Under the pieces are notes generated by a model. The model saw only the letters and a list, made by a program, of their open reading frames with translations. It was not told where the DNA came from and ran no database searches. From positions 1,312,501 through 1,376,500 of the forward strand of contig CP128835.1 in assembly GCA_030388825.1 (NCBI GenBank): 64,000 nucleotides of DNA. Reading direction: 5' to 3'. Source of the DNA: Rossellomorea sp. AcN35-11. Lineage in GTDB: Bacteria > Bacillota > Bacilli > Bacillales > Bacillaceae_B. A program made the translations under genes and the position numbers. Shown in pieces: positions 1-64,000 of this stretch (position 1 is the first letter of the stretch; the number at the start of each line of letters is the position of its first letter).

Positions 1-887
1 CAAACGACACCGTCTGTTAATAGGTTACCGATAAAGAACGTAACCGGTCCGATCAAGATGAATGACGCAAATCCGGTGATTAAAAGTGCAACTGGTGCCA
101 CGACCAATAGCTTGATGGAATCATGAACTCTCTTATCCAGGAACATTTCAATTTTCGCTAACAGATAAGAAGCGAATAGAATCGGCAGGACTTGTCCTTG
201 ATACCCGATCTTGTCGACTTCAAATCCAAATAAGTTCCACGTAGGAATCTTTTCTGCACTTGCATAAGACCAGGCGTTCAATAAGTCCGGATGAACAAGC
301 ATAAGACCTAATACAATACCGAGTAATGGACTTCCGCCAAAACGCTTGACCGCAGACCAACCGATCAATCCGGGCAAGAATACAAAGGCCGTGTTGGCAA
401 TCAGGTTAATGATGGACGCGAAATCTGCCCATTGCTTATGAACCTCGATGACCGATTTCTCATCATAGAAAATCCCCGGTCCGGTCAAAATATTATTCAG
501 ACCCATCAACAGACCCGCCGTTACGATGGCCGGAAGGATCGGAATGAAGATATCAGCGAGTACCTTGATGGCACGCTGCAGGGGATTCAGATTCTGAGAG
601 GCAGCATCCTTCACATCCTGCTTGGAAGCCTGCTCGATCCCTGTTTCTTCTGCTAAAATTTGATACGCTTTATTGACAAGACCTTGTCCGATGACAACCT
701 GGAACTGCCCGTTGGAAGAGAACGAACCTTTCACAAGATCGATCGCCTCTAATTTTTCTTTATCAACTTTTTTCTCATCATTCAGCACAAGCCGAAGCCG
801 AGTCACACAATGAGTGGCTGTGCGGATATTATCCTTGCCGCCAATCGCTTCAATGATTTCCAGAACGTCTTCACGTTTCACGCTCAT
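1..887 (-). CDS. treP: PTS trehalose-specific EIIBC component (partial, 3' end beyond window)
   Basis: The visible 295 residues start with a PTS EIIB domain whose phosphorylatable cysteine is C27 in ATHCVTRLRL, followed by a linker and the first membrane segments of an EIIC domain (FIPILPAIVTAGLLMG region). The protein would import and phosphorylate trehalose to trehalose-6-phosphate at the membrane. The start is the ATG at 887-885 behind an AGGAGG site. The sugar assignment rests on the upstream palindromes matching the TreR operator of Bacillus and on overall resemblance to TreP; sucrose-family EIIBC proteins are the main alternative. The C-terminus, and any treA/treR downstream, lie outside the window. 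Confidence 0.88.
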   Translation of the reverse strand, partial: MSVKREDVLEIIEAIGGKDNIRTATHCVTRLRLVLNDEKKVDKEKLEAIDLVKGSFSSNGQFQVVIGQGLVNKAYQILAEETGIEQASKQDVKDAASQNLNPLQRAIKVLADIFIPILPAIVTAGLLMGLNNILTGPGIFYDEKSVIEVHKQWADFASIINLIANTAFVFLPGLIGWSAVKRFGGSPLLGIVLGLMLVHPDLLNAWSYASAEKIPTWNLFGFEVDKIGYQGQVLPILFASYLLAKIEMFLDKRVHDSIKLLVVAPVALLITGFASFILIGPVTFFIGNLLTDGVV

Positions 888-932
888 GAAATTCCCTCCT
901 TGGTATGGTGCAGGGGACACCTTTCATTTAAG

Positions 933-946
933 TGTACCCGCTTTCA
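933..946 (-). promoter_or_regulatory. Candidate cre site (CcpA) upstream of treP
   Basis: On the minus strand the site reads TGAAAGCGGGTACA, one mismatch from the catabolite-responsive element consensus TGWAANCGNTNWCA. It sits about 50 bases before the treP start, which suits CcpA roadblock or promoter repression. A weaker cre-like sequence lies at 1024-1037. Confidence 0.55.
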
Positions 947-1055
947 TTTCTATTAATGGAATTCCCCTAAATAGTATGTGAGAAACGCTTCAGTCTATGC
1001 TTTTAGAATAAACTTCCCGTGGGACGAAACGCTTTCATTTTTGATAGGGTCCTTG

Positions 1056-1067
1056 TTGTATATACAA
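1056..1067. promoter_or_regulatory. TreR-type operator 1
   Basis: A perfect palindrome TTGTATATACAA, the known B. subtilis TreR recognition sequence. With the second copy 32 bases further upstream (about three helical turns) it forms a two-operator arrangement in front of treP, consistent with trehalose-6-phosphate-responsive repression. Confidence 0.8.
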
Positions 1068-1087
1068 GATATGCTTTTATTGTATTC

Positions 1088-1099
1088 ATGTATATACAA
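1088..1099. promoter_or_regulatory. TreR-type operator 2
   Basis: ATGTATATACAA, one substitution from the perfect operator at 1056-1067 and on the same helical face. The pair probably brackets the treP promoter. Confidence 0.75.
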
Positions 1100-1146
1100 G
1101 TTGTCAATAGAAAAGTGTAGACGTTTTCATAAACTTTATTGCCTGG

Positions 1147-1291
1147 ATTAGGAGAGTGCTGGTTGATTTCCGCTGCAGGTGCTCGCTTTCCGAGGGGCGG
1201 GAGTTGAGCCTCCTCGGGCGTGAGCCCTGTGGGGTCTCAACTTTCCCACATCTCCCGCAGGAGTCGAGCACCTTCCGCTCCAATCAACTAT
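1147..1291. repeat. Interspersed Bacillaceae-type repeat, about 145 bp
   Basis: A G+C-rich block in AT-rich surroundings. It begins with GGTTGATTTCCGCTGCAGG and ends with TTCCGCTCCAATCAAC, so its ends are imperfect inverted repeats, and it has an internal inverted pair (GGGGTCTCAAC and GTTGAGCC). I remember elements of this form as scattered through many Bacillaceae genomes; function is unknown. No coding capacity is evident. Confidence 0.6.
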
Positions 1292-1453
1292 CTGAGCATG
1301 AGTTTCGTGAAATATTCAATCTCCTGTTTTAAAAAATAGCATTAGATCATTGAGAACAGCGGACGGATTATAAAATTGTTTTTTCTCTCTGTGCTATATC
1401 ATGCTTTAAAAAGCCTTGGAAAACAGCAACCCTTGAATGTGGCATTTCCAAAA

Positions 1454-1489
1454 GAAAACCCTTGAGGAACGTATTCATCAAGGGTTTTC
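1454..1489 (-). terminator. Intrinsic terminator after the 83-aa membrane protein gene
   Basis: A perfect stem GAAAACCCTTGA / TCAAGGGTTTTC, with a T-rich tail on the minus strand (TTTTCTTTT), lies about 20 bases past the stop of the gene ending at 1510. Confidence 0.75.
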
Positions 1490-1509
1490 ATTATTCAATG
1501 ATATTAATT

Positions 1510-1761
1510 CTAAGTAAGGGCATTAAACACCCCAACGGCTACTACACCGAGGATGCCAAGGATGATCCAGATGATATAGAGGATGAGGATGAGCCAGCCC
1601 CAGAGTTTTTTGCCTGTTTTGATCCAGTAGATTCCTAATGCGATAAAGCTGAAGAGAAGTCCGAGAATTCCCCATAGCCATTGGTTTTTGTTGTGTTTTT
1701 TGGCATCAATGAACAGGTAGATGGCTATGAGGATGTTGAATAGATACGTTAATACTTCCAA
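1510..1761 (-). CDS. Small membrane protein, function unknown (83 aa)
   Basis: The best start is the TTG at 1761-1759, six bases after AGGAGG; longer readings lack a ribosome site. The product begins MEVLTYLFNILIAIYLF and has three hydrophobic segments (about residues 4-20, 28-48 and 56-80) with short basic loops (KKHNKN, KTGKK). It is a plausible three-helix membrane protein with no recognisable catalytic motif. It stands alone, with its own terminator, between the treP regulatory region and the acyltransferase. Function cannot be assigned. Confidence 0.6.
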   Translation of the reverse strand: MEVLTYLFNILIAIYLFIDAKKHNKNQWLWGILGLLFSFIALGIYWIKTGKKLWGWLILILYIIWIILGILGVVAVGVFNALT

Positions 1762-1853
1762 AGTAACCCTCCTAATTTTTACATATATATGTAAAACTAC
1801 CTTTAATCTCCTGACGGTAAACCTCATTTGAGAATAAAGTGAGAGATTTCAAT

Positions 1854-1881
1854 TAAAAAAGCCAGCTGAAACGCAGCTGGC
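1854..1881 (-). terminator. Intrinsic terminator of the acyltransferase gene
   Basis: Stem GCCAGCTG / CAGCTGGC with a run of T on the minus strand (A-run 1854-1860), directly downstream of the stop at 1901. Confidence 0.85.
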
Positions 1882-1900
1882 GAACCGTTCATAGATGCTA

Positions 1901-2947
1901 TCAACCGGCCATCTTTACTTTTTTGACCGGCGTCTTTCTTTTAAAGAACGTCTTATAATTGATCATGGAGTAAATCACATACGAAATCCCTAAACAAATA
2001 GCGAAGACTACCATTCCATACAACAGGAACTGTCCGAACAACAGGACTGGGTTCCCTGCGTCCATCCATTTCGCGACATTGGACCATAACCGCTGTCTGA
2101 TCAGGGGATGCTCATGGATCAAATATACCCCCAACACGTAACCCGATACGGCGTTAATCGGTCCTGAGACAAAGCTGAGCTTTGAAAAGAACAGGAACAG
2201 TGCGGCTGACATGATGACGATCACCGGGGAGTTATAGGTCAGCAGCTTGAAGGGAAGCTCCCAGGCTTGCTGCACGACCAGGGCTGTCCCGGCACCAACC
2301 AGGATGTAAACGCTTAAGTAATAAAGCTTGTTCAAGGAAGCCAGTCTCTGACCGTGATGTCTCAGGTAGCCGGCGACAAAGTACATAAAGATGAAATGAA
2401 CGATGCTGTATCCGCCGTTGACCCCGAAGCTCCCCAAGGGATGGAAGAACTGCCACACACAGTTGACCATGAATAATAAGACCAGCAGCTTGCCGTATTC
2501 CTTCTTTGACAGCTGATTGATCAGGATATTGAGATACGGTGAAAGCAGGAATAACAGCATATACACCGTGATGAACCAGTAGGTGGAAAGATAGACTGGG
2601 AAGACCGATTTAAAGAGTATGGCCGTGGATCCGTCCGTCCGCTGCAGAAGTGCCATCCCGGCAAAGATCAGAACGGAGAAAATAAACGTCTCGCGAACCA
2701 CCCTGAATGCTTTGCTCATCTTGAATTGTGACGTACATAGAAAATAGCCGCTGATCAAGACATAGACGTTGACGCCTACAATGCATAACACCTTTATGAA
2801 GGTGAAAAGAAATTGATTCATTTGGCTCAACTCAGATATGGAAACAACCTTGGGAAGCCCATAGGTGCCAAAATGCAATAAAACAATCATCACCATGGAT
2901 AAAACCCTGAGAGATTCAAAGTTTGACAGCCTTACTTTTCCTGCCAA
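1901..2947 (-). CDS. Acyltransferase family 3 membrane protein (OafA/WecH-like)
   Basis: A 348-residue integral membrane protein with about ten hydrophobic segments. The N-terminus carries the family 3 acyltransferase signature: a FESLRVLSMVMIVLLHF segment with the conserved histidine in LLHFG, and the typical PVYLSTYWFITVYMLLF core. Members move acetyl or other acyl groups onto surface polysaccharides or other extracytoplasmic acceptors. The start ATG at 2947 lies behind a short purine stretch. It is monocistronic with its own terminator. The acceptor is unknown; a link to the exopolysaccharide locus 11 kb away is only speculative. Confidence 0.8.
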   Translation of the reverse strand: MAGKVRLSNFESLRVLSMVMIVLLHFGTYGLPKVVSISELSQMNQFLFTFIKVLCIVGVNVYVLISGYFLCTSQFKMSKAFRVVRETFIFSVLIFAGMALLQRTDGSTAILFKSVFPVYLSTYWFITVYMLLFLLSPYLNILINQLSKKEYGKLLVLLFMVNCVWQFFHPLGSFGVNGGYSIVHFIFMYFVAGYLRHHGQRLASLNKLYYLSVYILVGAGTALVVQQAWELPFKLLTYNSPVIVIMSAALFLFFSKLSFVSGPINAVSGYVLGVYLIHEHPLIRQRLWSNVAKWMDAGNPVLLFGQFLLYGMVVFAICLGISYVIYSMINYKTFFKRKTPVKKVKMAG

Positions 2948-3169
2948 TGTAACCCGCCCCTTACTAGTAAGAAAGATAAATTCTACTTATTTTAATCTAT
3001 AAAAACGGTCTTGTCATTCAGAATTTTCGCAACGGAATTCTGCAATGGGTAATAGGGTGGACGGGGGCTGGTTCATCGGGGTCATAAGTCAGATCGTAAG
3101 GTTACATATTATAGAAATAAGTGGGTAAGGAAGAAATGGTAAGAGAGGTGAACGGAGTGTGAGTGGGAG

Positions 3170-3346
3170 GGCTTTGCTTCCCGGAGGCTTTTGACATAAG
3201 GTGAAATGACCCTAAAGGCGTTCTTTGCCTTCATGGACGGATTGACTTATGTCATGTGGCTCTAAGCCCTGCAGCTGGACAGGTTTCACATAAGCTACTC
3301 TTCCCGCAGGAGTCTACGTCTTGCACTCCAATCAACCGCTGGATAG
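3170..3346. repeat. Degenerate relative of the 1147-1291 repeat
   Basis: The right end (CCGCAGGAGTCTACGTCTTGCACTCCAATCAACC) has the same ending as the repeat at 1147-1291, while the left part has diverged and contains a different long imperfect inverted repeat (TTTGACATAAG near 3190, CTTATGTCATGTGG near 3250). It accounts for most of the gene-free stretch 2948-3378. Confidence 0.4.
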
Positions 3347-3378
3347 AATTGAAATTTTAGTTGTCTATCAAAAAGTAT

Positions 3379-3426
3379 AAAACCCGAACTCAATTCCTTC
3401 ATTAAAGGCAAATAAGTTCGGGTTTT
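3379..3426 (-). terminator. Intrinsic terminator of the 131-aa protein gene
   Basis: A perfect 12-bp stem AAAACCCGAACT / AGTTCGGGTTTT, 40 bases beyond the stop at 3465. Confidence 0.75.
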
Positions 3427-3464
3427 GTTTAGGTCCCAGCCTCTTTATTCATTTGAAGACCTTT

Positions 3465-3860
3465 TTAGTCTAATAAAAGTTGGATTATTTTCTTCGTTTG
3501 TTTTTCGTTAATTTTATAGTAATTATTGCTATTATCGCTAGCAATGAGGGTCTCATTAGTGTCAAAGCCTTCGTAAATATATAAAACTTCTTTATTTTGG
3601 TCTTTATATTCTAGCTGAATTTTGTACGTGGGTTCAATTGCCATTTTATAATGTGTTTTTGAAATTTTATTTGCCCTATTGAGTATTCCGGTAATTGTTC
3701 GGACTATCACTTTATCGGTCGTCTTCTTACCATCTTTAAATGATTGGTCATTTTCTTGAATTGAAATGCTTTCAACTCTAAAAAAACCATTATAGAACAT
3801 TGAGTAACCCATCAAACAAAATAAGGCTACAATGATAGAAATAATTAACTTTTTTTTCAT
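3465..3860 (-). CDS. Membrane-anchored protein of unknown function (131 aa)
   Basis: The protein starts MKKKLIISIIVALFCLMGYSM: a basic N-terminus and one hydrophobic helix (residues 4-24), no lipobox cysteine, then a hydrophilic extracytoplasmic domain of about 105 residues rich in K, N and D. The start ATG at 3860 follows GGAGGATACG. The soluble part alternates beta-type strands (YKIQLEYKDQNKEVLYIYEG) in a manner seen in small secreted Bacillus proteins, but I recognise no family. It has its own terminator and no obvious operon partner. Confidence 0.6.
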   Translation of the reverse strand: MKKKLIISIIVALFCLMGYSMFYNGFFRVESISIQENDQSFKDGKKTTDKVIVRTITGILNRANKISKTHYKMAIEPTYKIQLEYKDQNKEVLYIYEGFDTNETLIASDNSNNYYKINEKQTKKIIQLLLD

Positions 3861-4304
3861 TCGTATCCTCCATTTGGATATAAGAACAATCCAATGCTAA
3901 GGTGAAATCGCTTTGTTATGTATTCTAAATATTCTGATAAAAAAGTTTATCATAGATGGTGTCTTTTGAGAACAGACAGTTCTAAACAATCATTTTGCTA
4001 ACTGTTGTATCGTCATTTGGCTCTTTAATCTAGTCCAGAAATATCAGGTTCACTTGCAGTATAGGAAGTGATGGATTTAGTAAAAAACCTCTTTCATGCG
4101 GTTTTGGTCTGCAAAGCTTAACTTTTGTATTTCTATGGTGAAGGGTCAATAGAAAGATAAGGATGCTAACTTTTTTACTGCTATATACTTTGGGAGTTGA
4201 CTACCTATCACACCAACAGAGAACGAGGGAAACCGCCCTTTTCCTATTAAAAAGGGCGGTGTAGCGGTAAAGGAGGTTTCAAAAAAAGTGGAGGATGCAC
4301 ATCA
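3861..4304. other. Gene-free stretch with one perfect hairpin
   Basis: No convincing coding region is visible. A perfect 11-bp inverted repeat ACCGCCCTTTT / AAAAGGGCGGT occupies 4232-4260 without a T-run on either strand, so it is more likely a decayed terminator or a binding site than an active terminator. Confidence 0.4.
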
Positions 4305-4472
4305 TCATTTCTTAATTCTCAGCTTCGTCTTAACCCTGCTCAAATCCCCTCGGCAATCGACTAACGCGATCTTCGCTTCGTTCTCATAGGAAGAATAGAA
4401 AGGATCCCCGGGCTTAATGTCCAGCAAATACATGATTTCATCTAATTCTCTTTGAAACTTGAATGTGGCCAT
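4305..4472 (-). CDS. Small protein of unknown function (55 aa)
   Basis: Starts at the ATG at 4472-4470, eight bases after AGGAGG; an upstream ATG closer to the site is in another frame and stops after 13 codons. The product begins MATFKFQRELDEIMYLLDIK and ends KTKLRIKK. It is a charged, probably helical, cytoplasmic protein with a basic C-terminus. The good ribosome site and codon pattern support a real gene, but there is no family match I can name. Confidence 0.55.
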   Translation of the reverse strand: MATFKFQRELDEIMYLLDIKPGDPFYSSYENEAKIALVDCRGDLSRVKTKLRIKK

Positions 4473-4701
4473 AAAACATTCCTCCTCTTACATCGTTGAT
4501 AAAAGTATAAAGCATCGGACACGCAAACACCGTCAAATCATGGAACTGTAAACACAAATTAATGAGTGCTCAATATTCGTTTACGAAACGATTGGATATT
4601 CTGTTTAAAAACTTTTTTTCCCTGACATTCACCTGACACATTCGCCCAGTAAGATAACACATGTAAGGACGAACCATAAAAAACTTTTTGGAGGTAGAAA
4701 A

Positions 4702-5588
4702 GATGTTTAACGTATTATCAAGTAAGTTCATTGCCGGTGCTTTATCTCTTGCCATGGTGGCACCGACTGCCTATGCGGCAGCCACAGGACGATACAACGA
4801 AGGCGGAGTCGGCCGTACAGGAGAAGGCTCCATGGACTGAGAATCTGGATGAAGAAACGAAAGCGAACGTACAAGAGATCAAAGAGCAGGTGAAGGCAGG
4901 AACGATCACGAAGGAAGAAGCCCGTGATCAGCTGGAGGAGCTTGGTGTGAAACCGAAATTCGGCAAGCATGGGAAGCATCATGGTGAAAAGCTGGATGAT
5001 GAAAAACGGGAGCAGCTGGAAAGCATCCGTAGTCAGGTGGAATCGGGAGAGCTGACAAAGGAAGAAGCGAAGACTCAATTGGCTGAACTGGGCATCACAC
5101 CGCGTCATGAACCGCTGGATGACGAAACACGTGAGCAGCTGGAAAGCATCCGCAGCCAGGTGGAAGCAGGGGAACTGACGAAAGAAGAAGCACGTGAAAA
5201 AATGGAGGAACTCGGAATCGACAAGCCATTTAAGAAGGGCCATCGAATGGGAATGGATAAAGAAACCCATCAGAAAGTCCATGACATCCGGGATCGGTAT
5301 GCAGCAGGGCTGATCACGAAGGAGGAAGCACACTCTCAGTTAACGGAACTGGGCAGGGATGTGGAGCTTGATCAAATGCCAGAGCCCTTCGAAGGGTTAG
5401 ATGAAGAGACCAAGGCGAAGGCCCAGGATATTTTGAAGCAGGTCATCGACGGCACCCTGACACGTGAGGAAGCCCGGGAGCAATTGGAGGAACTGGGAGT
5501 TGAGCCGAAACCTCACAAGGGCGGCCACTTTAAAGGCCAGAAGTCTGATGAGGAACCTTCAGACACAGCCGATAACGTAGCTCTGTAA
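4702..5588 (+). pseudogene. Secreted five-repeat protein gene, split by a one-base frameshift
   Basis: The ATG at 4702 follows GGAGGTAGAAAAG and encodes a clear signal peptide (MFNVLSSKFIAGALSLAMVA, cleavage near AYA-A), but that frame stops at 4840. The long frame starting just after the signal peptide (about 4780-5588) encodes the mature protein: five tandem units of 40-47 residues built on the pattern LD(D/E)ET...I...V..G.(L/I)TKEEA...L.ELG. Skipping one base near 4786 (GCGGCAGCCACAGG) joins the frames cleanly. Each unit looks like a two-helix, SHOCT-like or EF-hand-like module of acidic and basic residues. The gene precedes a two-component system and has its own terminator. It may be intact with a sequence error, or truly inactivated. 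Confidence 0.6.
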
Positions 5589-5600
5589 TCTGTTCATAGA

Positions 5601-5635
5601 AGAGAGTGCCGTCCCCCCCGGCACTCTCTCTTTTT
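5601..5635 (+). terminator. Intrinsic terminator after the five-repeat protein
   Basis: Perfect 11-bp stem AGAGAGTGCCG / CGGCACTCTCT, loop of C residues, followed by CTTTTTC. Confidence 0.9.
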
Positions 5636-5699
5636 CATCTGTACAACCCCACCCAAACGCTCCCTTTTCCTTTATAATGCAAGTAGAGGAGGTATTCCA

Positions 5700-6383
5700 A
5701 TGAAAACCGTTCTGATTGTTGAAGATGAAATGACCATATCCAGGGTCCTGAAAGCGTATTTAGAAAAAAACGGCTTCTCCACGATGCAATCGTTCTCAGG
5801 GAGAGAAGCCCTTCAAGCATTTGAAACCCATCATCCAGATCTCGTCCTCCTCGATGTCATGCTTCCCGACGGGGACGGCTGGTCTGTTCTGAAGAATATA
5901 CGAAATGAAAGCACCTGCCCCGTCATCATGCTGACGGCTCTTGGTGACGTGGATCACCGGTTGAAGGGACTCACTTCGGGAGCCGACGATTATATTCCGA
6001 AGCCCTTTATCGGAGAAGAGGTCGTCGCCAGGGTCCAGGCCGTTTTACGGAGGTCCCGGACGATCTTCGAATCAGGGGACACGAAGCAGTACGGTCAGTT
6101 GAAAATCAATTTCCAGTCCCACAGTGTTTCACTCGATGGGAAAGAGATTTCCTTCACACCGAGAGACTTATCCCTGTTGCTCTTTCTTGCTGAGCATCCG
6201 AACCAGACCTTCACCAGGGAGCAGCTGATCGAGAAAGTATGGGGGATCGATTATGAAGGCAGCGACCGGGCTGTCGATCTGGCGATTAAACGCATCCGGA
6301 AGTCACTGGGCGGCTGGGCCAGTGATCAGGGGGAAATCAAGACATTGCGTGGATTGGGGTATCAGTTCAGTGTATACGAATAA
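5700..6383 (+). CDS. Two-component response regulator, OmpR/PhoB family
   Basis: A 227-residue regulator. An N-terminal receiver domain (about 2-115) has the acidic pair in VEDE, the phosphoacceptor D52 in LVLLDVMLPDGDG, T79 and K101 in the DDYIPKPF motif. A C-terminal OmpR-type winged helix (about 130-225) contains FTPRDLSLLLFLAEHPNQ and the recognition-helix region DRAVDLAIKRIRK. The start follows AGAGGAGGTATTCC. The kinase gene starts inside its last codons, so the two are translationally coupled. The target is unknown; the secreted repeat protein immediately upstream is a reasonable candidate by position. Confidence 0.92.
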   Translation: MKTVLIVEDEMTISRVLKAYLEKNGFSTMQSFSGREALQAFETHHPDLVLLDVMLPDGDGWSVLKNIRNESTCPVIMLTALGDVDHRLKGLTSGADDYIPKPFIGEEVVARVQAVLRRSRTIFESGDTKQYGQLKINFQSHSVSLDGKEISFTPRDLSLLLFLAEHPNQTFTREQLIEKVWGIDYEGSDRAVDLAIKRIRKSLGGWASDQGEIKTLRGLGYQFSVYE

Positions 6384-7806
6384 GCCGTCGCTTTTACGTT
6401 ATTGGACGACACGCTACCTCATCACCCTGATCATCGGACTCCTGGTGATTGCGATCATTTCCGCTCTGTGGATCCGGAAGACGACCATTGATAACCGCCT
6501 GAACCTCACCCGTGTGGTGGCCCAGGAGGTGGCCGACCGGATCGTGACGAGTGAAGGCAGAATCATGATTCCCCCGATCTTAAAGGAAGTCGTGGAACAA
6601 AGAAGCAAGTTCCTTCAGCTCGATGAACCGCCTTTAACGTATGTCATCGATGGGGAAGGGAAGATTCTGTCAAACAAAGACCAATTCCGGAAACCAAGGG
6701 ACCGACAGGCTCAGATTCAGCAGATTCCGTCTTCTTTTTATGAAAAGAGAGAGGTGAAGATTTCCATCAAAGGGAAGCGGGACGAGAAAGCCTATGCCAT
6801 CAGTGAACCTATCGAATCCGGGGATGAGGTCCTCGGCTATGTGGTCATGATCTCCCTTGAGAAGGACTTGGCCGAGGTGAATCAGGAGTACCGCCTCCTC
6901 GGGATCATGCTGGTCAGCCTTGCCCTCCTCGGCTGGCTTGTCATCTACTATTTATCCCGTAAACTCGCTGCGCCGATTGCCGGAGTGGCCGAGGCAGCAA
7001 GGCTGGTAAGTGATGGGAACTATGAAATCAAGCTCAACCAACAGGCAAAAGAGAAGGAAATCCATGAGCTCGTCGAATCCTTTCAGGAGATGGCCACAAG
7101 GCTCAAGCACCTTGAACAGATGCGTTCCGAGCTGCTTGCAGGGGTCACCCATGATTTAAAGACACCCGTCACGTCCATCAGCGGCCTCATCCAGGCGGTG
7201 AAGGATGAAGTCGTCACCGAGGAAGAAGCTAGGGAGTTCCTCGACATTTCCCTGAAAGAAGTAGACAGACTGCAGAGGATGATCGGTGATCTGCTTGAAT
7301 TCAACTCCTTCGCAGCGGGAGCGATCCCGGTACGGAAAGAACGGGTCAGCATGAACGACCTGCTAGAAGACATCGTAAGGCAGTGGGAACATACTCAAGT
7401 GGATAAGCCGTTTGACCTATCCCTGTCGCTCCCTTCAACAGAAGTAGAAGCCATGGTGGATCCCATGAGAATCGAGCAGATCCTCATCAATCTATTAAAC
7501 AATGCCCGACAGTCCCTTCCTGATGAGGGGGGAGCACTGTCCCTGCACCTTTTCAAACATAAGGACACCGTTATCGTCGAAGTGCAGGATACAGGAAGAG
7601 GCATCCCTGAAATGGAGCAGACTCTCATTTTCGAACGATTCTATAGGGGAGAGGGCAAGAAGCTGAAGGTAAGGGGTCTTGGGCTCGGTTTACCTTTCAG
7701 TCGGATGCTGGCCAATGCCCACGGAGGCAAGCTTTTATTGAAAGAAAGTTCTCCTGAAGGCACCACCTTTTCACTGGAGCTGCCACTACTGGAAATAGAA
7801 CCATAA
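6370..7806 (+). CDS. Sensor histidine kinase with HAMP domain
   Basis: The chosen start is the GTG at 6370, overlapping the end of the response regulator; a longer reading lies in regulator coding sequence. The product (478 aa) has a membrane helix at about 16-35, an extracytoplasmic sensor domain, a second helix near 175-195, a HAMP linker, and a HisKA domain with H261 in the AGVTHDLKTPVTSISG motif. The ATPase domain has N-box NLLNNARQS, G1 DTGRGIP, an F-box and a GLGLGLPFSR G2 motif. It should phosphorylate the partner regulator. The signal is unknown. Confidence 0.9.
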   Translation: MYTNKPSLLRYWTTRYLITLIIGLLVIAIISALWIRKTTIDNRLNLTRVVAQEVADRIVTSEGRIMIPPILKEVVEQRSKFLQLDEPPLTYVIDGEGKILSNKDQFRKPRDRQAQIQQIPSSFYEKREVKISIKGKRDEKAYAISEPIESGDEVLGYVVMISLEKDLAEVNQEYRLLGIMLVSLALLGWLVIYYLSRKLAAPIAGVAEAARLVSDGNYEIKLNQQAKEKEIHELVESFQEMATRLKHLEQMRSELLAGVTHDLKTPVTSISGLIQAVKDEVVTEEEAREFLDISLKEVDRLQRMIGDLLEFNSFAAGAIPVRKERVSMNDLLEDIVRQWEHTQVDKPFDLSLSLPSTEVEAMVDPMRIEQILINLLNNARQSLPDEGGALSLHLFKHKDTVIVEVQDTGRGIPEMEQTLIFERFYRGEGKKLKVRGLGLGLPFSRMLANAHGGKLLLKESSPEGTTFSLELPLLEIEP

Positions 7807-7945
7807 ATTACTAAACGTTATAATGCTGGGCTTTCTTCCTTATTTTTCTTCATATAAGAATTTCAGCCTATTAAATTATCAGTCTCTTTCAGACATAATG
7901 GACTGGCAACAAAATTCGACATTATGAATGAAGGAGACATTTTTT

Positions 7946-8863
7946 TTGAAGAAAACCATCATTGCCTTTACGACTGCTGCCTTACTTTCGTCAGTTGCTG
8001 TCCAATCATCAGAAGCGGCTTCTTACCGCGTACAATCGGGAGATTCCCTTTCGGTGATTGCTTATAAATATGATACGACCGTTTCAAATCTGAAGAGCTG
8101 GAACAACCTAAGCTCTGACAGAATCTATGTAAACCAAGTCCTTGAAGTATCTGCGCCATCAAGCTCCACGGCCAAAACCTACACCGTCCAGTCAGGTGAC
8201 TATCTGTCCAAAATCGGGGCAAAATTCGACGTTTACGTGTCGGAACTGAAATCCTGGAACAACCTGAAGAGCGACGTCATCTATCCAGGTCAAACCCTGA
8301 TCGTTTCGTCAGGAGCTGCGAGCCCTGCTCCAACCGGTTCCAGCACCTATACGGTACAATCCGGAGACACCCTGTCACACATCGCCGTCCGCTATGATGT
8401 AAGCGTATCGTCCATCAAGTCATGGAACGGATTAACCTCCGACAACATCTACGTCGGACAAAAGCTTTCCATTAAGGGAACATCCGACAGCGGAACACAA
8501 ACTCCATCTTCAAACGTTGTGGACATCGCCAAGAAATATGTAGGAACACCATACAAATGGGGCGGCACAACTCCATCTGGATTCGATTGCAGCGGCTTCA
8601 TCTATCACGTATTCAACGAAGCGGGGCACTCCATTTCCCGCACCAACACGGATGGCTACTACAGCAAATCATCCTTCATCTCAAATCCTAAGCCCGGCGA
8701 TCTCGTATTCTTCGAAAATACCTACAAAGCCGGAATCAGCCACATGGGAATCTACCTTGGAAACGGCGAATTCATCCACGCATCGGACAGCGGGGTGACC
8801 ATCTCCAAGCTGAGCAATACGTACTGGAACCCTAAGTTTGTAGGCTATAAGCGGTTTAACTAA
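7946..8863 (+). CDS. Secreted peptidoglycan DL-endopeptidase, three LysM domains plus NlpC/P60
   Basis: The TTG at 7946, about ten bases after AAGGAG, gives a normal signal peptide (MKKTIIAFTTAALLSSVAVQ, cleavage near SEA-A); an upstream ATG at 7928 lies within the ribosome site. Three LysM repeats (about 26-68, 77-119 and 133-175), each with a Y-V-Q-S-G-D start and a KSWN core, are joined by S/T-rich linkers to an NlpC/P60 domain (about 188-305). The triad is visible: C215 in FDCSGF, H266 in SHMGIYL and H278 in FIHAS. This is the LytE/LytF/CwlS architecture, used in cell wall growth or daughter-cell separation. Length 305 aa is normal. Confidence 0.93.
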   Translation: MKKTIIAFTTAALLSSVAVQSSEAASYRVQSGDSLSVIAYKYDTTVSNLKSWNNLSSDRIYVNQVLEVSAPSSSTAKTYTVQSGDYLSKIGAKFDVYVSELKSWNNLKSDVIYPGQTLIVSSGAASPAPTGSSTYTVQSGDTLSHIAVRYDVSVSSIKSWNGLTSDNIYVGQKLSIKGTSDSGTQTPSSNVVDIAKKYVGTPYKWGGTTPSGFDCSGFIYHVFNEAGHSISRTNTDGYYSKSSFISNPKPGDLVFFENTYKAGISHMGIYLGNGEFIHASDSGVTISKLSNTYWNPKFVGYKRFN

Positions 8864-8872
8864 TGATCGAGA

Positions 8873-8907
8873 GCGTCCTGCCTGGTAGGGGTGGGGCGTT
8901 TTTTTGG
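8873..8907 (+). terminator. Probable intrinsic terminator after the NlpC/P60 hydrolase
   Basis: A G+C-rich imperfect hairpin (GCGTCC...GGGGCG, with G-U pairs) followed by a run of seven T. Confidence 0.6.
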
Positions 8908-8930
8908 TTTGTGCTCGTTCTGTTGGAGAG

Positions 8931-9870
8931 AATTCGACACTGGGGATTGATTAATGGAAAAAAGGATTGATTAATTAGAATGAGGATTAATAAATGCCCA
9001 TCAGGATTAATCATCTGAAATCGGAATTGATTCTGGCTCGAAATGGATAGATTCTTTCGCGAAGACATCCTAGATCAGGGAAATCTATTAAAAAGCCGGC
9101 CTTCATTTCCTTGTCGAGGATCAAACTCCAGCTGAAAATGGACAATCTGAAGGTCTTTTCTATTTAAAGTCAGAGTTCAAAGGTCAAGAGCGTAAGATAC
9201 GCTGTTTCAACAACCAAGCCTCTGCCTGTTTAAGGAGAAGGGATAGCGGTTCTCCAAGAGGCATAGTAGGTACATACATAGGGAAGATTCAACACGTGGG
9301 ATTAATTTATGAAAAAGAGGATCGATCAATCAAAATGAGGATTAATAAATGCCCATCAGGATTAATAATCTGAAATCAGGATTGATTATGGCTCCAACCG
9401 GATTGATTCCTTCGCGAAGGCATCCTTAATCAGAGATTTTCACTAAAAAGCCGCCTACTTTTCCTTGTCCAGGATCAAACTCCAGCCAAAACAGACAATC
9501 TAAAGGTCTTTTCTATTACTCAAGATCAAAATCGAAAGATACGCTGTTTCAACAACAGAGTCTCTGCCTGTTTGCGCAGAAGGGATAGCGGTTCTGCGAG
9601 GGGCATAGCAGATACATACTTAGAGAAGATTCGACACGAAGGGTTAATTATTGGAAAAGAGGATTGATAAATCAGAACCCGGATTAATAAGGTCCCATCA
9701 GGATTAATAATCTGAAATCGGGATTGATTACAGCCCCAACCGGATTGATTCTTTCACGAAGACACCCTCAATCAGAATTTCCCACCAAAAAGTCGGCCGC
9801 GAGCCCCAATCCAGAATCAAACTCCAGCTAAAACAGACAACCCTAAACAATATCCACCAAAAAAGCAGGA
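8931..9870. repeat. Three tandem copies of a 342-355 bp noncoding repeat with internal 20-bp subrepeats
   Basis: The phrase GATTCRACAC followed by several iterations of GGATTGATTAAT/GGATTAAT recurs at 8931, 9286 and 9628, giving periods of 355 and 342 bases. Each copy continues with the same order of landmarks: TTCGCGAAGACATCC, GGATCAAACTCCAGC, GACAATC..AAGGTC, AAGATACGCTGTTTCAACAAC and AGAAGGGATAGCGGTTC. The third copy is truncated near 9870. Within each head the GGATTRAT motif repeats about every 20 bases, four to six times. No open frame persists through the copies, so this is noncoding; it fills the gap between the hydrolase and the broken NERD gene. Confidence 0.8.
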
Positions 9871-9933
9871 ATTTCATCAAAAAAGTAGAATCATTGTTTA
9901 TACCCCAACCCAAAAGGAGTGTTTCAATCATAA

Positions 9934-10900
9934 ATGATCGTTAAAAAAAGAAAACCTCCCCACAAACTCCTCCAAACCGAAGCCTTACTCTCAAGGCTGC
10001 AGCCCCCTGATCACCCGAAAAGAGCTCTTATCGAACAGGATTTCAAAAAAAGGAAAGCGGGTTACACCGGCGAGTTGTCAGTCGATTATCACCTGAGCTT
10101 TCTGACAGATAAAAAGGTTATGATCTTTCACAACCTCAGACTGCCCATGGAACCGAACCACTTTCAAATCGATAACCTCCTGGTCACTCCCTGTTATTCG
10201 CTTCTCATCGAGGTCAAGAACATATCGGGCATCGTTACAATAGATCCCGAGTTCAATCAGCTCTCCAAGGAGTACAATGGAATCGAGACCGGCTACCCGG
10301 ATCCCATTACACAAGCCGCCCGCCAGAAGCTGCTTCTGCAAAAATGGTTCCTGAATCATAAGCTACCTTGCCCGCCTGTCGAATTCCTGGTTGTGCTCAG
10401 CCACCCATCGACGATTCTGAGGATGGCTCCGGGTCACAAGCGACTGCCGCCTTATGACAAAATGATTCACGCCCAAAACATCATGAGAGAGATCAGCACA
10501 ATTCAATAAGTAATACACCCGTGAAGTGATCGACATCAAAAAAGTTAAGCGGCTCCTTCTGAATGCCCATTGTAGTCCTGAGATGACCTCAATCCTTGAC
10601 ACCTATCAGCTAACCCAAAAGGATATTATAAGAGGCGTCCAATGTGACAAATGCCTGCACATCATGTATAGAAGGCCAGGCAAATGGCTTTGCCCTAACT
10701 GCCAGTTCTCGTCCCAAACCGCTCACCTAAAAGCCCTCGAGGATTACTTCCTCCTCATTAAACCCACCATCACAAATCGGGAACTCCGAAACTTCCTGAA
10801 CCTGTCATCGCCGAGAACCGCCACATTGATTCTCCAATCTCTCAACCTCAAGACGGAAGGGTCCACTAAAGGCACCGTCTACACCCAAACCTTCACATAA
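9934..10900 (+). pseudogene. NERD-domain protein gene, broken into two frames
   Basis: The first part (9934-10509, 191 aa) has the NERD nuclease-related domain: GELSVDYHLSFL near residue 46, FQIDNLLVTP with the conserved aspartate and IEVKNISG with the E-x-K motif. The second part (10526-10900) has a C-x2-C...C-x2-C zinc ribbon (CDKCLHIMYRR..CPNC) and a C-terminal helix-turn-helix-like segment (TNRELRNFLNLSS). As I remember Bacillaceae NERD proteins of about 320 aa, they carry both parts in one chain. Here a stop at 10507 plus a frame change and another stop at 10511 separate them. Either the gene is decayed or there is a local sequence error; the second half has no ribosome site of its own. 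Confidence 0.75.
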
Positions 10901-10932
10901 AAAAACCGCCCAGAATCCTCATCCTGAACGGT
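10898..10932 (-). terminator. Intrinsic terminator of the MFS gene
   Basis: On the minus strand a nine-pair stem ACCGTTCAG / CTGGGCGGT is followed by seven T; it lies just past the stop at 10939. The same sequence could serve the plus-strand NERD remnant less well. Confidence 0.75.
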
Positions 10933-10938
10933 CTACTT

Positions 10939-12105
10939 TCATTTATAAGATAACACACCATCTGCCCTGCGATCATACTTCCAGTACATCCAACCGGCAA
11001 GCACCACACAAGGGACCACTACAACAGCCATCCCAAGGAACGCCGACCCCGGTGAAAGATCATACAGGAATCCGCCGATGAAGGTCAGAATCGCCGTACT
11101 TAATCCCATCCCAAGGGACGTATACACTCCTTGTGCAGCCGGGATGTCCTTGCTCTCTAATTCTTCGTATATTAACCTCATAAAGGCATAGTGGGTCAAT
11201 CCGAAGGTTAAGGAGTGGAAAAGTTGGGTAAAGATGAAGACAGGGGTGCTGGGGAATAGGAACAACAAGGTCCAGCGCGTCACAGCAGCCCCTGCTGCAA
11301 TCATGAACATAACGGAAATGCCTCTGCCTTTTAACAGCCGGTCCGAAAAAGCAAAGAACAGGATTTCAGACAGGACGGCAATGTTTAAGATCACACCAAT
11401 ATATAGATTGCTAACATCTAATTCTTTTAAGTAAAGAACACCATAATTATAGTAAGAAGCATGCGCCCCCTGGATCAGGACGACAATGACCATGGCCCAG
11501 ACGAACTTACGAGATTTCAACAGCCCGCGGTAAGAAAGCTTCTCCTGACCCCTGGTCGCACTCATGGACTGAGGCAGCTTCGCTAATGACGACAAGAGAA
11601 TCACGACGATCCCACCGAACAGCAGATAAATCACGGCTCCTTCAGTGAAAATCGATGTCAGAAGCCCAACCACCAGAAGGGCCACCGTATACCCCATCGA
11701 CCCCCATGAACGGCTCCGGCCATAATCGATGCCGTCTTCCTTCATCATGACAGCCGCCATGCTCTCCACCATGGGAAGCAGCATGGGATACACAAGGCTG
11801 AAGATCACCATACACGCGAGTACCATCCCAAATGAATCCATCGGCAGGAACAATAGAAGAGAAGCACCTGATACGAGGACGAGCCATCTGGATAACTGCC
11901 CTAGAGAAACGGTCTGACTCAACTTGGGAAACAAGTAAAAGCTTGAGAAAGAACGGGCAATCATTCCGACGGCAATCACAGTACTGGCTGCCGAAATGGA
12001 GAAGTCCTTACTCTCCACGAGCCACGCCGTCCAATAAGGGATAAAGATTCCCCATGTAAAAAATATCACAAAGAACTGAACCGATAACCACGTCTGATTC
12101 TTCAA
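10939..12105 (-). CDS. MFS transporter, PPP/HcaT-like family
   Basis: A 388-residue, twelve-helix transporter starting MKNQTWLSVQFFVIFFTWGI. It has the MFS_1-like features of the phenylpropionate permease/nucleoside symporter branch: an FFTWGIFIPYWTAWL first helix, the GRSRSWGSMGYTVALLVVG sequence in helix 5, and weakly conserved loop 2-3. Bacillus YwbF is a family member with unknown substrate. It is monocistronic and converges on the NERD remnant. The substrate cannot be inferred. Confidence 0.8.
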   Translation of the reverse strand: MKNQTWLSVQFFVIFFTWGIFIPYWTAWLVESKDFSISAASTVIAVGMIARSFSSFYLFPKLSQTVSLGQLSRWLVLVSGASLLLFLPMDSFGMVLACMVIFSLVYPMLLPMVESMAAVMMKEDGIDYGRSRSWGSMGYTVALLVVGLLTSIFTEGAVIYLLFGGIVVILLSSLAKLPQSMSATRGQEKLSYRGLLKSRKFVWAMVIVVLIQGAHASYYNYGVLYLKELDVSNLYIGVILNIAVLSEILFFAFSDRLLKGRGISVMFMIAAGAAVTRWTLLFLFPSTPVFIFTQLFHSLTFGLTHYAFMRLIYEELESKDIPAAQGVYTSLGMGLSTAILTFIGGFLYDLSPGSAFLGMAVVVVPCVVLAGWMYWKYDRRADGVLSYK

Positions 12106-12311
12106 CTCTATCAGATCTCCCTTGGTAATGAATTTCCAAACATTACGTTATTATAAACCTGTCATCTCCACAATACAACCAACTTAGCGACTATCCCTTT
12201 CGAATCAAAGAAAAATATGGTAATATTCCAACTCGTTTACAAATCCTTGCAGGACAATCGTCCTAAAGACTCGAAGAAAGTACTACAGATAAAAAGTACA
12301 GGGGGAGAACC

Positions 12312-12842
12312 ATGCTGAGAAAAAAATCATTCACCATCATAGTCGGAACCGTACTGCTCTTGACGGCCATCGGAGTCTATATCGCTGTAGCCAGCTTAAA
12401 CAACACATCGGCACCGGATGATGCCAATCAGTCAGATGTCGTCTCAACCGCAGGGGTCACCACCACACCCCAAACCAAATCTGGTAACGAAAACCCATTC
12501 GGAGAAAAAGTGAAAACGCCCCTAAGCGAAGACTTGATCCGTCAATACATACACGCCATGAGCCACCAAAAGGTGAAGGCAGAAGAAAAATGGTCCTTCT
12601 TTGAAATCACCGATGAGCGCATCGATTACTTGTTAGGACAACTCGATATCAACCAATACAAAAACGAACAGACGTACAGAGACATCCTGACCAGCTGGAA
12701 GGAAGGGGACTTCTCAGGTGCCGTGGGAGATCATAATGCGATCTGGAGAATGCAGAACGGGAATATCGGGGAGGCTACGGCTAAGTTGAGTGCCAGTGAA
12801 GAGAAGAAGTATGTGGAGAGTCAGAAGCGAGAGAAGAGGTAA
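12312..12842 (+). CDS. Membrane-anchored protein, possibly DUF6241 (176 aa)
   Basis: A single N-terminal hydrophobic segment (about 7-28, ending YIAVASL) is followed by a low-complexity S/T/D linker and a conserved-looking domain from about residue 55 (NPFGEKVKTPLSEDLIRQYI, HAMSHQKVKAEEKW, then a helical C-terminus). The IHAMSHQKVKAEEKW stretch resembles small Bacillus proteins that I recall as DUF6241, but this is from memory. The start follows a strong AGGGGGAGAACC site. No cysteine lipobox is present, so it is probably a type II membrane protein facing outward. Function unknown. Confidence 0.65.
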   Translation: MLRKKSFTIIVGTVLLLTAIGVYIAVASLNNTSAPDDANQSDVVSTAGVTTTPQTKSGNENPFGEKVKTPLSEDLIRQYIHAMSHQKVKAEEKWSFFEITDERIDYLLGQLDINQYKNEQTYRDILTSWKEGDFSGAVGDHNAIWRMQNGNIGEATAKLSASEEKKYVESQKREKR

Positions 12843-12849
12843 TCATCAG

Positions 12850-12880
12850 AAAAGACGTGTCCAGAGGGCACGTCTTTTTT
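12850..12880 (+). terminator. Intrinsic terminator
   Basis: Stem AAAAGACGTG / CACGTCTTTT followed by T residues, 10 bases after the stop at 12842. Confidence 0.9.
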
Positions 12881-12967
12881 TGATGAATAAAAGTAGGACA
12901 AAGAGGACATGAATAGAAGCGTCTATTAAGCTACACTATAAAATAAACAGATATGAAAGGTGTTACG

Positions 12968-13063
12968 ATGGAAAATCAATTTGCCAAAGGTTGTTTCTGG
13001 GGCATCCTTCTATCCATGCCACTATGGATACTGATGATCTTCATACTTAGGTATCTCTTCTAA
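12968..13063 (+). CDS. 31-aa membrane microprotein, paralogue of the one at 30820
   Basis: The frame from the ATG at 12968 (after AAAGGTGTTACG) encodes a short protein with FAKGCFWGILLSMPLWI, a single membrane helix and a short basic tail. A second gene at 30820-30933 encodes FTKGMYWGTFLSIPLWI at the same position, so the pattern F-x-KG-x-x-WG-x-x-LS-x-PLWI is conserved within this window. Conservation between two otherwise unrelated loci, plus ribosome sites, argues that both are real. A terminator follows directly. Function unknown. Confidence 0.6.
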   Translation: MENQFAKGCFWGILLSMPLWILMIFILRYLF

Positions 13064-13067
13064 TAGT

Positions 13068-13100
13068 AAAGAGCTTGAACGAAAACCCTTCAAGCTCTTT
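13068..13100. terminator. Bidirectional intrinsic terminator
   Basis: Perfect stem AAAGAGCTTGA / TCAAGCTCTTT with T-rich sequence on the plus strand and A/T-rich sequence on the other side; it separates the microprotein from the convergent SGNH-like gene. Confidence 0.85.
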
Positions 13101-13106
13101 TTACAA

Positions 13107-13886
13107 TTATTTGTTTATAAAATAATCGATTATATACTCAGCCCAAACTACATGCCCTTTCTCACTCGGCACTTCCTGACCTTCCGCCAGCATCTCACCC
13201 AAAGCGACTTCATCCTCAATTGGCCATACACTCCAATGATCAAGATAAGGAATCTCATTTTCTTCAGCGAAGTTCTTTAATTCTTCAATCTGCATCGGAT
13301 AATAAGTAGCTCCCGCAATCGGATGTGTTGGCTGAAGGATCATTACCGCATCTTCATTCTGCTCTTTCAGCTTCCGTTCAAAGATCTCGATGCTTTCCCG
13401 ATTATTTTCCCCGCCTACCCCGTTTGAATTGTCATTCAACGAGAATGGTTCAAACAGGACCAATTGTGGTTCATACTCAAGCACTTCTTCCGCCTGCTCG
13501 CCGTTTACGAAAGTAAGAGACGTGATGTCGTATTGAAAGATTTCCACTTCCAGGGTGTCTCCGTATGTATCAATCAGTTCCGTTCTAAGCTGCTCGCTCC
13601 AGCCGTTGTCGTCTTCCCCCAATGCCAGGGATCCGACGATGGCGAGCTTATAAGGAGTCCCTGATTCAATCGACTCCTTATACATTGTTTGTGCTTCCTC
13701 AGGCCAATTTCCAATCAGGGAGAGATAATCTTCCACTCCCGTCTCCTGTTCCTCTGCCTTAGATTCTGTAACAATCGTCGTTTGTTCAGAACCGGAAACC
13801 GAGGTTCTTTCCTGCCAATACATGTTCCCGTAAACAAGGACCCCAGCACAGATGATTCCTAATAAGATTAATGAAAAGGTTTTCAT
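13107..13886 (-). CDS. SGNH/GDSL hydrolase-like secreted protein
   Basis: The start is the ATG at 13886 (MKTFSLILLGIICAGVLVYG), 8 bases after GGAGG; a longer reading would start inside the ribosome site. An N-terminal helix is followed by an acidic linker and an SGNH-fold domain of about 190 residues. Block I reads IVGSLALG, with the usual GDS aspartate not evident, block III-like LVLFEPFSLNDN supplies an asparagine, and a YLDHW-like motif is near the C-terminus (PYLDHWSVWP). Such proteins occur beside capsule and exopolysaccharide genes and may de-esterify polymers. The divergent promoter region it shares with the Wzz-like gene supports a surface-polysaccharide role, but activity is uncertain. 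Confidence 0.7.
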   Translation of the reverse strand: MKTFSLILLGIICAGVLVYGNMYWQERTSVSGSEQTTIVTESKAEEQETGVEDYLSLIGNWPEEAQTMYKESIESGTPYKLAIVGSLALGEDDNGWSEQLRTELIDTYGDTLEVEIFQYDITSLTFVNGEQAEEVLEYEPQLVLFEPFSLNDNSNGVGGENNRESIEIFERKLKEQNEDAVMILQPTHPIAGATYYPMQIEELKNFAEENEIPYLDHWSVWPIEDEVALGEMLAEGQEVPSEKGHVVWAEYIIDYFINK

Positions 13887-14089
13887 ACTTATTACCTCCA
13901 TTTCTGATAAAAATTAGGTAAGAAATGATTTCCAATTGCCTATAAAGTCTTCCATTTTTACCTTATATGGTGTTTAATAGATTAGTATGGAAATATTACA
14001 ATTACTTTAAAATTATGACAACAAATTTCTGAAAATTCAACAGAAATCAGCATTGTTTAACATATTTTTTCTAATCTTAGGAGGAAGTT

Positions 14090-14833
14090 ATGGAAGAAAC
14101 GATCAGTTTGCGCGAGTTGATGGAGACATTGCGGAAGCGCATGAGTTTAATTATTTTGATTACCCTAACAGCGATCTTGGTGAGTGGAGCCGTAAGCTTT
14201 TTCCTCTTAACACCGGTATATCAGTCCACTACACAATTGCTTGTCAATCAAGCTAAGTCTGAGCAACCGGGTTATAATCCTGGGGAAGTACAAACAAACC
14301 TCCAATTGATCAATACTTATAGTGAGATAATTAAAAGTCCTCGAATACTTGAAGTAGTATCTTCTGATTTAGACTCTGGTTTAAATGCGTCTCAATTAAA
14401 TGAAAAAATCAGTGTAGCAACGAAAAATGATTCGCAAGTGATAAACTTGTCTGTTCAAGACACAGACCCTCAAGTTGCGGCTAATATCGCGAACAAAACA
14501 GCGGAAGTGTTCAAAGAACAAATTCCTAATATTATGAACGTTGACAACGTAACAGTTCTTGCGAAAGCAGAAGTAGGGGAAAAACAATCCCCAATCAAGC
14601 CGAAGCCGGTATTGAACGTGGCCATTGCAGCTGTTGTGGGGCTGATGCTCGGAGTGGGTCTAGCCTTCCTGTTAGAATTCCTGGATAACACCATCAAAAC
14701 GGAACAGGAAGTCGAGAAATTACTCGGCTTACCGGTACTGGGATCCATCGCCGTCATCGGAGATATTAAGGAAGAAAACCCATCAGGACGCGCAAACCGC
14801 AAATCACGTGAAAGAGGTGAGAAGGTTGGGTAA
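14090..14833 (+). CDS. Wzz-like chain-length/tyrosine kinase modulator (YwqC/EpsA/CapA type)
   Basis: A 247-residue protein with the Wzz architecture: an N-terminal cytoplasmic segment (ISLRELMETLRKR), TM1 at about 18-40, an extracytoplasmic coiled region (YQSTTQLLVNQAK, then NLQLINTYSEIIKSP), a proline-rich KQSPIKPKPVLNV segment before TM2 (about 175-200), and a cytoplasmic C-terminus ending LLGLPVLGSIAVI. In Gram-positive bacteria this subunit activates the separate cytoplasmic BY-kinase. Start follows AGGAGGAAGTT. It is the first gene of the exopolysaccharide operon and overlaps the region holding the ribosome site of the kinase. Confidence 0.9.
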   Translation: MEETISLRELMETLRKRMSLIILITLTAILVSGAVSFFLLTPVYQSTTQLLVNQAKSEQPGYNPGEVQTNLQLINTYSEIIKSPRILEVVSSDLDSGLNASQLNEKISVATKNDSQVINLSVQDTDPQVAANIANKTAEVFKEQIPNIMNVDNVTVLAKAEVGEKQSPIKPKPVLNVAIAAVVGLMLGVGLAFLLEFLDNTIKTEQEVEKLLGLPVLGSIAVIGDIKEENPSGRANRKSRERGEKVG

Positions 14834-15530
14834 GGATAAGAAACTGAAGAAGCTTATGGCGAATACGAAGCGTAAGCTTGTGACGCAGATCGCTCCAAAA
14901 TCACCGATTTCAGAGCAGTACAAAACCATTCGAACCAATATCAACTTTTCATCGGTGGATCGGGAAATGCACTCCATCATGCTCACATCCTCTGGTCCAG
15001 GGGAAGGGAAATCAACTTCAGCAGCCAATATGGCGGTTGTGTTCGCCCAACAGGGAAAGCATGTACTACTCGTTGACGCGGATATGCGTAAACCAACGGC
15101 TCATTACACGTTTAACGTGACAAACACGTTTGGACTTACAACGGTATTAACGAGACAGAAAACATTAAGAGAAGTCATTCATCAAACAGATGTGGAGAAT
15201 TTAGATCTTTTGACATGTGGTCCGGTACCACCGAATCCTGCTGAGTTACTAAGCTCCCGGTCCATGGAAGAATTCCTTGTGGATGTATATGCAGACTATG
15301 ATATGGTCATCTTCGATACACCGCCAGTTCTTGCTGTAACAGATGCTCAGGTGCTGGCCAATCAATGCCACGGCACTATCCTGGTCGTAAGTTCTGGAAC
15401 GACGGAAATTGAAAGTGCCCAGAAAGCAAAAGAACTTCTGCAATCCGCTAAAGGGAAACTTCTAGGGGTCATCCTTAACAATCGAGAGATCAAAGATACA
15501 AGCTATTATTATTATTATGGTAAAAGATAA
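14826..15530 (+). CDS. BY-type protein tyrosine kinase (YwqD/PtkA/EpsB/CapB type)
   Basis: The start is the TTG at 14826, five bases after GAGGTGA; it overlaps the end of the modulator gene by eight bases. The 234-residue kinase has a Walker A motif SSGPGEGKST (G57-S63), Walker A' LLVDADMRKPT, and Walker B VIFDTPPVL. The C-terminus ends in a cluster of five consecutive tyrosines followed by GKR, the autophosphorylation tail. It should regulate polymer length or export in concert with the modulator and the downstream phosphatase. Confidence 0.93.
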   Translation: MGKDKKLKKLMANTKRKLVTQIAPKSPISEQYKTIRTNINFSSVDREMHSIMLTSSGPGEGKSTSAANMAVVFAQQGKHVLLVDADMRKPTAHYTFNVTNTFGLTTVLTRQKTLREVIHQTDVENLDLLTCGPVPPNPAELLSSRSMEEFLVDVYADYDMVIFDTPPVLAVTDAQVLANQCHGTILVVSSGTTEIESAQKAKELLQSAKGKLLGVILNNREIKDTSYYYYYGKR

Positions 15531-15645
15531 CAATTGAGAACTGGTGATTCGACAAATTTCACCCGTTTACAAAAATAACTATTGTAGTAAAATTATAGAT
15601 GTTGCAATAAGTCGAAAGAACTAATTAATAGGAGGAGTGATGACG

Positions 15646-16413
15646 ATGATCGACATACATAGTCATATCCTGCCAGGGGTGGATGACGGAGCCCGTACCC
15701 TGCAGGATAGTGTCGATATGGCCAAACTTGCTGTATCGGAAGGGATTGATACGATCATCGCAACTCCTCATCATATGAACGGCCAGTATGAGAATGAGAG
15801 AGTTGATATTCTTCACAAGGTGGACGAACTGAACGTTCACCTGAAACAAGTCAATGTCGATTTAAAAGTACTTCCGGGTCAAGAATGCAGAATATTCGGT
15901 GAAATAATTACGGACTATAAAAATGGGAAAATTTTGCCGTTAAACCGAGTTTCCCCATACCTTTTTGTAGAATTCCCTTCGAGTTCGGTTCCGAGATATG
16001 CAGACAGACTGTTTTACGAGCTGCAAAATGAAGGTCTGATACCTGTCATCGTGCATCCTGAAAGAAATGCAGAACTTATCGAACGACCGGACAGACTATA
16101 CAACCTGGTCAAGAACGGTGCGGTCACTCAACTAACGGCATCCAGCCTGACAGGGTATTTCGGCAAAAACATCCAGAGGTTTTCACGCCAATTAATAGAA
16201 GCCAACCTAACACACTTCATCGCCTCAGACGCTCACAATATACATAATCGCTCCTTCAAGATGGAAGAAGCCATGGAAACCCTAGAGAAAACGTACGGAA
16301 TAGACACAATCTATTACTTTACAGAAAATGCAGAGCTCCTGATTGAAGGAAAGAATATCTACAAAGAAATCCCGGAGAAGGTTAAAAAGAGAAAATTCCT
16401 AGGGATTTTTTAA
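15646..16413 (+). CDS. PHP-family protein tyrosine phosphatase (YwqE/CpsB/CapC type)
   Basis: The start is the ATG at 15646 ten bases after GGAGG, giving MIDIHSHILPGVDDGA as in YwqE; nearby upstream GTG/ATG codons in the same frame are too close to the site. The 255-residue PHP domain has metal ligands in DIHSHILPGVDDG, IATPHH, GQECR, IVHPERN and FIASDAHN. It should dephosphorylate the BY-kinase. A 106-base gap from the kinase gene contains no clear terminator. Confidence 0.92.
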   Translation: MIDIHSHILPGVDDGARTLQDSVDMAKLAVSEGIDTIIATPHHMNGQYENERVDILHKVDELNVHLKQVNVDLKVLPGQECRIFGEIITDYKNGKILPLNRVSPYLFVEFPSSSVPRYADRLFYELQNEGLIPVIVHPERNAELIERPDRLYNLVKNGAVTQLTASSLTGYFGKNIQRFSRQLIEANLTHFIASDAHNIHNRSFKMEEAMETLEKTYGIDTIYYFTENAELLIEGKNIYKEIPEKVKKRKFLGIF

Positions 16414-16444
16414 GAGGAAATGAATAGATTGAATAAGGTCCTAA

Positions 16445-16640
16445 GGTACTATTGTCGTTGGTGAATTAGAATCAATCCGTTGCACACAGACAACAGTAGA
16501 ATTTTGGGAATGTCTCCTTACCGTTATCATTGGAGGCACTCGGTCACGCCGTGGGAGAAGAAGAAACTTCGCCTTAGACGCTCGTCGTCAGTGGTGGGAT
16601 GTGAGGAAGGGTTAGATGCCCACAATTACTATTTTATTCA
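16445..16640 (+). ncRNA. Candidate EAR (epsC-type) leader RNA in the exopolysaccharide operon
   Basis: This gene-free stretch is richer in G+C than its neighbours and has several pairings: TACTATTGTC (16446-) with GACAACAGTA (16489-), the compact hairpin CACTCGGTCACGCCGTG (about 16537-16553), and GACGCTCGTCGTC. The EAR element known from Bacillales lies inside exopolysaccharide operons between the kinase genes and the glycan genes and drives processive antitermination. Position and structure fit, but I identify it from context and general form, not from an alignment. Confidence 0.45.
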
Positions 16641-16700
16641 ACATCGGTAAAGAAAAACAATGAAAACGCTTTATGTAATAGTTGGTGTAGATACCTGAAG

Positions 16701-16747
16701 ATACCTAATGAAAAAACATTTGGAAATGGTGTTTTTTCATTAGGTAT
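16701..16747 (+). terminator. Perfect 18-bp hairpin upstream of galU, possible terminator target
   Basis: ATACCTAATGAAAAAACA at 16701-16718 is perfectly complementary to 16730-16747, with an 11-base loop. The distal arm contains TTTTTT, but little T follows the stem. It may be a terminator (readable through if the upstream RNA is an antiterminator) or a processing site. It lies 56 bases before the galU start. Confidence 0.55.
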
Positions 16748-16802
16748 TTATTATGTCGTGAGACCAGCATTCAACTAATAAAAAACCAAGGGGGACAATC
16801 AT

Positions 16803-17687
16803 TTGAAAAAAGTAAGAAAAGCAATTATTCCAGCAGCAGGTTTAGGAACAAGATTCTTACCAGCTACAAAGGCAATGCCTAAAGAAATGCTGCCAATAGT
16901 GGATAAACCAACAATTCAATACATAGTAGAAGAAGCGATTGCTTCAGGCATCGAAGACATCATTATTGTGACCGGAAAAGGAAAAAGAGCGATTGAAGAT
17001 CATTTTGATCATTCGCCAGAATTAGAAAGAAGCCTTTTAGAAAAAGGTAAAACAAATCTACTAGAAAAAGTTCAATATTCTAGTAACCTTGCGAATATTC
17101 ATTACATCCGTCAAAAAGAACCTAAAGGTTTAGGACATGCAGTCTGGTGTGCTAGAAACTTTATTGGTGACGAACCGTTTGCTGTACTTCTTGGTGATGA
17201 CATTGTTCAAAGTGATACACCTTGTTTAAGGCAGTTAATCAATCGGTATGAAGAAATACAAGCATCTGTAATCGGTGTACAACCTGTAGCGGTTGATCAA
17301 GCACATCGTTATGGAATTATTGACCCTTTATCAAAGAAAGATCGTTTGTATCAAGTTAATCAATTTGTTGAAAAACCAAAACAAGGAACAGCGCCATCCA
17401 ACCTTGCCATTATGGGTCGATACGTATTGACCCCAGAAATTTTCCACTATTTAGAGAAGCAAGAAATAGGTACAGGTGGAGAGATTCAGTTGACAGATGC
17501 CATTCAAAATCTAAACAGTGCTCAAACAGTCTTTGCATATGATTTTGAGGGAGAAAGACATGATGTGGGTGAAAAGTTTGGGTTTGTAAAAACCACCATT
17601 GATTTTGCTTTGCAACATGACGAAATTAAAAAAGAAGTTTTAAAGTACATGAAGGATTTACTTGAAAAAGAATACATAAAGGGTTAG
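16803..17687 (+). CDS. galU: UTP-glucose-1-phosphate uridylyltransferase
   Basis: A 294-residue GalU/GtaB enzyme making UDP-glucose. The nucleotidyltransferase signature is complete: [26 protein letters not shown] at the N-terminus (conserved G, R and K residues), LLGDDIV with the metal-binding aspartate, and VEKPK. The start is TTG at 16803 behind AAGGGGGACAATCA. With galE at the other end of the locus it supplies UDP-glucose and UDP-galactose. Probably a locus-specific paralogue of the housekeeping gtaB. Confidence 0.95.
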
Positions 17688-17693
17688 GAGGAT

Positions 17694-18383
17694 ATGAAAT
17701 TGAACCAATCTCAATTAGGCAATCTTCAAGCTGTCAGTAAGGATTTCGTAAGTCAAGAAGATAAATCTTTTACTTACTCACTTTTCAAAAGAATGATGGA
17801 TATTATCGGAGCAGTTGTCGGGTTAGTTATTGTAATCCCATTATTTCTATTGATTTCAATATTGTATGTATCTGGAGAATCAAAAGGGCCGGTTATATTC
17901 AAACAAAGTAGGATAGGCAAGAACGGAAAGGAATTCAAAATTTATAAGTTTCGTTCTATGGTTCTTAACGCAGAAGAGAAGTTAAGAAGCAATAAGCAAT
18001 TATATGATAAATATATTCAGAATAACTACAAACTAGAGCCTAATGAAGACCCAAGAATCACCAACTTAGGTAGATTTTTAAGAAAGACGAGTCTTGATGA
18101 GATTCCACAACTCATTAATGTATTAAAAGGTGAGATGAGTCTTGTAGGTCCAAGGCCAGTTGTTACAGAAGAATTGAGAGAATATGGAGAAAAAGTAAAT
18201 CAATTCCTGGCTGTTAAACCAGGGCTCACAGGTTTTTGGCAAGTGAGTGGTAGAAGTGACGTAGGTTATCCAGAAAGAGTAGACTTAGAACTTCATTATG
18301 TTTATAACCAAACATTACTTCTTGATGTGAAAATTTTATTACTTACTGTATGGATGGTTTTATTAAAGAAGGGTGCATATTAA
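17694..18383 (+). CDS. Initiating undecaprenyl-phosphate sugar-1-phosphate transferase (bacterial sugar transferase family)
   Basis: A 229-residue monotopic phosphoglycosyl transferase of the WcaJ/EpsL/TuaA type. A hydrophobic segment (about 38-60) is followed by the catalytic core: GPVIFKQSRIGKNGKEF, YKFRSM, the DPRITNLGRFLRKTSLDEIPQL block with the catalytic D-E pair, SLVGPRPV and PGLTGFWQVSGRS. It transfers a sugar phosphate (commonly Glc, Gal or a modified GlcNAc) to the lipid carrier to start each repeat unit. It follows galU by six bases. Confidence 0.93.
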   Translation: MKLNQSQLGNLQAVSKDFVSQEDKSFTYSLFKRMMDIIGAVVGLVIVIPLFLLISILYVSGESKGPVIFKQSRIGKNGKEFKIYKFRSMVLNAEEKLRSNKQLYDKYIQNNYKLEPNEDPRITNLGRFLRKTSLDEIPQLINVLKGEMSLVGPRPVVTEELREYGEKVNQFLAVKPGLTGFWQVSGRSDVGYPERVDLELHYVYNQTLLLDVKILLLTVWMVLLKKGAY

Positions 18384-18394
18384 AGGAGAATAAG

Positions 18395-19135
18395 ATGAGA
18401 ATTAATCTCGAGCTTCACACACATACCCAATATTCTCATGATAGTATGCTAAATAAATGGTCATATTTATTGATGCTAAAATTAAAAAATATAAATGCTA
18501 TTGGAATAACCGATCATAACGAAATTATCGGGGCTATTAAATTTAAAAGTTTTTTAGAAAAGCATAATATTAAAGTAATCATAGGTGAGGAGATTTTTTC
18601 AAATAGCGGAGAGATAATAGGTCTTTTTCTAAAAGAAAAAATAGAACCAGGATTATCACCACGAAAGACCATGTTAGCCATTAAGAAGCAGGGTGGATTG
18701 GTATACATTCCCCATCCATATGACGAAAAAAGATATAAGACAGTGCTTCCGGAAGAAGAGATTTCAAAAAACATTGATCTTATAGACATTATTGAAGTCC
18801 ATAACGGTAGAAATATTAAAGAACATTTCTCAGAAGAACAATTTAAGATAGCGAATAGGTATCCCACCATTAAAAGTGTAGGTAGCGATGCTCATACATT
18901 TTTAGAATTAGGTAGAAACTATAATCAGTTGAAAGATTTTAATAGTAAAGATGAATTCCTTCAAAATCTAAAGGAAGCAGTGTTTATTACATCAAGTTGT
19001 AAAAATGTTTTTCATCAAATCACTAAAGTTGTTAGATTAATAAAATTAATTAGAAAGGGTCAATTGAATGAATTATATCGAGTTATCTATAGAAGGTACA
19101 ATAGAAAAAAGTCTCGAGTTGGCCAAAATGGTTGA
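18395..19135 (+). CDS. PHP-domain phosphoesterase-like protein
   Basis: The start is the ATG at 18395 after AAAGGAG. The 246-residue protein has PHP metal-binding motifs: ELHTHTQYSHD (H8, H10, H15, D16), GITDHNE, GEEI, the PHPYD motif and VGSDAH. It belongs to the histidinol-phosphatase/polymerase-associated PHP superfamily and differs from the YwqE phosphatase upstream. Its C-terminus (LIRKGQLNELYRVIYRRY) is basic. The next gene begins within it (68-base overlap), so the two are coupled. Substrate unknown: it could process a phosphosugar or phospholipid intermediate of the polymer. Codon use is AT-rich compared with galU. Confidence 0.75.
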   Translation: MRINLELHTHTQYSHDSMLNKWSYLLMLKLKNINAIGITDHNEIIGAIKFKSFLEKHNIKVIIGEEIFSNSGEIIGLFLKEKIEPGLSPRKTMLAIKKQGGLVYIPHPYDEKRYKTVLPEEEISKNIDLIDIIEVHNGRNIKEHFSEEQFKIANRYPTIKSVGSDAHTFLELGRNYNQLKDFNSKDEFLQNLKEAVFITSSCKNVFHQITKVVRLIKLIRKGQLNELYRVIYRRYNRKKSRVGQNG

Positions 19136-19658
19136 ACAAGATTTTAAACCAGATGTTGTAGTTTTTATATCAAAAGGTGCCTTTATTATTGGCGAAACTA
19201 TTAGTAATTATTACGATGTTCCTTTAGTTGAAATATTTGCAGTTCGAGAAGGTAACAAATTAAAAGACTTATTAAGTCCAATTTTTAGGTTTATACCAAA
19301 AGGTTTAAAGAATTTTTTGAGAAAAAAAGAACTGCAATCTGGATACCATAAAAAGAATGTCAACCGTAAAGTATCCCTTGAGAATGGCTTCGATCTCTTA
19401 AACAAAGCAAAAAATATATTAATAGTTGATGATTCAGTTGATACAGGTTATACAGCAAAACAAGTTAGTAATTATATTTATACTACATTCAAGACAAGCC
19501 CTACTTTTGCCTCATTAAATTATTTTAGTGAAAGCAAAGAGGTTTACAGAGTTGATTATTATAATTATGAAAACTATGTTATGAATGGCCCTTGGTCAAA
19601 AGATTCTAAGCATTATAAAGAGTTTCTTAAGAGGTATGTACAATGGAAAGAAAACTAA
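19068..19658 (+). CDS. Phosphoribosyltransferase-like protein
   Basis: A 196-residue protein with the type I PRTase PRPP loop NILIVDDSVDTGYTA (about 117-130) and an N-terminal VVVFISKGAFIIGE segment that corresponds to the pyrophosphate-loop strand. The flexible region between them is basic (RFIPKGLKNFLRKKELQ). Members may salvage a base, or use PRPP to make ribosyl or arabinosyl donors. It overlaps the PHP gene upstream and the glycosyltransferase downstream, so its product is probably required in equal amount for polymer synthesis. The acceptor base or lipid cannot be told from sequence. Confidence 0.65.
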   Translation: MNYIELSIEGTIEKSLELAKMVEQDFKPDVVVFISKGAFIIGETISNYYDVPLVEIFAVREGNKLKDLLSPIFRFIPKGLKNFLRKKELQSGYHKKNVNRKVSLENGFDLLNKAKNILIVDDSVDTGYTAKQVSNYIYTTFKTSPTFASLNYFSESKEVYRVDYYNYENYVMNGPWSKDSKHYKEFLKRYVQWKEN

Positions 19659-20764
19659 AAATTCTTCATGCAAATACAGGTTTAGTAGCTGGTGGAGCGG
19701 AAAGGTTAATTGCAGATACGTTACCTAAAATGGATGGGGAAAAATTTGAAGTCGACTTATTGATACTGGAAGACAAGAATAATAATATATTTAGTCAAGA
19801 ATTGGTACAATATGGAATAAAAATCAAGAAAATAAAATATAATAGAAAATTTGATATTAGAAATATACTAGAGATAAGAAAAATTATAAAGCATTATGAT
19901 ATTGTTCATGCTCACATTTTTCCTATGCAATACTGGGTTCCCTTAGCTACTTTGGGATTAAGAAACAAGCCTTTCTTGATAACTACTGAGCATAGTACAC
20001 ATAACAGTAGAAGAAACTTTAGCTTTTTCAAACCATTCGAAAGGTATATATATTCATTTTATGATGTAATTACATCTATAACTAGAGAAACTGAAGATAA
20101 TCTCATACAATGGATTGGGACTGAAAGGAGCTCAAAGTTTTCTTTAGTTGAAAACGGTGTAGATTTAGATAAGTTTAGGAATTCTAATCCAATAAATATT
20201 CAAAAGTTATTAGGTGTAGGCACTGATTCAATGGACAGGTTTATACTAATGGTTGCCCGTTTTGATGATGCTAAAGATCACTCTACTGTATTAGAAGCTA
20301 TAAGATTAACTGAAGATAATGTCAAAATGATTTTTGTGGGTGAAGGAAAATTAGAATCTCAGTACAAACAAATGGCAATAGATCTGGGCATTGAAAAAAG
20401 AGTTTATTTTGCGGGTAAACATAATGACATTCCTTCGATAATTAAGTCAGTAGATATTTGCGTCCTCTCTTCTAATTGGGAAGGTTTTGGATTAGCAGCA
20501 GTTGAGGCAATGGCGGGAGGAAAACCAGTAATAGCTAGTAGAGTACCTGGATTAGAGAAAGTTGTAAAGGGTGCAGGTATATTATTTGAAAAGGGTAATT
20601 CACAAGAACTTGCAAATATAATTAATAAACTGATTAGTGACCCTATATTATATAACAAGATAGTTGTACAACAACATAAACGTGCTGATAACTATAGTAT
20701 AGATGCGACCGTAAGGAAATTCTCGGATATTTATCGAAAGCTAATTATAGGAAGGAGAAATTAA
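19643..20764 (+). CDS. Glycosyltransferase family 4-like enzyme
   Basis: A 373-residue GT-B fold protein. The N-terminal half carries the GGAERL motif typical of GT4, VHAHIFPMQYW and a TTEHSTHN segment. The C-terminal nucleotide-sugar half has FILMVARFDDAKDH, FVGEGKLE and the E-x7-E motif in NWEGFGLAAVEAMAGGKPV. It is the only non-initiating glycosyltransferase evident in the locus. It overlaps the preceding gene by 16 bases and precedes the sulfotransferase-like gene directly. Confidence 0.92.
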   Translation: MERKLKILHANTGLVAGGAERLIADTLPKMDGEKFEVDLLILEDKNNNIFSQELVQYGIKIKKIKYNRKFDIRNILEIRKIIKHYDIVHAHIFPMQYWVPLATLGLRNKPFLITTEHSTHNSRRNFSFFKPFERYIYSFYDVITSITRETEDNLIQWIGTERSSKFSLVENGVDLDKFRNSNPINIQKLLGVGTDSMDRFILMVARFDDAKDHSTVLEAIRLTEDNVKMIFVGEGKLESQYKQMAIDLGIEKRVYFAGKHNDIPSIIKSVDICVLSSNWEGFGLAAVEAMAGGKPVIASRVPGLEKVVKGAGILFEKGNSQELANIINKLISDPILYNKIVVQQHKRADNYSIDATVRKFSDIYRKLIIGRRN

Positions 20765-20765
20765 T

Positions 20766-21548
20766 TTGAATAAGGACTACCTCATAGAAAAAATTGGTGT
20801 AATTGGTAGAAAGATTACAGAGTTTAAAAATTTTTACAGAGCTATAATACAAAAAGAAGTTATATTAATATATCAGATGGGAAAAGTAGGTTCCTCTTCG
20901 CTATACTATAGTCTTAATGAACAAAGTGAAAAACCTATAATTCATATTCACAATTTTTATAATGTTTCTAAGGACACAAAATTCGCAAGGAAATTTTATA
21001 TTAGAATAAAAATAAGTTTTTTGAATTTTATTCTAAAAAGAAAAAAATTAAAAGTTATATCATTTGTAAGAGAACCAGTGTCAAGGAATCTTTCCTGTTT
21101 TTTTCAAAACTTAGATCATTATACAAATATCGAAAATAGTAGACCGAATCAGATTATTAAAACTTTTGAAGAAAAGTATGATCATAAATATACTCTGAAT
21201 TGGGTACAAGAAGAACTATGTAGAAAATTTAATATAGACATATTCAGCTTGAATTTCGATAAGAAGAGAGGATTCTCAATATATGAAAAAAATAACACCA
21301 AGATCTTTATTGGAAAATTAGAAACTCTAAATTCCTATATAGCGGAATTAAAAGACTTTATTAATTTTGAGTTTGAATACAAGAACTTTAATGAAGGGGA
21401 TAATAAATGGTATTCAGATTTATATAAGGAAGCTAAGAAAGATTATAAACCTACTAATGAATATTTAGAAAGCATGTATCAATCTCAATATATGAACTTT
21501 TTTTATACTAAGGAGGAAATCGAAAAGTTTAAAAGTAAATTCTCATAA
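20766..21548 (+). CDS. Sulfotransferase-like capsular polysaccharide synthesis protein
   Basis: A 260-residue protein whose N-terminal region has a PAPS 5'-phosphosulfate loop-like motif, LIYQMGKVGSSSLYYSL (residues about 34-50), and a 3'-phosphate loop-like motif SFVREPVSRNLSCFF (99-113). The C-terminus carries NKWYSDLYKEA. It resembles the group of putative capsular polysaccharide proteins that share the sulfotransferase fold. The TTG start at 20766 follows GGAAGGAG, one base after the glycosyltransferase stop. Sulfate activation genes lie 2.4 kb downstream in the same direction, which makes sulfation of the repeat unit the likeliest role. The residue assignments are by motif only. Confidence 0.75.
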   Translation: MNKDYLIEKIGVIGRKITEFKNFYRAIIQKEVILIYQMGKVGSSSLYYSLNEQSEKPIIHIHNFYNVSKDTKFARKFYIRIKISFLNFILKRKKLKVISFVREPVSRNLSCFFQNLDHYTNIENSRPNQIIKTFEEKYDHKYTLNWVQEELCRKFNIDIFSLNFDKKRGFSIYEKNNTKIFIGKLETLNSYIAELKDFINFEFEYKNFNEGDNKWYSDLYKEAKKDYKPTNEYLESMYQSQYMNFFYTKEEIEKFKSKFS

Positions 21549-21579
21549 TGAGATCATTTAATTTATTAAGGAGTAACAT

Positions 21580-22617
21580 ATGTTAATAAAAATCTCCATA
21601 ATTTTATTTTTACTAGCTGGAGCTCCATTTTTATCGAATGACATACAACTATCTTTACAAGTATCTTCATTACTTTTTTTGCTAGTATTAACTTTCTTCA
21701 AGAAATTCACGTATTTAGAGTTAATAATAATGTTAGTTATTAGTGGTATTTCTCTTTATAATCATGAGTTTAGAATGGTGGCTATATTATTACTAATAAA
21801 AAATATTAATTATCATCATATAAGAAAATATGTAAAATTGTATCTCTTCTTAAATTTGCTTATTGTGTGTATTACATATGTACTATTTAGAACGGGCTAC
21901 ATAGTAACGGAAACATTTATAAGATTTGATAATAATGTAAGAGAAGAAAGGTATTCCTTTGGGTTTAATCATCCTAATGAATTTTCTTTATATTTATTTT
22001 TTATTATTTTAGCGTATATGTATTTAAGGTCTAATGGTATTAGATATATTGAACAATTTATTATCCTACTTATTTCTATAGTAATATTCCAGTATACAGA
22101 TTCAAGAGTATTAATTGTGAGTATCCTTTATACTTTAATTGTATATAATTTATTCAGAAAAAAACTGTTAAAAAAATTCAAATGGTTATTTGTTAACTCT
22201 TTCGCTTTATTTCTAATTTCTTCAGTAATAGTTACTAAGTTATTACATGATAATTCTTTATTTGTAGAGGTCTCTTCAAATAGACTTCTATTATGGAATT
22301 ATTATTTAAGTAAGGTTACTTTATTTGGGAATTCCGATATAGATTTAGCATTGGACAATGGATATATCAGTCTTCTTTATAGAAATGGGCTTCTAATTGC
22401 ATTGATACTTATTTATTTGTTTTATAAAATTTTTAAGTATTTGTTTTTGTCTAGAAAGTGGATAGAGATAATCCTAATTAATTCTATGCTTTTTGCTAAT
22501 TTGTTTGAGAGCTTGATTTATTCGGTCCAATATAATTTTTTGGTATTATTCCTTTCAATTATATTTGTGGGAAGATATATTCCTAAAAAATCTAATAAAG
22601 ACCTAGGTTCAGATTAG
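21580..22617 (+). CDS. Wzy-type polysaccharide polymerase (EpsG-like)
   Basis: A 345-residue, very hydrophobic protein with about ten membrane helices and a moderate extracytoplasmic loop in the middle containing RFDNNVREERYSFGFNHPNEF. The GFNHPNE motif with its histidine is typical of O-antigen/capsule polymerases. Its position between the sulfotransferase-like gene and a Wzx flippase supports the role of joining repeat units on the outer face of the membrane. Base composition is strongly AT-rich, as expected for serotype-specific genes gained by transfer. Confidence 0.85.
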   Translation: MLIKISIILFLLAGAPFLSNDIQLSLQVSSLLFLLVLTFFKKFTYLELIIMLVISGISLYNHEFRMVAILLLIKNINYHHIRKYVKLYLFLNLLIVCITYVLFRTGYIVTETFIRFDNNVREERYSFGFNHPNEFSLYLFFIILAYMYLRSNGIRYIEQFIILLISIVIFQYTDSRVLIVSILYTLIVYNLFRKKLLKKFKWLFVNSFALFLISSVIVTKLLHDNSLFVEVSSNRLLLWNYYLSKVTLFGNSDIDLALDNGYISLLYRNGLLIALILIYLFYKIFKYLFLSRKWIEIILINSMLFANLFESLIYSVQYNFLVLFLSIIFVGRYIPKKSNKDLGSD

Positions 22618-22634
22618 TTATAGGAGAACATTTA

Positions 22635-23891
22635 ATGAATCTAAAAAAAATTACAAATATTATGGTGGCCCTAGCCTCTAGAGTAATGGGGACAGCATTG
22701 CAATTTTTGCTGAATATTGTACTTGGTCGAGTTTTGGGAGCAGGGGGTCTAGGGAATTATTATACTTTTGTTTCATGGACAAACATAGTTGGGACTGTAA
22801 GTAGTTTGGGGCTACCGTTATATTTATTAAATAAGATACCCCAAAAAAACAACTTTAATGAAATAAAGTATATCTTTAAAAGGTCATTAATACTTGTATT
22901 TACTGCTGGAATGATCTTAAGTTTATTAATGTATATATATATTTCTTATATTGGTGAATTTAGTAATAATCTAAACTTTTTAATTAGTTACTCATTATTG
23001 GCTGGTGTTTCACTTGCATTGATAAGGATAGTTTCTGATTCTTTGAAAGCAATTAATAAATATAATATAGGTCTGGGCTTAGAGTTTTCTACAATACCAC
23101 TTCTTTTATTAATATTAATAATGATTCTATTTAGTCTGGGAATAAAGATTCATGTGAATTTAGTCCTGTTACTGTATTTAATAATTTCAGGTTGTGCAAT
23201 AATCATAGGAGTTACAGTATTTAATAGATTAACTACAAATTTACAAAAAGAGAGAAAATACCAGGGGGATTTTAGAATATTCCCTAAAAGAGATATTAAA
23301 CAAATATTCACCTTTCTGGGTATATTGCTAGTTAATAATTCTTTAGCATCAGCTCCGTATCTAATACTTCCTTTCCTAGTCAGTTTAGAGGAAGTTGGTG
23401 AGTTTGGAGTTGCTCATAGACTCGTATCTTTATCTGGGACTATTTTGATTGCTTTAGCTGCTTATTTTACTCCTCAGTTTTCTAAAAATAGTAAAACACT
23501 GGATGGCTTTAAAGATTATAAACATTCTCAGATATTTTCTTTTTTAACCTACTTTCCATTGTTTATTATCTACATTCTTTTTTCTGATATTATAATCTCT
23601 TTATTTGGGGAAGGTTTCAAGGATGCTAAGGTTTTACTCTTAATAATGGCTTTCGGAAGATTAGTGAATGCCGGATTCGGTTTAGGGGAACAATTTTTAA
23701 ATATGAATGGCATGGAGCATATAGAATTTAAAAATGGAATATTTACGTTATTTGTGTTTTTGCTTTTGTCTTTTTTGTTAAACGAAAAATATGGAATTAT
23801 TGGAATTACTACATCTTATGCCTTTGCCTTTGCCTTAAGAGCCATTGTTTCGTATTTTGTGATTTTACGGTTGAAGAATAGATTAGCATAG
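22635..23891 (+). CDS. Wzx-type oligosaccharide flippase
   Basis: A 418-residue MATE/MVF-superfamily protein with about twelve membrane segments. The N-terminal MVALASRVMGTALQFLLNIVLGRVLGAGGLG is the polysaccharide biosynthesis flippase signature, and GVAHRLVSLSGTILIALAAYFTPQFS is the matching second-half motif. It moves lipid-linked repeat units across the membrane for the Wzy polymerase. Start follows AGGAGAACATTT. Strong AT-richness is shared with the preceding four genes. Confidence 0.93.
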   Translation: MNLKKITNIMVALASRVMGTALQFLLNIVLGRVLGAGGLGNYYTFVSWTNIVGTVSSLGLPLYLLNKIPQKNNFNEIKYIFKRSLILVFTAGMILSLLMYIYISYIGEFSNNLNFLISYSLLAGVSLALIRIVSDSLKAINKYNIGLGLEFSTIPLLLLILIMILFSLGIKIHVNLVLLLYLIISGCAIIIGVTVFNRLTTNLQKERKYQGDFRIFPKRDIKQIFTFLGILLVNNSLASAPYLILPFLVSLEEVGEFGVAHRLVSLSGTILIALAAYFTPQFSKNSKTLDGFKDYKHSQIFSFLTYFPLFIIYILFSDIIISLFGEGFKDAKVLLLIMAFGRLVNAGFGLGEQFLNMNGMEHIEFKNGIFTLFVFLLLSFLLNEKYGIIGITTSYAFAFALRAIVSYFVILRLKNRLA

Positions 23892-23932
23892 CTAAACTAG
23901 TGTTATATGAATATTATAGGAGGTAAATAATA

Positions 23933-24832
23933 ATGAAAGAACTAACCCACCTCGATCAACTCGAGGCTGAAGCAATATATATCATTCGAGAAGTAGCAGC
24001 AGAATGTGAGAATCCAGTGATGCTTTATTCAATTGGAAAGGATAGTTCTGTGATGCTTCATTTAGCAATGAAGGCATTCTATCCTGAAAAGCCGCCATTT
24101 CCATTTATGCATATAGACACAACTTGGAAGTTTAAAGAAATGGTAGATTTTCGAAATCGTAAGGCAAAAGAATTAGGGATTGAAATGCTCGTTCACACTA
24201 ATCAAGAAGGTGTAGAACAAGGGATCAATCCATTTGATCATGGATCTGCCTACACAGATATAATGAAAACTCAGGCTTTAAAACAAGGATTAGACAAGTA
24301 TGGATTCACTGCTGCTTTTGGTGGCGGAAGGCGTGATGAGGAAAAATCTCGTGCCAAAGAGCGTATCTTCTCTTTCCGTAACAAAAATCATGCATGGGAT
24401 CCGAAGAATCAAAAGCCGGAGATGTGGAAACTCTATAATACTAAAATTAACAAGGGCGAAAGCATGCGTGTCTTCCCTCTTTCCAATTGGACGGAAAAGG
24501 ATATTTGGCAATATATAAAAAGAGAAGAAATTGATATTGTCCCTCTTTATTTTGCTAAAGAAAGACCGGTTGTCTATCGCGATGGAAATATTGTAATGGT
24601 AGATGATGAACGTTTGAAGTTAGAACCAAACGAAGAAATTATCACGAAGAAAGTTCGTTTCCGTACATTAGGATGCTACCCTCTTACTGGTGGTGTTGAG
24701 TCAGATTCAAATACGTTAGATGGTATCATTGAAGAAACGCTTGGAGCTGTCTCTTCAGAACGTACAAGCCGTGTTATTGACCAAGAAGCTGCTGGTAGTA
24801 TGGAAAGACGTAAGCGAGAGGGGTATTTCTAA
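23933..24832 (+). CDS. cysD: Sulfate adenylyltransferase subunit 2
   Basis: A 299-residue PP-loop ATPase: [18 protein letters not shown] near residues 36-53 is the SGGKDS-type PP motif, with [13 protein letters not shown] and [17 protein letters not shown] further on and the ending [11 protein letters not shown] typical of CysD. With CysN it makes adenosine 5'-phosphosulfate from sulfate and ATP. In B. subtilis-like bacteria sulfate is usually activated by single-chain Sat plus CysC, so a CysD/CysNC pair inside an exopolysaccharide locus is unusual. Start follows AGGAGGTAAATAATA; cysNC begins one base after its stop. Confidence 0.96.
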
Positions 24833-24833
24833 A

Positions 24834-26660
24834 ATGAAAAGTCTATTAAAATTTATTACATGTGGTAGTGTTGATGATGGTAAGTCAACATTAATCGGAC
24901 ATATGCTTTATGATGCAAAATTACTTTTTGCCGATCAAGAAAAAGCGTTAGAACTTGATAGTAAAGTAGGAAGTCGTGGAGGAGAGATTGATTATTCTCT
25001 TCTATTGGACGGTTTGATGGCTGAAAGAGAACAAGGAATCACCATTGATGTTGCTTATCGTTATTTTACTACTGATAATCGTTCCTTTATCGTAGCGGAT
25101 ACCCCGGGACATGAAGAATATACACGAAACATGGCAGTAGGAGCCTCCTTTGCTGATTTAGCCATTATCTTAGTGGATGCCACTAAAGGTGTTATCACTC
25201 AAACGAAGCGCCATGCTCGTATTTGTTCATTAATGGGGATTAAGCATTTAGTGCTGGCTGTTAACAAAATGGATTTAATTGGTTTTGATGAAAAGCGTTT
25301 TGAAGAAATTAAAGCTGAATTTATGCAATTAGCCCATAGCTTTAATTTAGAAAGTGTTCAAGTCATTCCTGTCTCTGCAACAGAAGGAGACAACATTACG
25401 AAGAGATCTGCACATACACCATGGTACGATGGATTGCCTTTGTTACCATACTTAGAAAGTGTAGACGCTCGAAAAGACAATCAACAAATTAACTTTGTCA
25501 TGCCGGTTCAACGTGTCAGCCGTCCTAATCACACATTCCGTGGGTTCCAAGGACAAATTGAAGCTGGGCACATAGCAGTTGGTGAAGAGGTCATTACTCT
25601 ACCAAGTAATGAAAGAGCGAAAGTGAAAAGTATCCTAGTGGCAGATAAAGAATTGGATTCCGCTAGTGTTGGACAGCCGGTTACCATTCAGCTGGATCGT
25701 GAAGTAGATGTGTCCCGTGGTTGTGTGTTAACGACTGCAGAAAATATTCAAGTAACGGATATGTTAACAGCAACAATCCTCTGGATGGATGATACGAAAT
25801 TAGTACCGGGTAGAAATTATCTTGTGAAAGTCGGGACTAAAATCCTGCCTGGAACCGTTATGTCTATTAAACATAAAATTGACATCAATACTGGTAATCA
25901 TACCCCTGCAGACCACGTATTTAAGAATGAACTAGTAGAGTGCGATATTTCATTGTCAGAAAATCTAGTATTTGATACCTTTGATAATAATGAGGCACTT
26001 GGTGGACTCATTCTAATTGATCGTGTATCGAATATGACATCCGCTTGTGGTGTCATTGAGCACTCATTACGTAGATCAACCAATGTAGTGTGGCAAGAAA
26101 CCGATATCACACGTGAGCTTCGATCAAAACAAAAAGGTCAAAAACCATTAACACTTTGGTTTACTGGTTTATCAGGATCAGGTAAGTCAACATTGGCAAA
26201 CTCAGTGGAGAAGCGATTGGTATCACTCGGGCATCATACAATGTTATTAGATGGAGACAACATTCGTCACGGCTTAAATAAGAATTTAGGCTTTAAAGAA
26301 AGTGATCGTGTGGAAAATATCCGAAGAATTTCAGAAGTATCCAAATTAATGAATGATGCAGGATTAATCACCTTGGCTTCATTCATCTCACCTTATGAGA
26401 GTGATCGTAAAAATGCAAGAGAGATTATTGGTGAAGAATATATCGAAATCTTTGTGAGCACACCACTTGAAGAGTGTGAAAAGCGTGATGTAAAGGGCTT
26501 GTACAAAAAAGCAAGAGCTGGAGAAATCCCAAATTTCACAGGTATATCTAGTCCTTATGAAACACCGGTAAACCCAGAAGTTGAAATTGATACAAGTAAA
26601 CATTCGTTAGAAGAAGCAACAGACATTGTTGTAAAACAAATTCTTCAGTATTTAAACTAA
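24834..26660 (+). CDS. cysNC: Bifunctional sulfate adenylyltransferase subunit 1/adenylylsulfate kinase (CysNC)
   Basis: The start is the ATG at 24834; a longer frame would run into cysD. The first about 420 residues are a CysN GTPase: P-loop GSVDDGKST, switch I region with EREQGITIDVAYRYF, DTPGHEEYTRNM and NKMDL, plus beta-barrel domains. Residues about 430-608 are a full APS kinase: P-loop GLSGSGKST near 444, DGDNIRHGLN, SPYESDR and the GISSPYETP lid. The fusion produces PAPS, the sulfate donor, from sulfate. The 608-residue length is normal for CysNC. A strong terminator follows, so the SLC13 gene may have its own promoter. Confidence 0.95.
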   Translation: MKSLLKFITCGSVDDGKSTLIGHMLYDAKLLFADQEKALELDSKVGSRGGEIDYSLLLDGLMAEREQGITIDVAYRYFTTDNRSFIVADTPGHEEYTRNMAVGASFADLAIILVDATKGVITQTKRHARICSLMGIKHLVLAVNKMDLIGFDEKRFEEIKAEFMQLAHSFNLESVQVIPVSATEGDNITKRSAHTPWYDGLPLLPYLESVDARKDNQQINFVMPVQRVSRPNHTFRGFQGQIEAGHIAVGEEVITLPSNERAKVKSILVADKELDSASVGQPVTIQLDREVDVSRGCVLTTAENIQVTDMLTATILWMDDTKLVPGRNYLVKVGTKILPGTVMSIKHKIDINTGNHTPADHVFKNELVECDISLSENLVFDTFDNNEALGGLILIDRVSNMTSACGVIEHSLRRSTNVVWQETDITRELRSKQKGQKPLTLWFTGLSGSGKSTLANSVEKRLVSLGHHTMLLDGDNIRHGLNKNLGFKESDRVENIRRISEVSKLMNDAGLITLASFISPYESDRKNAREIIGEEYIEIFVSTPLEECEKRDVKGLYKKARAGEIPNFTGISSPYETPVNPEVEIDTSKHSLEEATDIVVKQILQYLN

Positions 26661-26668
26661 AATGACTA

Positions 26669-26706
26669 GAAAGCTGCCATCTAACAATATTAGATGGCAG
26701 CTTTCT
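26669..26706 (+). terminator. Intrinsic terminator after cysNC
   Basis: Perfect 15-bp stem GAAAGCTGCCATCTA / TAGATGGCAGCTTTC with a seven-base loop, followed by a short T-containing tail. It separates cysD-cysNC from the permease and cysQ. Confidence 0.8.
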
Positions 26707-26757
26707 TAGTATATGAATTATGGCGTAAAGATTGTAAGAAAGGAAGACCAGACTCCC

Positions 26758-28537
26758 ATGTCATTCGAGATGATCTTTGTATTAGGTATGATACTCGTCA
26801 TGTTAACGGCATTATTATTTGAATGGGCACGCCCCGATATCGTTGTATTCTCAGTCGTCGTGGTATTTTTGATTTCGGGGATACTTACTCCAGAAGAGGC
26901 GTTAAAGGGCTTTTCTAATGAAGGGATGCTTACAATAGCCCTGTTATTCATCGTTGCAGGTTCAGTACAGAAACATGGAATTATTGATCAAAGTATGAAG
27001 GAGTGGTTGAGTAAAGGTAAAAGTACTAAAGGCTCCATGCTACGTTTTTTTATTCCACTTCCCATTCTTTCTGCTTTTTTAAATAATACTCCTATCGTTG
27101 TTACGTTTACACCTGTTATTAAAAAATGGTGTGAAGAAAGAGGAATAGCCCCATCTAAGTTTTTGATTCCCTTATCATATGTAACTATTTTAGGTGGGAC
27201 CATTACGCTTATGGGAACCTCTACCAACTTAGTCGTTCACGGAATGTTAAAAGACTATGGACTAGAAGGTTTCTCCCTTTTCCAATTGGGTATCGTGGGG
27301 GTACCTATAACCATTTTCGGTCTATTTTATCTTTTTACATGGGGGTTCAAGCTTCTTCCCAATCACCTTGGATTTAGGGATCAAGTAAACGCAGATACAA
27401 GAGAATACATTGCTGAGATAAGGGTTCAGGATAATTTTTCTTTTATCAATCAAACAGTGAAAAAAGCTGGTTTGCGTGAACTTAATGGTCTATATCTCAT
27501 TGAAATTATCAGAGGAGATGAAAGGATATCTCCAGTACGCTCCACTACAAAGATACAAGTTGGAGATCGATTGATTTTTACAGGGTTAATTTCTACCATT
27601 GCTGATTTGCAAAATATCAAAGGGTTAGCCATTGAGACTGGGTCTGAGTTGGAGCTCGATGATTTGAAGAATGGGAGTACACATCTAGTAGAGGCCGTAG
27701 TCTCTCATCAATCCTCGTTACTATCAAAGTCAATCAAGCAATCACAATTTCGATCTAAATTTGATGCAGGTGTACTGGCCGTTCATCGAAATAACGAAAG
27801 AATCAAGAGCAAGGTCGGAGAAATCATTTTGCGACCGGGAGATACATTACTACTACTCGCTGGATCTGACTTTATTCGCAACTACCAGCAATCAAGCGAC
27901 TTCTATGTGGTGTCATCTCTAGAAACCCCGGCAAATCTACAGGAAGACAGGAAAAAAGGCTGGTTTTCTATCGGTATTTTAATCAGTATGATTTTTCTTG
28001 TGACGATTGGTTTTTTTAAGCATGTTTAAAGCGATGACAGTAGCAGTTTTATTGTTAATCGTAACCAGAACGATCACAACTGAGGAAGCCAAAAGGTATG
28101 TTCAATTTAATGTTCTTCTGCTCATTGCCAGTGCTTTTGGAGTGGGAGTAGCCATGACAAAAAGTGGATTGGCAGAATGGATGGCTAGTGGACTATTAGC
28201 AATTGGTGAGCCTTTAGGAATTGTGGTCATACTATTTTTAATCTATCTGTTAACGAACATATTTACTGAATTAATTACAAATAGTGCTGCAGCGATACTT
28301 ATGTTGCCTATTGGGTTAGAAATCGCTTCTTCTTTAGATGTTCCTTACATGGGATTTGCCATCATTATTTCCATTGCTGCATCGGCTAGCTTTATTACGC
28401 CAATCGGTTACCAAACCAATTTAATTGTGTATGGTCCAGGTGGATATAAATTTAAGGATTATGTAAAAGTAGGGACACCCTTAAGCATTTTGGTTATGGT
28501 GGTAACTGTAACAATTGTAAATTTTGTTTGGTTTTAA
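26758..28537 (+). pseudogene. SLC13-family permease with RCK-C domains, split by an extra T in a T run
   Basis: Frame one (26758-28029) gives the N-terminal transport half and two central TrkA-C/RCK-C domains (GLRELNGLYLIEIIRGDERI and the SQFRSKFDAGVLAVHRNNERI region). Frame two (to 28537) gives the rest of the membrane domain with ITNSAAAILMLPIG and TPIGYQTNLIVYGPGGY. They join at GGTTTTTTTAAGC (28009-28021): with six T instead of seven one continuous protein of about 590 aa results. Family members carry sulfate, citrate or other anions with Na+; here sulfate import for PAPS synthesis is likely. The start ATG at 26758 (MSFEMIFVLGMILV) lies 13 bases after AAGGAAG. The shift may be a sequencing error or real slippage. 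Confidence 0.75.
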
Positions 28538-28582
28538 AGTGCGCTCTAAAAAACATTAAACTATAGAATGGTGGTTAAAAAA

Positions 28583-29386
28583 ATGATAAAGGTAAGTCTA
28601 CTTGATTTGTTCAATATCTCCCTTGAAGCTGGAAATGAGATTATGGACGTGTATGCCAAAGACTTTGAAGTGGAAGTAAAGTCAGATGAATCTCCATTAA
28701 CACAGGCTGATAAAAGAGCTCACGAAGCAATTATGAAAGGGTTGCAGGCTATTGATGCAAGCACCCCTGTGTTAAGTGAAGAAGGCAGGGCTATTCCTTA
28801 CAGTGAGCGACGTAATTGGAGTAAGTTTTGGTTAGTTGATCCTCTGGATGGAACGAAGGAATTTATTAAGAAGAATGGTGAGTTCACTGTTAATATTGCA
28901 CTTATTGAAGATCAATATCCTTCAGCGGGTATTATTTATGCTCCGGCTCTGGATGCATTTTATTTTGGAATTGTTGGAGAAGGAGCGTATAAATTAGAGA
29001 ATGCTTCTAATCAAAACATTACGAATGAAGAAGAGCTAATGAAGGCAAGTGTAAAACTCCCATCATCAGTAGGGGATAATGCGACTCGTGTTGTTGCGAG
29101 TAGATCACATATGTCTGAAGAAACGGAAGCTTTTATTAAAGAATTAGAAGCAAAGAATGGAACAGTGGAAGTAGTGTCCTCTGGAAGCTCCCTTAAATTT
29201 TGTTTGGTAGCAGAAGGAAAAGCTGATTATTATCCAAGATATGCCCCAACGATGGAATGGGATACCGGAGCTGGTCAAGCAATCGTAGAAGCTGCAGGAG
29301 GAAAAGTTACTAGGTACGAGGATAATGGAAGATTTAATTATAATCGAGAAAACTTATTAAATGGATGGTTTTTAGTGAGTAAGTAG
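28583..29386 (+). CDS. cysQ: 3'(2'),5'-bisphosphate nucleotidase
   Basis: A 267-residue inositol-monophosphatase-fold enzyme. Metal-binding motifs are visible: DESPLTQADKRAHEAI, SEEG, the WLVDPLDGTKEFI signature, and the C-terminal MEWDTGAGQAIVEAAGG. CysQ hydrolyses PAP, the by-product of sulfotransfer from PAPS, and so prevents inhibition of sulfotransferases. Its placement after cysD/cysNC and a permease is what a sulfotransfer pathway needs. The ATG at 28583 is chosen because GGTGG lies upstream; an ATG at 28568 is possible. Confidence 0.93.
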   Translation: MIKVSLLDLFNISLEAGNEIMDVYAKDFEVEVKSDESPLTQADKRAHEAIMKGLQAIDASTPVLSEEGRAIPYSERRNWSKFWLVDPLDGTKEFIKKNGEFTVNIALIEDQYPSAGIIYAPALDAFYFGIVGEGAYKLENASNQNITNEEELMKASVKLPSSVGDNATRVVASRSHMSEETEAFIKELEAKNGTVEVVSSGSSLKFCLVAEGKADYYPRYAPTMEWDTGAGQAIVEAAGGKVTRYEDNGRFNYNRENLLNGWFLVSK

Positions 29387-29436
29387 GTTATAGATATTAA
29401 AATGAGACTATTTAGAATAAAGGGGGAAAAAATAGA

Positions 29437-30417
29437 ATGATTCTGGTAGTTGGCGGTGCAGGATATATAGGGAGTCATCTAGTGAAAGAATTGACTGTTC
29501 AGCAAGAAGTAGTAGTTTTAGATAATCTAACAACTGGGCATGAGCATTTGATTGATAAACGGGTTCGTTTTATCAATGGTGACTTAGGTGACCGAGAAAC
29601 TCTTGATCAGCTTTTTACAGAATTTCCAATTCAAGCTGTTATGCATTTTGCTGCTAATAGTTTAGTTGGAGAGTCGGTTCAAAATCCTTACAAATATTAT
29701 GATAACAACGTTTCCAATACTTTAACTCTACTAGATGTCATGCTTAAGCATGACGTGAAGAACTTTATCTTCTCTTCTACAGCGGCTACATATGGTATAC
29801 CAGATACAGACCTCATTACGGAAGAGACTGTCACAAATCCTATTAATCCTTATGGACGTTCGAAACTTATGATTGAACAGATCCTGGAGGACTTCAATCA
29901 AGCATATGGACTAAATTATGTGGTGTTAAGGTATTTCAATGCTGCTGGAGCTCATGTTTCAGGAGGGATTGGTGAGTGTCATGATCCTGAAACACATTTG
30001 ATCCCAATTGTTCTTGAACATCTATTAGGACAACGTGAGAATGTCTATATATATGGTACAGACTATGATACACATGATGGAACATGTATAAGAGACTATA
30101 TTCATGTAACAGATTTGGCCAATGCTCATATCTTAGGTCTGAATGCTTTATTAGAAGGGAAGCTTAGGGCCGCGACTTATAATCTTGGAAATGGTAAAGG
30201 GTATTCTGTGAAAGAAATCATTGATACCTGTGAGAAAATAACTGGTCTTAAAGCAAAAGTAATTAACGCTATAAGACGTCCTGGTGATCCAGCTACTCTT
30301 ATTGCCTCTTCTGAAAAGATATATCGTGAATTAGGGTGGAAAGCAGATTACAACTTAGAAGATATTGTTAAGAGTGCTTGGGATTGGCATAAAAGTAATG
30401 TGACTATAACAAATTAG
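29437..30417 (+). CDS. galE: UDP-glucose 4-epimerase
   Basis: A 326-residue extended short-chain dehydrogenase. NAD-binding motif VVGGAGYIGSHL is at the N-terminus; the catalytic serine/threonine region FSSTAATYG and Y-x3-K in NPYGRSKLMIEQ are present, as is RYFNAAGA. It interconverts UDP-glucose from GalU and UDP-galactose, so galactose is a probable component of the polymer. Start follows AAAGGGGGAAAAAATAGA. It is the last gene of the locus. Confidence 0.95.
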   Translation: MILVVGGAGYIGSHLVKELTVQQEVVVLDNLTTGHEHLIDKRVRFINGDLGDRETLDQLFTEFPIQAVMHFAANSLVGESVQNPYKYYDNNVSNTLTLLDVMLKHDVKNFIFSSTAATYGIPDTDLITEETVTNPINPYGRSKLMIEQILEDFNQAYGLNYVVLRYFNAAGAHVSGGIGECHDPETHLIPIVLEHLLGQRENVYIYGTDYDTHDGTCIRDYIHVTDLANAHILGLNALLEGKLRAATYNLGNGKGYSVKEIIDTCEKITGLKAKVINAIRRPGDPATLIASSEKIYRELGWKADYNLEDIVKSAWDWHKSNVTITN

Positions 30418-30428
30418 ATTATTTTAGT

Positions 30429-30463
30429 GATATTGGGGTCTTACTTGTTAGGGCTCCAATATC
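30429..30463 (+). terminator. Candidate terminator ending the exopolysaccharide locus
   Basis: GATATTGG / CCAATATC with additional imperfect pairing of the inner GGTC/GGGCT; the following TAATCTTCTCC is only weakly T-rich. Confidence 0.5.
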
Positions 30464-30819
30464 TAATCTTCTCCACAGTTGTAATTTAGTAAAGGGATCT
30501 TTCCTTCAGAAATTAGTGTTATAAACGATTCCTATCAATATATATTACTTCGAACTTTATTCTCCTTGTAACTTGTCAACTTTCTACATCGTAAATTATC
30601 TCCTAACCAACTTTTCATATCTGTTAACTTTACTAAAGTTTATTAAATCTTATTAAGGGAATTTAGAAGTTATTAGCTTTTAAATTCGACTTTATTAGAT
30701 AAACCTTCTAATTAAATTCATCTGTATTCCGACAGTATTTTTTCTGATGAACAATTACCATATAAGTACAATATTCGAATACTCCGTAATCACTAAAAAA
30801 GGTTAGGGGTGCTTGATCC
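30464..30819. other. AT-rich gene-free stretch
   Basis: No open frame with a ribosome site, no stable hairpin and no recognised repeat is visible here. It separates galE from the microprotein gene. Confidence 0.4.
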
Positions 30820-30933
30820 ATGAAGGAAGAAGGAAATTTTACAAAAGGAATGTACTGGGGAACTTTTTTGAGTATTCCACTTTGGATTTCTTTTTTTGGA
30901 TGGGTGAAAATTGTGAAAAGTATTTTTATTTAG
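30820..30933 (+). CDS. 37-aa membrane microprotein, paralogue of the one at 12968
   Basis: Starts at the ATG at 30820 after TTAGGGG. The protein begins with an acidic stretch (MKEEGN) followed by FTKGMYWGTFLSIPLWI, which matches FAKGCFWGILLSMPLWI of the gene at 12968-13063, and ends with a second short hydrophobic part. It is probably a single-span or hairpin membrane peptide. A weak hairpin (AACCT...AGGTT, 30968-30999) with a run of T follows. Function unknown. Confidence 0.6.
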   Translation: MKEEGNFTKGMYWGTFLSIPLWISFFGWVKIVKSIFI

Positions 30934-31505
30934 AACAGATTTTGATTAGGAATAATAATCATTTTTAAACCTTTGTCATCTTTATGGCTGAGGTTTTTTA
31001 ATCTTCGCGGATTGCAGTTCAGATTGAAAATTCAAACGGGTATATAGAACTACCCTCAATCTTATTAACACTACTACAAAATATATATATAAGTGAATTT
31101 TACATAAAACAATATAATAAGGTGAATTAGTAACAAACATTTGGAATCAGCTTTTTATGGATCTGTGTAGAACTCTAAAGAAAAAATAAACACTGAAATT
31201 TAAGGATCTGTTCAGTTTAACTTAAGGTTCCTATTAAGTTGAAAGTGTAGATTGGTATAGTAATGGAGTGAATGAGGGGGATCAGACACTATTAATAGAT
31301 TGAGAAATTTTTCAGATGAGAAACAACGTCCTTTTAGGATTGATCCTTTATTGGTTTTTCTATAGAAGGTGGAATTGACAGGAGGATTGGCAATCTCTTT
31401 GTTGCTGTATATTCATTTTATAAGTTTTGATTTCGCTTTGAAGAGTAAACATTATTAGATATGTACTTATGTATTTTGCATTCAAAACAAGTGAGGAAAT
31501 AATAA
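30934..31505. other. Gene-free AT-rich stretch with a weak terminator
   Basis: A weak terminator-like hairpin lies near 30968-31002 (AAACCT...AGGTTTTTTAA). The rest shows no coding frame or recognised element; it may contain decayed sequence. Confidence 0.4.
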
Positions 31506-31661
31506 ATGGATAAACTTTTATTTGTGATGATAGTATTAGCTATCAATGGATTGGTTACATACTTTGCTAGTAAATACTATAAAAGAAATGCTCTTGGAAT
31601 TGGAGTCTTTACGTCATTAGCTATGGTAGTCATCTTTTTATTTGCGATATATTTATTCTAA
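31506..31661 (+). CDS. Small two-helix membrane protein (51 aa)
   Basis: The frame from ATG 31506, after GTGAGGAAATAATAA, encodes two hydrophobic helices (about 4-20 and 31-50) joined by a basic loop ASKYYKRNALG. This hairpin layout is common in small Bacillus membrane proteins. No family is recognised. Confidence 0.55.
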   Translation: MDKLLFVMIVLAINGLVTYFASKYYKRNALGIGVFTSLAMVVIFLFAIYLF

Positions 31662-31671
31662 TTTCCGATTG

Positions 31672-31930
31672 TTGGGGTCAAACCCCCAGTTAGGAATTCT
31701 CCTTTCCTTTGCAGGGGTTAACCTGGGAAGCAGAGTCGGTTCTTAGGCCTCCTTTTTAAGACAACTCGAAAGGTGCTTAGGGAAGAAGCAGGAGAACCTT
31801 CCCTGTTAGAGATGGGCTTTCAGAGCTGAAATTCCTTTACCATTCACATCAACCTTGGGAGTTGTAATGGACCTAGCCATTGGTATCTGATGAGTATAGC
31901 TGCTAATCCTCACGTTCCTTTATCTGAAAT
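31672..31930. other. G+C-richer block of unknown nature, possibly structured RNA or an insertion remnant
   Basis: Between two small AT-rich membrane protein genes lies about 260 bases of distinctly higher G+C with possible pairings such as TTGGGGTC / ... CCCCCAG and GGGAAGAAGCAGGAGAACCTTCCC. There is no persistent open frame with a ribosome site. I could not match it to a known RNA or insertion sequence. Confidence 0.35.
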
Positions 31931-31965
31931 AACAAAAATGAAATTTTAAGAACTGGTGATGACGA

Positions 31966-32142
31966 ATGAAAAACTTTCTGAGAAAAAATGTATTGAGAGT
32001 GATTGCGACGATAATAGTAGTACTGTTATTTTCCTTTACCACATGGGGAAATCTAAATCAATTCTTAGCATTCGTATTGTTAGTAATGACATTGATAACC
32101 TTTTTTGTACTGCAAAGTCGTTTGGATAAAAAATATCATTAA
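31966..32142 (+). CDS. Small two-helix membrane protein (58 aa)
   Basis: ATG 31966 follows CTGGTGATGACGA, a weak site. The protein starts MKNFLRKNVLRVIATIIVVL, has helices at about 10-27 and 32-50, and ends in a basic tail LQSRLDKKYH. It resembles the neighbour at 31506 in layout but not in sequence. Unknown function. Confidence 0.5.
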   Translation: MKNFLRKNVLRVIATIIVVLLFSFTTWGNLNQFLAFVLLVMTLITFFVLQSRLDKKYH

Positions 32143-32262
32143 CATTGCCAAATAAGATAATCCATCATATAGCGCGTTCTTATTATTAGATACAGATGCT
32201 GCTGTTATGACCTGTTTCATTTCTAAGAAATGTCTGTATGATCAGTGACTATGATAGGACTT

Positions 32263-32297
32263 GCCTACTACCTTAACAGGTGGTGGGCTATTTTTTT
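32263..32297 (+). terminator. Intrinsic terminator
   Basis: An 11-pair stem GCCTACTACCT / AGGTGGTGGGC with G-U pairs and a TAAC loop, followed by TATTTTTTTG. Confidence 0.8.
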
Positions 32298-32399
32298 GTG
32301 AATTCTTTAAGAATAATACCTATTTTATGGTAATGATTGCTTGAATTAATGGTAAAATTATGAAGTGTCATAACGAAATGCGAGGAGGAAATACCCAAA

Positions 32400-33236
32400 G
32401 TGAAAAAAGTCATAGTTACTGCTCTAGCCATCATCGTCCTCTTATCCATCCTTCTCTTTCTGACTCCGCTGGTCTTGTATCTATTGCCGATAGCCGGAAT
32501 GATCTGGTTGCAGGCGAAAGCCCCAGTGATCAAAGGTGCCATTGGAGAACAGCGCGTAAATTCATTATTAAGTAAACTGGGGCCGGAGTATAAAATCTAC
32601 CATGACCTTTTTGTACCAAATGGGCAAGGTGGAACGGCCCAGGTCGATCATGTCGTCACATCCCCGTACGGAATGTTTGTCATTGAAACGAAAAATTATC
32701 AAGGGTGGATTTTTGGAAAGGAGAGTCAGAGGTACTGGACTCAGACGATCTACAATCGAAAAGAAAAGTTATTCAATCCAATATGGCAGAACTATGGTCA
32801 CATACAAGCTTTAAAGAGTTACCTGGGTATAGAGGACTTAGAATCGATCTACTCCATCATTGCCTTCTCTCAAAGGGCCACCTTCAAATTCAAGGAGGAT
32901 TTTACATCGGCAAAAGTGATCCATTTCCGCCAATTGACTAACACCATCAAGGAGTGGAATGTCCGGAGACTCAGCCATTCTGAGTTAAATGAAATCAATC
33001 GGGGACTAGAAGGCTTACTCATCACAGATAAGAAAGAAAAGAAACAGATGAAGAAACAGCATGTGGCGGATATTAGGAGTAACCAAAAAGAAAGGATTCA
33101 GAAGGAAAAAGGAAATAGTCAGGAACATGTGTGTCCAAAGTGTCATGGGGAGTTATCTAAGAAAAAAGGGAAGTATGGATATTTTTATGGCTGTAATAGC
33201 TTTCCGAAATGCCGGTATACTAAGCAGGTTTCTTAG
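32400..33236 (+). CDS. NERD-domain protein with C-terminal topoisomerase-type zinc finger
   Basis: The GTG at 32400 follows GAGGAGG by 11 bases. The N-terminal membrane segment (about 4-38, IVLLSILLFLTPLVLYLLPI) is followed by a NERD domain: GAIGEQRVNSLLSKLG, VDHVVTSPYGMFVIETKNYQGW with the catalytic-type D...E-x-K, and a helical region. A basic linker (KKEKKQMKKQ) leads to a zf-C4 topoisomerase finger with C-x2-C...C-x5-C (CPKCHGELSKKKG, YGCNSFPKC). Known members are suspected membrane-linked nucleic-acid enzymes. Unlike the gene at 9934 this one is intact (278 aa). Confidence 0.88.
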   Translation: MKKVIVTALAIIVLLSILLFLTPLVLYLLPIAGMIWLQAKAPVIKGAIGEQRVNSLLSKLGPEYKIYHDLFVPNGQGGTAQVDHVVTSPYGMFVIETKNYQGWIFGKESQRYWTQTIYNRKEKLFNPIWQNYGHIQALKSYLGIEDLESIYSIIAFSQRATFKFKEDFTSAKVIHFRQLTNTIKEWNVRRLSHSELNEINRGLEGLLITDKKEKKQMKKQHVADIRSNQKERIQKEKGNSQEHVCPKCHGELSKKKGKYGYFYGCNSFPKCRYTKQVS

Positions 33237-33313
33237 TAGCAGTGGTTTTGAAAATGGAAGAAATTAATTGGCAGTTGAAGAAAGCGTAGGCTGCACTTTT
33301 GATAGATTGAAAG

Positions 33314-33342
33314 GGTAGAGCGTGGGCAGACCCTGCTCTACC
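33314..33342. terminator. Probable bidirectional terminator after the NERD gene
   Basis: Stem GGTAGAGC / GCTCTACC followed by TTTGCTATG; the counterpart at 47800-47828 has a longer, perfect stem. Confidence 0.6.
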
Positions 33343-33367
33343 TTTGCTATGTAATGGATGTTATTTC

Positions 33368-33534
33368 TTAAGCCGGCGTATCCAGGTTCATCACCATATC
33401 CTGGAATGATCCTTGAATTTATTTTTATTGATATGGAACATAAGAACTAACAGCATTAATATTTCAAAACTGCCAGCGATCAATGCGGGAATCGATAAGA
33501 GGGCTACCGCCATTGATCTACCTGTCGATCTTCG
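33368..33534 (-). pseudogene. Truncated, frameshifted copy of the membrane protein at 47854
   Basis: On the minus strand this encodes GRSMAVALLSIPALIAGSFEILMLLVLMFHIN, matching the membrane segment of the intact protein at 47854-48276 (GRSMAIALLSIPALIAGGFGILILLVLMFQIN), then a frameshift before the C-terminal DMVMNLDTPA equivalent. The N-terminal half is missing. It is part of the 33256-33534 duplication. Confidence 0.75.
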
Positions 33535-33672
33535 TACAGTTGTTATGATCTCCCAATATCTTGTTTTCCCCACGTATACTACCACTCATGATCAGGGATA
33601 AATGAAATCAGTAATTTCACCAGCTATCGCGTAGAGTGACGAGCTCCATTGTTATCGAGGAGCAAGTGAAAG

Positions 33673-33702
33673 AAGACGAGGATACAAGATCCTCGTCTTT
33701 TA
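33673..33702 (+). terminator. Intrinsic terminator-like hairpin
   Basis: Perfect 11-bp stem AAGACGAGGAT / ATCCTCGTCTT, loop ACAAG, followed by TTAATG. No plus-strand gene directly precedes it; it may be a relic or act on the opposite strand, where the flank is also A/T-rich. Confidence 0.6.
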
Positions 33703-33736
33703 ATGTGTAGAAACAGGTAGTGCACCAGTTTGGCAA

Positions 33737-34057
33737 TCAACTGAAAATCATGTTAAACAAGTTTGTGGTAATTTCAACATAAAAAGTGTAAACGAGTAGA
33801 ACCACTACAGAAAAGCTGGTGAATAGGATCACATTGTTCTTTCTATACCCTTTTTTCCACAAGATGAAAAGTATCAGGTAGTTCAACATATTCATCAATA
33901 AGCCATACATAAACAGTTCCACATAAAGGGAGGGAGAATGTAAGTTGCTGCTGTTGCCCACTCCCATTCCCAGGGCAAACATGAATGCAAGATGAATGGG
34001 GATGGATCCTACATTGATTAACGTATAAATGAGAAAAGCGGTTAAGGTTTTTTTCAT
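33737..34057 (-). CDS. Three-helix membrane protein, unknown (106 aa)
   Basis: Begins MKKTLTAFLIYTLINVGSIP behind CCGGAGGATGGACCGAA. Three membrane segments at about 7-32, 46-68 and 75-100 are separated by an outside loop with SSNLHSPSLYVE and a basic inside loop WKKGYRKNN. No family is recognised. It lies downstream of a decayed gene on the same strand (34087-34770) and may once have been co-transcribed with it. Confidence 0.6.
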   Translation of the reverse strand: MKKTLTAFLIYTLINVGSIPIHLAFMFALGMGVGNSSNLHSPSLYVELFMYGLLMNMLNYLILFILWKKGYRKNNVILFTSFSVVVLLVYTFYVEITTNLFNMIFS

Positions 34058-34086
34058 TTCGGTCCATCCTCCGGGATATGATGTTA

Positions 34087-34770
34087 GTTCGCAGCGATTG
34101 ATTCCGGTATGACGTCATAGAAATTTGAAATGCTGTGGGCATCAAACATTTGATCAACTGTAAATCCATCTCTGTTTACAACGGTTTGTCTCCCTAGCTG
34201 AGATAAGATAAGAAACTCATTTTCTATCACATCATTGTGTATCACGTTATGATAAGCGGTAGAGTTATACACCACGTCCAATGGAACGGCTGATGAATCT
34301 TCATGTCATTTCCGAAAAATCCTGCCGGGAAGAAGTAGGCTGAATTAAAGGTCATGGTCTTTTTGAAATAATGTTCATTCGCTAAAGCATTCGATATGAT
34401 GTTTTTGTTCTTTTTCCAAAACACCTGTTCACTTAACGTGTTTTCTTTGATGCTATACGTGGCAGCTTGAGCTAAAAATCCGCCAAGGGAAATCGACCTT
34501 GGATAATCTATCGGTTTTTGTGCGCTAGCCTTGAAAAGGGGTAGCAAAATCGTGATCGCTTACTGAATGCGCAAGTTGATTCTGAAAGAGAACTTGCTGC
34601 AGAAGTGGTGTTAGATAACCCCCATGGAGAATAATATGTAATCCAATTGCATGACTAATCTCGGCATTGATTCCTTGGAAAGAGAGAAACGATTGAACAA
34701 ATCTCTGTCCCGGATACTTGAGATGATGATGGTGTGTGTAAGTAATGGAAGATTTCGGAACTTGAAATAC
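34087..34770 (-). pseudogene. Decayed gene of unknown function
   Basis: Three minus-strand fragments in different frames join into one likely protein. The first contains THHHHLKYPGQRFVQSFLSF and HGGYLTPLLQQVLFQ, the second PIDYPRSISLGGFLAQAATY and TMTFNSAYFFPAGFFGNDMK, the third VVYNSTAYHNVIHNDVIENE and ends FYDVIPESIAAN at 34087. At least two frameshifts (near 34545 and 34290) interrupt it. The histidine-rich first part and the aromatic motifs suggest an enzyme or secreted protein, but I recognise no family. Confidence 0.55.
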
Positions 34771-35431
34771 ATTTAGTTCTTATATTTGAAAATCTGCAAA
34801 TAAGTTTTAGCTCATGAATGTATCTCTTTTCGAACTGATTTATAAACGAGATTTCTAGCTTAAGACTTAGAAAAAACAGCCATCGTACTTGTCCTGTTCA
34901 TGTGTAATGTCAGGTGTGGATTTGTTATTAAGAACTATATATGATAGTAAGTTCGTTTCTATGAAGAAGATAGTCTCGCTTTAATTTTTTCCTTCAGTTT
35001 GAGTGGATATGAGAGAGTAATTTCCTCACACACTCAAGAAGTTCATAAATATCTTTTATCTCAATCTCCCGGATCATCATGATCTAATCAATATGTATGT
35101 TATAGAGGTGTGGTAGAACCCAGTAAGTATTAATGCTCATTTATTAATTGTTGATTAGTATTATTGGTGTATGTTCGTTTTCATAGGAGGAATGGATACA
35201 CTTATGTCGATTTTATTATTATCTCTATGGTGGTTGGGAGAAGAGAGATATATTTTTATAGCTTCTCAGAAGATGTAAGGAACGGTTGGCCTTCACATGA
35301 TGAGAACATGAGGTAGACTGAGTACCGTCCCGGCTTCAATGCAATTTTCTAGGAGATAAAAGGATTTACTATATTATGTGAGTATGGAAATCCGATTTTA
35401 TATGTGGTGCTTTCAATATGATGTAATGTAG
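34771..35431. other. Long AT-rich gene-free stretch
   Basis: No convincing gene is visible. A 28-codon frame starting at 35192 after GGAGGA could encode a short hydrophobic peptide with LLLSLWWLGEE, but nothing else supports it. Otherwise no repeats or strong hairpins were seen. Confidence 0.35.
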
Positions 35432-35701
35432 TCATCTATCATTTATAGTAGCTCTTAACTTTCTATGAAAAGCCTCGGCTTTTCTCTCAGAGCTTAATAT
35501 CTTTCTCACATTTGTTCTTCCAATAAGTTCTCGAATGGCATCATCTTTTAGGATGATATCTTTGTGCTGCTGATAAAGGGTGTTAAACCAAACAGTAGAA
35601 TTTAACACCTTAATATTATCCTCAATACGTCGTTGATCAGGCTCCCCTCGAATGAACATTATCATAGATGATAAAAGATTAGCTATTGTTTCAATAATCA
35701 T
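35432..35701 (-). CDS. Small protein of unknown function (89 aa)
   Basis: The ATG at 35701 lies ten bases after AGGAGG and is preferred over an in-frame ATG further upstream. The product begins MIIETIANLLSSMIMFIRGE, with an amphipathic or weakly hydrophobic N-terminus, then a charged helical part (DQRRIEDNIKVLNS, RKILSSERKAEAFHRKLRA). No family is recognised. It lies downstream of the peptide and RNPP regulator genes on the same strand, but a hairpin intervenes, so it is probably separate. Confidence 0.55.
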   Translation of the reverse strand: MIIETIANLLSSMIMFIRGEPDQRRIEDNIKVLNSTVWFNTLYQQHKDIILKDDAIRELIGRTNVRKILSSERKAEAFHRKLRATINDR

Positions 35702-35804
35702 GCACTTTAAACCTCCTGAAGTCATTTAAAAATTCCCATTTATTTTACTACATACTGTTAATGTAAGATGAAATTTGTTCACTTTCCCTTTTACTTAAAC
35801 TAAA

Positions 35805-35827
35805 GACCGCCTTATCAATAGGCGGCC
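35805..35827 (-). terminator. Terminator after the regulator-peptide pair
   Basis: On the minus strand GGCCGCC...GGCGGTC forms a short G+C stem followed by TTTAGTTT, about 50 bases past the peptide gene stop. Confidence 0.6.
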
Positions 35828-35879
35828 AAGAAAATAGTAATGGAGTTATCTATAATTTTTCGAGTGTTACAAGTCTTGA

Positions 35880-36029
35880 TCAATACTCAGGATGATCTTC
35901 ATTCCCATTAGGCGACACAACTATTTCGCCATTAGCAGGGGTTTCATTACTTATAGGGAAATCGAGTAATTGACTTGATCCCGCAAACAGTGGTAGAGCT
36001 ATTGCTAAAGTACTTAATATCCGTTTCAT
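35880..36029 (-). CDS. Secreted signalling peptide precursor (49 aa) of an RNPP-type pair
   Basis: Starts at the ATG at 36029 after AAGGGAGGAAATCC, 15 bases beyond the stop of the XRE/TPR regulator. The peptide has a typical secretion signal, MKRILSTLAIALPLFAGSSQ, followed by a polar tail ending EIVVSPNGNEDHPEY. Regulator followed immediately by a short exported peptide is the layout of nprR-nprX and plcR-papR, in which the processed C-terminal part is re-imported and binds the TPR domain. The mature peptide cannot be predicted; the last 5-10 residues are the usual location. Confidence 0.65.
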   Translation of the reverse strand: MKRILSTLAIALPLFAGSSQLLDFPISNETPANGEIVVSPNGNEDHPEY

Positions 36030-36044
36030 TGGATTTCCTCCCTT

Positions 36045-37319
36045 TTAAGTATTCAATTTTTTCCTATTCGTGTTACACAAGGCATAGTAGTAGCTGGATT
36101 TCTTGTATTGGAAGATACTTGAGTAATAATCTCCAAGTTCTTCATAACAATCACACAGATTATAAACATCACCTTTATTATTAAAATAAGGAATAGCAGT
36201 GTTTTCAATATAATCATAAATATTGACACTATTGGTAATTTCTAACTCCATTTTCTTCAATCTTATTCTATTCGTTCCATCGCTTGAAGGCAAGAGTTTT
36301 ATTCCTTTATTTATCCAAGCTAATCCTTGTTCTATATCTCCTGATTGAATGAAAGATTGTACTAGGCCATTTATGGAATTCCCGTACTCTTTTGTCCTAG
36401 GCATCTTAAACTCAAGGCTTTTTGAGAAGTATTCTATCGATTTTTTATAGTCTTTCGTTTTTTGATATAAGTAACCAAGGTTTGTATACACTCTGCCCAA
36501 TGTGCCTTGAGCGTTCAATTGGCTGGCTGTTTTAATGATGTTATGGTAGCAGTTCTTAGCCTCGTCGAACCTCCCGATTCTCGCTATATTTATCCCCATA
36601 ATAAGTTGACAGTCCAAGCTTCTTTGATACAAGGAATGTTCATTGAAATATTCAATTGCGCGTTTGGCATGATACATTGCAAGAGGGATGTTGTTAATGT
36701 GGCTATATGTCAAAGCCAGGTGATAATCAATCTCTTGATCGGTACTATTTAATTCTTTAATATCTTTTTCTGAATTAATCAGTAATTCAATTCCTTCTAT
36801 TAGTTCATGATTTTTACATTTTACTATTCCGCTGAAATAATTTAAATATACAAGTTGTAAAGGATCAAAGTTTTTCTCCATTTTATTTAGTTTCTTTAAT
36901 TTTTGGTAGCAACTTTCGTTATCATTTATTAAAACAAGATACCTTAGGCTGATAATTTCAAACCAGTAATATAGTGAAATCTGAAGTTTTTCATCAGAGA
37001 AGTATGTTACTAACTGTTCAAAATAGTTTGTGGCATTCGTCTTGTTTTTCAATTGAATGGATTCATACCAATTCATAAGTAGCTGCTCTATTTCCTTTAC
37101 TTCACTTCTATAGTCATTAATGTCAATATTTAATCGCTCGAATATCAATAGAACCACTTCATCGCTGTTGACTTCCATTTTATTGTTTTCTAGTTTACTA
37201 AGGTAAGAAATTGAACATATTCCCTTAGATAATTCTTCTTGCGTCATTCTTTTTTTGGTTCTATGGTGGTAAATTAACTTGCCATAATCTATTCGAGAGC
37301 TATTTTCCAGCATCCTCAA
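36045..37319 (-). CDS. RNPP-type quorum-sensing regulator (XRE HTH plus TPR repeats)
   Basis: The TTG at 37319 follows GGAGGG by eight bases. The 424-residue protein starts with an XRE-family helix-turn-helix (about 12-66, MTQEELSKGICSISYLSKLE) and continues with TPR-like helical repeats to the end, including YTNLGYLYQKTKDYKKSIEY and LGDYYSSIFQYKKSSYYYAL. This is the NprR/PlcR/Rgg layout. It is transcribed away from the bacteriocin cluster with a shared 227-base intergenic region, so it probably regulates that cluster in response to the peptide encoded directly downstream. A paralogue with the same GICSI(S/T)YLS(K/R)(L/I)EN motif is at 50866. Confidence 0.85.
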   Translation of the reverse strand: MRMLENSSRIDYGKLIYHHRTKKRMTQEELSKGICSISYLSKLENNKMEVNSDEVVLLIFERLNIDINDYRSEVKEIEQLLMNWYESIQLKNKTNATNYFEQLVTYFSDEKLQISLYYWFEIISLRYLVLINDNESCYQKLKKLNKMEKNFDPLQLVYLNYFSGIVKCKNHELIEGIELLINSEKDIKELNSTDQEIDYHLALTYSHINNIPLAMYHAKRAIEYFNEHSLYQRSLDCQLIMGINIARIGRFDEAKNCYHNIIKTASQLNAQGTLGRVYTNLGYLYQKTKDYKKSIEYFSKSLEFKMPRTKEYGNSINGLVQSFIQSGDIEQGLAWINKGIKLLPSSDGTNRIRLKKMELEITNSVNIYDYIENTAIPYFNNKGDVYNLCDCYEELGDYYSSIFQYKKSSYYYALCNTNRKKLNT

Positions 37320-37558
37320 AATCTAATCCCTCCATACATGTCAGTTAGGATATTTAGACTATACCAGAATCAGTCTCAACTAGGAAATGGGTAAAAAGTT
37401 AAAAATTGATAAAATCCGACAAAAAAACTTGCTGATATAGCATAATTTTTCGTGTTTTTTATCAATAACCATAATGAATGTTATGTGTTACCATTTTGTT
37501 AGGGAAAAAGAACTGAGGAAATGTTCCTTGTTCATTCCCGGGATAGGTGGTGGAAAAA

Positions 37559-37771
37559 ATGTTAGAAGTGATGGAGATTGCAGATTTAGCAGCTAAGCTT
37601 GGTATTACATACTCAAAAGCTTACTTGATAGCTCAACTTGTAAACGGTGGTTTGACTGTGGCATCTATTATATCGATCGTATCAGGAGTAGGTTCAATCA
37701 TTGGTGTATACATGTTTGCCATCAAGCGAAAAATCATTGATTTAGGGATGAGAGCGACAGTTGCATGGTAA
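37559..37771 (+). CDS. Circular bacteriocin-like precursor 1 (AS-48/uberolysin type)
   Basis: ATG 37559 follows AGGTGG. The 70-residue peptide (starts MLEVMEIADLAAKLGITYSK, ends KRKIIDLGMRATVAW) is hydrophobic, glycine/alanine/isoleucine-rich, with a basic patch in the last third and a terminal tryptophan. AS-48 and uberolysin also end in a W that is joined to the new N-terminus after removal of a short leader. The leader here could be only a few residues. Downstream genes correspond to the known circular bacteriocin set (DUF95/SpoIIM, ABC ATPase, small immunity-like protein, EFGH exporter). A strong hairpin follows the gene. Confidence 0.8.
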   Translation: MLEVMEIADLAAKLGITYSKAYLIAQLVNGGLTVASIISIVSGVGSIIGVYMFAIKRKIIDLGMRATVAW

Positions 37772-37783
37772 TTCTTAGGGGGG

Positions 37784-37820
37784 ACTTAGAAAGTTCTATT
37801 GGATATAGAACTTTCTAAGT
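37784..37820 (+). terminator. Hairpin between precursor 1 and the membrane protein gene
   Basis: Perfect 16-bp stem ACTTAGAAAGTTCTAT / ATAGAACTTTCTAAGT with a five-base loop and little T afterwards. Probably a partial terminator or mRNA-stabilising end that raises precursor expression over downstream genes. Confidence 0.65.
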
Positions 37821-37838
37821 TCAAAACAGGAGGATCTA

Positions 37839-39518
37839 ATGAGTTACTTTTTATTGCTGGTAAAAAACCGCATGACCATTAATTTGAATAAATTTTTATA
37901 TGTACAGAAGGAATCGAAAAACGATAAGAGCGGATTCTTTGTTTTAATGGGTGGTCTAATCTTTTTTTCTTTGCTAATTATCCTTCTTTCTTTAGGGCTT
38001 TCTACTATCGGTATTAAATTTTCACAAGAGTTATTTCTTACCGATGTCTTTACTCAAAAAGTGGAATGGTTCTCCATTTGGTTCCTGATTATGTTTTTAA
38101 TTATTGCATTTGATAACCTTCTAAACCAATACCATGATTTTTCAAAAACAAACGAATTTAAATTGGTATTGACAAGTCCGATAGATGTCCATCAGTTTCT
38201 GCTTGCTAAATTGGCAGAACCCTATTTAACCAAGCTTTTCGTTGGGGTACTTATAGCAGTACCTGTCCTTTGGAATATCGCAATGAAATTCCAACTATCC
38301 GTATTTGGTATAACCCTGTTAGCTATTATATTAATCATATTTATATTCATTTCTGTCATTACTCGTTCATTACTAATGATGTTAATGATCAATCTTAAAT
38401 CTAGAAATATGAATCTATCCTATTTTGTTCTCTTAAATACAGGTGTTTACTATCTTATTGTTTCGTTATTTCTTATTTCATTGAAACCGTTTAAATCAAT
38501 GTTTCCGGTTTTTATTAAGGATATTATAGCTACCATTTCCTTCTTGTTCCCACTGTATCTAATCGATGATTTACAAGTTGGTAGTTTCTCTCCGTTTAAG
38601 GGTTTCGTCCTTGTTCTTGAAGATATTCTAACTAAGAACTTTACAATGGGGACCATTGTTATTGTTTCAGTAATCATAGCATCCTTTATAATCATTACTA
38701 CCTTCTTTGTCGAACAGTCAAGGAGGATGAAGAGAGCTAAGACAGTTGAAATGTTCTTTGAAAATATACATATCCATCAGCCTGCGGCTAAAAGGAGAAA
38801 CAATATCCATGGGGCATCCTTTTTGCAAATAAATAATGTCAATAACCTGTTATTAGTAAAAGACTTGAAATTGTTGACAAGAGAGAATAAATCCTATTGG
38901 ATAGCATCTATATTTACGATTGTAGCAGGTTATGGAACGTTGGTAGCAGGCTATTATATAGCTTCCAGTCAAATGACGATTCCTGATTACGAACAGTATA
39001 TTGGAATTGTATTGTGCATTTTCGCTAACTCGCTCGTGGCAAATAGCTTAATTGATAAATATGGTTTTGATGCAGAAGGAAAACCATTTCATTTATTATT
39101 ACTTGCTCCGATTAAGCATAGGCAGCTTATCTGGTCTAAGTTTTATTTTCTTATTATCATGAGCCTACCTTTCTGGGTTCTGTTTACCTTGGTCACCTCT
39201 TACTTATTTAATGTCAATATTGTGGTGATCTTATTGTTATTAATTAGCTCAACATTTGCATATGGTATGATTTGTCTCTTTTCAAGTATGGTATTCCCTG
39301 ACTTTAACCATGAGGATATTACACAAATCCCAACTATGAAATCGAAATTATTATCAAATGGTTTATCAACTGGATACTTTGCGATATTGAGTATGATCTT
39401 ATACGTAATACCGGGTTATTCTCTCGGTATACTCTCAACGCTGCTGGCATCCGTTTTAGTCGGGGCTCTAATGTTATATTTAACCCTCATAAAATTAGAC
39501 GAATATACAATAAGTTAA
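37839..39518 (+). CDS. Large polytopic membrane protein of the bacteriocin cluster (As-48B-like/ABC-2 permease)
   Basis: A 559-residue protein with about twelve to fourteen membrane helices, beginning MSYFLLLVKNRMTINLNKFL after AGGAGGATCTA. The cytoplasmic stretches TSPIDVHQFLLAKL and LLLAPIKHRQLIWSKFYFL are the LTSPI/LLLAPI motifs common to large ABC-2 type permeases that pair with a separate ATPase. A similar-sized membrane protein, B, is essential for maturation and secretion in AS-48-like clusters. The ABC ATPase starts 25 bases later. It is likely to take part in cyclisation-linked export of one or both precursors. Confidence 0.75.
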   Translation: MSYFLLLVKNRMTINLNKFLYVQKESKNDKSGFFVLMGGLIFFSLLIILLSLGLSTIGIKFSQELFLTDVFTQKVEWFSIWFLIMFLIIAFDNLLNQYHDFSKTNEFKLVLTSPIDVHQFLLAKLAEPYLTKLFVGVLIAVPVLWNIAMKFQLSVFGITLLAIILIIFIFISVITRSLLMMLMINLKSRNMNLSYFVLLNTGVYYLIVSLFLISLKPFKSMFPVFIKDIIATISFLFPLYLIDDLQVGSFSPFKGFVLVLEDILTKNFTMGTIVIVSVIIASFIIITTFFVEQSRRMKRAKTVEMFFENIHIHQPAAKRRNNIHGASFLQINNVNNLLLVKDLKLLTRENKSYWIASIFTIVAGYGTLVAGYYIASSQMTIPDYEQYIGIVLCIFANSLVANSLIDKYGFDAEGKPFHLLLLAPIKHRQLIWSKFYFLIIMSLPFWVLFTLVTSYLFNVNIVVILLLLISSTFAYGMICLFSSMVFPDFNHEDITQIPTMKSKLLSNGLSTGYFAILSMILYVIPGYSLGILSTLLASVLVGALMLYLTLIKLDEYTIS

Positions 39519-39543
39519 ACCCTTTATTAGAGGAGTGTACGAA

Positions 39544-40272
39544 ATGTTGAGATTGGAAAAAGTAAGTAAGAATTATGGATATAAACAAATAGTGACCGAA
39601 GTATCGTTGGAAATAAAACCAGGGGATATTACAGGACTGATAGGGCCTAATGGTGCTGGAAAGACTACTTTATTAAATATGATTACCGGTCTGCTGAAAC
39701 CCAACTCAGGGAATATATACTTTGAAAGCATAAATCAGCAAGAATCCAAAGAGTCCTTCTTAAAGAATATTGCCTATATTCCCGATTCACTTTACTTATA
39801 TGACAACCTTACCGGAAGGGAATATGTTACTTTCATTTCAAGGCTTTGGAAGGTTGAGCGCAGACAAGCTCATAAAGAAATAGAGAATTTAGCAAAAATC
39901 TTTTATATCGACCATAAGTTAGACAATTTTATTCGAACTTATTCAAAAGGGATGAAACAAAAAATATCTTTGATAGGGGCTTTAATACTTAGACCTAAAT
40001 TGTTAATACTAGATGAACCATTTAACGGACTTGACCCTGAAAGTACCAGAGTTATAAAACAGTACTTTTCTGATTACACAAAGGCAGGAAATTCTATTTT
40101 ATTTAGCAGTCACGTGTTGGAAGTGGTAGAAAAGTTATGTGATAGATTCATAGTATTTAATCAAGGGGAAGTCAAGGCTGTAGGAAACTTAGATCATATC
40201 CGTTCACTTTCATTTAGTAAGAGTGATGATTTAGAAGAAATTTTTTACGAATTGACCAAGAAAGAAGCTTGA
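39544..40272 (+). CDS. ABC transporter ATP-binding protein (As-48D-like)
   Basis: The ATG at 39544 follows AGAGGAG. The 242-residue ATPase has Walker A GPNGAGKTT (about 35-43), Q-loop region IAYIPDSLYLYDNLTG, signature YSKGMKQKISL (variant of LSGGQ), Walker B LLILDEPFNGLD and the H-loop SSHVLE. It pairs with the upstream membrane protein for export of and/or self-protection against the circular bacteriocin. The second precursor gene begins 17 bases after its stop. Confidence 0.9.
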   Translation: MLRLEKVSKNYGYKQIVTEVSLEIKPGDITGLIGPNGAGKTTLLNMITGLLKPNSGNIYFESINQQESKESFLKNIAYIPDSLYLYDNLTGREYVTFISRLWKVERRQAHKEIENLAKIFYIDHKLDNFIRTYSKGMKQKISLIGALILRPKLLILDEPFNGLDPESTRVIKQYFSDYTKAGNSILFSSHVLEVVEKLCDRFIVFNQGEVKAVGNLDHIRSLSFSKSDDLEEIFYELTKKEA

Positions 40273-40289
40273 AAGGGGGTGAAAATAGA

Positions 40290-40517
40290 ATGGAATTTTT
40301 ATTAGCATATACTATGGAGTTAAGTGGTATGTTAGGTGGGTCAACATCCGCTTGGACTAGTTTCTTAAAACTCTTAATTGGAGGCCACTCAGTGGCTGGA
40401 GCTGTTGCGTTGGTATTTAGCGGTATTGGTGGACTTGGCATGGTTTACTACTTAGGTGCCTGGTATCTGAAAGACCGTGTGAAGAAGTGGGGTCTAGTAC
40501 AGACTGCTATGTGGTAA
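40290..40517 (+). CDS. Circular bacteriocin-like precursor 2
   Basis: ATG 40290 follows AAAGGGGGTGAAAATAGA. The 75-residue peptide starts MEFLLAYTMELSGMLGGSTS and ends LKDRVKKWGLVQTAMW: a short polar N-part, two hydrophobic Gly/Ala/Val helices, a basic amphipathic stretch and a terminal tryptophan. It shares this general plan with precursor 1 but no obvious sequence identity. It also has a hairpin directly after it. It may be a second circular bacteriocin or a partner peptide. The leader length is unknown. Confidence 0.7.
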   Translation: MEFLLAYTMELSGMLGGSTSAWTSFLKLLIGGHSVAGAVALVFSGIGGLGMVYYLGAWYLKDRVKKWGLVQTAMW

Positions 40518-40526
40518 AAAATGTCG

Positions 40527-40557
40527 TAGGTAAGGCGGGAGATTCTTGCCTTACCTA
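40527..40557 (+). terminator. Hairpin after precursor 2
   Basis: Ten-pair stem TAGGTAAGGC / GCCTTACCTA, loop of 11 bases, short AT-rich tail. Comparable position to the hairpin after precursor 1. Confidence 0.65.
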
Positions 40558-40584
40558 TAATAATGTTTAATTGAGGGATTGACT

Positions 40585-41115
40585 ATGCAGAACCGATTAA
40601 AATCTATATATGGAGATACAAAATTATTACTACTTATATCAGCTATAATTTTTGGGTTGTCCTTACTATTTGGGGGGTACCTTGAATCAAGGGTTGAAGG
40701 AGCATTTCTGACCGAAAATAACCATACATCCGGAGATATCCTTAAAAATAACTTAAAAGCGTCTGTTCCCCTTCTGCTTGGTTTTATTTCCTTGGGTGTT
40801 ACCACATTGGGTGCGCTTCTCATTAATGGGGTGGCCATCGGAGGAAGCATTATTGCCAGTACAGATTACCTGACACCTTTTCAGATTGTTTGTCTTATTG
40901 TGCCGCATGGTCTATTGGAAATCCCGGCACTCCTACTTTCCTCAACAGTAGGATTTTATTCTTTGAAGATGTTATTTGTTTTTTTAAAGGGAAGACGTGT
41001 AGATATGAAACGTGAGTTTAAGACAATCCTCTATCTGCTTCTAATTATCATTATCCTTTTTGTTTCAGCTGCATTTGTTGAAGCAAATGTCACATCACAC
41101 TTTTATCCTGAGTAA
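40585..41115 (+). CDS. SpoIIM/DUF95-family membrane protein (As-48C-like)
   Basis: The ATG at 40585 follows GAGGG by seven bases. The 176-residue protein has about five membrane helices and the DUF95/SpoIIM pattern: FLTENNHTSGDILKNNLKA, then GVAIGGSIIAS and the conserved VPHGLLEIPALLLSS. A DUF95 protein is one of the core genes of all known circular bacteriocin clusters and may contribute to immunity or maturation. It is followed after 15 bases by a small immunity-like gene. Confidence 0.88.
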   Translation: MQNRLKSIYGDTKLLLLISAIIFGLSLLFGGYLESRVEGAFLTENNHTSGDILKNNLKASVPLLLGFISLGVTTLGALLINGVAIGGSIIASTDYLTPFQIVCLIVPHGLLEIPALLLSSTVGFYSLKMLFVFLKGRRVDMKREFKTILYLLLIIIILFVSAAFVEANVTSHFYPE

Positions 41116-41130
41116 AACGGAGGTAGCATT

Positions 41131-41310
41131 ATGTTGGATATTTTTTGGTTGATAGGTTCCTTATTAGTAGTCATAGTTTGGGTATTTCTATACTTTCAAA
41201 CAAGAAAAAAAATCTTTTTAGTCATTGCCGGAATTACCCTGGTTGCTGATTTCTTCGTTCTACAGGATTTGGGGATATCTTTAAAGTCAGTGACAGACTT
41301 TATAATATAA
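41131..41310 (+). CDS. Small hydrophobic immunity-like protein (59 aa)
   Basis: ATG 41131 follows ACGGAGGTAGCATT. Two hydrophobic helices (about 3-20 and 28-46) are separated by QTRKKIF. Small, basic, two-helix proteins of about 50-60 residues (for example As-48D1) are the immunity proteins of circular bacteriocin clusters, and the gene sits at the matching place. The pI here is not strongly basic, so the assignment is mainly positional. The Yip1-family gene follows. Confidence 0.65.
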   Translation: MLDIFWLIGSLLVVIVWVFLYFQTRKKIFLVIAGITLVADFFVLQDLGISLKSVTDFII

Positions 41311-41330
41311 GAAATGAGGCTTGAAACAAT

Positions 41331-42001
41331 ATGCAGACACAGGCGTTAGAATTAAACGTAAATCTTAAAAAGCCAAAAAAACCCTCTCTATTAAAAATGG
41401 TTTGGCATCCGATTGAACAAATGGAAAAAATCAAAGAAAACCCGGTTATTTTATTTGCATTATTCATAATTACCTCTTTATATACTCTTGGCGCGCAACA
41501 ATGGCCCTAAACTACGACATAAATAGCATATTGATGGAAGTACCTGATGTAGAAAACAATCCTGTACTCTTCAAATCCATACTTATCGGTTCTGCAGCAT
41601 TATCTGGTTTAGCTACACCTTTATTCAATATTCTAGTTACGAGTGTAGTCTTTTATGTTATTTCCAAATTTATAAAAAAGTCAGTTACATTTCGCCAACT
41701 GTTCTCCATGAACACGTATGTCATGATGATTGGTGTTATCGGACTTTTGTTGAATAGTCTTATATTGCATACCTTCGATATTGACGGAATACAGACAGTT
41801 ACTAGTTTAGCTTCATTTGGGGATAGTCCAATGTTATCTAAAATAGAGGTTTTTGCAATCTGGCAAACCGTTTTGACAGGGGTAGGATTATATTATGTTG
41901 CTAACTTCTCTAAGGTACAAAGCTGGGTAATAACATCACTTTTATTCCTTGCCATCCTTGGATCGGGATTCCTTTTTTCGAATATCCAGATTGCAGGTTA
42001 G
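41331..42001 (+). pseudogene. Yip1-family membrane protein (E component of EFGH-like module), one-base frameshift
   Basis: ATG 41331 starts a frame (MQTQALELNVNLKKPKKPSL) that reaches the first membrane helix and stops at 41510 (ending LYTLGAQQWP). The continuation, in another frame (to 42001), has SGLATPLFNILVTSVVFYVI, typical of Yip1 domains, and four more helices. Adding one base in GGCGCGCAAC (41490-41499) restores a single protein of about 223 residues. In AS-48, the E gene precedes F, G and H of an accessory exporter; this matches by position. Error or true mutation cannot be told apart. Confidence 0.7.
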
Positions 42002-42057
42002 TCTTTATATCTCGTGTCAATAGTTATTAGAGTTATAAAAGAAAGGATGCAGAAACT

Positions 42058-43176
42058 TTGCGGAAAAAACATCTGCTAGCGATAGGTATCGCAATCTTAA
42101 TTCTGTTAACGGCTGTGGGAAGTATCGTCCAATCGAATAACGCACCAATCAACGTTAATGTTATTTACATGGCTGAACGGGAAGTAAGTGATATTTCGCT
42201 TATTCCTGGAACGCTATGGTTCAGCCAAGAGACTGTTATTCACAATGATACCCAATTGGGCAAAGTGGAAGAGGTTTATGTAAAAGAAGGGGATTCGGTT
42301 AAAAAGGGAACCCCTTTGATTCAATATTCAAATGAGGAAATCTCATTGGAAGAAGACCGAAATCAACTCTCTATTGAATCGAGCTATCTAAAAATCAATA
42401 ACCTGCAAGACCAATTAAATGAGTTGGAGAGAAAAGAGTCTGAGCTCATTAAGCAAATTGGAAGGGTAGAGGCAGGAAAACAAGTAGAGGCTGAAAGGGC
42501 TCAACTTTACGTAGAGAAAAAAATGGCCGATATCGAGGCTAGAACATATTTATTGGAAAAAGAAGCTTTGAAAAAAAAGCAGAATAAATTAAAGGTAGTG
42601 GGCAATATGGAAGGAACGGTAATTTCGGTTAACAAGAACTCAGCTGATTCCCCAAATGTTGATACACCTATCCTACATATTGCAGATACATCGAATTTAG
42701 TTGTAAAAGGGGTCATCTCAGAGTTTGATTCATTGGAAATTCAAAAAGGACAGCCCGTAAAGATTAGTACCGACGTTATTCCAGACCAATCATGGAACGG
42801 TGTTGTAACAAAGATTGGCACGATGCCTAGTCAAAATTCCCTTTCTAATGAGCAGGAAACTCTTATTACGTATCCCATCGAGGTAAAGGTCAAGAACGAT
42901 ATTCCTGTTAAACCCGGGTTTAAGATGATTATGGAAATTGAAACAGAACGACGTGAGGCTTATGCCATTCCATGGAGTGCTGTTAAGACGGACGAGAAAA
43001 ATGGATATTTTGTATGGGTTGTTGACAAAGAAATATTAAAGAAAAACTACATTGAGATTGGTTCTACCTATGATGAATATGTGAAGGTAGTAAGTGGTTT
43101 GAAATTGGAAGACAAAGTCGTAAATAATCCCGCCAAAGAACTAGAAGAAGGTATGGAAGTGAAGAGTAATGATTGA
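42058..43176 (+). CDS. Membrane fusion/periplasmic-adaptor-like protein (HlyD family, As-48F-like)
   Basis: TTG start at 42058 after AAAGGATGCAGAAAC. The 372-residue protein has one N-terminal helix (about 5-23), a lipoyl-like half motif GKVEEVYVKEGDSVKKGTPL, a coiled-coil region (about 105-180) and a matching second half KVVGNMEGTVISVNKNSA, then beta-barrel domains. In Gram-positive bacteria such proteins couple a MacB-type permease to extracellular peptides. It overlaps the ATPase gene by eight bases. Confidence 0.88.
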   Translation: MRKKHLLAIGIAILILLTAVGSIVQSNNAPINVNVIYMAEREVSDISLIPGTLWFSQETVIHNDTQLGKVEEVYVKEGDSVKKGTPLIQYSNEEISLEEDRNQLSIESSYLKINNLQDQLNELERKESELIKQIGRVEAGKQVEAERAQLYVEKKMADIEARTYLLEKEALKKKQNKLKVVGNMEGTVISVNKNSADSPNVDTPILHIADTSNLVVKGVISEFDSLEIQKGQPVKISTDVIPDQSWNGVVTKIGTMPSQNSLSNEQETLITYPIEVKVKNDIPVKPGFKMIMEIETERREAYAIPWSAVKTDEKNGYFVWVVDKEILKKNYIEIGSTYDEYVKVVSGLKLEDKVVNNPAKELEEGMEVKSND

Positions 43177-43831
43177 GTTAAACCAAGTAACGAAATCGTT
43201 TTCTATTGGAAATGAACATCTTCCTATCTTAACTAACATCAATCTCTCTATTGAAGAAGGTGAGTTTGTTGCTATCATGGGCACATCAGGATCGGGGAAA
43301 TCAACACTCATGAATATTATAGGCTGTCTGGATAAACCTACTTCTGGTGATTATTACCTTAATACACATCATGTCTTATCACTACCTGAGAAAAGACTCG
43401 CACAAATACGAAATCACTCAATTGGTTTCGTATTTCAACAGTTTAACTTGTTACCTCGGCTTAATGCTTTAAAAAACGTAGAGCTGCCTATGGTGTATTC
43501 GGGTGTTTCTAAAAAAGTACGTAGACTAAGAGCGTTAGAAGCATTGTCCAAAGTAGGTCTTTCTGATAGAGTGCATCACTTTCCAAATGAACTATCAGGA
43601 GGACAAAAGCAAAGAGTGGCAATTGCAAGAGCAATTGTGAACAACCCTTCTATTATCTTGGCAGATGAACCAACTGGATCCCTTGATTCATCTTCAAGCC
43701 AAGTGATCATGGAACAATTCTCAAAGTTGAATCAAGAAGGAAAAACCATTATATTGGTCACCCATGAAAAAGAAATTGCGGAATTTGCAAGAACAATTAT
43801 CTTTATTAGAGATGGAGCAGTTGTAAAATAG
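43169..43831 (+). CDS. ABC transporter ATP-binding protein (MacB/LolD type, As-48G-like)
   Basis: A 220-residue ATPase: Walker [10 protein letters not shown] (about 38-46), Q-loop [21 protein letters not shown], signature [15 protein letters not shown], Walker [12 protein letters not shown] and H-loop LVTHEKEIA. It works with the HlyD-like protein and the FtsX/MacB-type permease on either side. This three-gene set is commonly used for resistance to or export of peptides and here most likely gives accessory immunity. Confidence 0.95.
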
Positions 43832-43854
43832 AAACAAGAGTGGTGAATGGAATC

Positions 43855-45051
43855 TTGAAATTTTTAGAACATCTTAGAATGGCGGTAACGTCCGTTTTAA
43901 TGAACAAAATGCGCTCAATTCTCACAATAATTGGTATCATTATTGGTGTGGCCTCCGTTATTGTCGTAGTGGCAATAGGAAATGGTGGGGAGGCCATGCT
44001 TAAAAACCTAATTGTAGGGTCTGGTAATACAATAGAAGTCTTCTACAACCCAGATGTTCAGGATGCTTCATCAGGCGAATTCTTAGAAGGGGGTAAGTTT
44101 ACCAAACAGGATGTAAAAGCGCTGGAGGAGATACACGGCATAAAGAATGTAGTGGCTTCAAGCTCTTTATTTCTTGAAGGGAGACTGAATGAGCAGCTTT
44201 ATGAAATAAGTGTTAAAGGCATCAATGAAGGGTACATTGAAGTTAATGAGTTGCAGTTATACAAAGGACGAAATTTTTCGGCATCTGATTTCGTAGCTGG
44301 TAAGAACGTAGGAATTGTCAATAAGAAACTTTATGAATCCATCGTTGAGAATCGTGTGCAAAATCCTATCGGAGAAGTAATATGGATTAAAGGGCAGCCT
44401 ATTAAAATCATAGGAGTAATTGAACAACCTTCAGGTATCTTTGCGTTTAATTCAACAGAAATCTATCTTCCTTCAAGTTCAGTCAGTACTCTTTTCGGGC
44501 AAAGAAATTTTAACCAGTTAACACTGCAGGTTAGAAATTTAGATGATATGAATCGGGTAGGTGAGGAAGCTACCAGAACATTGAACTATATGCATAATAC
44601 CAAAGATGCTTATCAAATCGTCAATATTGAGGAAATGGCTGAAGGGGTTGGGAAAGTAACAAGAATCATGACCCTAATCATTAGTTCGATCGCAGGAATC
44701 TCGCTCTTTGTTGGAGGAGTTGGGGTAATGAATATTATGCTTGTATCTGTTACCGAACGAACCCGGGAGATTGGACTTAGAAAATCATTGGGGGCAACGA
44801 ATAAGCAGATCTTGACCCAGTTTCTCATTGAATCTGCAGTTCTGACATTAATGGGAGGTTTAATAGGTGTGAGTGTGGGCATAGGATTTTCAATGTTAGT
44901 CTCCTTGATAGCAGGATGGCCCTCTCTGATTTCTATAAAAATTATAGTGGTCGGATTGTTGTTTTCAGGTATGGTTGGTATTATTTTTGGGTTACTTCCT
45001 GCAAGGAAGGCTGCGAACTTAGATCCAATTGATGCATTGAGGTATGAATAA
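43855..45051 (+). CDS. ABC transporter permease (MacB/FtsX type, As-48H-like)
   Basis: The TTG at 43855 gives the N-terminus MKFLEHLRMAVTSVLMNKMR that is standard for MacB-type permeases; longer GTG starts at 43840/43843 are possible. The 398-residue protein has TM1 (about 21-45, SILTIIGIIIGVASVIVV), a large extracytoplasmic MacB-PCD domain, and three C-terminal helices with the FtsX motif TERTREIGLRKSLGATNKQI. It ends the bacteriocin cluster; no good terminator was seen. Confidence 0.93.
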   Translation: MKFLEHLRMAVTSVLMNKMRSILTIIGIIIGVASVIVVVAIGNGGEAMLKNLIVGSGNTIEVFYNPDVQDASSGEFLEGGKFTKQDVKALEEIHGIKNVVASSSLFLEGRLNEQLYEISVKGINEGYIEVNELQLYKGRNFSASDFVAGKNVGIVNKKLYESIVENRVQNPIGEVIWIKGQPIKIIGVIEQPSGIFAFNSTEIYLPSSSVSTLFGQRNFNQLTLQVRNLDDMNRVGEEATRTLNYMHNTKDAYQIVNIEEMAEGVGKVTRIMTLIISSIAGISLFVGGVGVMNIMLVSVTERTREIGLRKSLGATNKQILTQFLIESAVLTLMGGLIGVSVGIGFSMLVSLIAGWPSLISIKIIVVGLLFSGMVGIIFGLLPARKAANLDPIDALRYE

Positions 45052-45763
45052 ATCTTGAGGTAATATGTTAGAATTATCGTTGATAAAAATGATAAGGCAG
45101 AGGTGAATAGCTTGCGAAAGGCATCCAATATGCCCACAAGTGTTAGAGGAATTTCCAAATAGGAAAAATATACTTTTCGAACAAAGGTCCTTGTAGTCTA
45201 CTTGATTATCACCGCCAATCTTTCTATTATTGACGAACGTAATAGGGAGACATCTGAGGGCCATTAGTTTGTTCTCACAGTAAAGATTGATACCATACTA
45301 ATAAATAGTGTTAATCGGGGACGGTTCCACTCTGCTTTTTTTATGAATATGGAAATAAAGAGAGTTCACCGTTGATTGCTTGAAACTTTTATGAGGGCAC
45401 TCCCAACAAAGTACACGTGAGAAAAGAAAGTTATAGGCTAACAATTTTTCTAAACTTGTAAGGTTCATATGCTCGTTCGTCTTCCTCTCTAATCTGATTT
45501 CGGTTGATTTTTGTAATATTTAAAACGTTATGTTAAATGAAATTTGATTACTAATACCCACTTCTTTCTTCTTTGATCCACTAATCTATATTTAGGTTTT
45601 ACACATTTTAATCCTTGTAGATTCCCCTTCACAGCACCCCAAATCTGTTAAAAACACTTCATATAAAGAATCTCTTTCTTATTTACATGGATTATCTTTC
45701 TCTTTTAGTTTCTTGCTCCTGCAAATTTTTCAAAAGAATTAAACGATCGGAGGACTGTTTCGA
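45052..45763. other. Gene-free stretch with decayed sequence
   Basis: No intact gene is seen. On the minus strand 45115-45264 contains a short frame with ITFVNNRKIGGDNQ, faintly like a glutaredoxin C-terminal motif, but it is too short to call. A CGGGGACGGTTCCACTCTGC...TTTTTTT block at 45318-45341 resembles repeats near other gene ends in this window. Confidence 0.35.
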
Positions 45764-45977
45764 CATGATTTATGAAGTAACAAGTATTGATCTAAATGAC
45801 TTTGAAGGCTACCGTGTGCTGGTCCAGGTACAGTTGATGGAAGGAATGGAGTAAATCTTGGAGATTCCGGCGCTTCGGTGGAGGAGCCGAGAGAGCGGGT
45901 GTCGGTTACTTTGAGGAGTTTGGGCTTTCAATTGGTGGATTTGAAAGTGGTCATCAATCTATCACCGGCGGAGTGAA
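45764..45977 (+). pseudogene. Remnant of a comM/YifB-type (Mg-chelatase-like) gene start
   Basis: Across three frames the sequence reads like the N-terminal domain of ComM: GYRVLVQVQLMEGME, then SVEEPRERV / VSVTLRSLGFQLVDLKVVIN and LSPAE. This matches the pattern of E-G-x2-V-x-V-E-V..., E-S-R-E-R-V, and IT-V-N-L-S-P-A-x that I remember for ComM. Stop codons and frameshifts interrupt it, and nothing of the AAA+ part follows. Confidence 0.5.
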
Positions 45978-46015
45978 GAAGAAAGGCCTGTTCTGTTGTT
46001 TGACTTGGGCCGAAG

Positions 46016-46695
46016 GTTAGTATAATTATCCCAATATATAATGAAGAAGAGTATTTAAAAGAGACTGTCGATTCGGTTTTGAATCAATCAATAGAGCAGG
46101 ATCATCTTGAGGTCCTCCTTGTTAACGACGGTTCAAGGGATAACAATTCAACTATCATTAATGAAATCATACAGAATAAGAGTAAAATAAAGGCTTTCCA
46201 TTTTCCTATTCCTAGTGGAGCAAGTGGAAAGCCTATAAATATTGGCTTACAGAACGCTGAAGGGGAATATGTTATTTTTGCTGATCCCGATGATTTGTTT
46301 ACGGAAAATGGTATTGAACTTTTGTACCAACAAGCTCAAGGTCATGACATTGATATAGTAATGGGTACTTCTAAAGTATTTAACTCTTTAGGATATTATC
46401 AGTATACTATCTACAAGAAAAGACATGTGCCCCATTATACCTTACAAAAATAGGAAAATTCCCACAACTTCTTGAGGCGCCATTTAATATGATGGCAAAA
46501 ATGTATAAACGCTCATTCCTTATTAAGAATAACATCGAGTTTCAGGAAGGGGTTGCTGCGCAAGAGGCGCTTTTTACCACTGAATTTTTTATGCTAACGG
46601 AAAATATCGCTTTTATTCAAGAAACTATTTTCTTCTACAGGATTAGGAAAAATGAATCAAACCCTTCTGACAGCGAGAGTTGGGGAAGATCTTAG
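46016..46695 (+). pseudogene. Glycosyltransferase family 2 fragment, frameshifted and lacking a start
   Basis: The first frame (46016-46453) begins VSIIIPIYNEEEYLKETVDS with no start codon and has the GT2 motifs VNDGSRDNN and FADPDDLF; the second (about 46440-46695) continues FPQLLEAPFNMMAKMYKRSF and ends shortly after FFYRIRKNES. The C-terminus of a normal GT2 (about 300 aa or more) is incomplete. It directly abuts the comM-like remnant, so several deletions have happened here. Confidence 0.7.
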
Positions 46696-46810
46696 GGGCC
46701 AGTTCCATTGGTGGTTAAGAAATGGGATATAAGAGACTTTTTAAAAAGTAAGCAGGAGAACCGAAACGGTGCTTTCACCGGTGGTCGGGAACCGAGAGAG
46801 GAAGGTGCAC

Positions 46811-47683
46811 ATGTCAAACGTATCATTTATACATGACTGGACAACAGACGGATTACGTCTGCAGGGAGTTCATTGGGAGGAATTTCGGCACAATACATGT
46901 TTATTGTTTATTCACGGCACGAGTGGGAATAGTATTGAAAATTACTTTGCTCACGTTTTAGCTCAACACTTGGTGGAGAATGGGTATGGTTTCTTTTATG
47001 GACACACCCGTGGATACAATCACGTGAATGACATGATGACGATAGATGGAGACCATCGCACGATTGGTGCCAGGTATGAAATTTTCAGCGAGTGCCTCTA
47101 CGACATTGACTTATGGGTGAGGAAAGTACGTGAACTGGGGTATGACTCGATTATTCTCATGGGCCATAGTTTGGGTGCAAATAAAGCCATCCATTATCTA
47201 TCTGAAGAGGGGGCTCCGGCTATTACTAGTTTAATCCTCGCATCCCCTCCTGATCTTGTTGGGCTTTCCAAGCGCTACGACCCTGATCGACACGACATGA
47301 TTCACGAAGCAAAAATGAACGTGAATAACGGTGAGCCAACGAAGCTGCTCTCACATCTTCACGACGGATGGCTTACAATCAGCTCACAAACGTACCTGGA
47401 GCGTTGTCTAGATGGATGTGAAGCGGATAATCTTCCTGTTTTGCGAAATCCGGAGACCTTTAGTGCGTTATCGACCTTACGCATGCCTATCTTTTCGTTC
47501 ATGGGAGACGTGAATGAAGTTAACATTCACACACCGAGTGAAGATTTAGCGTTGATGCAAAGAAAGGCGACAGTGTGCCAAAAGTTCGATTATGTGGTTT
47601 TAGAAGGTGCCAATCACAACTATGAAGGAAATGAACAGGAGATGGCGGAAGTGGTTGTGAATTGGATTAAACGACAGCTTTGA
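46811..47683 (+). CDS. Alpha/beta-hydrolase family protein
   Basis: The ATG at 46811 follows GAGAGAGGAAGGTGCAC; a longer frame reads into degenerate sequence. The 290-residue protein has an HG oxyanion motif (LFIHGTSGNSIENYF, about 36-50), the nucleophile elbow GHSLGANKA near residue 121, and a C-terminal histidine in EGANHNYEG. It resembles DUF1749-like serine hydrolases. A strong bidirectional terminator follows. The substrate is unknown. Confidence 0.82.
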   Translation: MSNVSFIHDWTTDGLRLQGVHWEEFRHNTCLLFIHGTSGNSIENYFAHVLAQHLVENGYGFFYGHTRGYNHVNDMMTIDGDHRTIGARYEIFSECLYDIDLWVRKVRELGYDSIILMGHSLGANKAIHYLSEEGAPAITSLILASPPDLVGLSKRYDPDRHDMIHEAKMNVNNGEPTKLLSHLHDGWLTISSQTYLERCLDGCEADNLPVLRNPETFSALSTLRMPIFSFMGDVNEVNIHTPSEDLALMQRKATVCQKFDYVVLEGANHNYEGNEQEMAEVVVNWIKRQL

Positions 47684-47751
47684 GTGCCTCTCCTGTGATC
47701 AGACCACCATTCAGCTATGGGGGTATGCAGGAGTATGAGGAATTTGATATG

Positions 47752-48025
47752 GAAGAGATGAATTGGCGGTTGAAGGTTGCACATTTTATAGAGTTATAGG
47801 GTAGAGCAGGGACCGTCCCTGCTCTACCTGTTTTATGTAATGGATGTTAGTTCTTATGCCGGCGTATCCAGGTTCATCACCATATCCTGGAATGAATCTT
47901 GGATTTGTTTTTCGTTATGTTTGGCGCCTTTATTGATTTGGAACATAAGAACTAGCAGAATTAATATTCCGAATCCGCCAGCGATTAATGCGGGAATCGA
48001 TAATAGGGCTATTGCCATTGATCTG
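47752..48025. repeat. Segmental duplicate of 33256-33534
   Basis: Partner of the duplication at 33256-33534; includes the terminator hairpin and the C-terminal half of the membrane protein gene 47854-48276, which is intact here, so this is probably the source copy. Confidence 0.8.
47800..47828. terminator. Bidirectional terminator
   Basis: Perfect 13-bp stem GGTAGAGCAGGGA / TCCCTGCTCTACC with a three-base loop followed by TGTTTT; it separates the hydrolase from the convergent membrane protein gene. Confidence 0.8.
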
Positions 48026-48276
48026 CCTGTCCATTTATGTTTCCCTTTGAAATTGATTTTCGTACGGTTGTTGTCAGTGGAGAAGCTCACGGTACCTACA
48101 CTTTTGACAAACTTCCCGGCATGTAATGGCACTAATGAAACTTCCAGGTTTTTACCGTCATCCTTGATAACCTCACAGTTGAAGTTGTCTTGTAGACTGA
48201 TGATGACTTCTTCCTTCGCATCCTCGAGTGCAAAAGATTTTCGAATCGTTTTGTTCACTAAAAAATTTCCCATCAT
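47854..48276 (-). CDS. Single-span membrane protein, unknown (140 aa)
   Basis: Start MMGNFLVNKTIRKSFALEDA at ATG 48276 (or the next ATG at 48273), behind AAGGAGAG. About 75 residues of a soluble alpha/beta domain (VIISLQDNFNCEVIKDDGKN, FSTDNNRTKINFKGKHKW) precede one long membrane segment (SMAIALLSIPALIAGGFGIL and on) and a short polar C-terminus. A truncated copy exists at 33368-33534. No family is recognised. Confidence 0.65.
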   Translation of the reverse strand: MMGNFLVNKTIRKSFALEDAKEEVIISLQDNFNCEVIKDDGKNLEVSLVPLHAGKFVKSVGTVSFSTDNNRTKINFKGKHKWTGRSMAIALLSIPALIAGGFGILILLVLMFQINKGAKHNEKQIQDSFQDMVMNLDTPA

Positions 48277-48464
48277 TCTCTCCTTTATTGAAACAGTATA
48301 AAAAATACAACAGGAACCATTATACACAAATCAGGTGGGAAATGTTAGTAATATTACAAAATAATTTCAAAAATGTATTAAAAATTTCAATTGTATTACG
48401 GAATAGTGGGCGAATAAATGTTTAGGAGCTTCTTTTTTAAAAGAATGAAGCAACAGGACCGTCC

Positions 48465-49284
48465 TTACTCCACGAACACTCCGCCGGCCAAACCCGACAT
48501 CAGCATCACATCGGATACCTTTTCATGTGATACAGCTTGGTCTTCAGCTGTCGTTCCATCTCCATAAAAGGCATTCAGGGAATCGACAAACCAATAGGGC
48601 CCTTCTATGATGGTGAATCTTCCACTTGAGTTAAAACTGTCGATGGCGTCTGTGATCATGGAGATCTTCTCTTGCTCTGAAAGCAGGACCCAATCCTCTC
48701 CATCTGCTGTTGAGAAGTCTACATCAGCAATATATGTATAGGCGGTCGTTTCAGCTTCCCCGCTGCTTTCAGTTGACGCTTCCGTCTCTTCAGTCGTTTC
48801 AGCGACTTCGGCTACATATTCTTCTTCAGGTTCAGGCACTTGTCCATCATAGGGTTCACCGTTTAATGTGATGGTGGTGAACGTAGGGGAGTAATCAATG
48901 ACATATTCGTCTTCATCCGTGTACGTGGACAGCTCTAATTCACCGATTGTACAGGTATAGCCTTCTCCGCAATCTACATCCCCCCCGGCTCACATTCTGT
49001 CCTTTCTCTTCAATTGATGAGATGATGTTCTCAAACACCCCTCTTTGCTCGTTATAGCCCAACTCATTAAAAGAATCGTCTACAGTTATATGAATATCGT
49101 ACACTACGTCTTTCTCATTCCTGTCGTCTTCCAAGGCAAATCCAAACGTTATGATGTCACTTAATCCTTCTACAGATTCCAGCTCATCGATCATCGTTTC
49201 CACCTTTTCTTCATCAGGTCCGCTACATCCTGCCAGAACCATCATTACGACGATACTTACACATGAATAAATAAAATTCCTCAC
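48465..49284 (-). pseudogene. Lipoprotein gene with a frameshift in a G run
   Basis: GTG 49284 follows AGGAGG. The first frame gives a lipoprotein signal (VRNFIYSCVSIVVMMVLAGC, cysteine at about 20) and an acidic domain, and stops at 48940. The other frame (reading on to 48465) continues with DVDCGEGYTCTIGELELSTY, an E/T-rich linker (EVAETTEETEASTESSGEAE) and a C-terminal domain. The break is at GCCGGGGGGATG on the minus strand (near 48990): five G instead of six would restore one protein of about 272 residues. Function unknown. Confidence 0.7.
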
Positions 49285-49757
49285 TGTATAATGCCTCCTG
49301 GTATGTATATACAAATTAGGTCTTTAAAACCATTTACTACTATACTAGAGTTTAGTGAGGTGTGACAATAGTATGGCTTGATCTATGAATTGGAATTACG
49401 GGACGAGGGATCTGGCGTAGTAAATAAAAAAGACCACCGTTTTCATTGAAGATGGCACTGATCAAAGAACTTGCCATTTATTTTCCTTACTTAAGGAGAT
49501 GAAACACTAATATTTCACAAGTTGTCCCTAATTTTCATACCGCTCTTTCTACCATACTAATGGCTATGAAAACGTGATTTATCTCGAAACAGAATTATAT
49601 TCATTAATAAAAGAATAAGACAATGTACCCATCAACGAGGCCTCTTAACCTAGATGGATTATATTGTCTAATTGAAAAATGTGGTTTAATATTATGTTGG
49701 AATATTCTTTAATGTCTGATTTTGTTTTAAGTTGGATGATACATAGGAGGGAAATAG
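49285..49757. other. Gene-free AT-rich stretch
   Basis: Promoter region of the lipoprotein on one side and of the RsgA-like gene on the other. No repeat, RNA or stable terminator was seen. Confidence 0.4.
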
Positions 49758-50819
49758 ATGCAATTGTCGCAGTTGGGGTGGAATTTATCTTTAGCTGAAA
49801 AGTTTAATGAGTATAAAGAATGTGGGTATGAAGTAGGGAGAATTATTCTTGAGCATAAAAATAGTTACCGGGTTATGAATGAAGGGGGAGAACTGCTGGC
49901 AGAGGTATCGGGTAAGTTCAGACACACTGCGGAAGAAAGAAGTGAATTCCCCGCAGTAGGAGACTGGGTAGCCATTTCAGTATTAAAAGAAGAAAAAAAA
50001 GCCATTATTCACGGTATACTTCCTCGTTTTAGTAAATTTTCCCGGAGAGCTTCCGGGGAATCGACCGAGGAGCAGATCGTAGCAACAAATATTAATACTG
50101 TGTTTTTAGTGATGTCCTTAAATAATGACTTTAATATCAGACGGATTGAAAGGTATCTTATTACAGCATGGGAAAGCGGTGCTAATCCTGTCATTGTCTT
50201 AAGTAAGTGTGATTTATGCAAGGATGTTGAATCGCGTATCAAGGAAATTGAGGGTGTTGCGCTTGGGGTTCCCATACACGCGATTAGTGCAACAGAAGGC
50301 ATAGGTCTTGAACAACTGAAGGGATATTGTCTGGAAGGTAAGACAGTTGCGCTTCTTGGCTCTTCTGGTGTAGGTAAATCTACAATATGTAACTATTTAT
50401 TTGGAGCAGATAAACAACAAGTGAAGGAGATACGGGATGGCGATGATAGGGGGAAGCATACGACCACCCACAGAGAATTGATTTTTCTACCTGATGGTGG
50501 AATCCTGATTGACACGCCAGGTATGAGAGAGCTGCAGCTTTGGAATGTAGAAAATAGTATGACGACAAGCTTCTCAGATATTGAAGAACTGGCTAAATAC
50601 TGCAAGTTCAATGATTGTCAGCATGAAGATGAGCCATCTTGTCAGGTGATGCAGGCTATCGACGAAGGACTGCTGGATCGAAAGCGTTATGATAATTACA
50701 AGAAGTTCCAGAAAGAATTAGCCTTTTTAGATAGGCAAACGAATAAACGATCACAGCTTCTTGAAAAGGAAAAATGGAAGAAGGTCTCCGGTGATCGGAC
50801 AAGATATAATAGAAGGTAG
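49758..50819 (+). CDS. rsgA: Ribosome small subunit-dependent GTPase A-like protein
   Basis: A 353-residue circularly permuted GTPase with an N-terminal OB fold (about 25-95, containing AVGDWVAISVLK), G4 VLSKCDL, G5 ISATEG, G1 LGSSGVGKST (about 199-208), G3 IDTPGMREL and a C-terminal zinc site CKFNDCQHEDEPSC. RsgA checks late 30S assembly. At 353 residues it is longer than B. subtilis RsgA (298), so this may be a second, accessory copy. It lies 47 bases before the second RNPP regulator and in the same direction. Confidence 0.9.
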   Translation: MQLSQLGWNLSLAEKFNEYKECGYEVGRIILEHKNSYRVMNEGGELLAEVSGKFRHTAEERSEFPAVGDWVAISVLKEEKKAIIHGILPRFSKFSRRASGESTEEQIVATNINTVFLVMSLNNDFNIRRIERYLITAWESGANPVIVLSKCDLCKDVESRIKEIEGVALGVPIHAISATEGIGLEQLKGYCLEGKTVALLGSSGVGKSTICNYLFGADKQQVKEIRDGDDRGKHTTTHRELIFLPDGGILIDTPGMRELQLWNVENSMTTSFSDIEELAKYCKFNDCQHEDEPSCQVMQAIDEGLLDRKRYDNYKKFQKELAFLDRQTNKRSQLLEKEKWKKVSGDRTRYNRR

Positions 50820-50865
50820 TATGACATTTTCATTAATAAGGGAAAGAAAAGGGTGAAATATTGTA

Positions 50866-52152
50866 TTGTTTCTAGCTGAAAGAATTAGGCAATTACGTAT
50901 CCATAAAGGAATGAACCAATCTGAACTAGTAAAGGGAATTTGCTCCATTACTTATCTCAGCAGAATAGAGAATGGTAAAATAAAACCTTCCAAAGGGTTT
51001 CTAGAGAAGATTTCCAAAAGGCTGGATGTTGCTCTTGAATATTTAACAGATAACGATATTACAAATTTTGAGGCGACCATCCAAGAAACAATTGAACAGT
51101 ATAAGGTGACCAGCCATATGTCTGAAAGGGAAATCTCATTTTTAGAAATTCATTCTATGGAGATGCATCCCGTAACGGTTCTCTTGCAGATCCATGGAGT
51201 CTTATTACATTATTATGTGCGTATAAATGCACAGAAAAACTCAGCTCGAATCTATACCAATTCTCTTAAACTTCTACCTGATCGCGTTCATGAATACTAT
51301 CCTGAAGATTCGGTGTTTTACTATATCGCTTGTGGAAACTACTTTTATCAAAAACAAAACTTTCATAAGGCGGATGAATACTATTCCGAAGCAGACAGGT
51401 TGATGGAAGAAGATGATAGCCTTCAACGTGCCAATCTATATTATAATCTAGGATTGGTGAAGCAGAGGCTTGCTAAAAAGCAAGACATAAGCCGTCACTA
51501 TACATTAAAAGCTTATGAACTATTTGAACGATTGGGCAAAACGACGAATATTATTTCCACTCTCATCACCTTAGGGGTACAATATCATTTAGATCAACTG
51601 TTTGAAGAAGCGAAAGACTGTCTTTCCACAGCTGAATCATTGATGGGTAAGGACCATGATGATACGTTTGCAGGAATGATAGAGTACAACTATGGAAGAG
51701 TCTATCAAGGCATGAAAGAGTTTGACCAAGCAATTTTACATTTCAAGAAAAGTCTGATGATACATATAGGAAATGACAAAGAAAGAATTTATTCTTTGAG
51801 AGGTTTAGTAGAAGTGTACTCTGAATTGAAAGAATGGAACCTGGCGAATACCTATCTAAATGAAGCAGTAGAAATTGTTGAGACATTGGATCTGCGCTAT
51901 TTATATGTAGATATTCATGCTTTAGTAGCTGAACTATACAAAGTCCGCAGGGATGATTACAACTATGAAAAAGAAATGCAGAAGCTCATTCATTTCTCTT
52001 TAGAACATCAACAGTTCTTGTTGGCGAAAAAACACTCTGTCTCGCTGGGTGATCATTACTTCAATGTCAATGCATATAAGATGGCAGCAAAGTACTATCA
52101 AATCGCTTTAAAGAATGAGAATAAGATAAAAGAAACGTCCGCCATCCATTAA
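50866..52152 (+). CDS. RNPP-type quorum-sensing regulator 2 (XRE HTH plus TPR repeats)
   Basis: The TTG at 50866 follows AAAGGGTGAAA. The 428-residue protein has an XRE helix-turn-helix (about 5-60, NQSELVKGICSITYLSRIE) and TPR-like repeats through the rest (for example YYIACGNYFYQKQNFHKADE, YNYGRVYQGMKEFDQAILHF). It is a distant paralogue of the regulator at 36045. A small secreted peptide gene follows in the same direction, and a RiPP locus begins 0.5 kb further on, which it probably controls. Confidence 0.85.
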   Translation: MFLAERIRQLRIHKGMNQSELVKGICSITYLSRIENGKIKPSKGFLEKISKRLDVALEYLTDNDITNFEATIQETIEQYKVTSHMSEREISFLEIHSMEMHPVTVLLQIHGVLLHYYVRINAQKNSARIYTNSLKLLPDRVHEYYPEDSVFYYIACGNYFYQKQNFHKADEYYSEADRLMEEDDSLQRANLYYNLGLVKQRLAKKQDISRHYTLKAYELFERLGKTTNIISTLITLGVQYHLDQLFEEAKDCLSTAESLMGKDHDDTFAGMIEYNYGRVYQGMKEFDQAILHFKKSLMIHIGNDKERIYSLRGLVEVYSELKEWNLANTYLNEAVEIVETLDLRYLYVDIHALVAELYKVRRDDYNYEKEMQKLIHFSLEHQQFLLAKKHSVSLGDHYFNVNAYKMAAKYYQIALKNENKIKETSAIH

Positions 52153-52277
52153 TAAGTAAAATAATAGGACTAAATGATGGTGTAATCACACCATAAAGCA
52201 CGATTATTTTACTAGTTATTTTTAACCTTCACCTTCCTTTACGATAGGATTATCAGATGTGAAGGGGAAATGTTACT

Positions 52278-52442
52278 ATGTTGAAAATTAAAGTGCTATT
52301 ATTATCATTATCAATCGTGCTAGGTGGTTCGATATTTACATACACGAATGAAAGCGGAAAGAATCTTAATGAATCCAACCAACAAATCATTCTTAATGAT
52401 GAATCACAACCTGGTCCATTTTCACAAGGTTATACAAGCTAA
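52278..52442 (+). CDS. Secreted signalling peptide precursor 2 (54 aa)
   Basis: ATG 52278 follows GAAGGGGAAATGTTACT. A hydrophobic signal (MLKIKVLLLSLSIVLGGSIF) leads to a polar tail ending NDESQPGPFSQGYTS. Its place after an XRE/TPR regulator and its layout match the RNPP pheromone precursors. A strong terminator follows, so it forms a unit with the regulator or has its own promoter in the 125-base gap. Confidence 0.65.
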   Translation: MLKIKVLLLSLSIVLGGSIFTYTNESGKNLNESNQQIILNDESQPGPFSQGYTS

Positions 52443-52458
52443 GACAATAGTGAAGAAT

Positions 52459-52492
52459 AAACCTGCTATCCAAGAGATAGCAGGTTTTTTTG
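52459..52492 (+). terminator. Intrinsic terminator after peptide 2
   Basis: Perfect 12-bp stem AAACCTGCTATC / GATAGCAGGTTT followed by a run of T. Confidence 0.9.
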
Positions 52493-52687
52493 TATAGTCT
52501 ATTCCGCATACATACAAGGTAAACATCGACTCTAACTAAATTCCTCACTGAGTAAAATTCTTATGCTTAATTTTGAAGTTATCCAAGGTATTTTAACGGC
52601 TATTTTACTTATTTCAGTTAACAATATTCATCCATTATAGTTAATTTAGAAAGAAAAACACGATACGGAAGGAGGTAAGAAACACAC

Positions 52688-53269
52688 GTGACGATTGAGA
52701 TTGGAAACAAAATAGTTCCTCGCCTTCAATCTAATAGGGATAAGGATCATAAAGAAATCTACCGCTTTCAAATATTTAAAGAGACAACGGACTTTGCTGA
52801 GAACACATCGGGAACTGAGGATGAAAAAATCCCTCTCGTATCATTAAATATCTTAGCTCAGATGGTATATGAAGTTGTGGAAAAGGTAAATCAACTAAAC
52901 CCTCAGCCTATCGTCATTTTATTAAGAAAAAACATAGTAAAGGGTGTAGGAAGACCTGGGATGTATGGGTTTGACTTTACCAATGAGACGTTAGTCCCCA
53001 TCGAGTCGTTGGGAGTGGAAGAATGGAACAGGCTGAAGGAGCAATCGAAGTCTTCTCTCGCACTGGGCTTTGGTTTGCTAGGGGAGGATCAGAATTCGAA
53101 GTTAACGCAAGAAACTATCATAAAAGGCAGTGAAGGAGTGAAAAAAGAAATGAAAAGAATTCTGGAATTACATGGTGACTTGGAAGATATCGTGGCGGAA
53201 AACCCGGTAGGCATCTCTAAACTTCCATTAGCTTATCTTCATTGGATCAAAGGGAAAAATACGCTGTAA
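52688..53269 (+). CDS. Unknown protein at the head of the RiPP locus (193 aa)
   Basis: The GTG at 52688 follows GGAAGGAGGTAAGAA. The product begins MTIEIGNKIVPRLQSNRDKD and is a soluble alpha/beta protein with an LKEQSKSSLALGFGLLGEDQ segment and a charged C-terminus. No family is recognised. The position before the precursor array, in the same direction, suggests a maturation, immunity or regulatory role, but nothing in the sequence decides this. Confidence 0.6.
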   Translation: MTIEIGNKIVPRLQSNRDKDHKEIYRFQIFKETTDFAENTSGTEDEKIPLVSLNILAQMVYEVVEKVNQLNPQPIVILLRKNIVKGVGRPGMYGFDFTNETLVPIESLGVEEWNRLKEQSKSSLALGFGLLGEDQNSKLTQETIIKGSEGVKKEMKRILELHGDLEDIVAENPVGISKLPLAYLHWIKGKNTL

Positions 53270-53312
53270 GGTAGCGCAGGAAATGGAGAACTCCTGCTGA
53301 CAAGGAAATTAG

Positions 53313-53336
53313 TTAAACCAAAGATCGAGGGCCACA
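53313..53336 (+). repeat. Left arm of a 24-bp perfect inverted repeat around the precursor array
   Basis: TTAAACCAAAGATCGAGGGC plus CACA; its exact reverse complement is at 53977-54000, 640 bases away. The four precursor genes lie between the arms and nothing else does. Confidence 0.9.
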
Positions 53337-53379
53337 ATAAACTCTATCCCATAAATGATATGGAAGGGAGGGCAATCTC

Positions 53380-53496
53380 ATGGCAGAAATGAAAAAAGCT
53401 GAGGAAAAAGTATCTTTAAAGGATCTAGACATCCGTTTCTCTGAATTAAGAGATGAAGAGCTTGCAGCACGTCCAGTGACACACGTAGGCCATTAA
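53380..53496 (+). CDS. RiPP precursor peptide, copy 1 (38 aa)
   Basis: ATG 53380 follows GGAAGGGAGGGCAATCTC. The 38-residue peptide has a charged Lys/Glu leader-like part (MAEMKKAEEKVSLKDLD) and a C-terminal part with FSELRDEELAARPVTHVGH. It differs from copies 2-4 only at residue 7 (A instead of T). Three arginines (19, 24 and 31 region), several Asp/Glu and two His in the C-terminal half are potential targets of the arginase-like and JmjC-like enzymes encoded downstream. Confidence 0.75.
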   Translation: MAEMKKAEEKVSLKDLDIRFSELRDEELAARPVTHVGH

Positions 53497-53529
53497 TCAA
53501 ATTAATCACTAGAATAGGAGGAAATCATC

Positions 53530-53646
53530 ATGGCAGAAATGAAAAAGACTGAAGAAAAAGTATCCTTGAAGGATCTAGATATCCGTTTCTCTGAATTAAG
53601 AGATGAAGAGCTTGCAGCACGTCCAGTGACACACGTAGGTCATTAA
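53530..53646 (+). CDS. RiPP precursor peptide, copy 2 (38 aa)
   Basis: Starts after AATAGGAGGAAATCATC, which recurs before copies 3 and 4. The protein equals copies 3 and 4. The repeat unit (gene plus spacer) is 149-150 bases, so the array arose by tandem duplication. Confidence 0.75.
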   Translation: MAEMKKTEEKVSLKDLDIRFSELRDEELAARPVTHVGH

Positions 53647-53678
53647 TCAAATAATCACTAGAATAGGAGGAAATCATC

Positions 53679-53795
53679 ATGGCAGAAATGAAAAAGACTG
53701 AAGAAAAAGTATCCTTGAAGGATCTAGATATCCGTTTCTCTGAATTAAGAGATGAAGAGCTTGCAGCACGTCCAGTGACACACGTAGGACATTAA
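53679..53795 (+). CDS. RiPP precursor peptide, copy 3 (38 aa)
   Basis: Same protein as copy 2; the DNA is nearly identical to copy 2 including the spacer, which suggests the most recent duplication. Confidence 0.75.
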   Translation: MAEMKKTEEKVSLKDLDIRFSELRDEELAARPVTHVGH

Positions 53796-53827
53796 TCAAA
53801 TAATCACTAGAATAGGAGGAAATCATC

Positions 53828-53944
53828 ATGGCAGAAATGAAAAAAACCGAAGAAAAAGTATCCTTGAAGGATCTAGACATCCGTTTCTCTGAATTAAGAG
53901 ATGAAGAGCTGGCAGCGCGTCCAGTAACCCATGTAGGTCACTAA
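53828..53944 (+). CDS. RiPP precursor peptide, copy 4 (38 aa)
   Basis: Same protein as copies 2 and 3, although its DNA has several silent changes (for example CTGGCAGCGCGT against CTTGCAGCACGT, and CCAGTAACCCATGTAGGTCAC against CCAGTGACACACGTAGGACAT). Preservation of the amino acids with drifting codons indicates that the whole peptide is under selection. Confidence 0.75.
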   Translation: MAEMKKTEEKVSLKDLDIRFSELRDEELAARPVTHVGH

Positions 53945-53976
53945 AAGAGTCTACATAATCACCGGGAAACGAGGAA

Positions 53977-54000
53977 TGTGGCCCTCGATCTTTGGTTTAA
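53977..54000 (-). repeat. Right arm of the 24-bp perfect inverted repeat
   Basis: Reverse complement of 53313-53336. It lies between the last precursor and the ribosome site (AAGGAG, 54007-54012) of the first downstream enzyme gene. Confidence 0.9.
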
Positions 54001-54021
54001 ACTTCTAAGGAGTGATAAGAA

Positions 54022-55266
54022 ATGAGTTTTTTTCAAGAATTACAAGTTTCTACAAAGGATTTCATAGAACCGGCATCACTGAAGAATCAAATGGACATTA
54101 CAGACGTCTATGACGCACCATTTCAGACATTATTATCAATGGCCCGAGCTAAAGGTACAGATGATTCTTATCGGAATAATTTACGCATTTATGTAGATGG
54201 TGAATCACGTGAGGATTTAGAAGAATTTATTCTTCTAAATCCTCCTCATTCTTTTGAGGAAATAGAGCGATGGGGTAGAACTACATTTAAAGGTCAAGAT
54301 TTTCTTGTGGTTATCAACAGAGTAGAGAAATGGTATAACCCGATAGTTAAATGGTGCGGCAACTTGTTCGAGGCGGCCAAAGGGCAACTCAATGAGGAGC
54401 TCTTACATGTAGAGGTTACATATTTTATTGGAAATACAACGTATACGCCATTTGGGATACACATTGATGAAATTTCAGAGGCGCTTCATTTAAACCTGGG
54501 ACCCAACGAAAGATATATGTATCTGTGGGAGCCAGAAACATATAAGAAAATGAGAGGTTCATATGAACCATTGATTAATCCTTCCCCACAAATATTTTCT
54601 CATTCCCAGAAATACAACATTGAGAAAGACAATTGGTTCTTCCTTCCGGCCAGTAAATATTTTCATGTAGGAGAGAATGCAGATTTTAGTATATCGTTAG
54701 CGGTTGCCATGATTCGACTTGATGAAAATGAACTATTTAAGAGAGCAATGGAATTGGCACAACTTCCATTAGAAGCTCCTGGCTCCATCGATGTCAAAGG
54801 CATCATAAAACAAACAGTGGAGCTGGAATGCCATCAGAAGAGCGGGATGATCCCTTTGACAGAACTCATACAAGCCAATGATCCTGCTGAAGTGGCCCTT
54901 GTGCAGTATGCTCTACGAATGAGGAGTAATTTGGGGTTTAGAATTCCTACGAGCACAACGGATAAGGAATTTCCTGAATTATCTGATTGGAGAGAAAGCT
55001 CGATTTCATTAAATGCTCCTTTCAAGTTGTTAGCGTTAGAGAAGGAACATGAAGTGGATGTGTTTGCTGGAGGGAATATGATGAGTCTGATAAGGCATGA
55101 TGCCATTCTTGACATAATAAAGAAATTGAACACGGAATTCTCATTAAGTGTCATAGAATTAATCGAAACATTTAAAGATGAGATCAATGAGGACTCCATC
55201 TATTTACTATGCAAAGCCTTCTATAAGTATGGGGTACTTGAGGTGAAATTTCATGAATATGTCTAA
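54022..55266 (+). CDS. JmjC/cupin-like oxygenase-type protein 1 of the RiPP operon
   Basis: A 414-residue protein starting MSFFQELQVSTKDFIEPASL after TAAGGAGTGATAAGA. A cupin core has TPFGIHIDE (H147, D149) and a distal histidine H215 in KYFHVGEN, the HxD...H metal triad of Fe(II)/2-oxoglutarate oxygenases. The C-terminal about 130 residues (LLALEKEHEVDVFAGGNMMS to the end) look like a winged-helix-type domain. It is related to the proteins at 56466 and 57716, which have the same TPFGIH motif. Likely role: hydroxylation or other oxidation of the precursor. The 3' end overlaps the arginase gene by 14 bases. Confidence 0.7.
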   Translation: MSFFQELQVSTKDFIEPASLKNQMDITDVYDAPFQTLLSMARAKGTDDSYRNNLRIYVDGESREDLEEFILLNPPHSFEEIERWGRTTFKGQDFLVVINRVEKWYNPIVKWCGNLFEAAKGQLNEELLHVEVTYFIGNTTYTPFGIHIDEISEALHLNLGPNERYMYLWEPETYKKMRGSYEPLINPSPQIFSHSQKYNIEKDNWFFLPASKYFHVGENADFSISLAVAMIRLDENELFKRAMELAQLPLEAPGSIDVKGIIKQTVELECHQKSGMIPLTELIQANDPAEVALVQYALRMRSNLGFRIPTSTTDKEFPELSDWRESSISLNAPFKLLALEKEHEVDVFAGGNMMSLIRHDAILDIIKKLNTEFSLSVIELIETFKDEINEDSIYLLCKAFYKYGVLEVKFHEYV

Positions 55267-56491
55267 ACAGTATGTTCTCAATCCAACAATTTCAGTTGAA
55301 CATAAAGGTCACTTCCTTAATATTATCCTTCCTTATCAGAAAAAGAAACTCCAAACGAATCTTCAATTCAGCAAAGTAGTTGAGCTCATGAAAGAGCCCA
55401 ACAGTCTTGAAGTGTTAGAGGGAAAGGGATTAACTGGAAATGTGTTGGCGTTTTTGCTGGATGAGTCTATCATCATTCCTCAGGAAGCTCATTCCATCTA
55501 CAGAAATGGACTGGTTATACAACCCAAGAATACCATCGGCAAGAAGTTAGATCTTAACCAACTAGAAAATAAAGAATTTAATCATCGATTTTGTTTCTTA
55601 GGCATTCCCGTTTCTTATGAACATAAAGGGAATATGAGTCCTGTTGATGGAACTTCATTAATTAGATCCAATATTAAACTTTTTGACCCGGCTTCTTCGG
55701 ATGAAGAGTATTTAGTGGATATGAATCACTCCAGAAGCTTCAAAGCGGAAAATGTCACTCCTTATGATGTAGGAGACGTAAGTTATGATTCCCGTATTGA
55801 AACCATAGAAGATGTAAACAAAAAAGTGAGATACATTGTGGATAAAATGTCAGAAAATCACTTGAAGCCTATTGTCCTGGGAGGGGATCACACCGTGACT
55901 TACCCAGTCGTGTCGACCCTTATGGATAAGTATGAGAATATGACCATCATCCATTTTGATGCGCATACCGACCGTTATGAAAGCCAGTTGAGAAATACCA
56001 AAGGTCTTACTATAGGAAATGTGTTCAGTGAACTAATGAAAGAGAAACACTTTCATCAGTTAATCCAGGTGGGGATAAGGCAATTCGAAAGAAAGTATTC
56101 TAACGATATGGGAATATCGAGTAATGTCCGCGTGTATTCATCGAATGATATCCATACGATGGAGGATGTCACATCTATCTTTTCCACCGTCGATAAGAAC
56201 ACTCCTATTTATGTTTCATTCGATGTAGATGTGCTAGATCCTTCAAATGCTCCTGAAGTGGCATGGCCGGTTATAGGGGGAATCACCTATCATCAGGCGT
56301 CACTCCTCATGGAATACTTAAGTACCCATTTCAATGTAGTAGGGGCAGATTTCGTAGAAGTATGTGCAGGAGATCAGAAACCCAATTTAGCAGCCCTATC
56401 CGTAGCCAACCTGGCTACCCAACTCGTATTAAATCAACATAATCAAACATATAGAGGTGAAGAAAATGAACATGGTGACGAAATCAACTAA
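55253..56491 (+). CDS. Arginase/agmatinase-family protein with N-terminal PqqD-like region (candidate peptide arginase)
   Basis: A 412-residue protein. The C-terminal about 280 residues are a ureohydrolase domain with all manganese-binding motifs: GGDHTVTYP (H213), HFDAHTDRYE (D236, H238, D240) and SFDVDVLDPS (D324, D326). Standard arginases are about 300 residues; the extra N-terminal about 110 residues (VEHKGHFLNIILPYQKKKLQ, LEGKGLTGNVLAFLLDESII) resemble the winged-helix PqqD-like RiPP recognition fold. Some RiPP pathways use a peptide arginase to convert Arg to ornithine; the Arg-containing precursors here would be suitable. Free-arginine metabolism is unlikely in this operon. Confidence 0.8.
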   Translation: MNMSKQYVLNPTISVEHKGHFLNIILPYQKKKLQTNLQFSKVVELMKEPNSLEVLEGKGLTGNVLAFLLDESIIIPQEAHSIYRNGLVIQPKNTIGKKLDLNQLENKEFNHRFCFLGIPVSYEHKGNMSPVDGTSLIRSNIKLFDPASSDEEYLVDMNHSRSFKAENVTPYDVGDVSYDSRIETIEDVNKKVRYIVDKMSENHLKPIVLGGDHTVTYPVVSTLMDKYENMTIIHFDAHTDRYESQLRNTKGLTIGNVFSELMKEKHFHQLIQVGIRQFERKYSNDMGISSNVRVYSSNDIHTMEDVTSIFSTVDKNTPIYVSFDVDVLDPSNAPEVAWPVIGGITYHQASLLMEYLSTHFNVVGADFVEVCAGDQKPNLAALSVANLATQLVLNQHNQTYRGEENEHGDEIN

Positions 56492-57719
56492 AGTAGCTCC
56501 AATCATATCAGATAACTGGATCACTAGGTTACTCCAAGAAACGAACGGTTTAAAAGACTATGCTTTAATTCCCAATATGTTACTAAATCCAGAGCAAGTA
56601 ACGACTGAACTGAAACATGCAATCGGGAATGTAAAGAGTCATAATGAAAAAGCTAATTTCAGGGTGTTTATTGATAATGGCCAACGTTATGATCTTCTGG
56701 AAAAACTTTGGAATACCCATTTTGATGAAGAAGCGGATCTGGATGATTGGATACAAGAAACGATTGGGTATGAAGAATATTGTTTTACCTTTAATGGCGT
56801 CATGAAATGGAATGACAGGCTGCATACCAGAATGACATCTGAAGTGATTAAACCGATCATTGACGATGTAGGAGTTCCGATGGCAGGAGTGGATGCATAT
56901 GCATTTATTGCCAATGCCGGATATACGCCATTTGGTATTCACGAAGATCCCGACCATTCTTTGATCTTTCATTTGGGACCGGATGAAAAGCACGTTTGGA
57001 TATGGAAGAGAGAAGAGTACCTGGAGCTAACGGGAAGTTCGGATCGCCGTTTTGATCCGGAAAATCTTGTAGAACACGCAACACATTATGTTTTAAAGCC
57101 TGGGGATTGTTTATTTATTCCGAAGGGGGATTTTCATGTATTCAAGAATGTAGGATTTTCTTCGTTTCTGGGATTTATACTCTATCCTTCTACCGCTGGA
57201 ACTGTGGGGGAAGAAGGAATCAAGATGCTTACAAAGCTTAATGGAAATCAGCCCCATTACTTTGTGAAAGAAGAAAGTTTAGAAAAAAGCATATATGAGC
57301 AAATTGACTTTATCACCCAGTCCCATCGACATGACCTTGAAAAAGGGATAAAGCAAGGATCATACTTCTATCATCTGCTACTTAAGAGTAATGGGTACGC
57401 CATTCATAAACCGATTATGAAAGAAATGGATACGATTCATGATTTGAGTCGTACAACATTGATTAAGCCTGCATGTTTTCCTATACTCCACGTCATAGAA
57501 ACAGACAAAATTACCTTATTTATCCGTGGAAGACTCCTTCAGCTTAAAAATGTACCTGGCATAGTGGAATCCATCAAGATCATCCAAAGTAAAACCGAAA
57601 TAACGTACTCGAGTCTTATTGAAGAATTGACAAACATAATATCTTTCGAAGTGGCTGCATTCCTGGTGAAGTGTGCGATTCAATATAAGGGATTAATTGT
57701 AAAGGAGGACGGAAGATGA
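56466..57719 (+). CDS. JmjC/cupin-like oxygenase-type protein 2
   Basis: The ATG at 56466 is preferred; an in-frame GTG at 56457 is part of the ribosome site AGAGGTGA. The 417-residue protein has TPFGIHEDPD (H159, D161) and distal H224 in PKGDFHVFKN, and a C-terminal winged-helix-like domain starting near HVIETDKITLFIRGRLLQLK. It is a paralogue of the proteins at 54022 and 57716. It overlaps both neighbours (26 bases with the arginase, ATGA with the next gene). Confidence 0.7.
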   Translation: MNMVTKSTKVAPIISDNWITRLLQETNGLKDYALIPNMLLNPEQVTTELKHAIGNVKSHNEKANFRVFIDNGQRYDLLEKLWNTHFDEEADLDDWIQETIGYEEYCFTFNGVMKWNDRLHTRMTSEVIKPIIDDVGVPMAGVDAYAFIANAGYTPFGIHEDPDHSLIFHLGPDEKHVWIWKREEYLELTGSSDRRFDPENLVEHATHYVLKPGDCLFIPKGDFHVFKNVGFSSFLGFILYPSTAGTVGEEGIKMLTKLNGNQPHYFVKEESLEKSIYEQIDFITQSHRHDLEKGIKQGSYFYHLLLKSNGYAIHKPIMKEMDTIHDLSRTTLIKPACFPILHVIETDKITLFIRGRLLQLKNVPGIVESIKIIQSKTEITYSSLIEELTNIISFEVAAFLVKCAIQYKGLIVKEDGR

Positions 57720-58933
57720 GTATACCTACATTACATCATCTGAGCAAAGAAACAAATCACTTTACACGCCCGGTCGTTTGGAAATCATTCCTTAAAAAGA
57801 CGAATTGGGATAAGATTTATACCGATTTTGTACGGGAAGTCCAAAATAGCGAAAGAATTCCCCAAATGAATATTAATGTGAAGGACGCAGTCAAGCCGTG
57901 GTTAAGAAATAGAATAAAAGATTCTTCAGTCGATAATCATGATTCATTGGAACAATGGTTTTCTCAATGGCTAGGAGGTGACAATTTCTGTGTATTGTTT
58001 GACAGAATAACAGATTATAGTGAAAAAATACATGAGATTCTCACTTCTAATGTGTTGACGAACTTAGGGGAAAAGGATCTGAAAATGGGTGCAGACTCTT
58101 ATGCGATATTTGGAAACTACGGATATACACCATTTGGGATCCATCCGGATAATGAACCTATCTTCCTGATTCATTGTGGTCCATCTACCAAGGACGTGTG
58201 GTACTGGGAAACTGACCCTGATCCAAGTATAACAGGTAGAACGGATCTATTGGAGTCTGGATCTGAATGGGAAAAGTCTGCTGTCCATGTTGTGCTTAAA
58301 CCTGGTGATATGATATTTATCCCTAGCCAAATGTATCATTTGCTGTATACTCCGGACTTTTCAGTTACATTGGGGACTGCTTTGTTTCCTGCTAGCGCTC
58401 CCTCGTTAATCCGTTCGGGAATAGCTAATTTGGATCATCAGCCAGCTGACACACTATCCCTCTTCTGGTCAGAAGAAGAATCGATTGAGGCACAATACCA
58501 TTCCATAATAGATCAAGAGTTAAATGGAAATAATATAGATTTTGGCGAACTGATCTTCCAAGGAGTACTTGACCAGAGACGTTTACTCAGAAGCAACGGT
58601 GGTTTTATCGGAAGTCCAACCGAAATAGAACAGACAGCTTCCGTCAATTTTGAAAAATCCTGTTTTAGAGTAAAGAAGAATATCGAAATACCAATTAAGA
58701 AAAATGGAAGTGAACTGCACCTGTATCTTCGCGGTAGGAAGTGCAAATTGAATAACCATCCGTTAATCGAGAAAGCAGTGCACTTTATTCAAGCAACTCC
58801 AAAGTTTTCTTTAAAAGACGTGGCCAGAGAAATGGGAGAAGAATCTATCGCATTAGACTTGATCAAGTTACTCTATTTTAACAGAGGGATCGAAACGGCT
58901 TGTACGTGTCAAGTAAACGGAGGTGTGAAATGA
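57716..58933 (+). CDS. JmjC/cupin-like oxygenase-type protein 3
   Basis: Starts with an ATGA overlap after AAAGGAGGACGGAAG. The 405-residue protein has TPFGIHPDNE (H143, D145) and distal H208 in SQMYHLLYT; the C-terminal domain includes ELHLYLRGRKCKLNNHPLIE, like protein 2 (FIRGRLLQLKN). This third paralogue suggests that several positions or steps are modified, or that the proteins form a hetero-complex. Confidence 0.7.
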   Translation: MSIPTLHHLSKETNHFTRPVVWKSFLKKTNWDKIYTDFVREVQNSERIPQMNINVKDAVKPWLRNRIKDSSVDNHDSLEQWFSQWLGGDNFCVLFDRITDYSEKIHEILTSNVLTNLGEKDLKMGADSYAIFGNYGYTPFGIHPDNEPIFLIHCGPSTKDVWYWETDPDPSITGRTDLLESGSEWEKSAVHVVLKPGDMIFIPSQMYHLLYTPDFSVTLGTALFPASAPSLIRSGIANLDHQPADTLSLFWSEEESIEAQYHSIIDQELNGNNIDFGELIFQGVLDQRRLLRSNGGFIGSPTEIEQTASVNFEKSCFRVKKNIEIPIKKNGSELHLYLRGRKCKLNNHPLIEKAVHFIQATPKFSLKDVAREMGEESIALDLIKLLYFNRGIETACTCQVNGGVK

Positions 58934-59718
58934 CTATCGCTGTAAAAGAAGTGATCTTAGAAGAAGATATCCCATTACATGCATTGGACCAGCCGGTGAT
59001 AGTAAGAAAACACTTATCGTATTCAGGATACTCCAATCTTGTATCACATACTATTGAGTTTCTTAAACATAGTGGTTGTTCCATTATAGCGAGCCGGAAA
59101 GGGGAGCGGGAAACAAGGGAATTTAGCCTGGATGAATATCTTGTCTATATGAATGAAACGAGTGATGAGAATCCATGGTATGCGTCCAACTTGCGCAATA
59201 GTGAAATGTTAAATGGGATTATGGAGAAAATCGAGCTGCCGGCATCCTTTTCTAATTGGTTGGACTCTTTACCACAAGATGTGAAGCCACCCTGGCTCTG
59301 GTTATTTATGGGCCCGGCCTCATCTTCTACAGCCCTTCATATTGATGTTATGATGAGCAGTGCGTGGAATCTACTTCTAAGCGGAACAAAAAAATGGAGG
59401 TTCTTATCTCCTGCAGAGTCTATTGTAAAGGATGTATTAGATGATGATTATGCTGATGAGTTTCCTTCTTCCAGATATGAGGTAGAAGTTCTTCAGTTTC
59501 CTGGAGATTTGGTTTTTACCCCAAGTGGTTGGGCGCATGAAGTCATAAACCTTGAACCCACTATGTCCGTTACGGGTAATTTCATTAACGAAAGTAACGT
59601 ACATCTAGCAGAAATGTACCTTAAGAAAAGGGATAAGGAAGCTTGGATCAAAGTACTTAATAAGCTAAAAGAAATAAATCGTTTAACTAAAGGGTCAACC
59701 TCAGGAGGAATTCAATGA
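58930..59718 (+). CDS. JmjC-domain protein 4 (canonical cupin-like hydroxylase)
   Basis: The ATG at 58930 lies after GGAGGTGTGAA and overlaps the previous stop (ATGA). The 262-residue protein has a regular JmjC core: STALHIDVM (H137, D139), LLLSGTKKWRFLSP with the 2-oxoglutarate lysine region, and H203 in GWAHEVINL. Small proteins of this class include peptidyl hydroxylases acting on Asp, Asn, His or Arg side chains. It differs from the three larger paralogues and lacks their C-terminal domain. Confidence 0.82.
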   Translation: MTIAVKEVILEEDIPLHALDQPVIVRKHLSYSGYSNLVSHTIEFLKHSGCSIIASRKGERETREFSLDEYLVYMNETSDENPWYASNLRNSEMLNGIMEKIELPASFSNWLDSLPQDVKPPWLWLFMGPASSSTALHIDVMMSSAWNLLLSGTKKWRFLSPAESIVKDVLDDDYADEFPSSRYEVEVLQFPGDLVFTPSGWAHEVINLEPTMSVTGNFINESNVHLAEMYLKKRDKEAWIKVLNKLKEINRLTKGSTSGGIQ

Positions 59719-60941
59719 AACCGATACATATTCTTAAAGACTTAAACTTTCTTACCTTTTGGTTAGCCCATGTCATTTCTTCTATTGGGAATACTCTCAT
59801 ACCTGTCACTATTACATTTGCAGTATTAGAGGTTACAGGAAGTGCAACCAGTCTTGGCCTCGTATTAGGGGCACTTTGGATTTCACGAGTGTTATTCGTC
59901 ATGTTTGGAGGGGTTTGGGCTGACCGTATTTCAAGAAAGAGTATTCTGATTGGTTCGGATCTGCTTCAAGGGGTCAATCATTTCATTATTGCTTTTCTCT
60001 TTTTTACCCATTCGATTGAGCTGTGGCATTTAGTGGTCTCTGCCTTGCTATACGGTGCTGTTAGTGCTTTTCATTCCCCTGCCTCAGGTGGACTGATTCC
60101 ACAAATTGCAAAAGAAGATCAGCTTCAACAGGCAAATTCACTCCTAAGCGTAGTGAATAGCATATTTGAAATAGCTGGTCCAGCCATTGCGGGGATATTG
60201 GTTGTTTTGGTCGGGTTTGATGTAATCTTCTTCATTGACGCCATGACTTTCTTTGTAAGTCTGGTACTCATGTTACTGGTTACACCGAAGTACAAGTTGG
60301 AAATCACAGTAGGTAACACCTATTGGCAAGATTTGAAAGAGGGGATACATTTAGCGAAGAATCAAACTTGGATATGGAGGTCACTTATCACCTTTTCCCT
60401 GATAAACTTTGCAGTTGCAACTTTTAATGTTCTTGGTCCGATAGCTCTTTTAGATCAATTAGATGGTCCGAAAGAATGGGGAATGATTCTAACCGCTGCC
60501 TCGGTTGGCGGGTTGCTGGGAGGTTTGATTTCTCATAACTTCAAGCCAAAGAATCCATTAAAGTTTGCCTTTAGCTTAATGACGGTTTTGGTGCCCCTTG
60601 AAATCCTTATGCTGATCGGTCCGGCTTCACACTGGTTGATTATGGCTGTGGCTATGTTGGCAAGCGCAAGTATTATCATAAGTGCCGTTTTCTGGGATAC
60701 ACTCGTTCAACAAAAGGTACCTGAACATATGCTATCCAGAATCGGTTCATTGGATTCTTTTGTTTCCTTTGTATTCATGCCGGTGGGGTTTGTATTGGCG
60801 GGACCTATTTCTGAGGTGCTAGGAATCACATGGACCCTTCTCCTCTTGGCATCTTTAGTTTTCATCCTGAACATAGGGGTCATCTATTTTAAAGATGTTA
60901 GAAAGGCAGAATTTGATCAGTCAATGAATATGGAAGCATGA
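59715..60941 (+). CDS. MFS exporter of the RiPP operon
   Basis: A 408-residue, twelve-helix transporter of the EntS-like drug/siderophore exporter group (LNFLTFWLAHVISSIGNTLI, VWADRISRKSILI as loop 2-3 motif A, and a FHSPASGGLIPQI segment). ATGA overlap with the JmjC gene and a strong AGGAGG site place it in the operon. It is the natural candidate to export the mature peptide, possibly after proteolysis by a protease encoded elsewhere, since no dedicated peptidase or peptidase-containing ABC transporter is present. Confidence 0.88.
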   Translation: MKPIHILKDLNFLTFWLAHVISSIGNTLIPVTITFAVLEVTGSATSLGLVLGALWISRVLFVMFGGVWADRISRKSILIGSDLLQGVNHFIIAFLFFTHSIELWHLVVSALLYGAVSAFHSPASGGLIPQIAKEDQLQQANSLLSVVNSIFEIAGPAIAGILVVLVGFDVIFFIDAMTFFVSLVLMLLVTPKYKLEITVGNTYWQDLKEGIHLAKNQTWIWRSLITFSLINFAVATFNVLGPIALLDQLDGPKEWGMILTAASVGGLLGGLISHNFKPKNPLKFAFSLMTVLVPLEILMLIGPASHWLIMAVAMLASASIIISAVFWDTLVQQKVPEHMLSRIGSLDSFVSFVFMPVGFVLAGPISEVLGITWTLLLLASLVFILNIGVIYFKDVRKAEFDQSMNMEA

Positions 60942-60990
60942 CGTGAAAGAGAGGAAAGGTACTTTCACCTGAGAATCTAGATATAACTGA

Positions 60991-61042
60991 AGGGGCCAAA
61001 AAAGTTAAAGCAGCTGCTGAAACTATAACATTTTTGGTCCCT
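60991..61042 (+). terminator. Probable terminator of the RiPP operon
   Basis: AGGGGCCAAAAA pairs with TTTTTGGTCCCT (one G-U pair) around a 28-base loop; the T-run lies within the arm. Confidence 0.5.
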
Positions 61043-61174
61043 AATTCTCGCAATTGATGATCTTATCGACAACTTCATCGTTTATACCCATTAGCCCATA
61101 TGTGGTTTCCATAAAGTATTGTTCCTCTTCTTTTCCTTCTTTTAGATATTGAAAAACAAGAACAAGCCGGGGAT

Positions 61175-61193
61175 GGGACAAGGAACCTGTCCC
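61175..61193 (-). terminator. Hairpin at the end of the FAD oxidase gene
   Basis: GGGACA...TGTCCC, directly after the stop codon at 61194-61196. Similar GGGAC-type hairpins occur elsewhere near gene ends in this window. No T-run, so activity is uncertain. Confidence 0.4.
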
Positions 61194-62564
61194 TCAGTCC
61201 CAAATCTTCCCCGGATTCAACCGACCCTCAGGATCCAGCAGCCTCTTAAACGACCTCATCACCTCCAAAGCCGCCCCATGCTCCAATTCCTGATATTTCA
61301 TTTTCCCAAGACCCACCCCGTGCTCTCCTGTGCAGGTACCCCCAACGTCCAATGCTTTAAGCACGAGTTTGTCGTTGATGCTTTCGGCTTTGTTCGCCAG
61401 ATCCTGATCATCGGAAGGATAGACCAGGATGGTGTGGAAATTGCCGTCTCCCACATGTCCGAATACGCCTCCCAATAGATTGCTTTCATCTATGAGTGTA
61501 CGGGCGTAGACGACTAGATCTGAGAGTTTCGAGAGGGGGACGCAGACGTCGGACCCGATGACGGACATGCCTTTCTTATGACGGAAGGCATAGGCCAGTT
61601 CGTGCCGGGCCCGCCACAGTTCGGCCCGGTCCTTTGATCCGCTGGCCCGTTCCCAGTTCTCGCCGCCCATGTCCTGGATTAAGCCTTGGACGATGGTGGC
61701 TTCTTCCTCTGCTGAAGCGCGGCTCCCTGCGAATTCCAAGAAGAGGGAGTGGGCTTCTGGAAAGTGGTAGTCTCCGTATACATTCACTTGTTTAATGCTG
61801 CTGGCATCCACGAGCTCCATCCTCATGACTGGAATTCCGCTCATTAGGATACTGTGAGCGGCTTCTGCACACTCTTTCGGCGTATCGAAGGTACACCGGG
61901 CCGCGATGGTATGCTCGGGAATGCCGTGAAGCTTTAATGTGATTTCCGAAATGATCCCGAGGGTGCCTTCTGATCCGACAAAGAGGCTGGATAAGTGGTA
62001 TCCGCTTGACGATTTCTTTACTTCGCTTCCGGTCCGGATGATTCTCCCGTCAGCCAGAATCACCTCCAAGCTTACTACCTGATCTTTCATGGAACCGTAT
62101 CGCACTGCGGTAGTCCCGCTGGCATTGGTCGCGACCATCCCCCCGATACTGGCATCGGCCCCGGGATCGATGGGGAAGGATAGGCCGCTTCTGTTAATCT
62201 CCTTATTCAGCTCCAAGCGGGTGATTCCCGGCTGTACAGTGACGGTTAAATTCTCCGGGGAAAAGGAGATGATCTCTTTCATCCGTTCGAAGCTCATGGA
62301 AATCCCTTTCTGAACAGGGATGGCTTGGCCGTCCAATCCTGATCCTGCGCCGTATGGCGTTACGGGTATCTCATATTCATTGGCCACGTGCAAAATCTCT
62401 ACAATATCCTCTTTCCCTTCAGGAAAAACAACGACATCAGGCTCGATAGGAAGATGGCTCGATTCGTCTTGGCTGTGACGGAAGCGGTCACTTTCGCTGA
62501 TGCTTACCTTTTCTTTCCCAATACTGGTTTCTAATCGTTCGATCCAGTTCTTCGTCAAGTTCAA
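61194..62564 (-). CDS. glcD: FAD-binding 2-hydroxyacid oxidase (GlcD/D-lactate dehydrogenase type)
   Basis: A 456-residue VAO-family flavoprotein. An FAD-binding_4 domain has VTPYGAGSGLDGQ, PGADASIGGMVATNASGT and SEGTLGIISEITL. The FAD-oxidase C-terminal domain has GHVGDGNFHT and the ending TGEHGVGLGK...LLDPEGRLNPGKIW. It oxidises glycolate or D-lactate and passes electrons to the respiratory chain. It is divergent from a GntR regulator followed by a TRAP transporter gene, which suggests uptake and use of a hydroxyacid. Confidence 0.9.
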   Translation of the reverse strand: MNLTKNWIERLETSIGKEKVSISESDRFRHSQDESSHLPIEPDVVVFPEGKEDIVEILHVANEYEIPVTPYGAGSGLDGQAIPVQKGISMSFERMKEIISFSPENLTVTVQPGITRLELNKEINRSGLSFPIDPGADASIGGMVATNASGTTAVRYGSMKDQVVSLEVILADGRIIRTGSEVKKSSSGYHLSSLFVGSEGTLGIISEITLKLHGIPEHTIAARCTFDTPKECAEAAHSILMSGIPVMRMELVDASSIKQVNVYGDYHFPEAHSLFLEFAGSRASAEEEATIVQGLIQDMGGENWERASGSKDRAELWRARHELAYAFRHKKGMSVIGSDVCVPLSKLSDLVVYARTLIDESNLLGGVFGHVGDGNFHTILVYPSDDQDLANKAESINDKLVLKALDVGGTCTGEHGVGLGKMKYQELEHGAALEVMRSFKRLLDPEGRLNPGKIWD

Positions 62565-62638
62565 TCACCTGCTTTTTATATTTTTATAATTTTCTAAATT
62601 TTATATTTACAAATAGATTAGCATAATTTAACATGAAT

Positions 62639-62652
62639 GTATACGGTATACC
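62639..62652. promoter_or_regulatory. GntR-type operator half of a tandem pair, copy 1
   Basis: GTATACGGTATACC, near-palindromic, in the divergent promoter region between the oxidase and gntR genes; the second copy is 24 bases downstream. Confidence 0.6.
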
Positions 62653-62662
62653 GGCTTAAAAA

Positions 62663-62676
62663 GTACACGGTATACC
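62663..62676. promoter_or_regulatory. GntR-type operator, copy 2
   Basis: GTACACGGTATACC, one base different from copy 1. The 24-base spacing (just over two turns) suits cooperative binding of the FCD-type regulator encoded next to it. Confidence 0.6.
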
Positions 62677-62735
62677 ACCAAGTAAACGGACATCTTGTAT
62701 AAAAAAATTCAACGAACACGATGGGAGGGAGTGAC

Positions 62736-63404
62736 TTGCCGAGGATTATTAAAAAGGAAACATTAGCAGAGCAAGCCTTCAATTTGATTAAGAAAGATAT
62801 TATTTCAGGTAAGTTAGCCCCTAAGGAAGAGCTTCCGGAGAAGAAGCTTGCCGAGGAATTGGGAATCAGCCGAACTCCGATCAGGGAGGCCTTGAAGCGG
62901 CTCGCAGCCGAAGGCCTTGTGATCATTTCCGATGCCAAGATGGCGGTTGTGGCCTCTTTTACAGAGGAAGATGCCCTGCAATTCCTTGAAATACGTGAAT
63001 TATTAGAAGTGTACAACCTTGAAATCATTGTGTCGACGATTGACGGGACAAAGCTGGATGAACTAAAGGACAATGTAGATCAGCAATGGAAAGCGATTAC
63101 AGAGGATTGTTACCAGGAGTTCATTGAGCTGGACCGGGAATTTCATCTGTTACTGGCGAGCGTCAATCCGAATCCAAAGCTAAGGGATATGATTCATACG
63201 GCCAATACCGGTGTGAATCGCGCCTTCCTCGTTCTATCCAATTCCCTGCGGTTAAGTGCCAGGGAAGCGTTTGACGAACATAAACGGGTTCTTGCAGCCC
63301 TTCAGGACCAAGATGTTGAAATGGCCAAAAGAGAAATGTCAGCTCATATGAAGAACATTGAACGAAGAATTCAAGGATATTATCAAAAGGAGGAAGGAAA
63401 TTGA
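62736..63404 (+). CDS. GntR-family regulator (FadR/FCD subfamily)
   Basis: The TTG at 62736 follows GGGAGGGAG; an in-frame ATG at 62721 lies before the ribosome site. The 222-residue protein has a winged helix-turn-helix (about 5-70, EKKLAEELGISRTPIREALK) and an all-helical FCD effector domain (about 80-212) with metal-ligand-type residues in LDREFHLLLA and H near the C-terminus (EAFDEHKRVLAAL). It probably controls the divergent oxidase and the TRAP genes in response to a carboxylate. The next gene overlaps its stop. Confidence 0.92.
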   Translation: MPRIIKKETLAEQAFNLIKKDIISGKLAPKEELPEKKLAEELGISRTPIREALKRLAAEGLVIISDAKMAVVASFTEEDALQFLEIRELLEVYNLEIIVSTIDGTKLDELKDNVDQQWKAITEDCYQEFIELDREFHLLLASVNPNPKLRDMIHTANTGVNRAFLVLSNSLRLSAREAFDEHKRVLAALQDQDVEMAKREMSAHMKNIERRIQGYYQKEEGN

Positions 63405-64000
63405 AGAAAATCATTCCATTTTTGTTGATTGCCATTCTATTCATTTCGGCGTGTGGACGACCTAGCGGCTCATCTAGTGAAGGGGGAGAGGAAACGTACA
63501 CGATCCGTATTGCCCACCTGGTGCCTGAGGAGCAATCCTCTCATGTGGCAGCCGAAACCTTTAAAGAAAAAGTAGAGAAAGAATCCGACGGCCGTATTAA
63601 AGTGGAGCTTTATCCTAACGGTCAGCTTTACGGTTCGGATCGTGAAGCGATTGAAGCGGTTCAATTAGGCAACATAGAAATGACCATCCCTGCAGTAGCC
63701 CCTCTTGCCTCCTTTAACGAAAAATTCTTAGTGTTTGATTTACCTTTCCTTTTTAACAGCAATGAAGCAGCCTATCGAGCACTCGACGGTGAGCTCGGTC
63801 AGGAATTAATGGCCGACTTAGAAAAAAATGACCTGAAAGGCTTAGTGTTCGGGGAAAATGGATTCCGTCACATGTCAAACAATGAGGGCCCGATTGAAAG
63901 CCCTGACCAGCTCGATGGCCTGAAGTTCCGAACGCTTGAGAACCCTCTCCATACCGATACCTTTAAAGCATTTGGCGCAAATGCCTCTCCGTTTGCCTTC
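63401..64000 (+). CDS. TRAP transporter substrate-binding lipoprotein, DctP family (partial, 3' end beyond window)
   Basis: The TTG at 63401 follows AAAAGGAGGAAGG and overlaps the gntR stop. The N-terminus is a lipoprotein signal, MKKIIPFLLIAILFISACGR, with the lipobox cysteine at 18. The 200 visible residues show the DctP fold: IRIAHLVPEEQSSHVAAETF, GRIKVELYPNGQLYGSDREA, IEMTIPAVAPLASF and FDLPFLF. It captures a C4-dicarboxylate, lactate or similar acid for a Na+-driven TRAP permease that presumably follows beyond the window. Confidence 0.93.
   Translation, partial: MKKIIPFLLIAILFISACGRPSGSSSEGGEETYTIRIAHLVPEEQSSHVAAETFKEKVEKESDGRIKVELYPNGQLYGSDREAIEAVQLGNIEMTIPAVAPLASFNEKFLVFDLPFLFNSNEAAYRALDGELGQELMADLEKNDLKGLVFGENGFRHMSNNEGPIESPDQLDGLKFRTLENPLHTDTFKAFGANASPFAF

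Follow-up and report, generated by a model that had tools for sequence, protein, structure and literature searches.

What might be made by an operon in which genes for a very short peptide precede an arginase-family enzyme and several putative Fe/2-oxoglutarate (Fe/2OG) oxygenases? The locus of Rossellomorea sp. AcN35-11 that raises this question lies within a window (the whole stretch of DNA analysed) of 64,000 nucleotides. It encodes four 38-aa precursors, three TPFGIH-type oxygenases (cup1–cup3), a PF00491 arginase, a JMJD6-like JmjC protein and an MFS transporter (Table 1). As far as can be judged from sequence, the enzymes of the operon probably make and export a ribosomally synthesised and post-translationally modified peptide (RiPP), in which R31 of the precursor is predicted to be converted to ornithine and core residues, most likely His, are predicted to be hydroxylated. 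An earlier note on this DNA had proposed a RiPP locus. Its coordinates and gene content agree with the re-read sequence, and the gene overlaps that it described are present from cup1 through the MFS gene (14, 26, 4, 4 and 4 nt), but the arginase gene sits after cup1 and before cup2, and there is no overlap of cup1 with the precursor genes. Both cup2, with the same start as database protein P0001, and the JmjC gene start with ATG. The functional unit extends upstream to about position 49758, taking in an RsgA-like GTPase, an HTH-TPR regulator, a putative signal peptide and a conserved 193-aa protein. The assembly is flagged as 9.2% contaminated; the same locus is present in two other Rossellomorea genomes.

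Table 1. Features of the Rossellomorea sp. AcN35-11 locus (positions in the window).
Feature	Position	Strand	Basis or remark
RsgA-like GTPase of 353 aa, additional copy of a 30S-subunit GTPase and candidate for self-protection	49758-50819	+	TIGR00157
HTH + TPR regulator, 428 aa	50866-52152	+	HTH_3 1.9e-11, TPR_12 9.7e-16
Putative quorum signal: 54-aa pre-peptide, N-terminus hydrophobic, DExQPGP motif conserved	52278-52442	+	
193-aa protein, GTG start	52688-53269	+	Conserved in L013, L014, L052
5′ arm of 24-bp inverted repeat bracketing precursor genes	53313-53336	+	100% complementary to 53977-54000
Precursor copy 1 (38 aa, A7)	53380-53496	+	
Precursor copy 2 (38 aa)	53530-53646	+	Homologues found by profile search
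Precursor copy 3 (38 aa)	53679-53795	+	
Precursor copy 4 (38 aa)	53828-53944	+	
3′ arm of inverted repeat, ending shortly before cup1 ribosome-binding site	53977-54000	+	
cup1, TPFGIH-type Fe/2OG oxygenase homologue, 414 aa	54022-55266	+	HxD...H motif
Arginase-family (PF00491) enzyme, 412 aa; N-terminal domain with RRE-like element order	55253-56491	+	Pfam, Mn motifs, model
cup2, TPFGIH-type oxygenase, 417 aa; ribosomal-oxygenase-like fold and C-terminal RRE/winged-helix-like domain	56466-57719	+	
cup3, TPFGIH-type oxygenase homologue, 405 aa	57716-58933	+	PF08007 1.9e-5
JmjC oxygenase, JMJD6-like, 262 aa; candidate ornithine hydroxylase	58930-59718	+	PF02373 2e-13; JMJD6 E 2.3e-23
MFS exporter, 408 aa	59715-60941	+	MFS_1 1.8e-32

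The four tandem peptide genes seen earlier were located as four ORFs. Copies 2–4 are identical and copy 1 has A7 for T7. In nine pairwise comparisons of copies 2–4 with three copies of R. arthrocnemi, 10–13 changes are synonymous and none is non-synonymous, while with single changes at random about 79% would be non-synonymous; copy 1 differs from the R. arthrocnemi copies by 14–16 synonymous and 2 non-synonymous changes. Since synonymous changes are in such excess, the ORFs are not chance ones. Comparison of the sequences thus places the precursors under purifying selection, in the operon and in the company of these oxygenases in Bacillota and Pseudomonadota; from this selection, they are presumably translated. 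The peptide contains no Cys and comprises a leader of about residues 1–30 and a predicted core around R31-P-V-T-H35-V-G-H38. D15 and L16 are invariant in an 11-row alignment (A2), and the leader motif is LxDLDIR-like in Bacillota and EDLGLE-like in Pseudomonadota. The conserved core block of Bacillota is about eight residues long, and its two His are invariant among five aligned Bacillota precursors. At E ≤ 10, 54 precursor proteins were retrieved with a profile, those of the query rows included; the leader motif is present in all 54, the core motif in most, Arg at the R31 position in 51 and His at the H35 position in 50, counts that are not independent because the matches were picked by a profile that contains, and by construction favours, these motifs. 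The precursors have no match in PHROGs or NCBIfam. What defines a RiPP precursor, a conserved leader with a separate core and a translated gene beside genes for modifying enzymes, thus appears to be present.

In one genome scan, a short peptide gene was found directly upstream of the first oxygenase in 26 of 27 homologous loci (the Gordonia locus is doubtful), which favours the RiPP reading; homologous operons devoid of such genes, which the earlier note had named as the finding that would speak against it, were not borne out as the pattern. Nine of these loci have the leader motif in common, and their cores resemble ARPVTHVGH or ARPIRHIR. Related operons occur in several bacterial phyla, nearly all with their own short peptide gene, and this locus type therefore likely stands for a class of ribosomal peptide natural products that has yet to be described. 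In mycobacterial loci of this type, the peptides lack Arg near the C-terminus. The ORF immediately upstream of the oxygenase is their better precursor candidate; others near 13.7 kb of L034–L038, with PVRH at the end, were rejected as precursors, the sister locus L033 having a long opposite-strand ORF there instead. Viral contigs contain two weak relatives. Among the remaining matches, G616 is weak and partial, two further partial ones come from Pseudomonadota, and P0006, P0036 and P0048, one oxygenase and two Gly-core peptides, are listed with contigs of identical length.

The HxD...H triad is found in all three cupin/JmjC-like proteins, as had been noted. In Pfam, PF08007 (JmjC_2) matches cup3 above the cut-off and cup2 below it (3e-4); cup1 has no match. 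In a tree that left out 9 of 34 sequences (four JmjC and five second-type or unclear proteins), cup1 groups with the first oxygenases of Photorhabdus, Neisseriaceae and Sodalis (support 98/95), and cup3 forms a single group with the L052 protein and Pontibacillus cup3 (100/100). For cup2, the best-matching structures are YcfD, NO66 and MINA53, which align with it along the entire chain, C-terminal domain included; families missing from the match lists were not counted as evidence. The elements of the ROX fold, a JmjC domain with HxD...H, a helical middle part and a C-terminal winged helix, are all recognisable in the cup2 model. Ribosomal oxygenases of this kind hydroxylate Arg or His. In the peptides, His is kept in nearly every locus read that has an HxD-type enzyme, including those where Arg is missing.

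The arginase belongs by fold and Mn-binding motifs to the PF00491 ureohydrolase family, that of KgrD. Pfam gives PF00491 at E 5.7e-49 and otherwise one chance match at E ≤ 1, and does not report PF12640 (OspR type). The metal-ligand motifs GGDH, DAHxD and DxD, recognised before as a full set, are invariant in ten aligned arginases, and the model (pLDDT 77) has an agmatinase-like fold. Each of the 15 arginase loci read has an Arg close to the C-terminus of the peptide (the Rossellomorea sp. AcN35-11 locus, L013, L015–L021, L052, L054, L059 and L062–L064), a count in which L062–L064 are near-copies, the peptide of L059 and L062–L064 is a candidate on the opposite strand, and L014 and the actinobacterial and Nostoc loci are left out by definition. 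The Pontibacillus locus L014, the one Bacillota locus without arginase, has no JmjC gene either; its core, AAGPVNHVGH, has Gly at the Arg position, while the leader arginines are kept, and elsewhere the genome has ordinary arginase-family genes only (best E 2.2e-18). This contrast is a single event. Streptomyces loci keep Arg (PRQDVGH) with no homologue of the Rossellomorea arginase in the examined flank, so Arg alone does not call for an arginase. An RRE-like order of elements is seen in the arginase N-terminus and the cup2 C-terminus; Pfam gives no RRE match in the operon proteins. That the N-terminal domain of the arginase and the C-terminal domains of the cupins share an ancestor could not be upheld as demonstrated, their profiles having no mutual match (hhalign probability at most 19).

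The JmjC protein and the MFS exporter were both confirmed by Pfam. JmjC proteins of the type in the window are found in 8 of the 10 arginase loci examined for them, against 0 of 19 loci without arginase; ornithine hydroxylation by this protein would not be universal, since it is absent from the arginase loci L015 and L021. The MFS protein is similar to the TIGR00900 and EntS models, below their cut-offs. No protease family was found among the ten proteins scanned with Pfam and NCBIfam; a protease encoded elsewhere in the genome is possible.

The arms of the inverted repeat are predicted to form an RNA duplex of −48.0 kcal/mol. In four Bacillota genera the precursor genes stand between the arms of such a repeat, with pairing kept and sequence varying. 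Its interpretation as the ends of a common mobile element was rejected: exactly one forward and one reverse copy occur in each of 5 genomes. Upstream, the RsgA-like GTPase scores 167.8 bits with TIGR00157 (cut-off 100). A second RsgA-like GTPase stands beside the operon in three Bacillota genera, with copies near L013, L054, L052 (Sutcliffiella-like) and L014 (Pontibacillus); among Streptomyces, 9 of 11 loci have one. Rossellomorea genome G017 has a separate rsgA (301 aa, 30% identical) after prpC-prkC and before rpe, the gene names being assigned by reading. The copy may possibly serve self-protection, and hints at a product acting on the ribosomal small subunit. The HTH-TPR regulator, which we take to be of the RRNPP/Rap-like class, is conserved in L013 and L014, and the 54-aa pre-peptide, placed after the regulator, in four species. 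The 193-aa protein has no match above curated cut-offs in Pfam/NCBIfam and none in PHROGs.

In the pathway proposed, the conserved leader motif would be gripped by RRE-like domains of the arginase N-terminus and the oxygenase C-termini. The arginase would hydrolyse R31 to ornithine, and the core would be hydroxylated by the TPFGIH oxygenases, which are similar to ribosomal oxygenases with Arg/His side chains as substrates. By analogy with BipG in biphenomycin, ornithine may be hydroxylated by the JMJD6-like protein, which was not seen in any locus lacking the arginase. A protease from outside the operon would cut off the leader, and the MFS protein would export the core. Regulation is likely through a secreted-peptide quorum system, and the inverted repeat likely forms an mRNA stem separating precursor message from enzyme message. 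A wider reading is tentative and may well prove wrong: that a RiPP class extends across Bacillota, Pseudomonadota and Actinomycetota, in which a ROX-like JmjC enzyme hydroxylates a near-terminal His of a tiny acidic-leader peptide and the arginase is an optional Arg-to-Orn module; that in Bacillota an mRNA stem akin to rRNA processing stalks excises or guards the precursor message; and that a spare RsgA GTPase protects producers because the product attacks the ribosomal small subunit.

The identity of the substrates could be seen differently. The arginase might work on free arginine or a small guanidine, supplying ornithine or urea and leaving the peptide untouched, since its body is closest to agmatinase in both sequence and fold; its extra N-terminal domain of RRE-like element order, the presence of ordinary arginase-family genes elsewhere in the same genomes and the fact that, among the Bacillota loci read, the arginase is absent only together with the core Arg (one case) make this distinctly improbable. 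Still harder to believe is that the oxygenases are ribosomal oxygenases proper, acting on ribosomal proteins while the peptides serve another purpose. The whole-chain match of cup2 to YcfD, NO66 and MINA53 and the nearby RsgA-like ribosome GTPase would suit this idea, but three paralogues stand within one operon, the family has peptide genes beside it in 26 of 27 loci and only 3 of the 35 Rossellomorea genomes sampled carry the locus.

Other alternatives concern the product. The peptide could be a carrier for the building of single residues that are afterwards cleaved off; the exported product would then be a modified amino acid or a dipeptide, not a core peptide. Oxygenase relatives in Nostoc and Streptomyces (HxG-type) adjoin repeat peptides of G-x-RPD units, with Arg and without His, together with DUF3865 proteins, and the two Streptomyces plasmid loci additionally have amidinotransferase-type and tRNA-ligase-related genes; nothing informative was found in the literature on DUF3865 or the repeat motif. 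The short core, and an exporter of MFS rather than peptidase-containing ABC type, also fit such a scaffold. It is nevertheless unlikely for the Rossellomorea operon, which has no ligase gene; the eight-residue block of Bacillota exceeds the need of one residue, and the Photorhabdus relative L016 has an ABC exporter. A less improbable, though still doubtful, alternative to a ribosome-acting antibiotic is a metallophore, binding iron or copper through hydroxylated His and hydroxy-ornithine. Beta-hydroxylated His and Asp are siderophore ligands, the core has its two invariant His, and the enterobactin exporter model gives a match to the MFS protein, below its cut-off (1.9e-30). Against this, the operon has no uptake receptor gene, next to it stand an HTH-TPR regulator and a peptide of secreted type, and the RsgA copy points elsewhere.

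If the RiPP reading is true, ROX-like JmjC enzymes would be class-defining RiPP maturases, and TPFGIH with an upstream peptide would be a genome-mining handle for loci whose oxygenases and precursors mostly escape the Pfam/NCBIfam models tried. The natural arginase-minus, Arg-minus relative makes the substrate assignment testable at once, the RsgA copy offers a direct guess at the product's target, and it can be tested whether the stem bracketing the precursor genes lets one operon make much precursor and little enzyme. Were the product indeed aimed at the ribosome, relatives of ribosome-modifying enzymes would be making a peptide against it.

Searches of the open-licence literature turned up no paper on the Rossellomorea precursor family, its company with ROX-like oxygenases included, and none in which a RiPP involves several TPFGIH proteins. 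The pairing of arginase and JmjC is known from biphenomycins. The background claim of the earlier note that peptide arginases and Fe/2OG enzymes occur separately in RiPP pathways has to be withdrawn: the passages available of two papers describe biphenomycin-type clusters in which an arginase and a JmjC or cupin-like hydroxylase, acting on ornithine, occur together (PMC12707348, PMC12257519). According to the same passages, biphenomycin/pbs RiPPs share with the Rossellomorea operon a short C-terminal core with Arg, an arginase and a JmjC-type hydroxylase, and the bip cluster also an MFS transporter gene, while they process an FRF core with an MNIO, its partner protein and a B12-radical-SAM enzyme and have an arginase of UPF0489/pfam12640 (PMC12707348, PMC12257519). 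In the Rossellomorea operon, Pfam and NCBIfam reveal neither MNIO nor radical SAM enzyme; the core is RPVTHVGH instead of FRF, the arginase is of PF00491 and there are three extra ROX-like oxygenases.

PF00491 is also the family of the enteropeptin enzyme KgrD, a peptide arginase that, in the part of the source available, acts after thiomorpholine formation from a precursor Cys and is followed by an N-methyltransferase (PMC12703449). The Rossellomorea precursor has no Cys on which a thiomorpholine could form, and the operon has neither a thiomorpholine-forming enzyme nor an N-methyltransferase, with no radical-SAM match in the ten proteins scanned. The reaction predicted for the Rossellomorea arginase, Arg to Orn in a precursor peptide, is that of OspR-type arginases (landornamide A), which belong to another protein family, PF12640. 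For PF08007 JmjC proteins with RRE-like folds, bacterial homologues have been noted, in passing, in RiPP-like contexts; like cup2 they combine JmjC with an RRE-like fold, and the passage available names no precursor, arginase or product (PMC12710340). YcfD, NO66 and MINA53 (JmjC, PF08007) have the same whole-chain fold as cup2, C-terminal domain included, and the same HxD...H triad; the Rossellomorea cupins differ from them in sequence (9–14% identity), in the several paralogues per operon and in the dedicated short peptide gene adjacent.

The operon is organised as four tandem precursor genes followed by cup1 (the first of three genes, cup1–3, for TPFGIH-type Fe/2OG oxygenase homologues), the arginase gene, cup2, cup3 and the JmjC and MFS genes, with end-to-end overlaps between genes from cup1 onward. 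The gene list of the earlier note proved correct when coordinates, content and Pfam assignments were checked. Judging from its sequence, the operon appears to represent a rare, widely scattered family of RiPP type with a predicted chemistry. The window covers positions 1312501–1376500 of contig 1 of a Rossellomorea genome whose assembly is flagged as 9.2% contaminated; the same locus is carried by two further Rossellomorea genomes. The 54-aa secreted-type peptide encoded after the HTH–TPR regulator has a conserved DExQPGP motif, and the two probably act as a quorum-sensing pair that regulates the operon. The 193-aa protein is kept in three Bacillota genera, and family searches found no known domain in it.

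Features upstream of the operon and around its precursor genes
Feature	Position	Placement
RsgA-like GTPase (353 aa)	49758–50819	same strand as operon, upstream
HTH–TPR regulator and 54-aa pre-peptide	50866–52442	same strand as operon, upstream
193-aa protein	52688–53269	same strand as operon, between regulator and precursors
Inverted repeat arms (24 bp, perfect)	53313–53336 and 53977–54000	640 nt apart, bracketing the four precursors

The window precursor ORFs look like real genes, to judge from their substitutions. Copies 2–4 differ from the three Rossellomorea arthrocnemi copies by 10–13 synonymous and no non-synonymous changes, and copy 1 by 14–16 synonymous and two non-synonymous; comparison with Rossellomorea genome G017 gives 6–14 synonymous and 1–4 non-synonymous changes. 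By chance, a single change would be non-synonymous about 79% of the time. When peptides of different loci are compared, synonymous and non-synonymous differences number 54 and 15 for the mycobacteria (15 pairs) and 145 and 240 for Streptomyces (66 pairs), the latter being a weaker sign of real peptide genes.

Searching 5.8 billion proteins with a precursor profile yielded 54 peptides at E ≤ 10, including the query rows' own; further matches carry the names Collimonas, Undibacterium, Massilia and Peribacillus. The predicted core residues R31 and H35 are present in 51 and 50 of the 54, respectively, counts biased towards these motifs because the search profile itself holds them. Six matches depart at one or both positions: two Gly-core peptides (P0036 and P0048, reported from contigs of equal length) and four decayed-looking precursors, P0040, P0061 and P0068, named Photorhabdus, and the near-copy P0058. 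The Photorhabdus tasmaniensis locus of P0061 (L017) has an altered core, ARPVRQICNA, and a stop inside the frame of its first oxygenase, as in a decaying locus.

A single scan of a collection described as comprising 84,980 species genomes, with a 17-row oxygenase profile, identified 27 loci. Homologous operons without precursor genes, which the earlier note had named as contrary to its RiPP reading, did not appear, since 26 of the 27 have a short peptide gene; the Gordonia locus is doubtful. R. arthrocnemi (L013) has the whole gene set, and Rossellomorea G017 has the genes looked for there, namely precursors, three oxygenases, arginase and RsgA-like gene. The Bacillota genome G294, probably a Sutcliffiella because the relatives include a protein of Sutcliffiella cohnii, encodes four precursors ending in ARPVTHVGH and every enzyme (L052). 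In Oceanobacillus (L015) a single precursor (TRDVNHVGH) is accompanied by cup1, arginase, cup2 and MFS; Pontibacillus (L014) combines three precursors with cup1–3 and MFS and has neither arginase nor JmjC at the locus. In four Photorhabdus loci, one Neisseriaceae locus and one Sodalis locus, the precursor is of ARP(V/I)RHIR type (with a changed core in L017) and comes with two oxygenases and an arginase; JmjC is present in all the Photorhabdus and Neisseriaceae loci and not in Sodalis. Pfam assigns an ABC exporter to L016, and L020 and L021 have a similar-sized ORF at the corresponding position. The Neisseriaceae locus L020 also encodes an additional 2OG-FeII_Oxy_3 protein (15044–15703) after the arginase.

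All 11 Streptomyces loci (L022–L032) have a 31-aa peptide ending in PR(Q/R)DVGH directly upstream of a TPFGIH oxygenase, and all six mycobacterial loci (L033–L038, Mycobacteroides/Mycobacterium) a 25-aa peptide ending in VASH in the same position. The peptide gene is present in two tandem copies in L032, MFS and RsgA genes accompany 9 of the 11 Streptomyces loci, and the annotated copy on an S. goshikiensis plasmid (L061) encodes another cupin and a 2OG-Fe(II) oxygenase as well. Plasmids of Pantoea and Klebsiella (L059, L062, L063, L064) encode arginase, a TPFGIH oxygenase, a second JmjC-type protein, GNAT and MFS in three cases out of four, alongside a divergent small gene whose product ends in RRDTGH or RSDTGH. 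On Nostoc and Streptomyces plasmids (L060, L065, L066, L067), repeat peptides with G-x-RPD units and DUF3865 proteins occur beside oxygenase relatives. In the relatives of L060 and L066, HxG replaces HxD, a triad change known from Fe/2OG halogenases.

The system is rare. With the centre genome counted, matches occur in 3 of 61 relatives (3 of 35 genomes of the genus); for the order the count is 4 of 397 and for the class 2 of 398, including one weak partial match. Around Photorhabdus, the figures are 2/295 and 2/217, with one partial match in each; around Oceanobacillus, 1/159; and in two families, 1/9 and 1/18.

R31 is pointed to as the arginase substrate, because an Arg lies near the C-terminus of the candidate peptide in all 15 arginase loci read (window, L013, L015–L021, L052, L054 and plasmid loci L059, L062, L063 and L064, the last three near-copies of one another), and arginase-less Pontibacillus has no core Arg. 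The Pontibacillus core is AAGPVNHVGH, with the leader arginines kept, and its genome contains only ordinary arginase-family genes. This contrast is a single loss event, and the Streptomyces peptides keep Arg without a homologue of this arginase in the fetched flanks, which limits the assignment. BLAST comparisons placed a window-type JmjC in 8 of 10 arginase loci checked for it (window, L013, L016–L020, L052), the exceptions being L015 and L021, and in none of 19 loci without arginase (L014, L022–L039). BipG and PbsQ require ornithine (PMC12707348, PMC12257519). Since JmjC was found only among the arginase loci examined, its distribution fits, by analogy with these two enzymes, a role after arginase.

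In each of five genomes, the repeat has a single forward and a single reverse copy, with up to three mismatches allowed. In Pontibacillus and L052 the arm sequence is changed and pairing is kept with few mismatches; Oceanobacillus has an arm pair of partly different sequence in the same place. Predicted duplex energies are −48.0 (window), −46.1 (L013), −41.9 (L014), −42.7 (L052) and −37.5 kcal/mol (L015), versus −27.4 kcal/mol for the best random segment pair from the window region (at most 1000 pairs), and arm–arm pairs are present in every predicted full-region fold of these five. The likely reading is an mRNA stem that keeps the precursor message apart or shields it; the arms may also be paired protein-binding sites.

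Three Rossellomorea genomes, L052 and Pontibacillus have an RsgA-like gene close to the operon, as do 9 of 11 Streptomyces loci; the contigs of the other two are short, and the L025 match is in two pieces in different frames. The Oceanobacillus, Pseudomonadota, mycobacterial and Gordonia loci, as far as fetched, showed none. A separate rsgA of G017 (301 aa, 30% identical) occupies the position where the chromosomal gene would be expected, its neighbours being named by reading the sequence rather than by family search. Because RsgA-like genes occur often on plasmids (152 records), the association is a lead, not proof.

Among the matches listed from open-licence papers, none describes this family of precursors or a RiPP locus with several TPFGIH oxygenases, and no description of the operon's maturase set was found in the literature searched. 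The earlier note's view that peptide arginases and Fe/2-oxoglutarate enzymes occur separately in RiPP pathways is wrong: the pairing of arginase with JmjC is known from biphenomycins. Biphenomycin loci, which share this combination with the operon, also have an MNIO, a B12-radical-SAM enzyme and an FRF core, all absent from the operon (PMC12707348, PMC12257519). The operon's arginase belongs to PF00491, the family of KgrD, unlike OspR, which belongs to PF12640.
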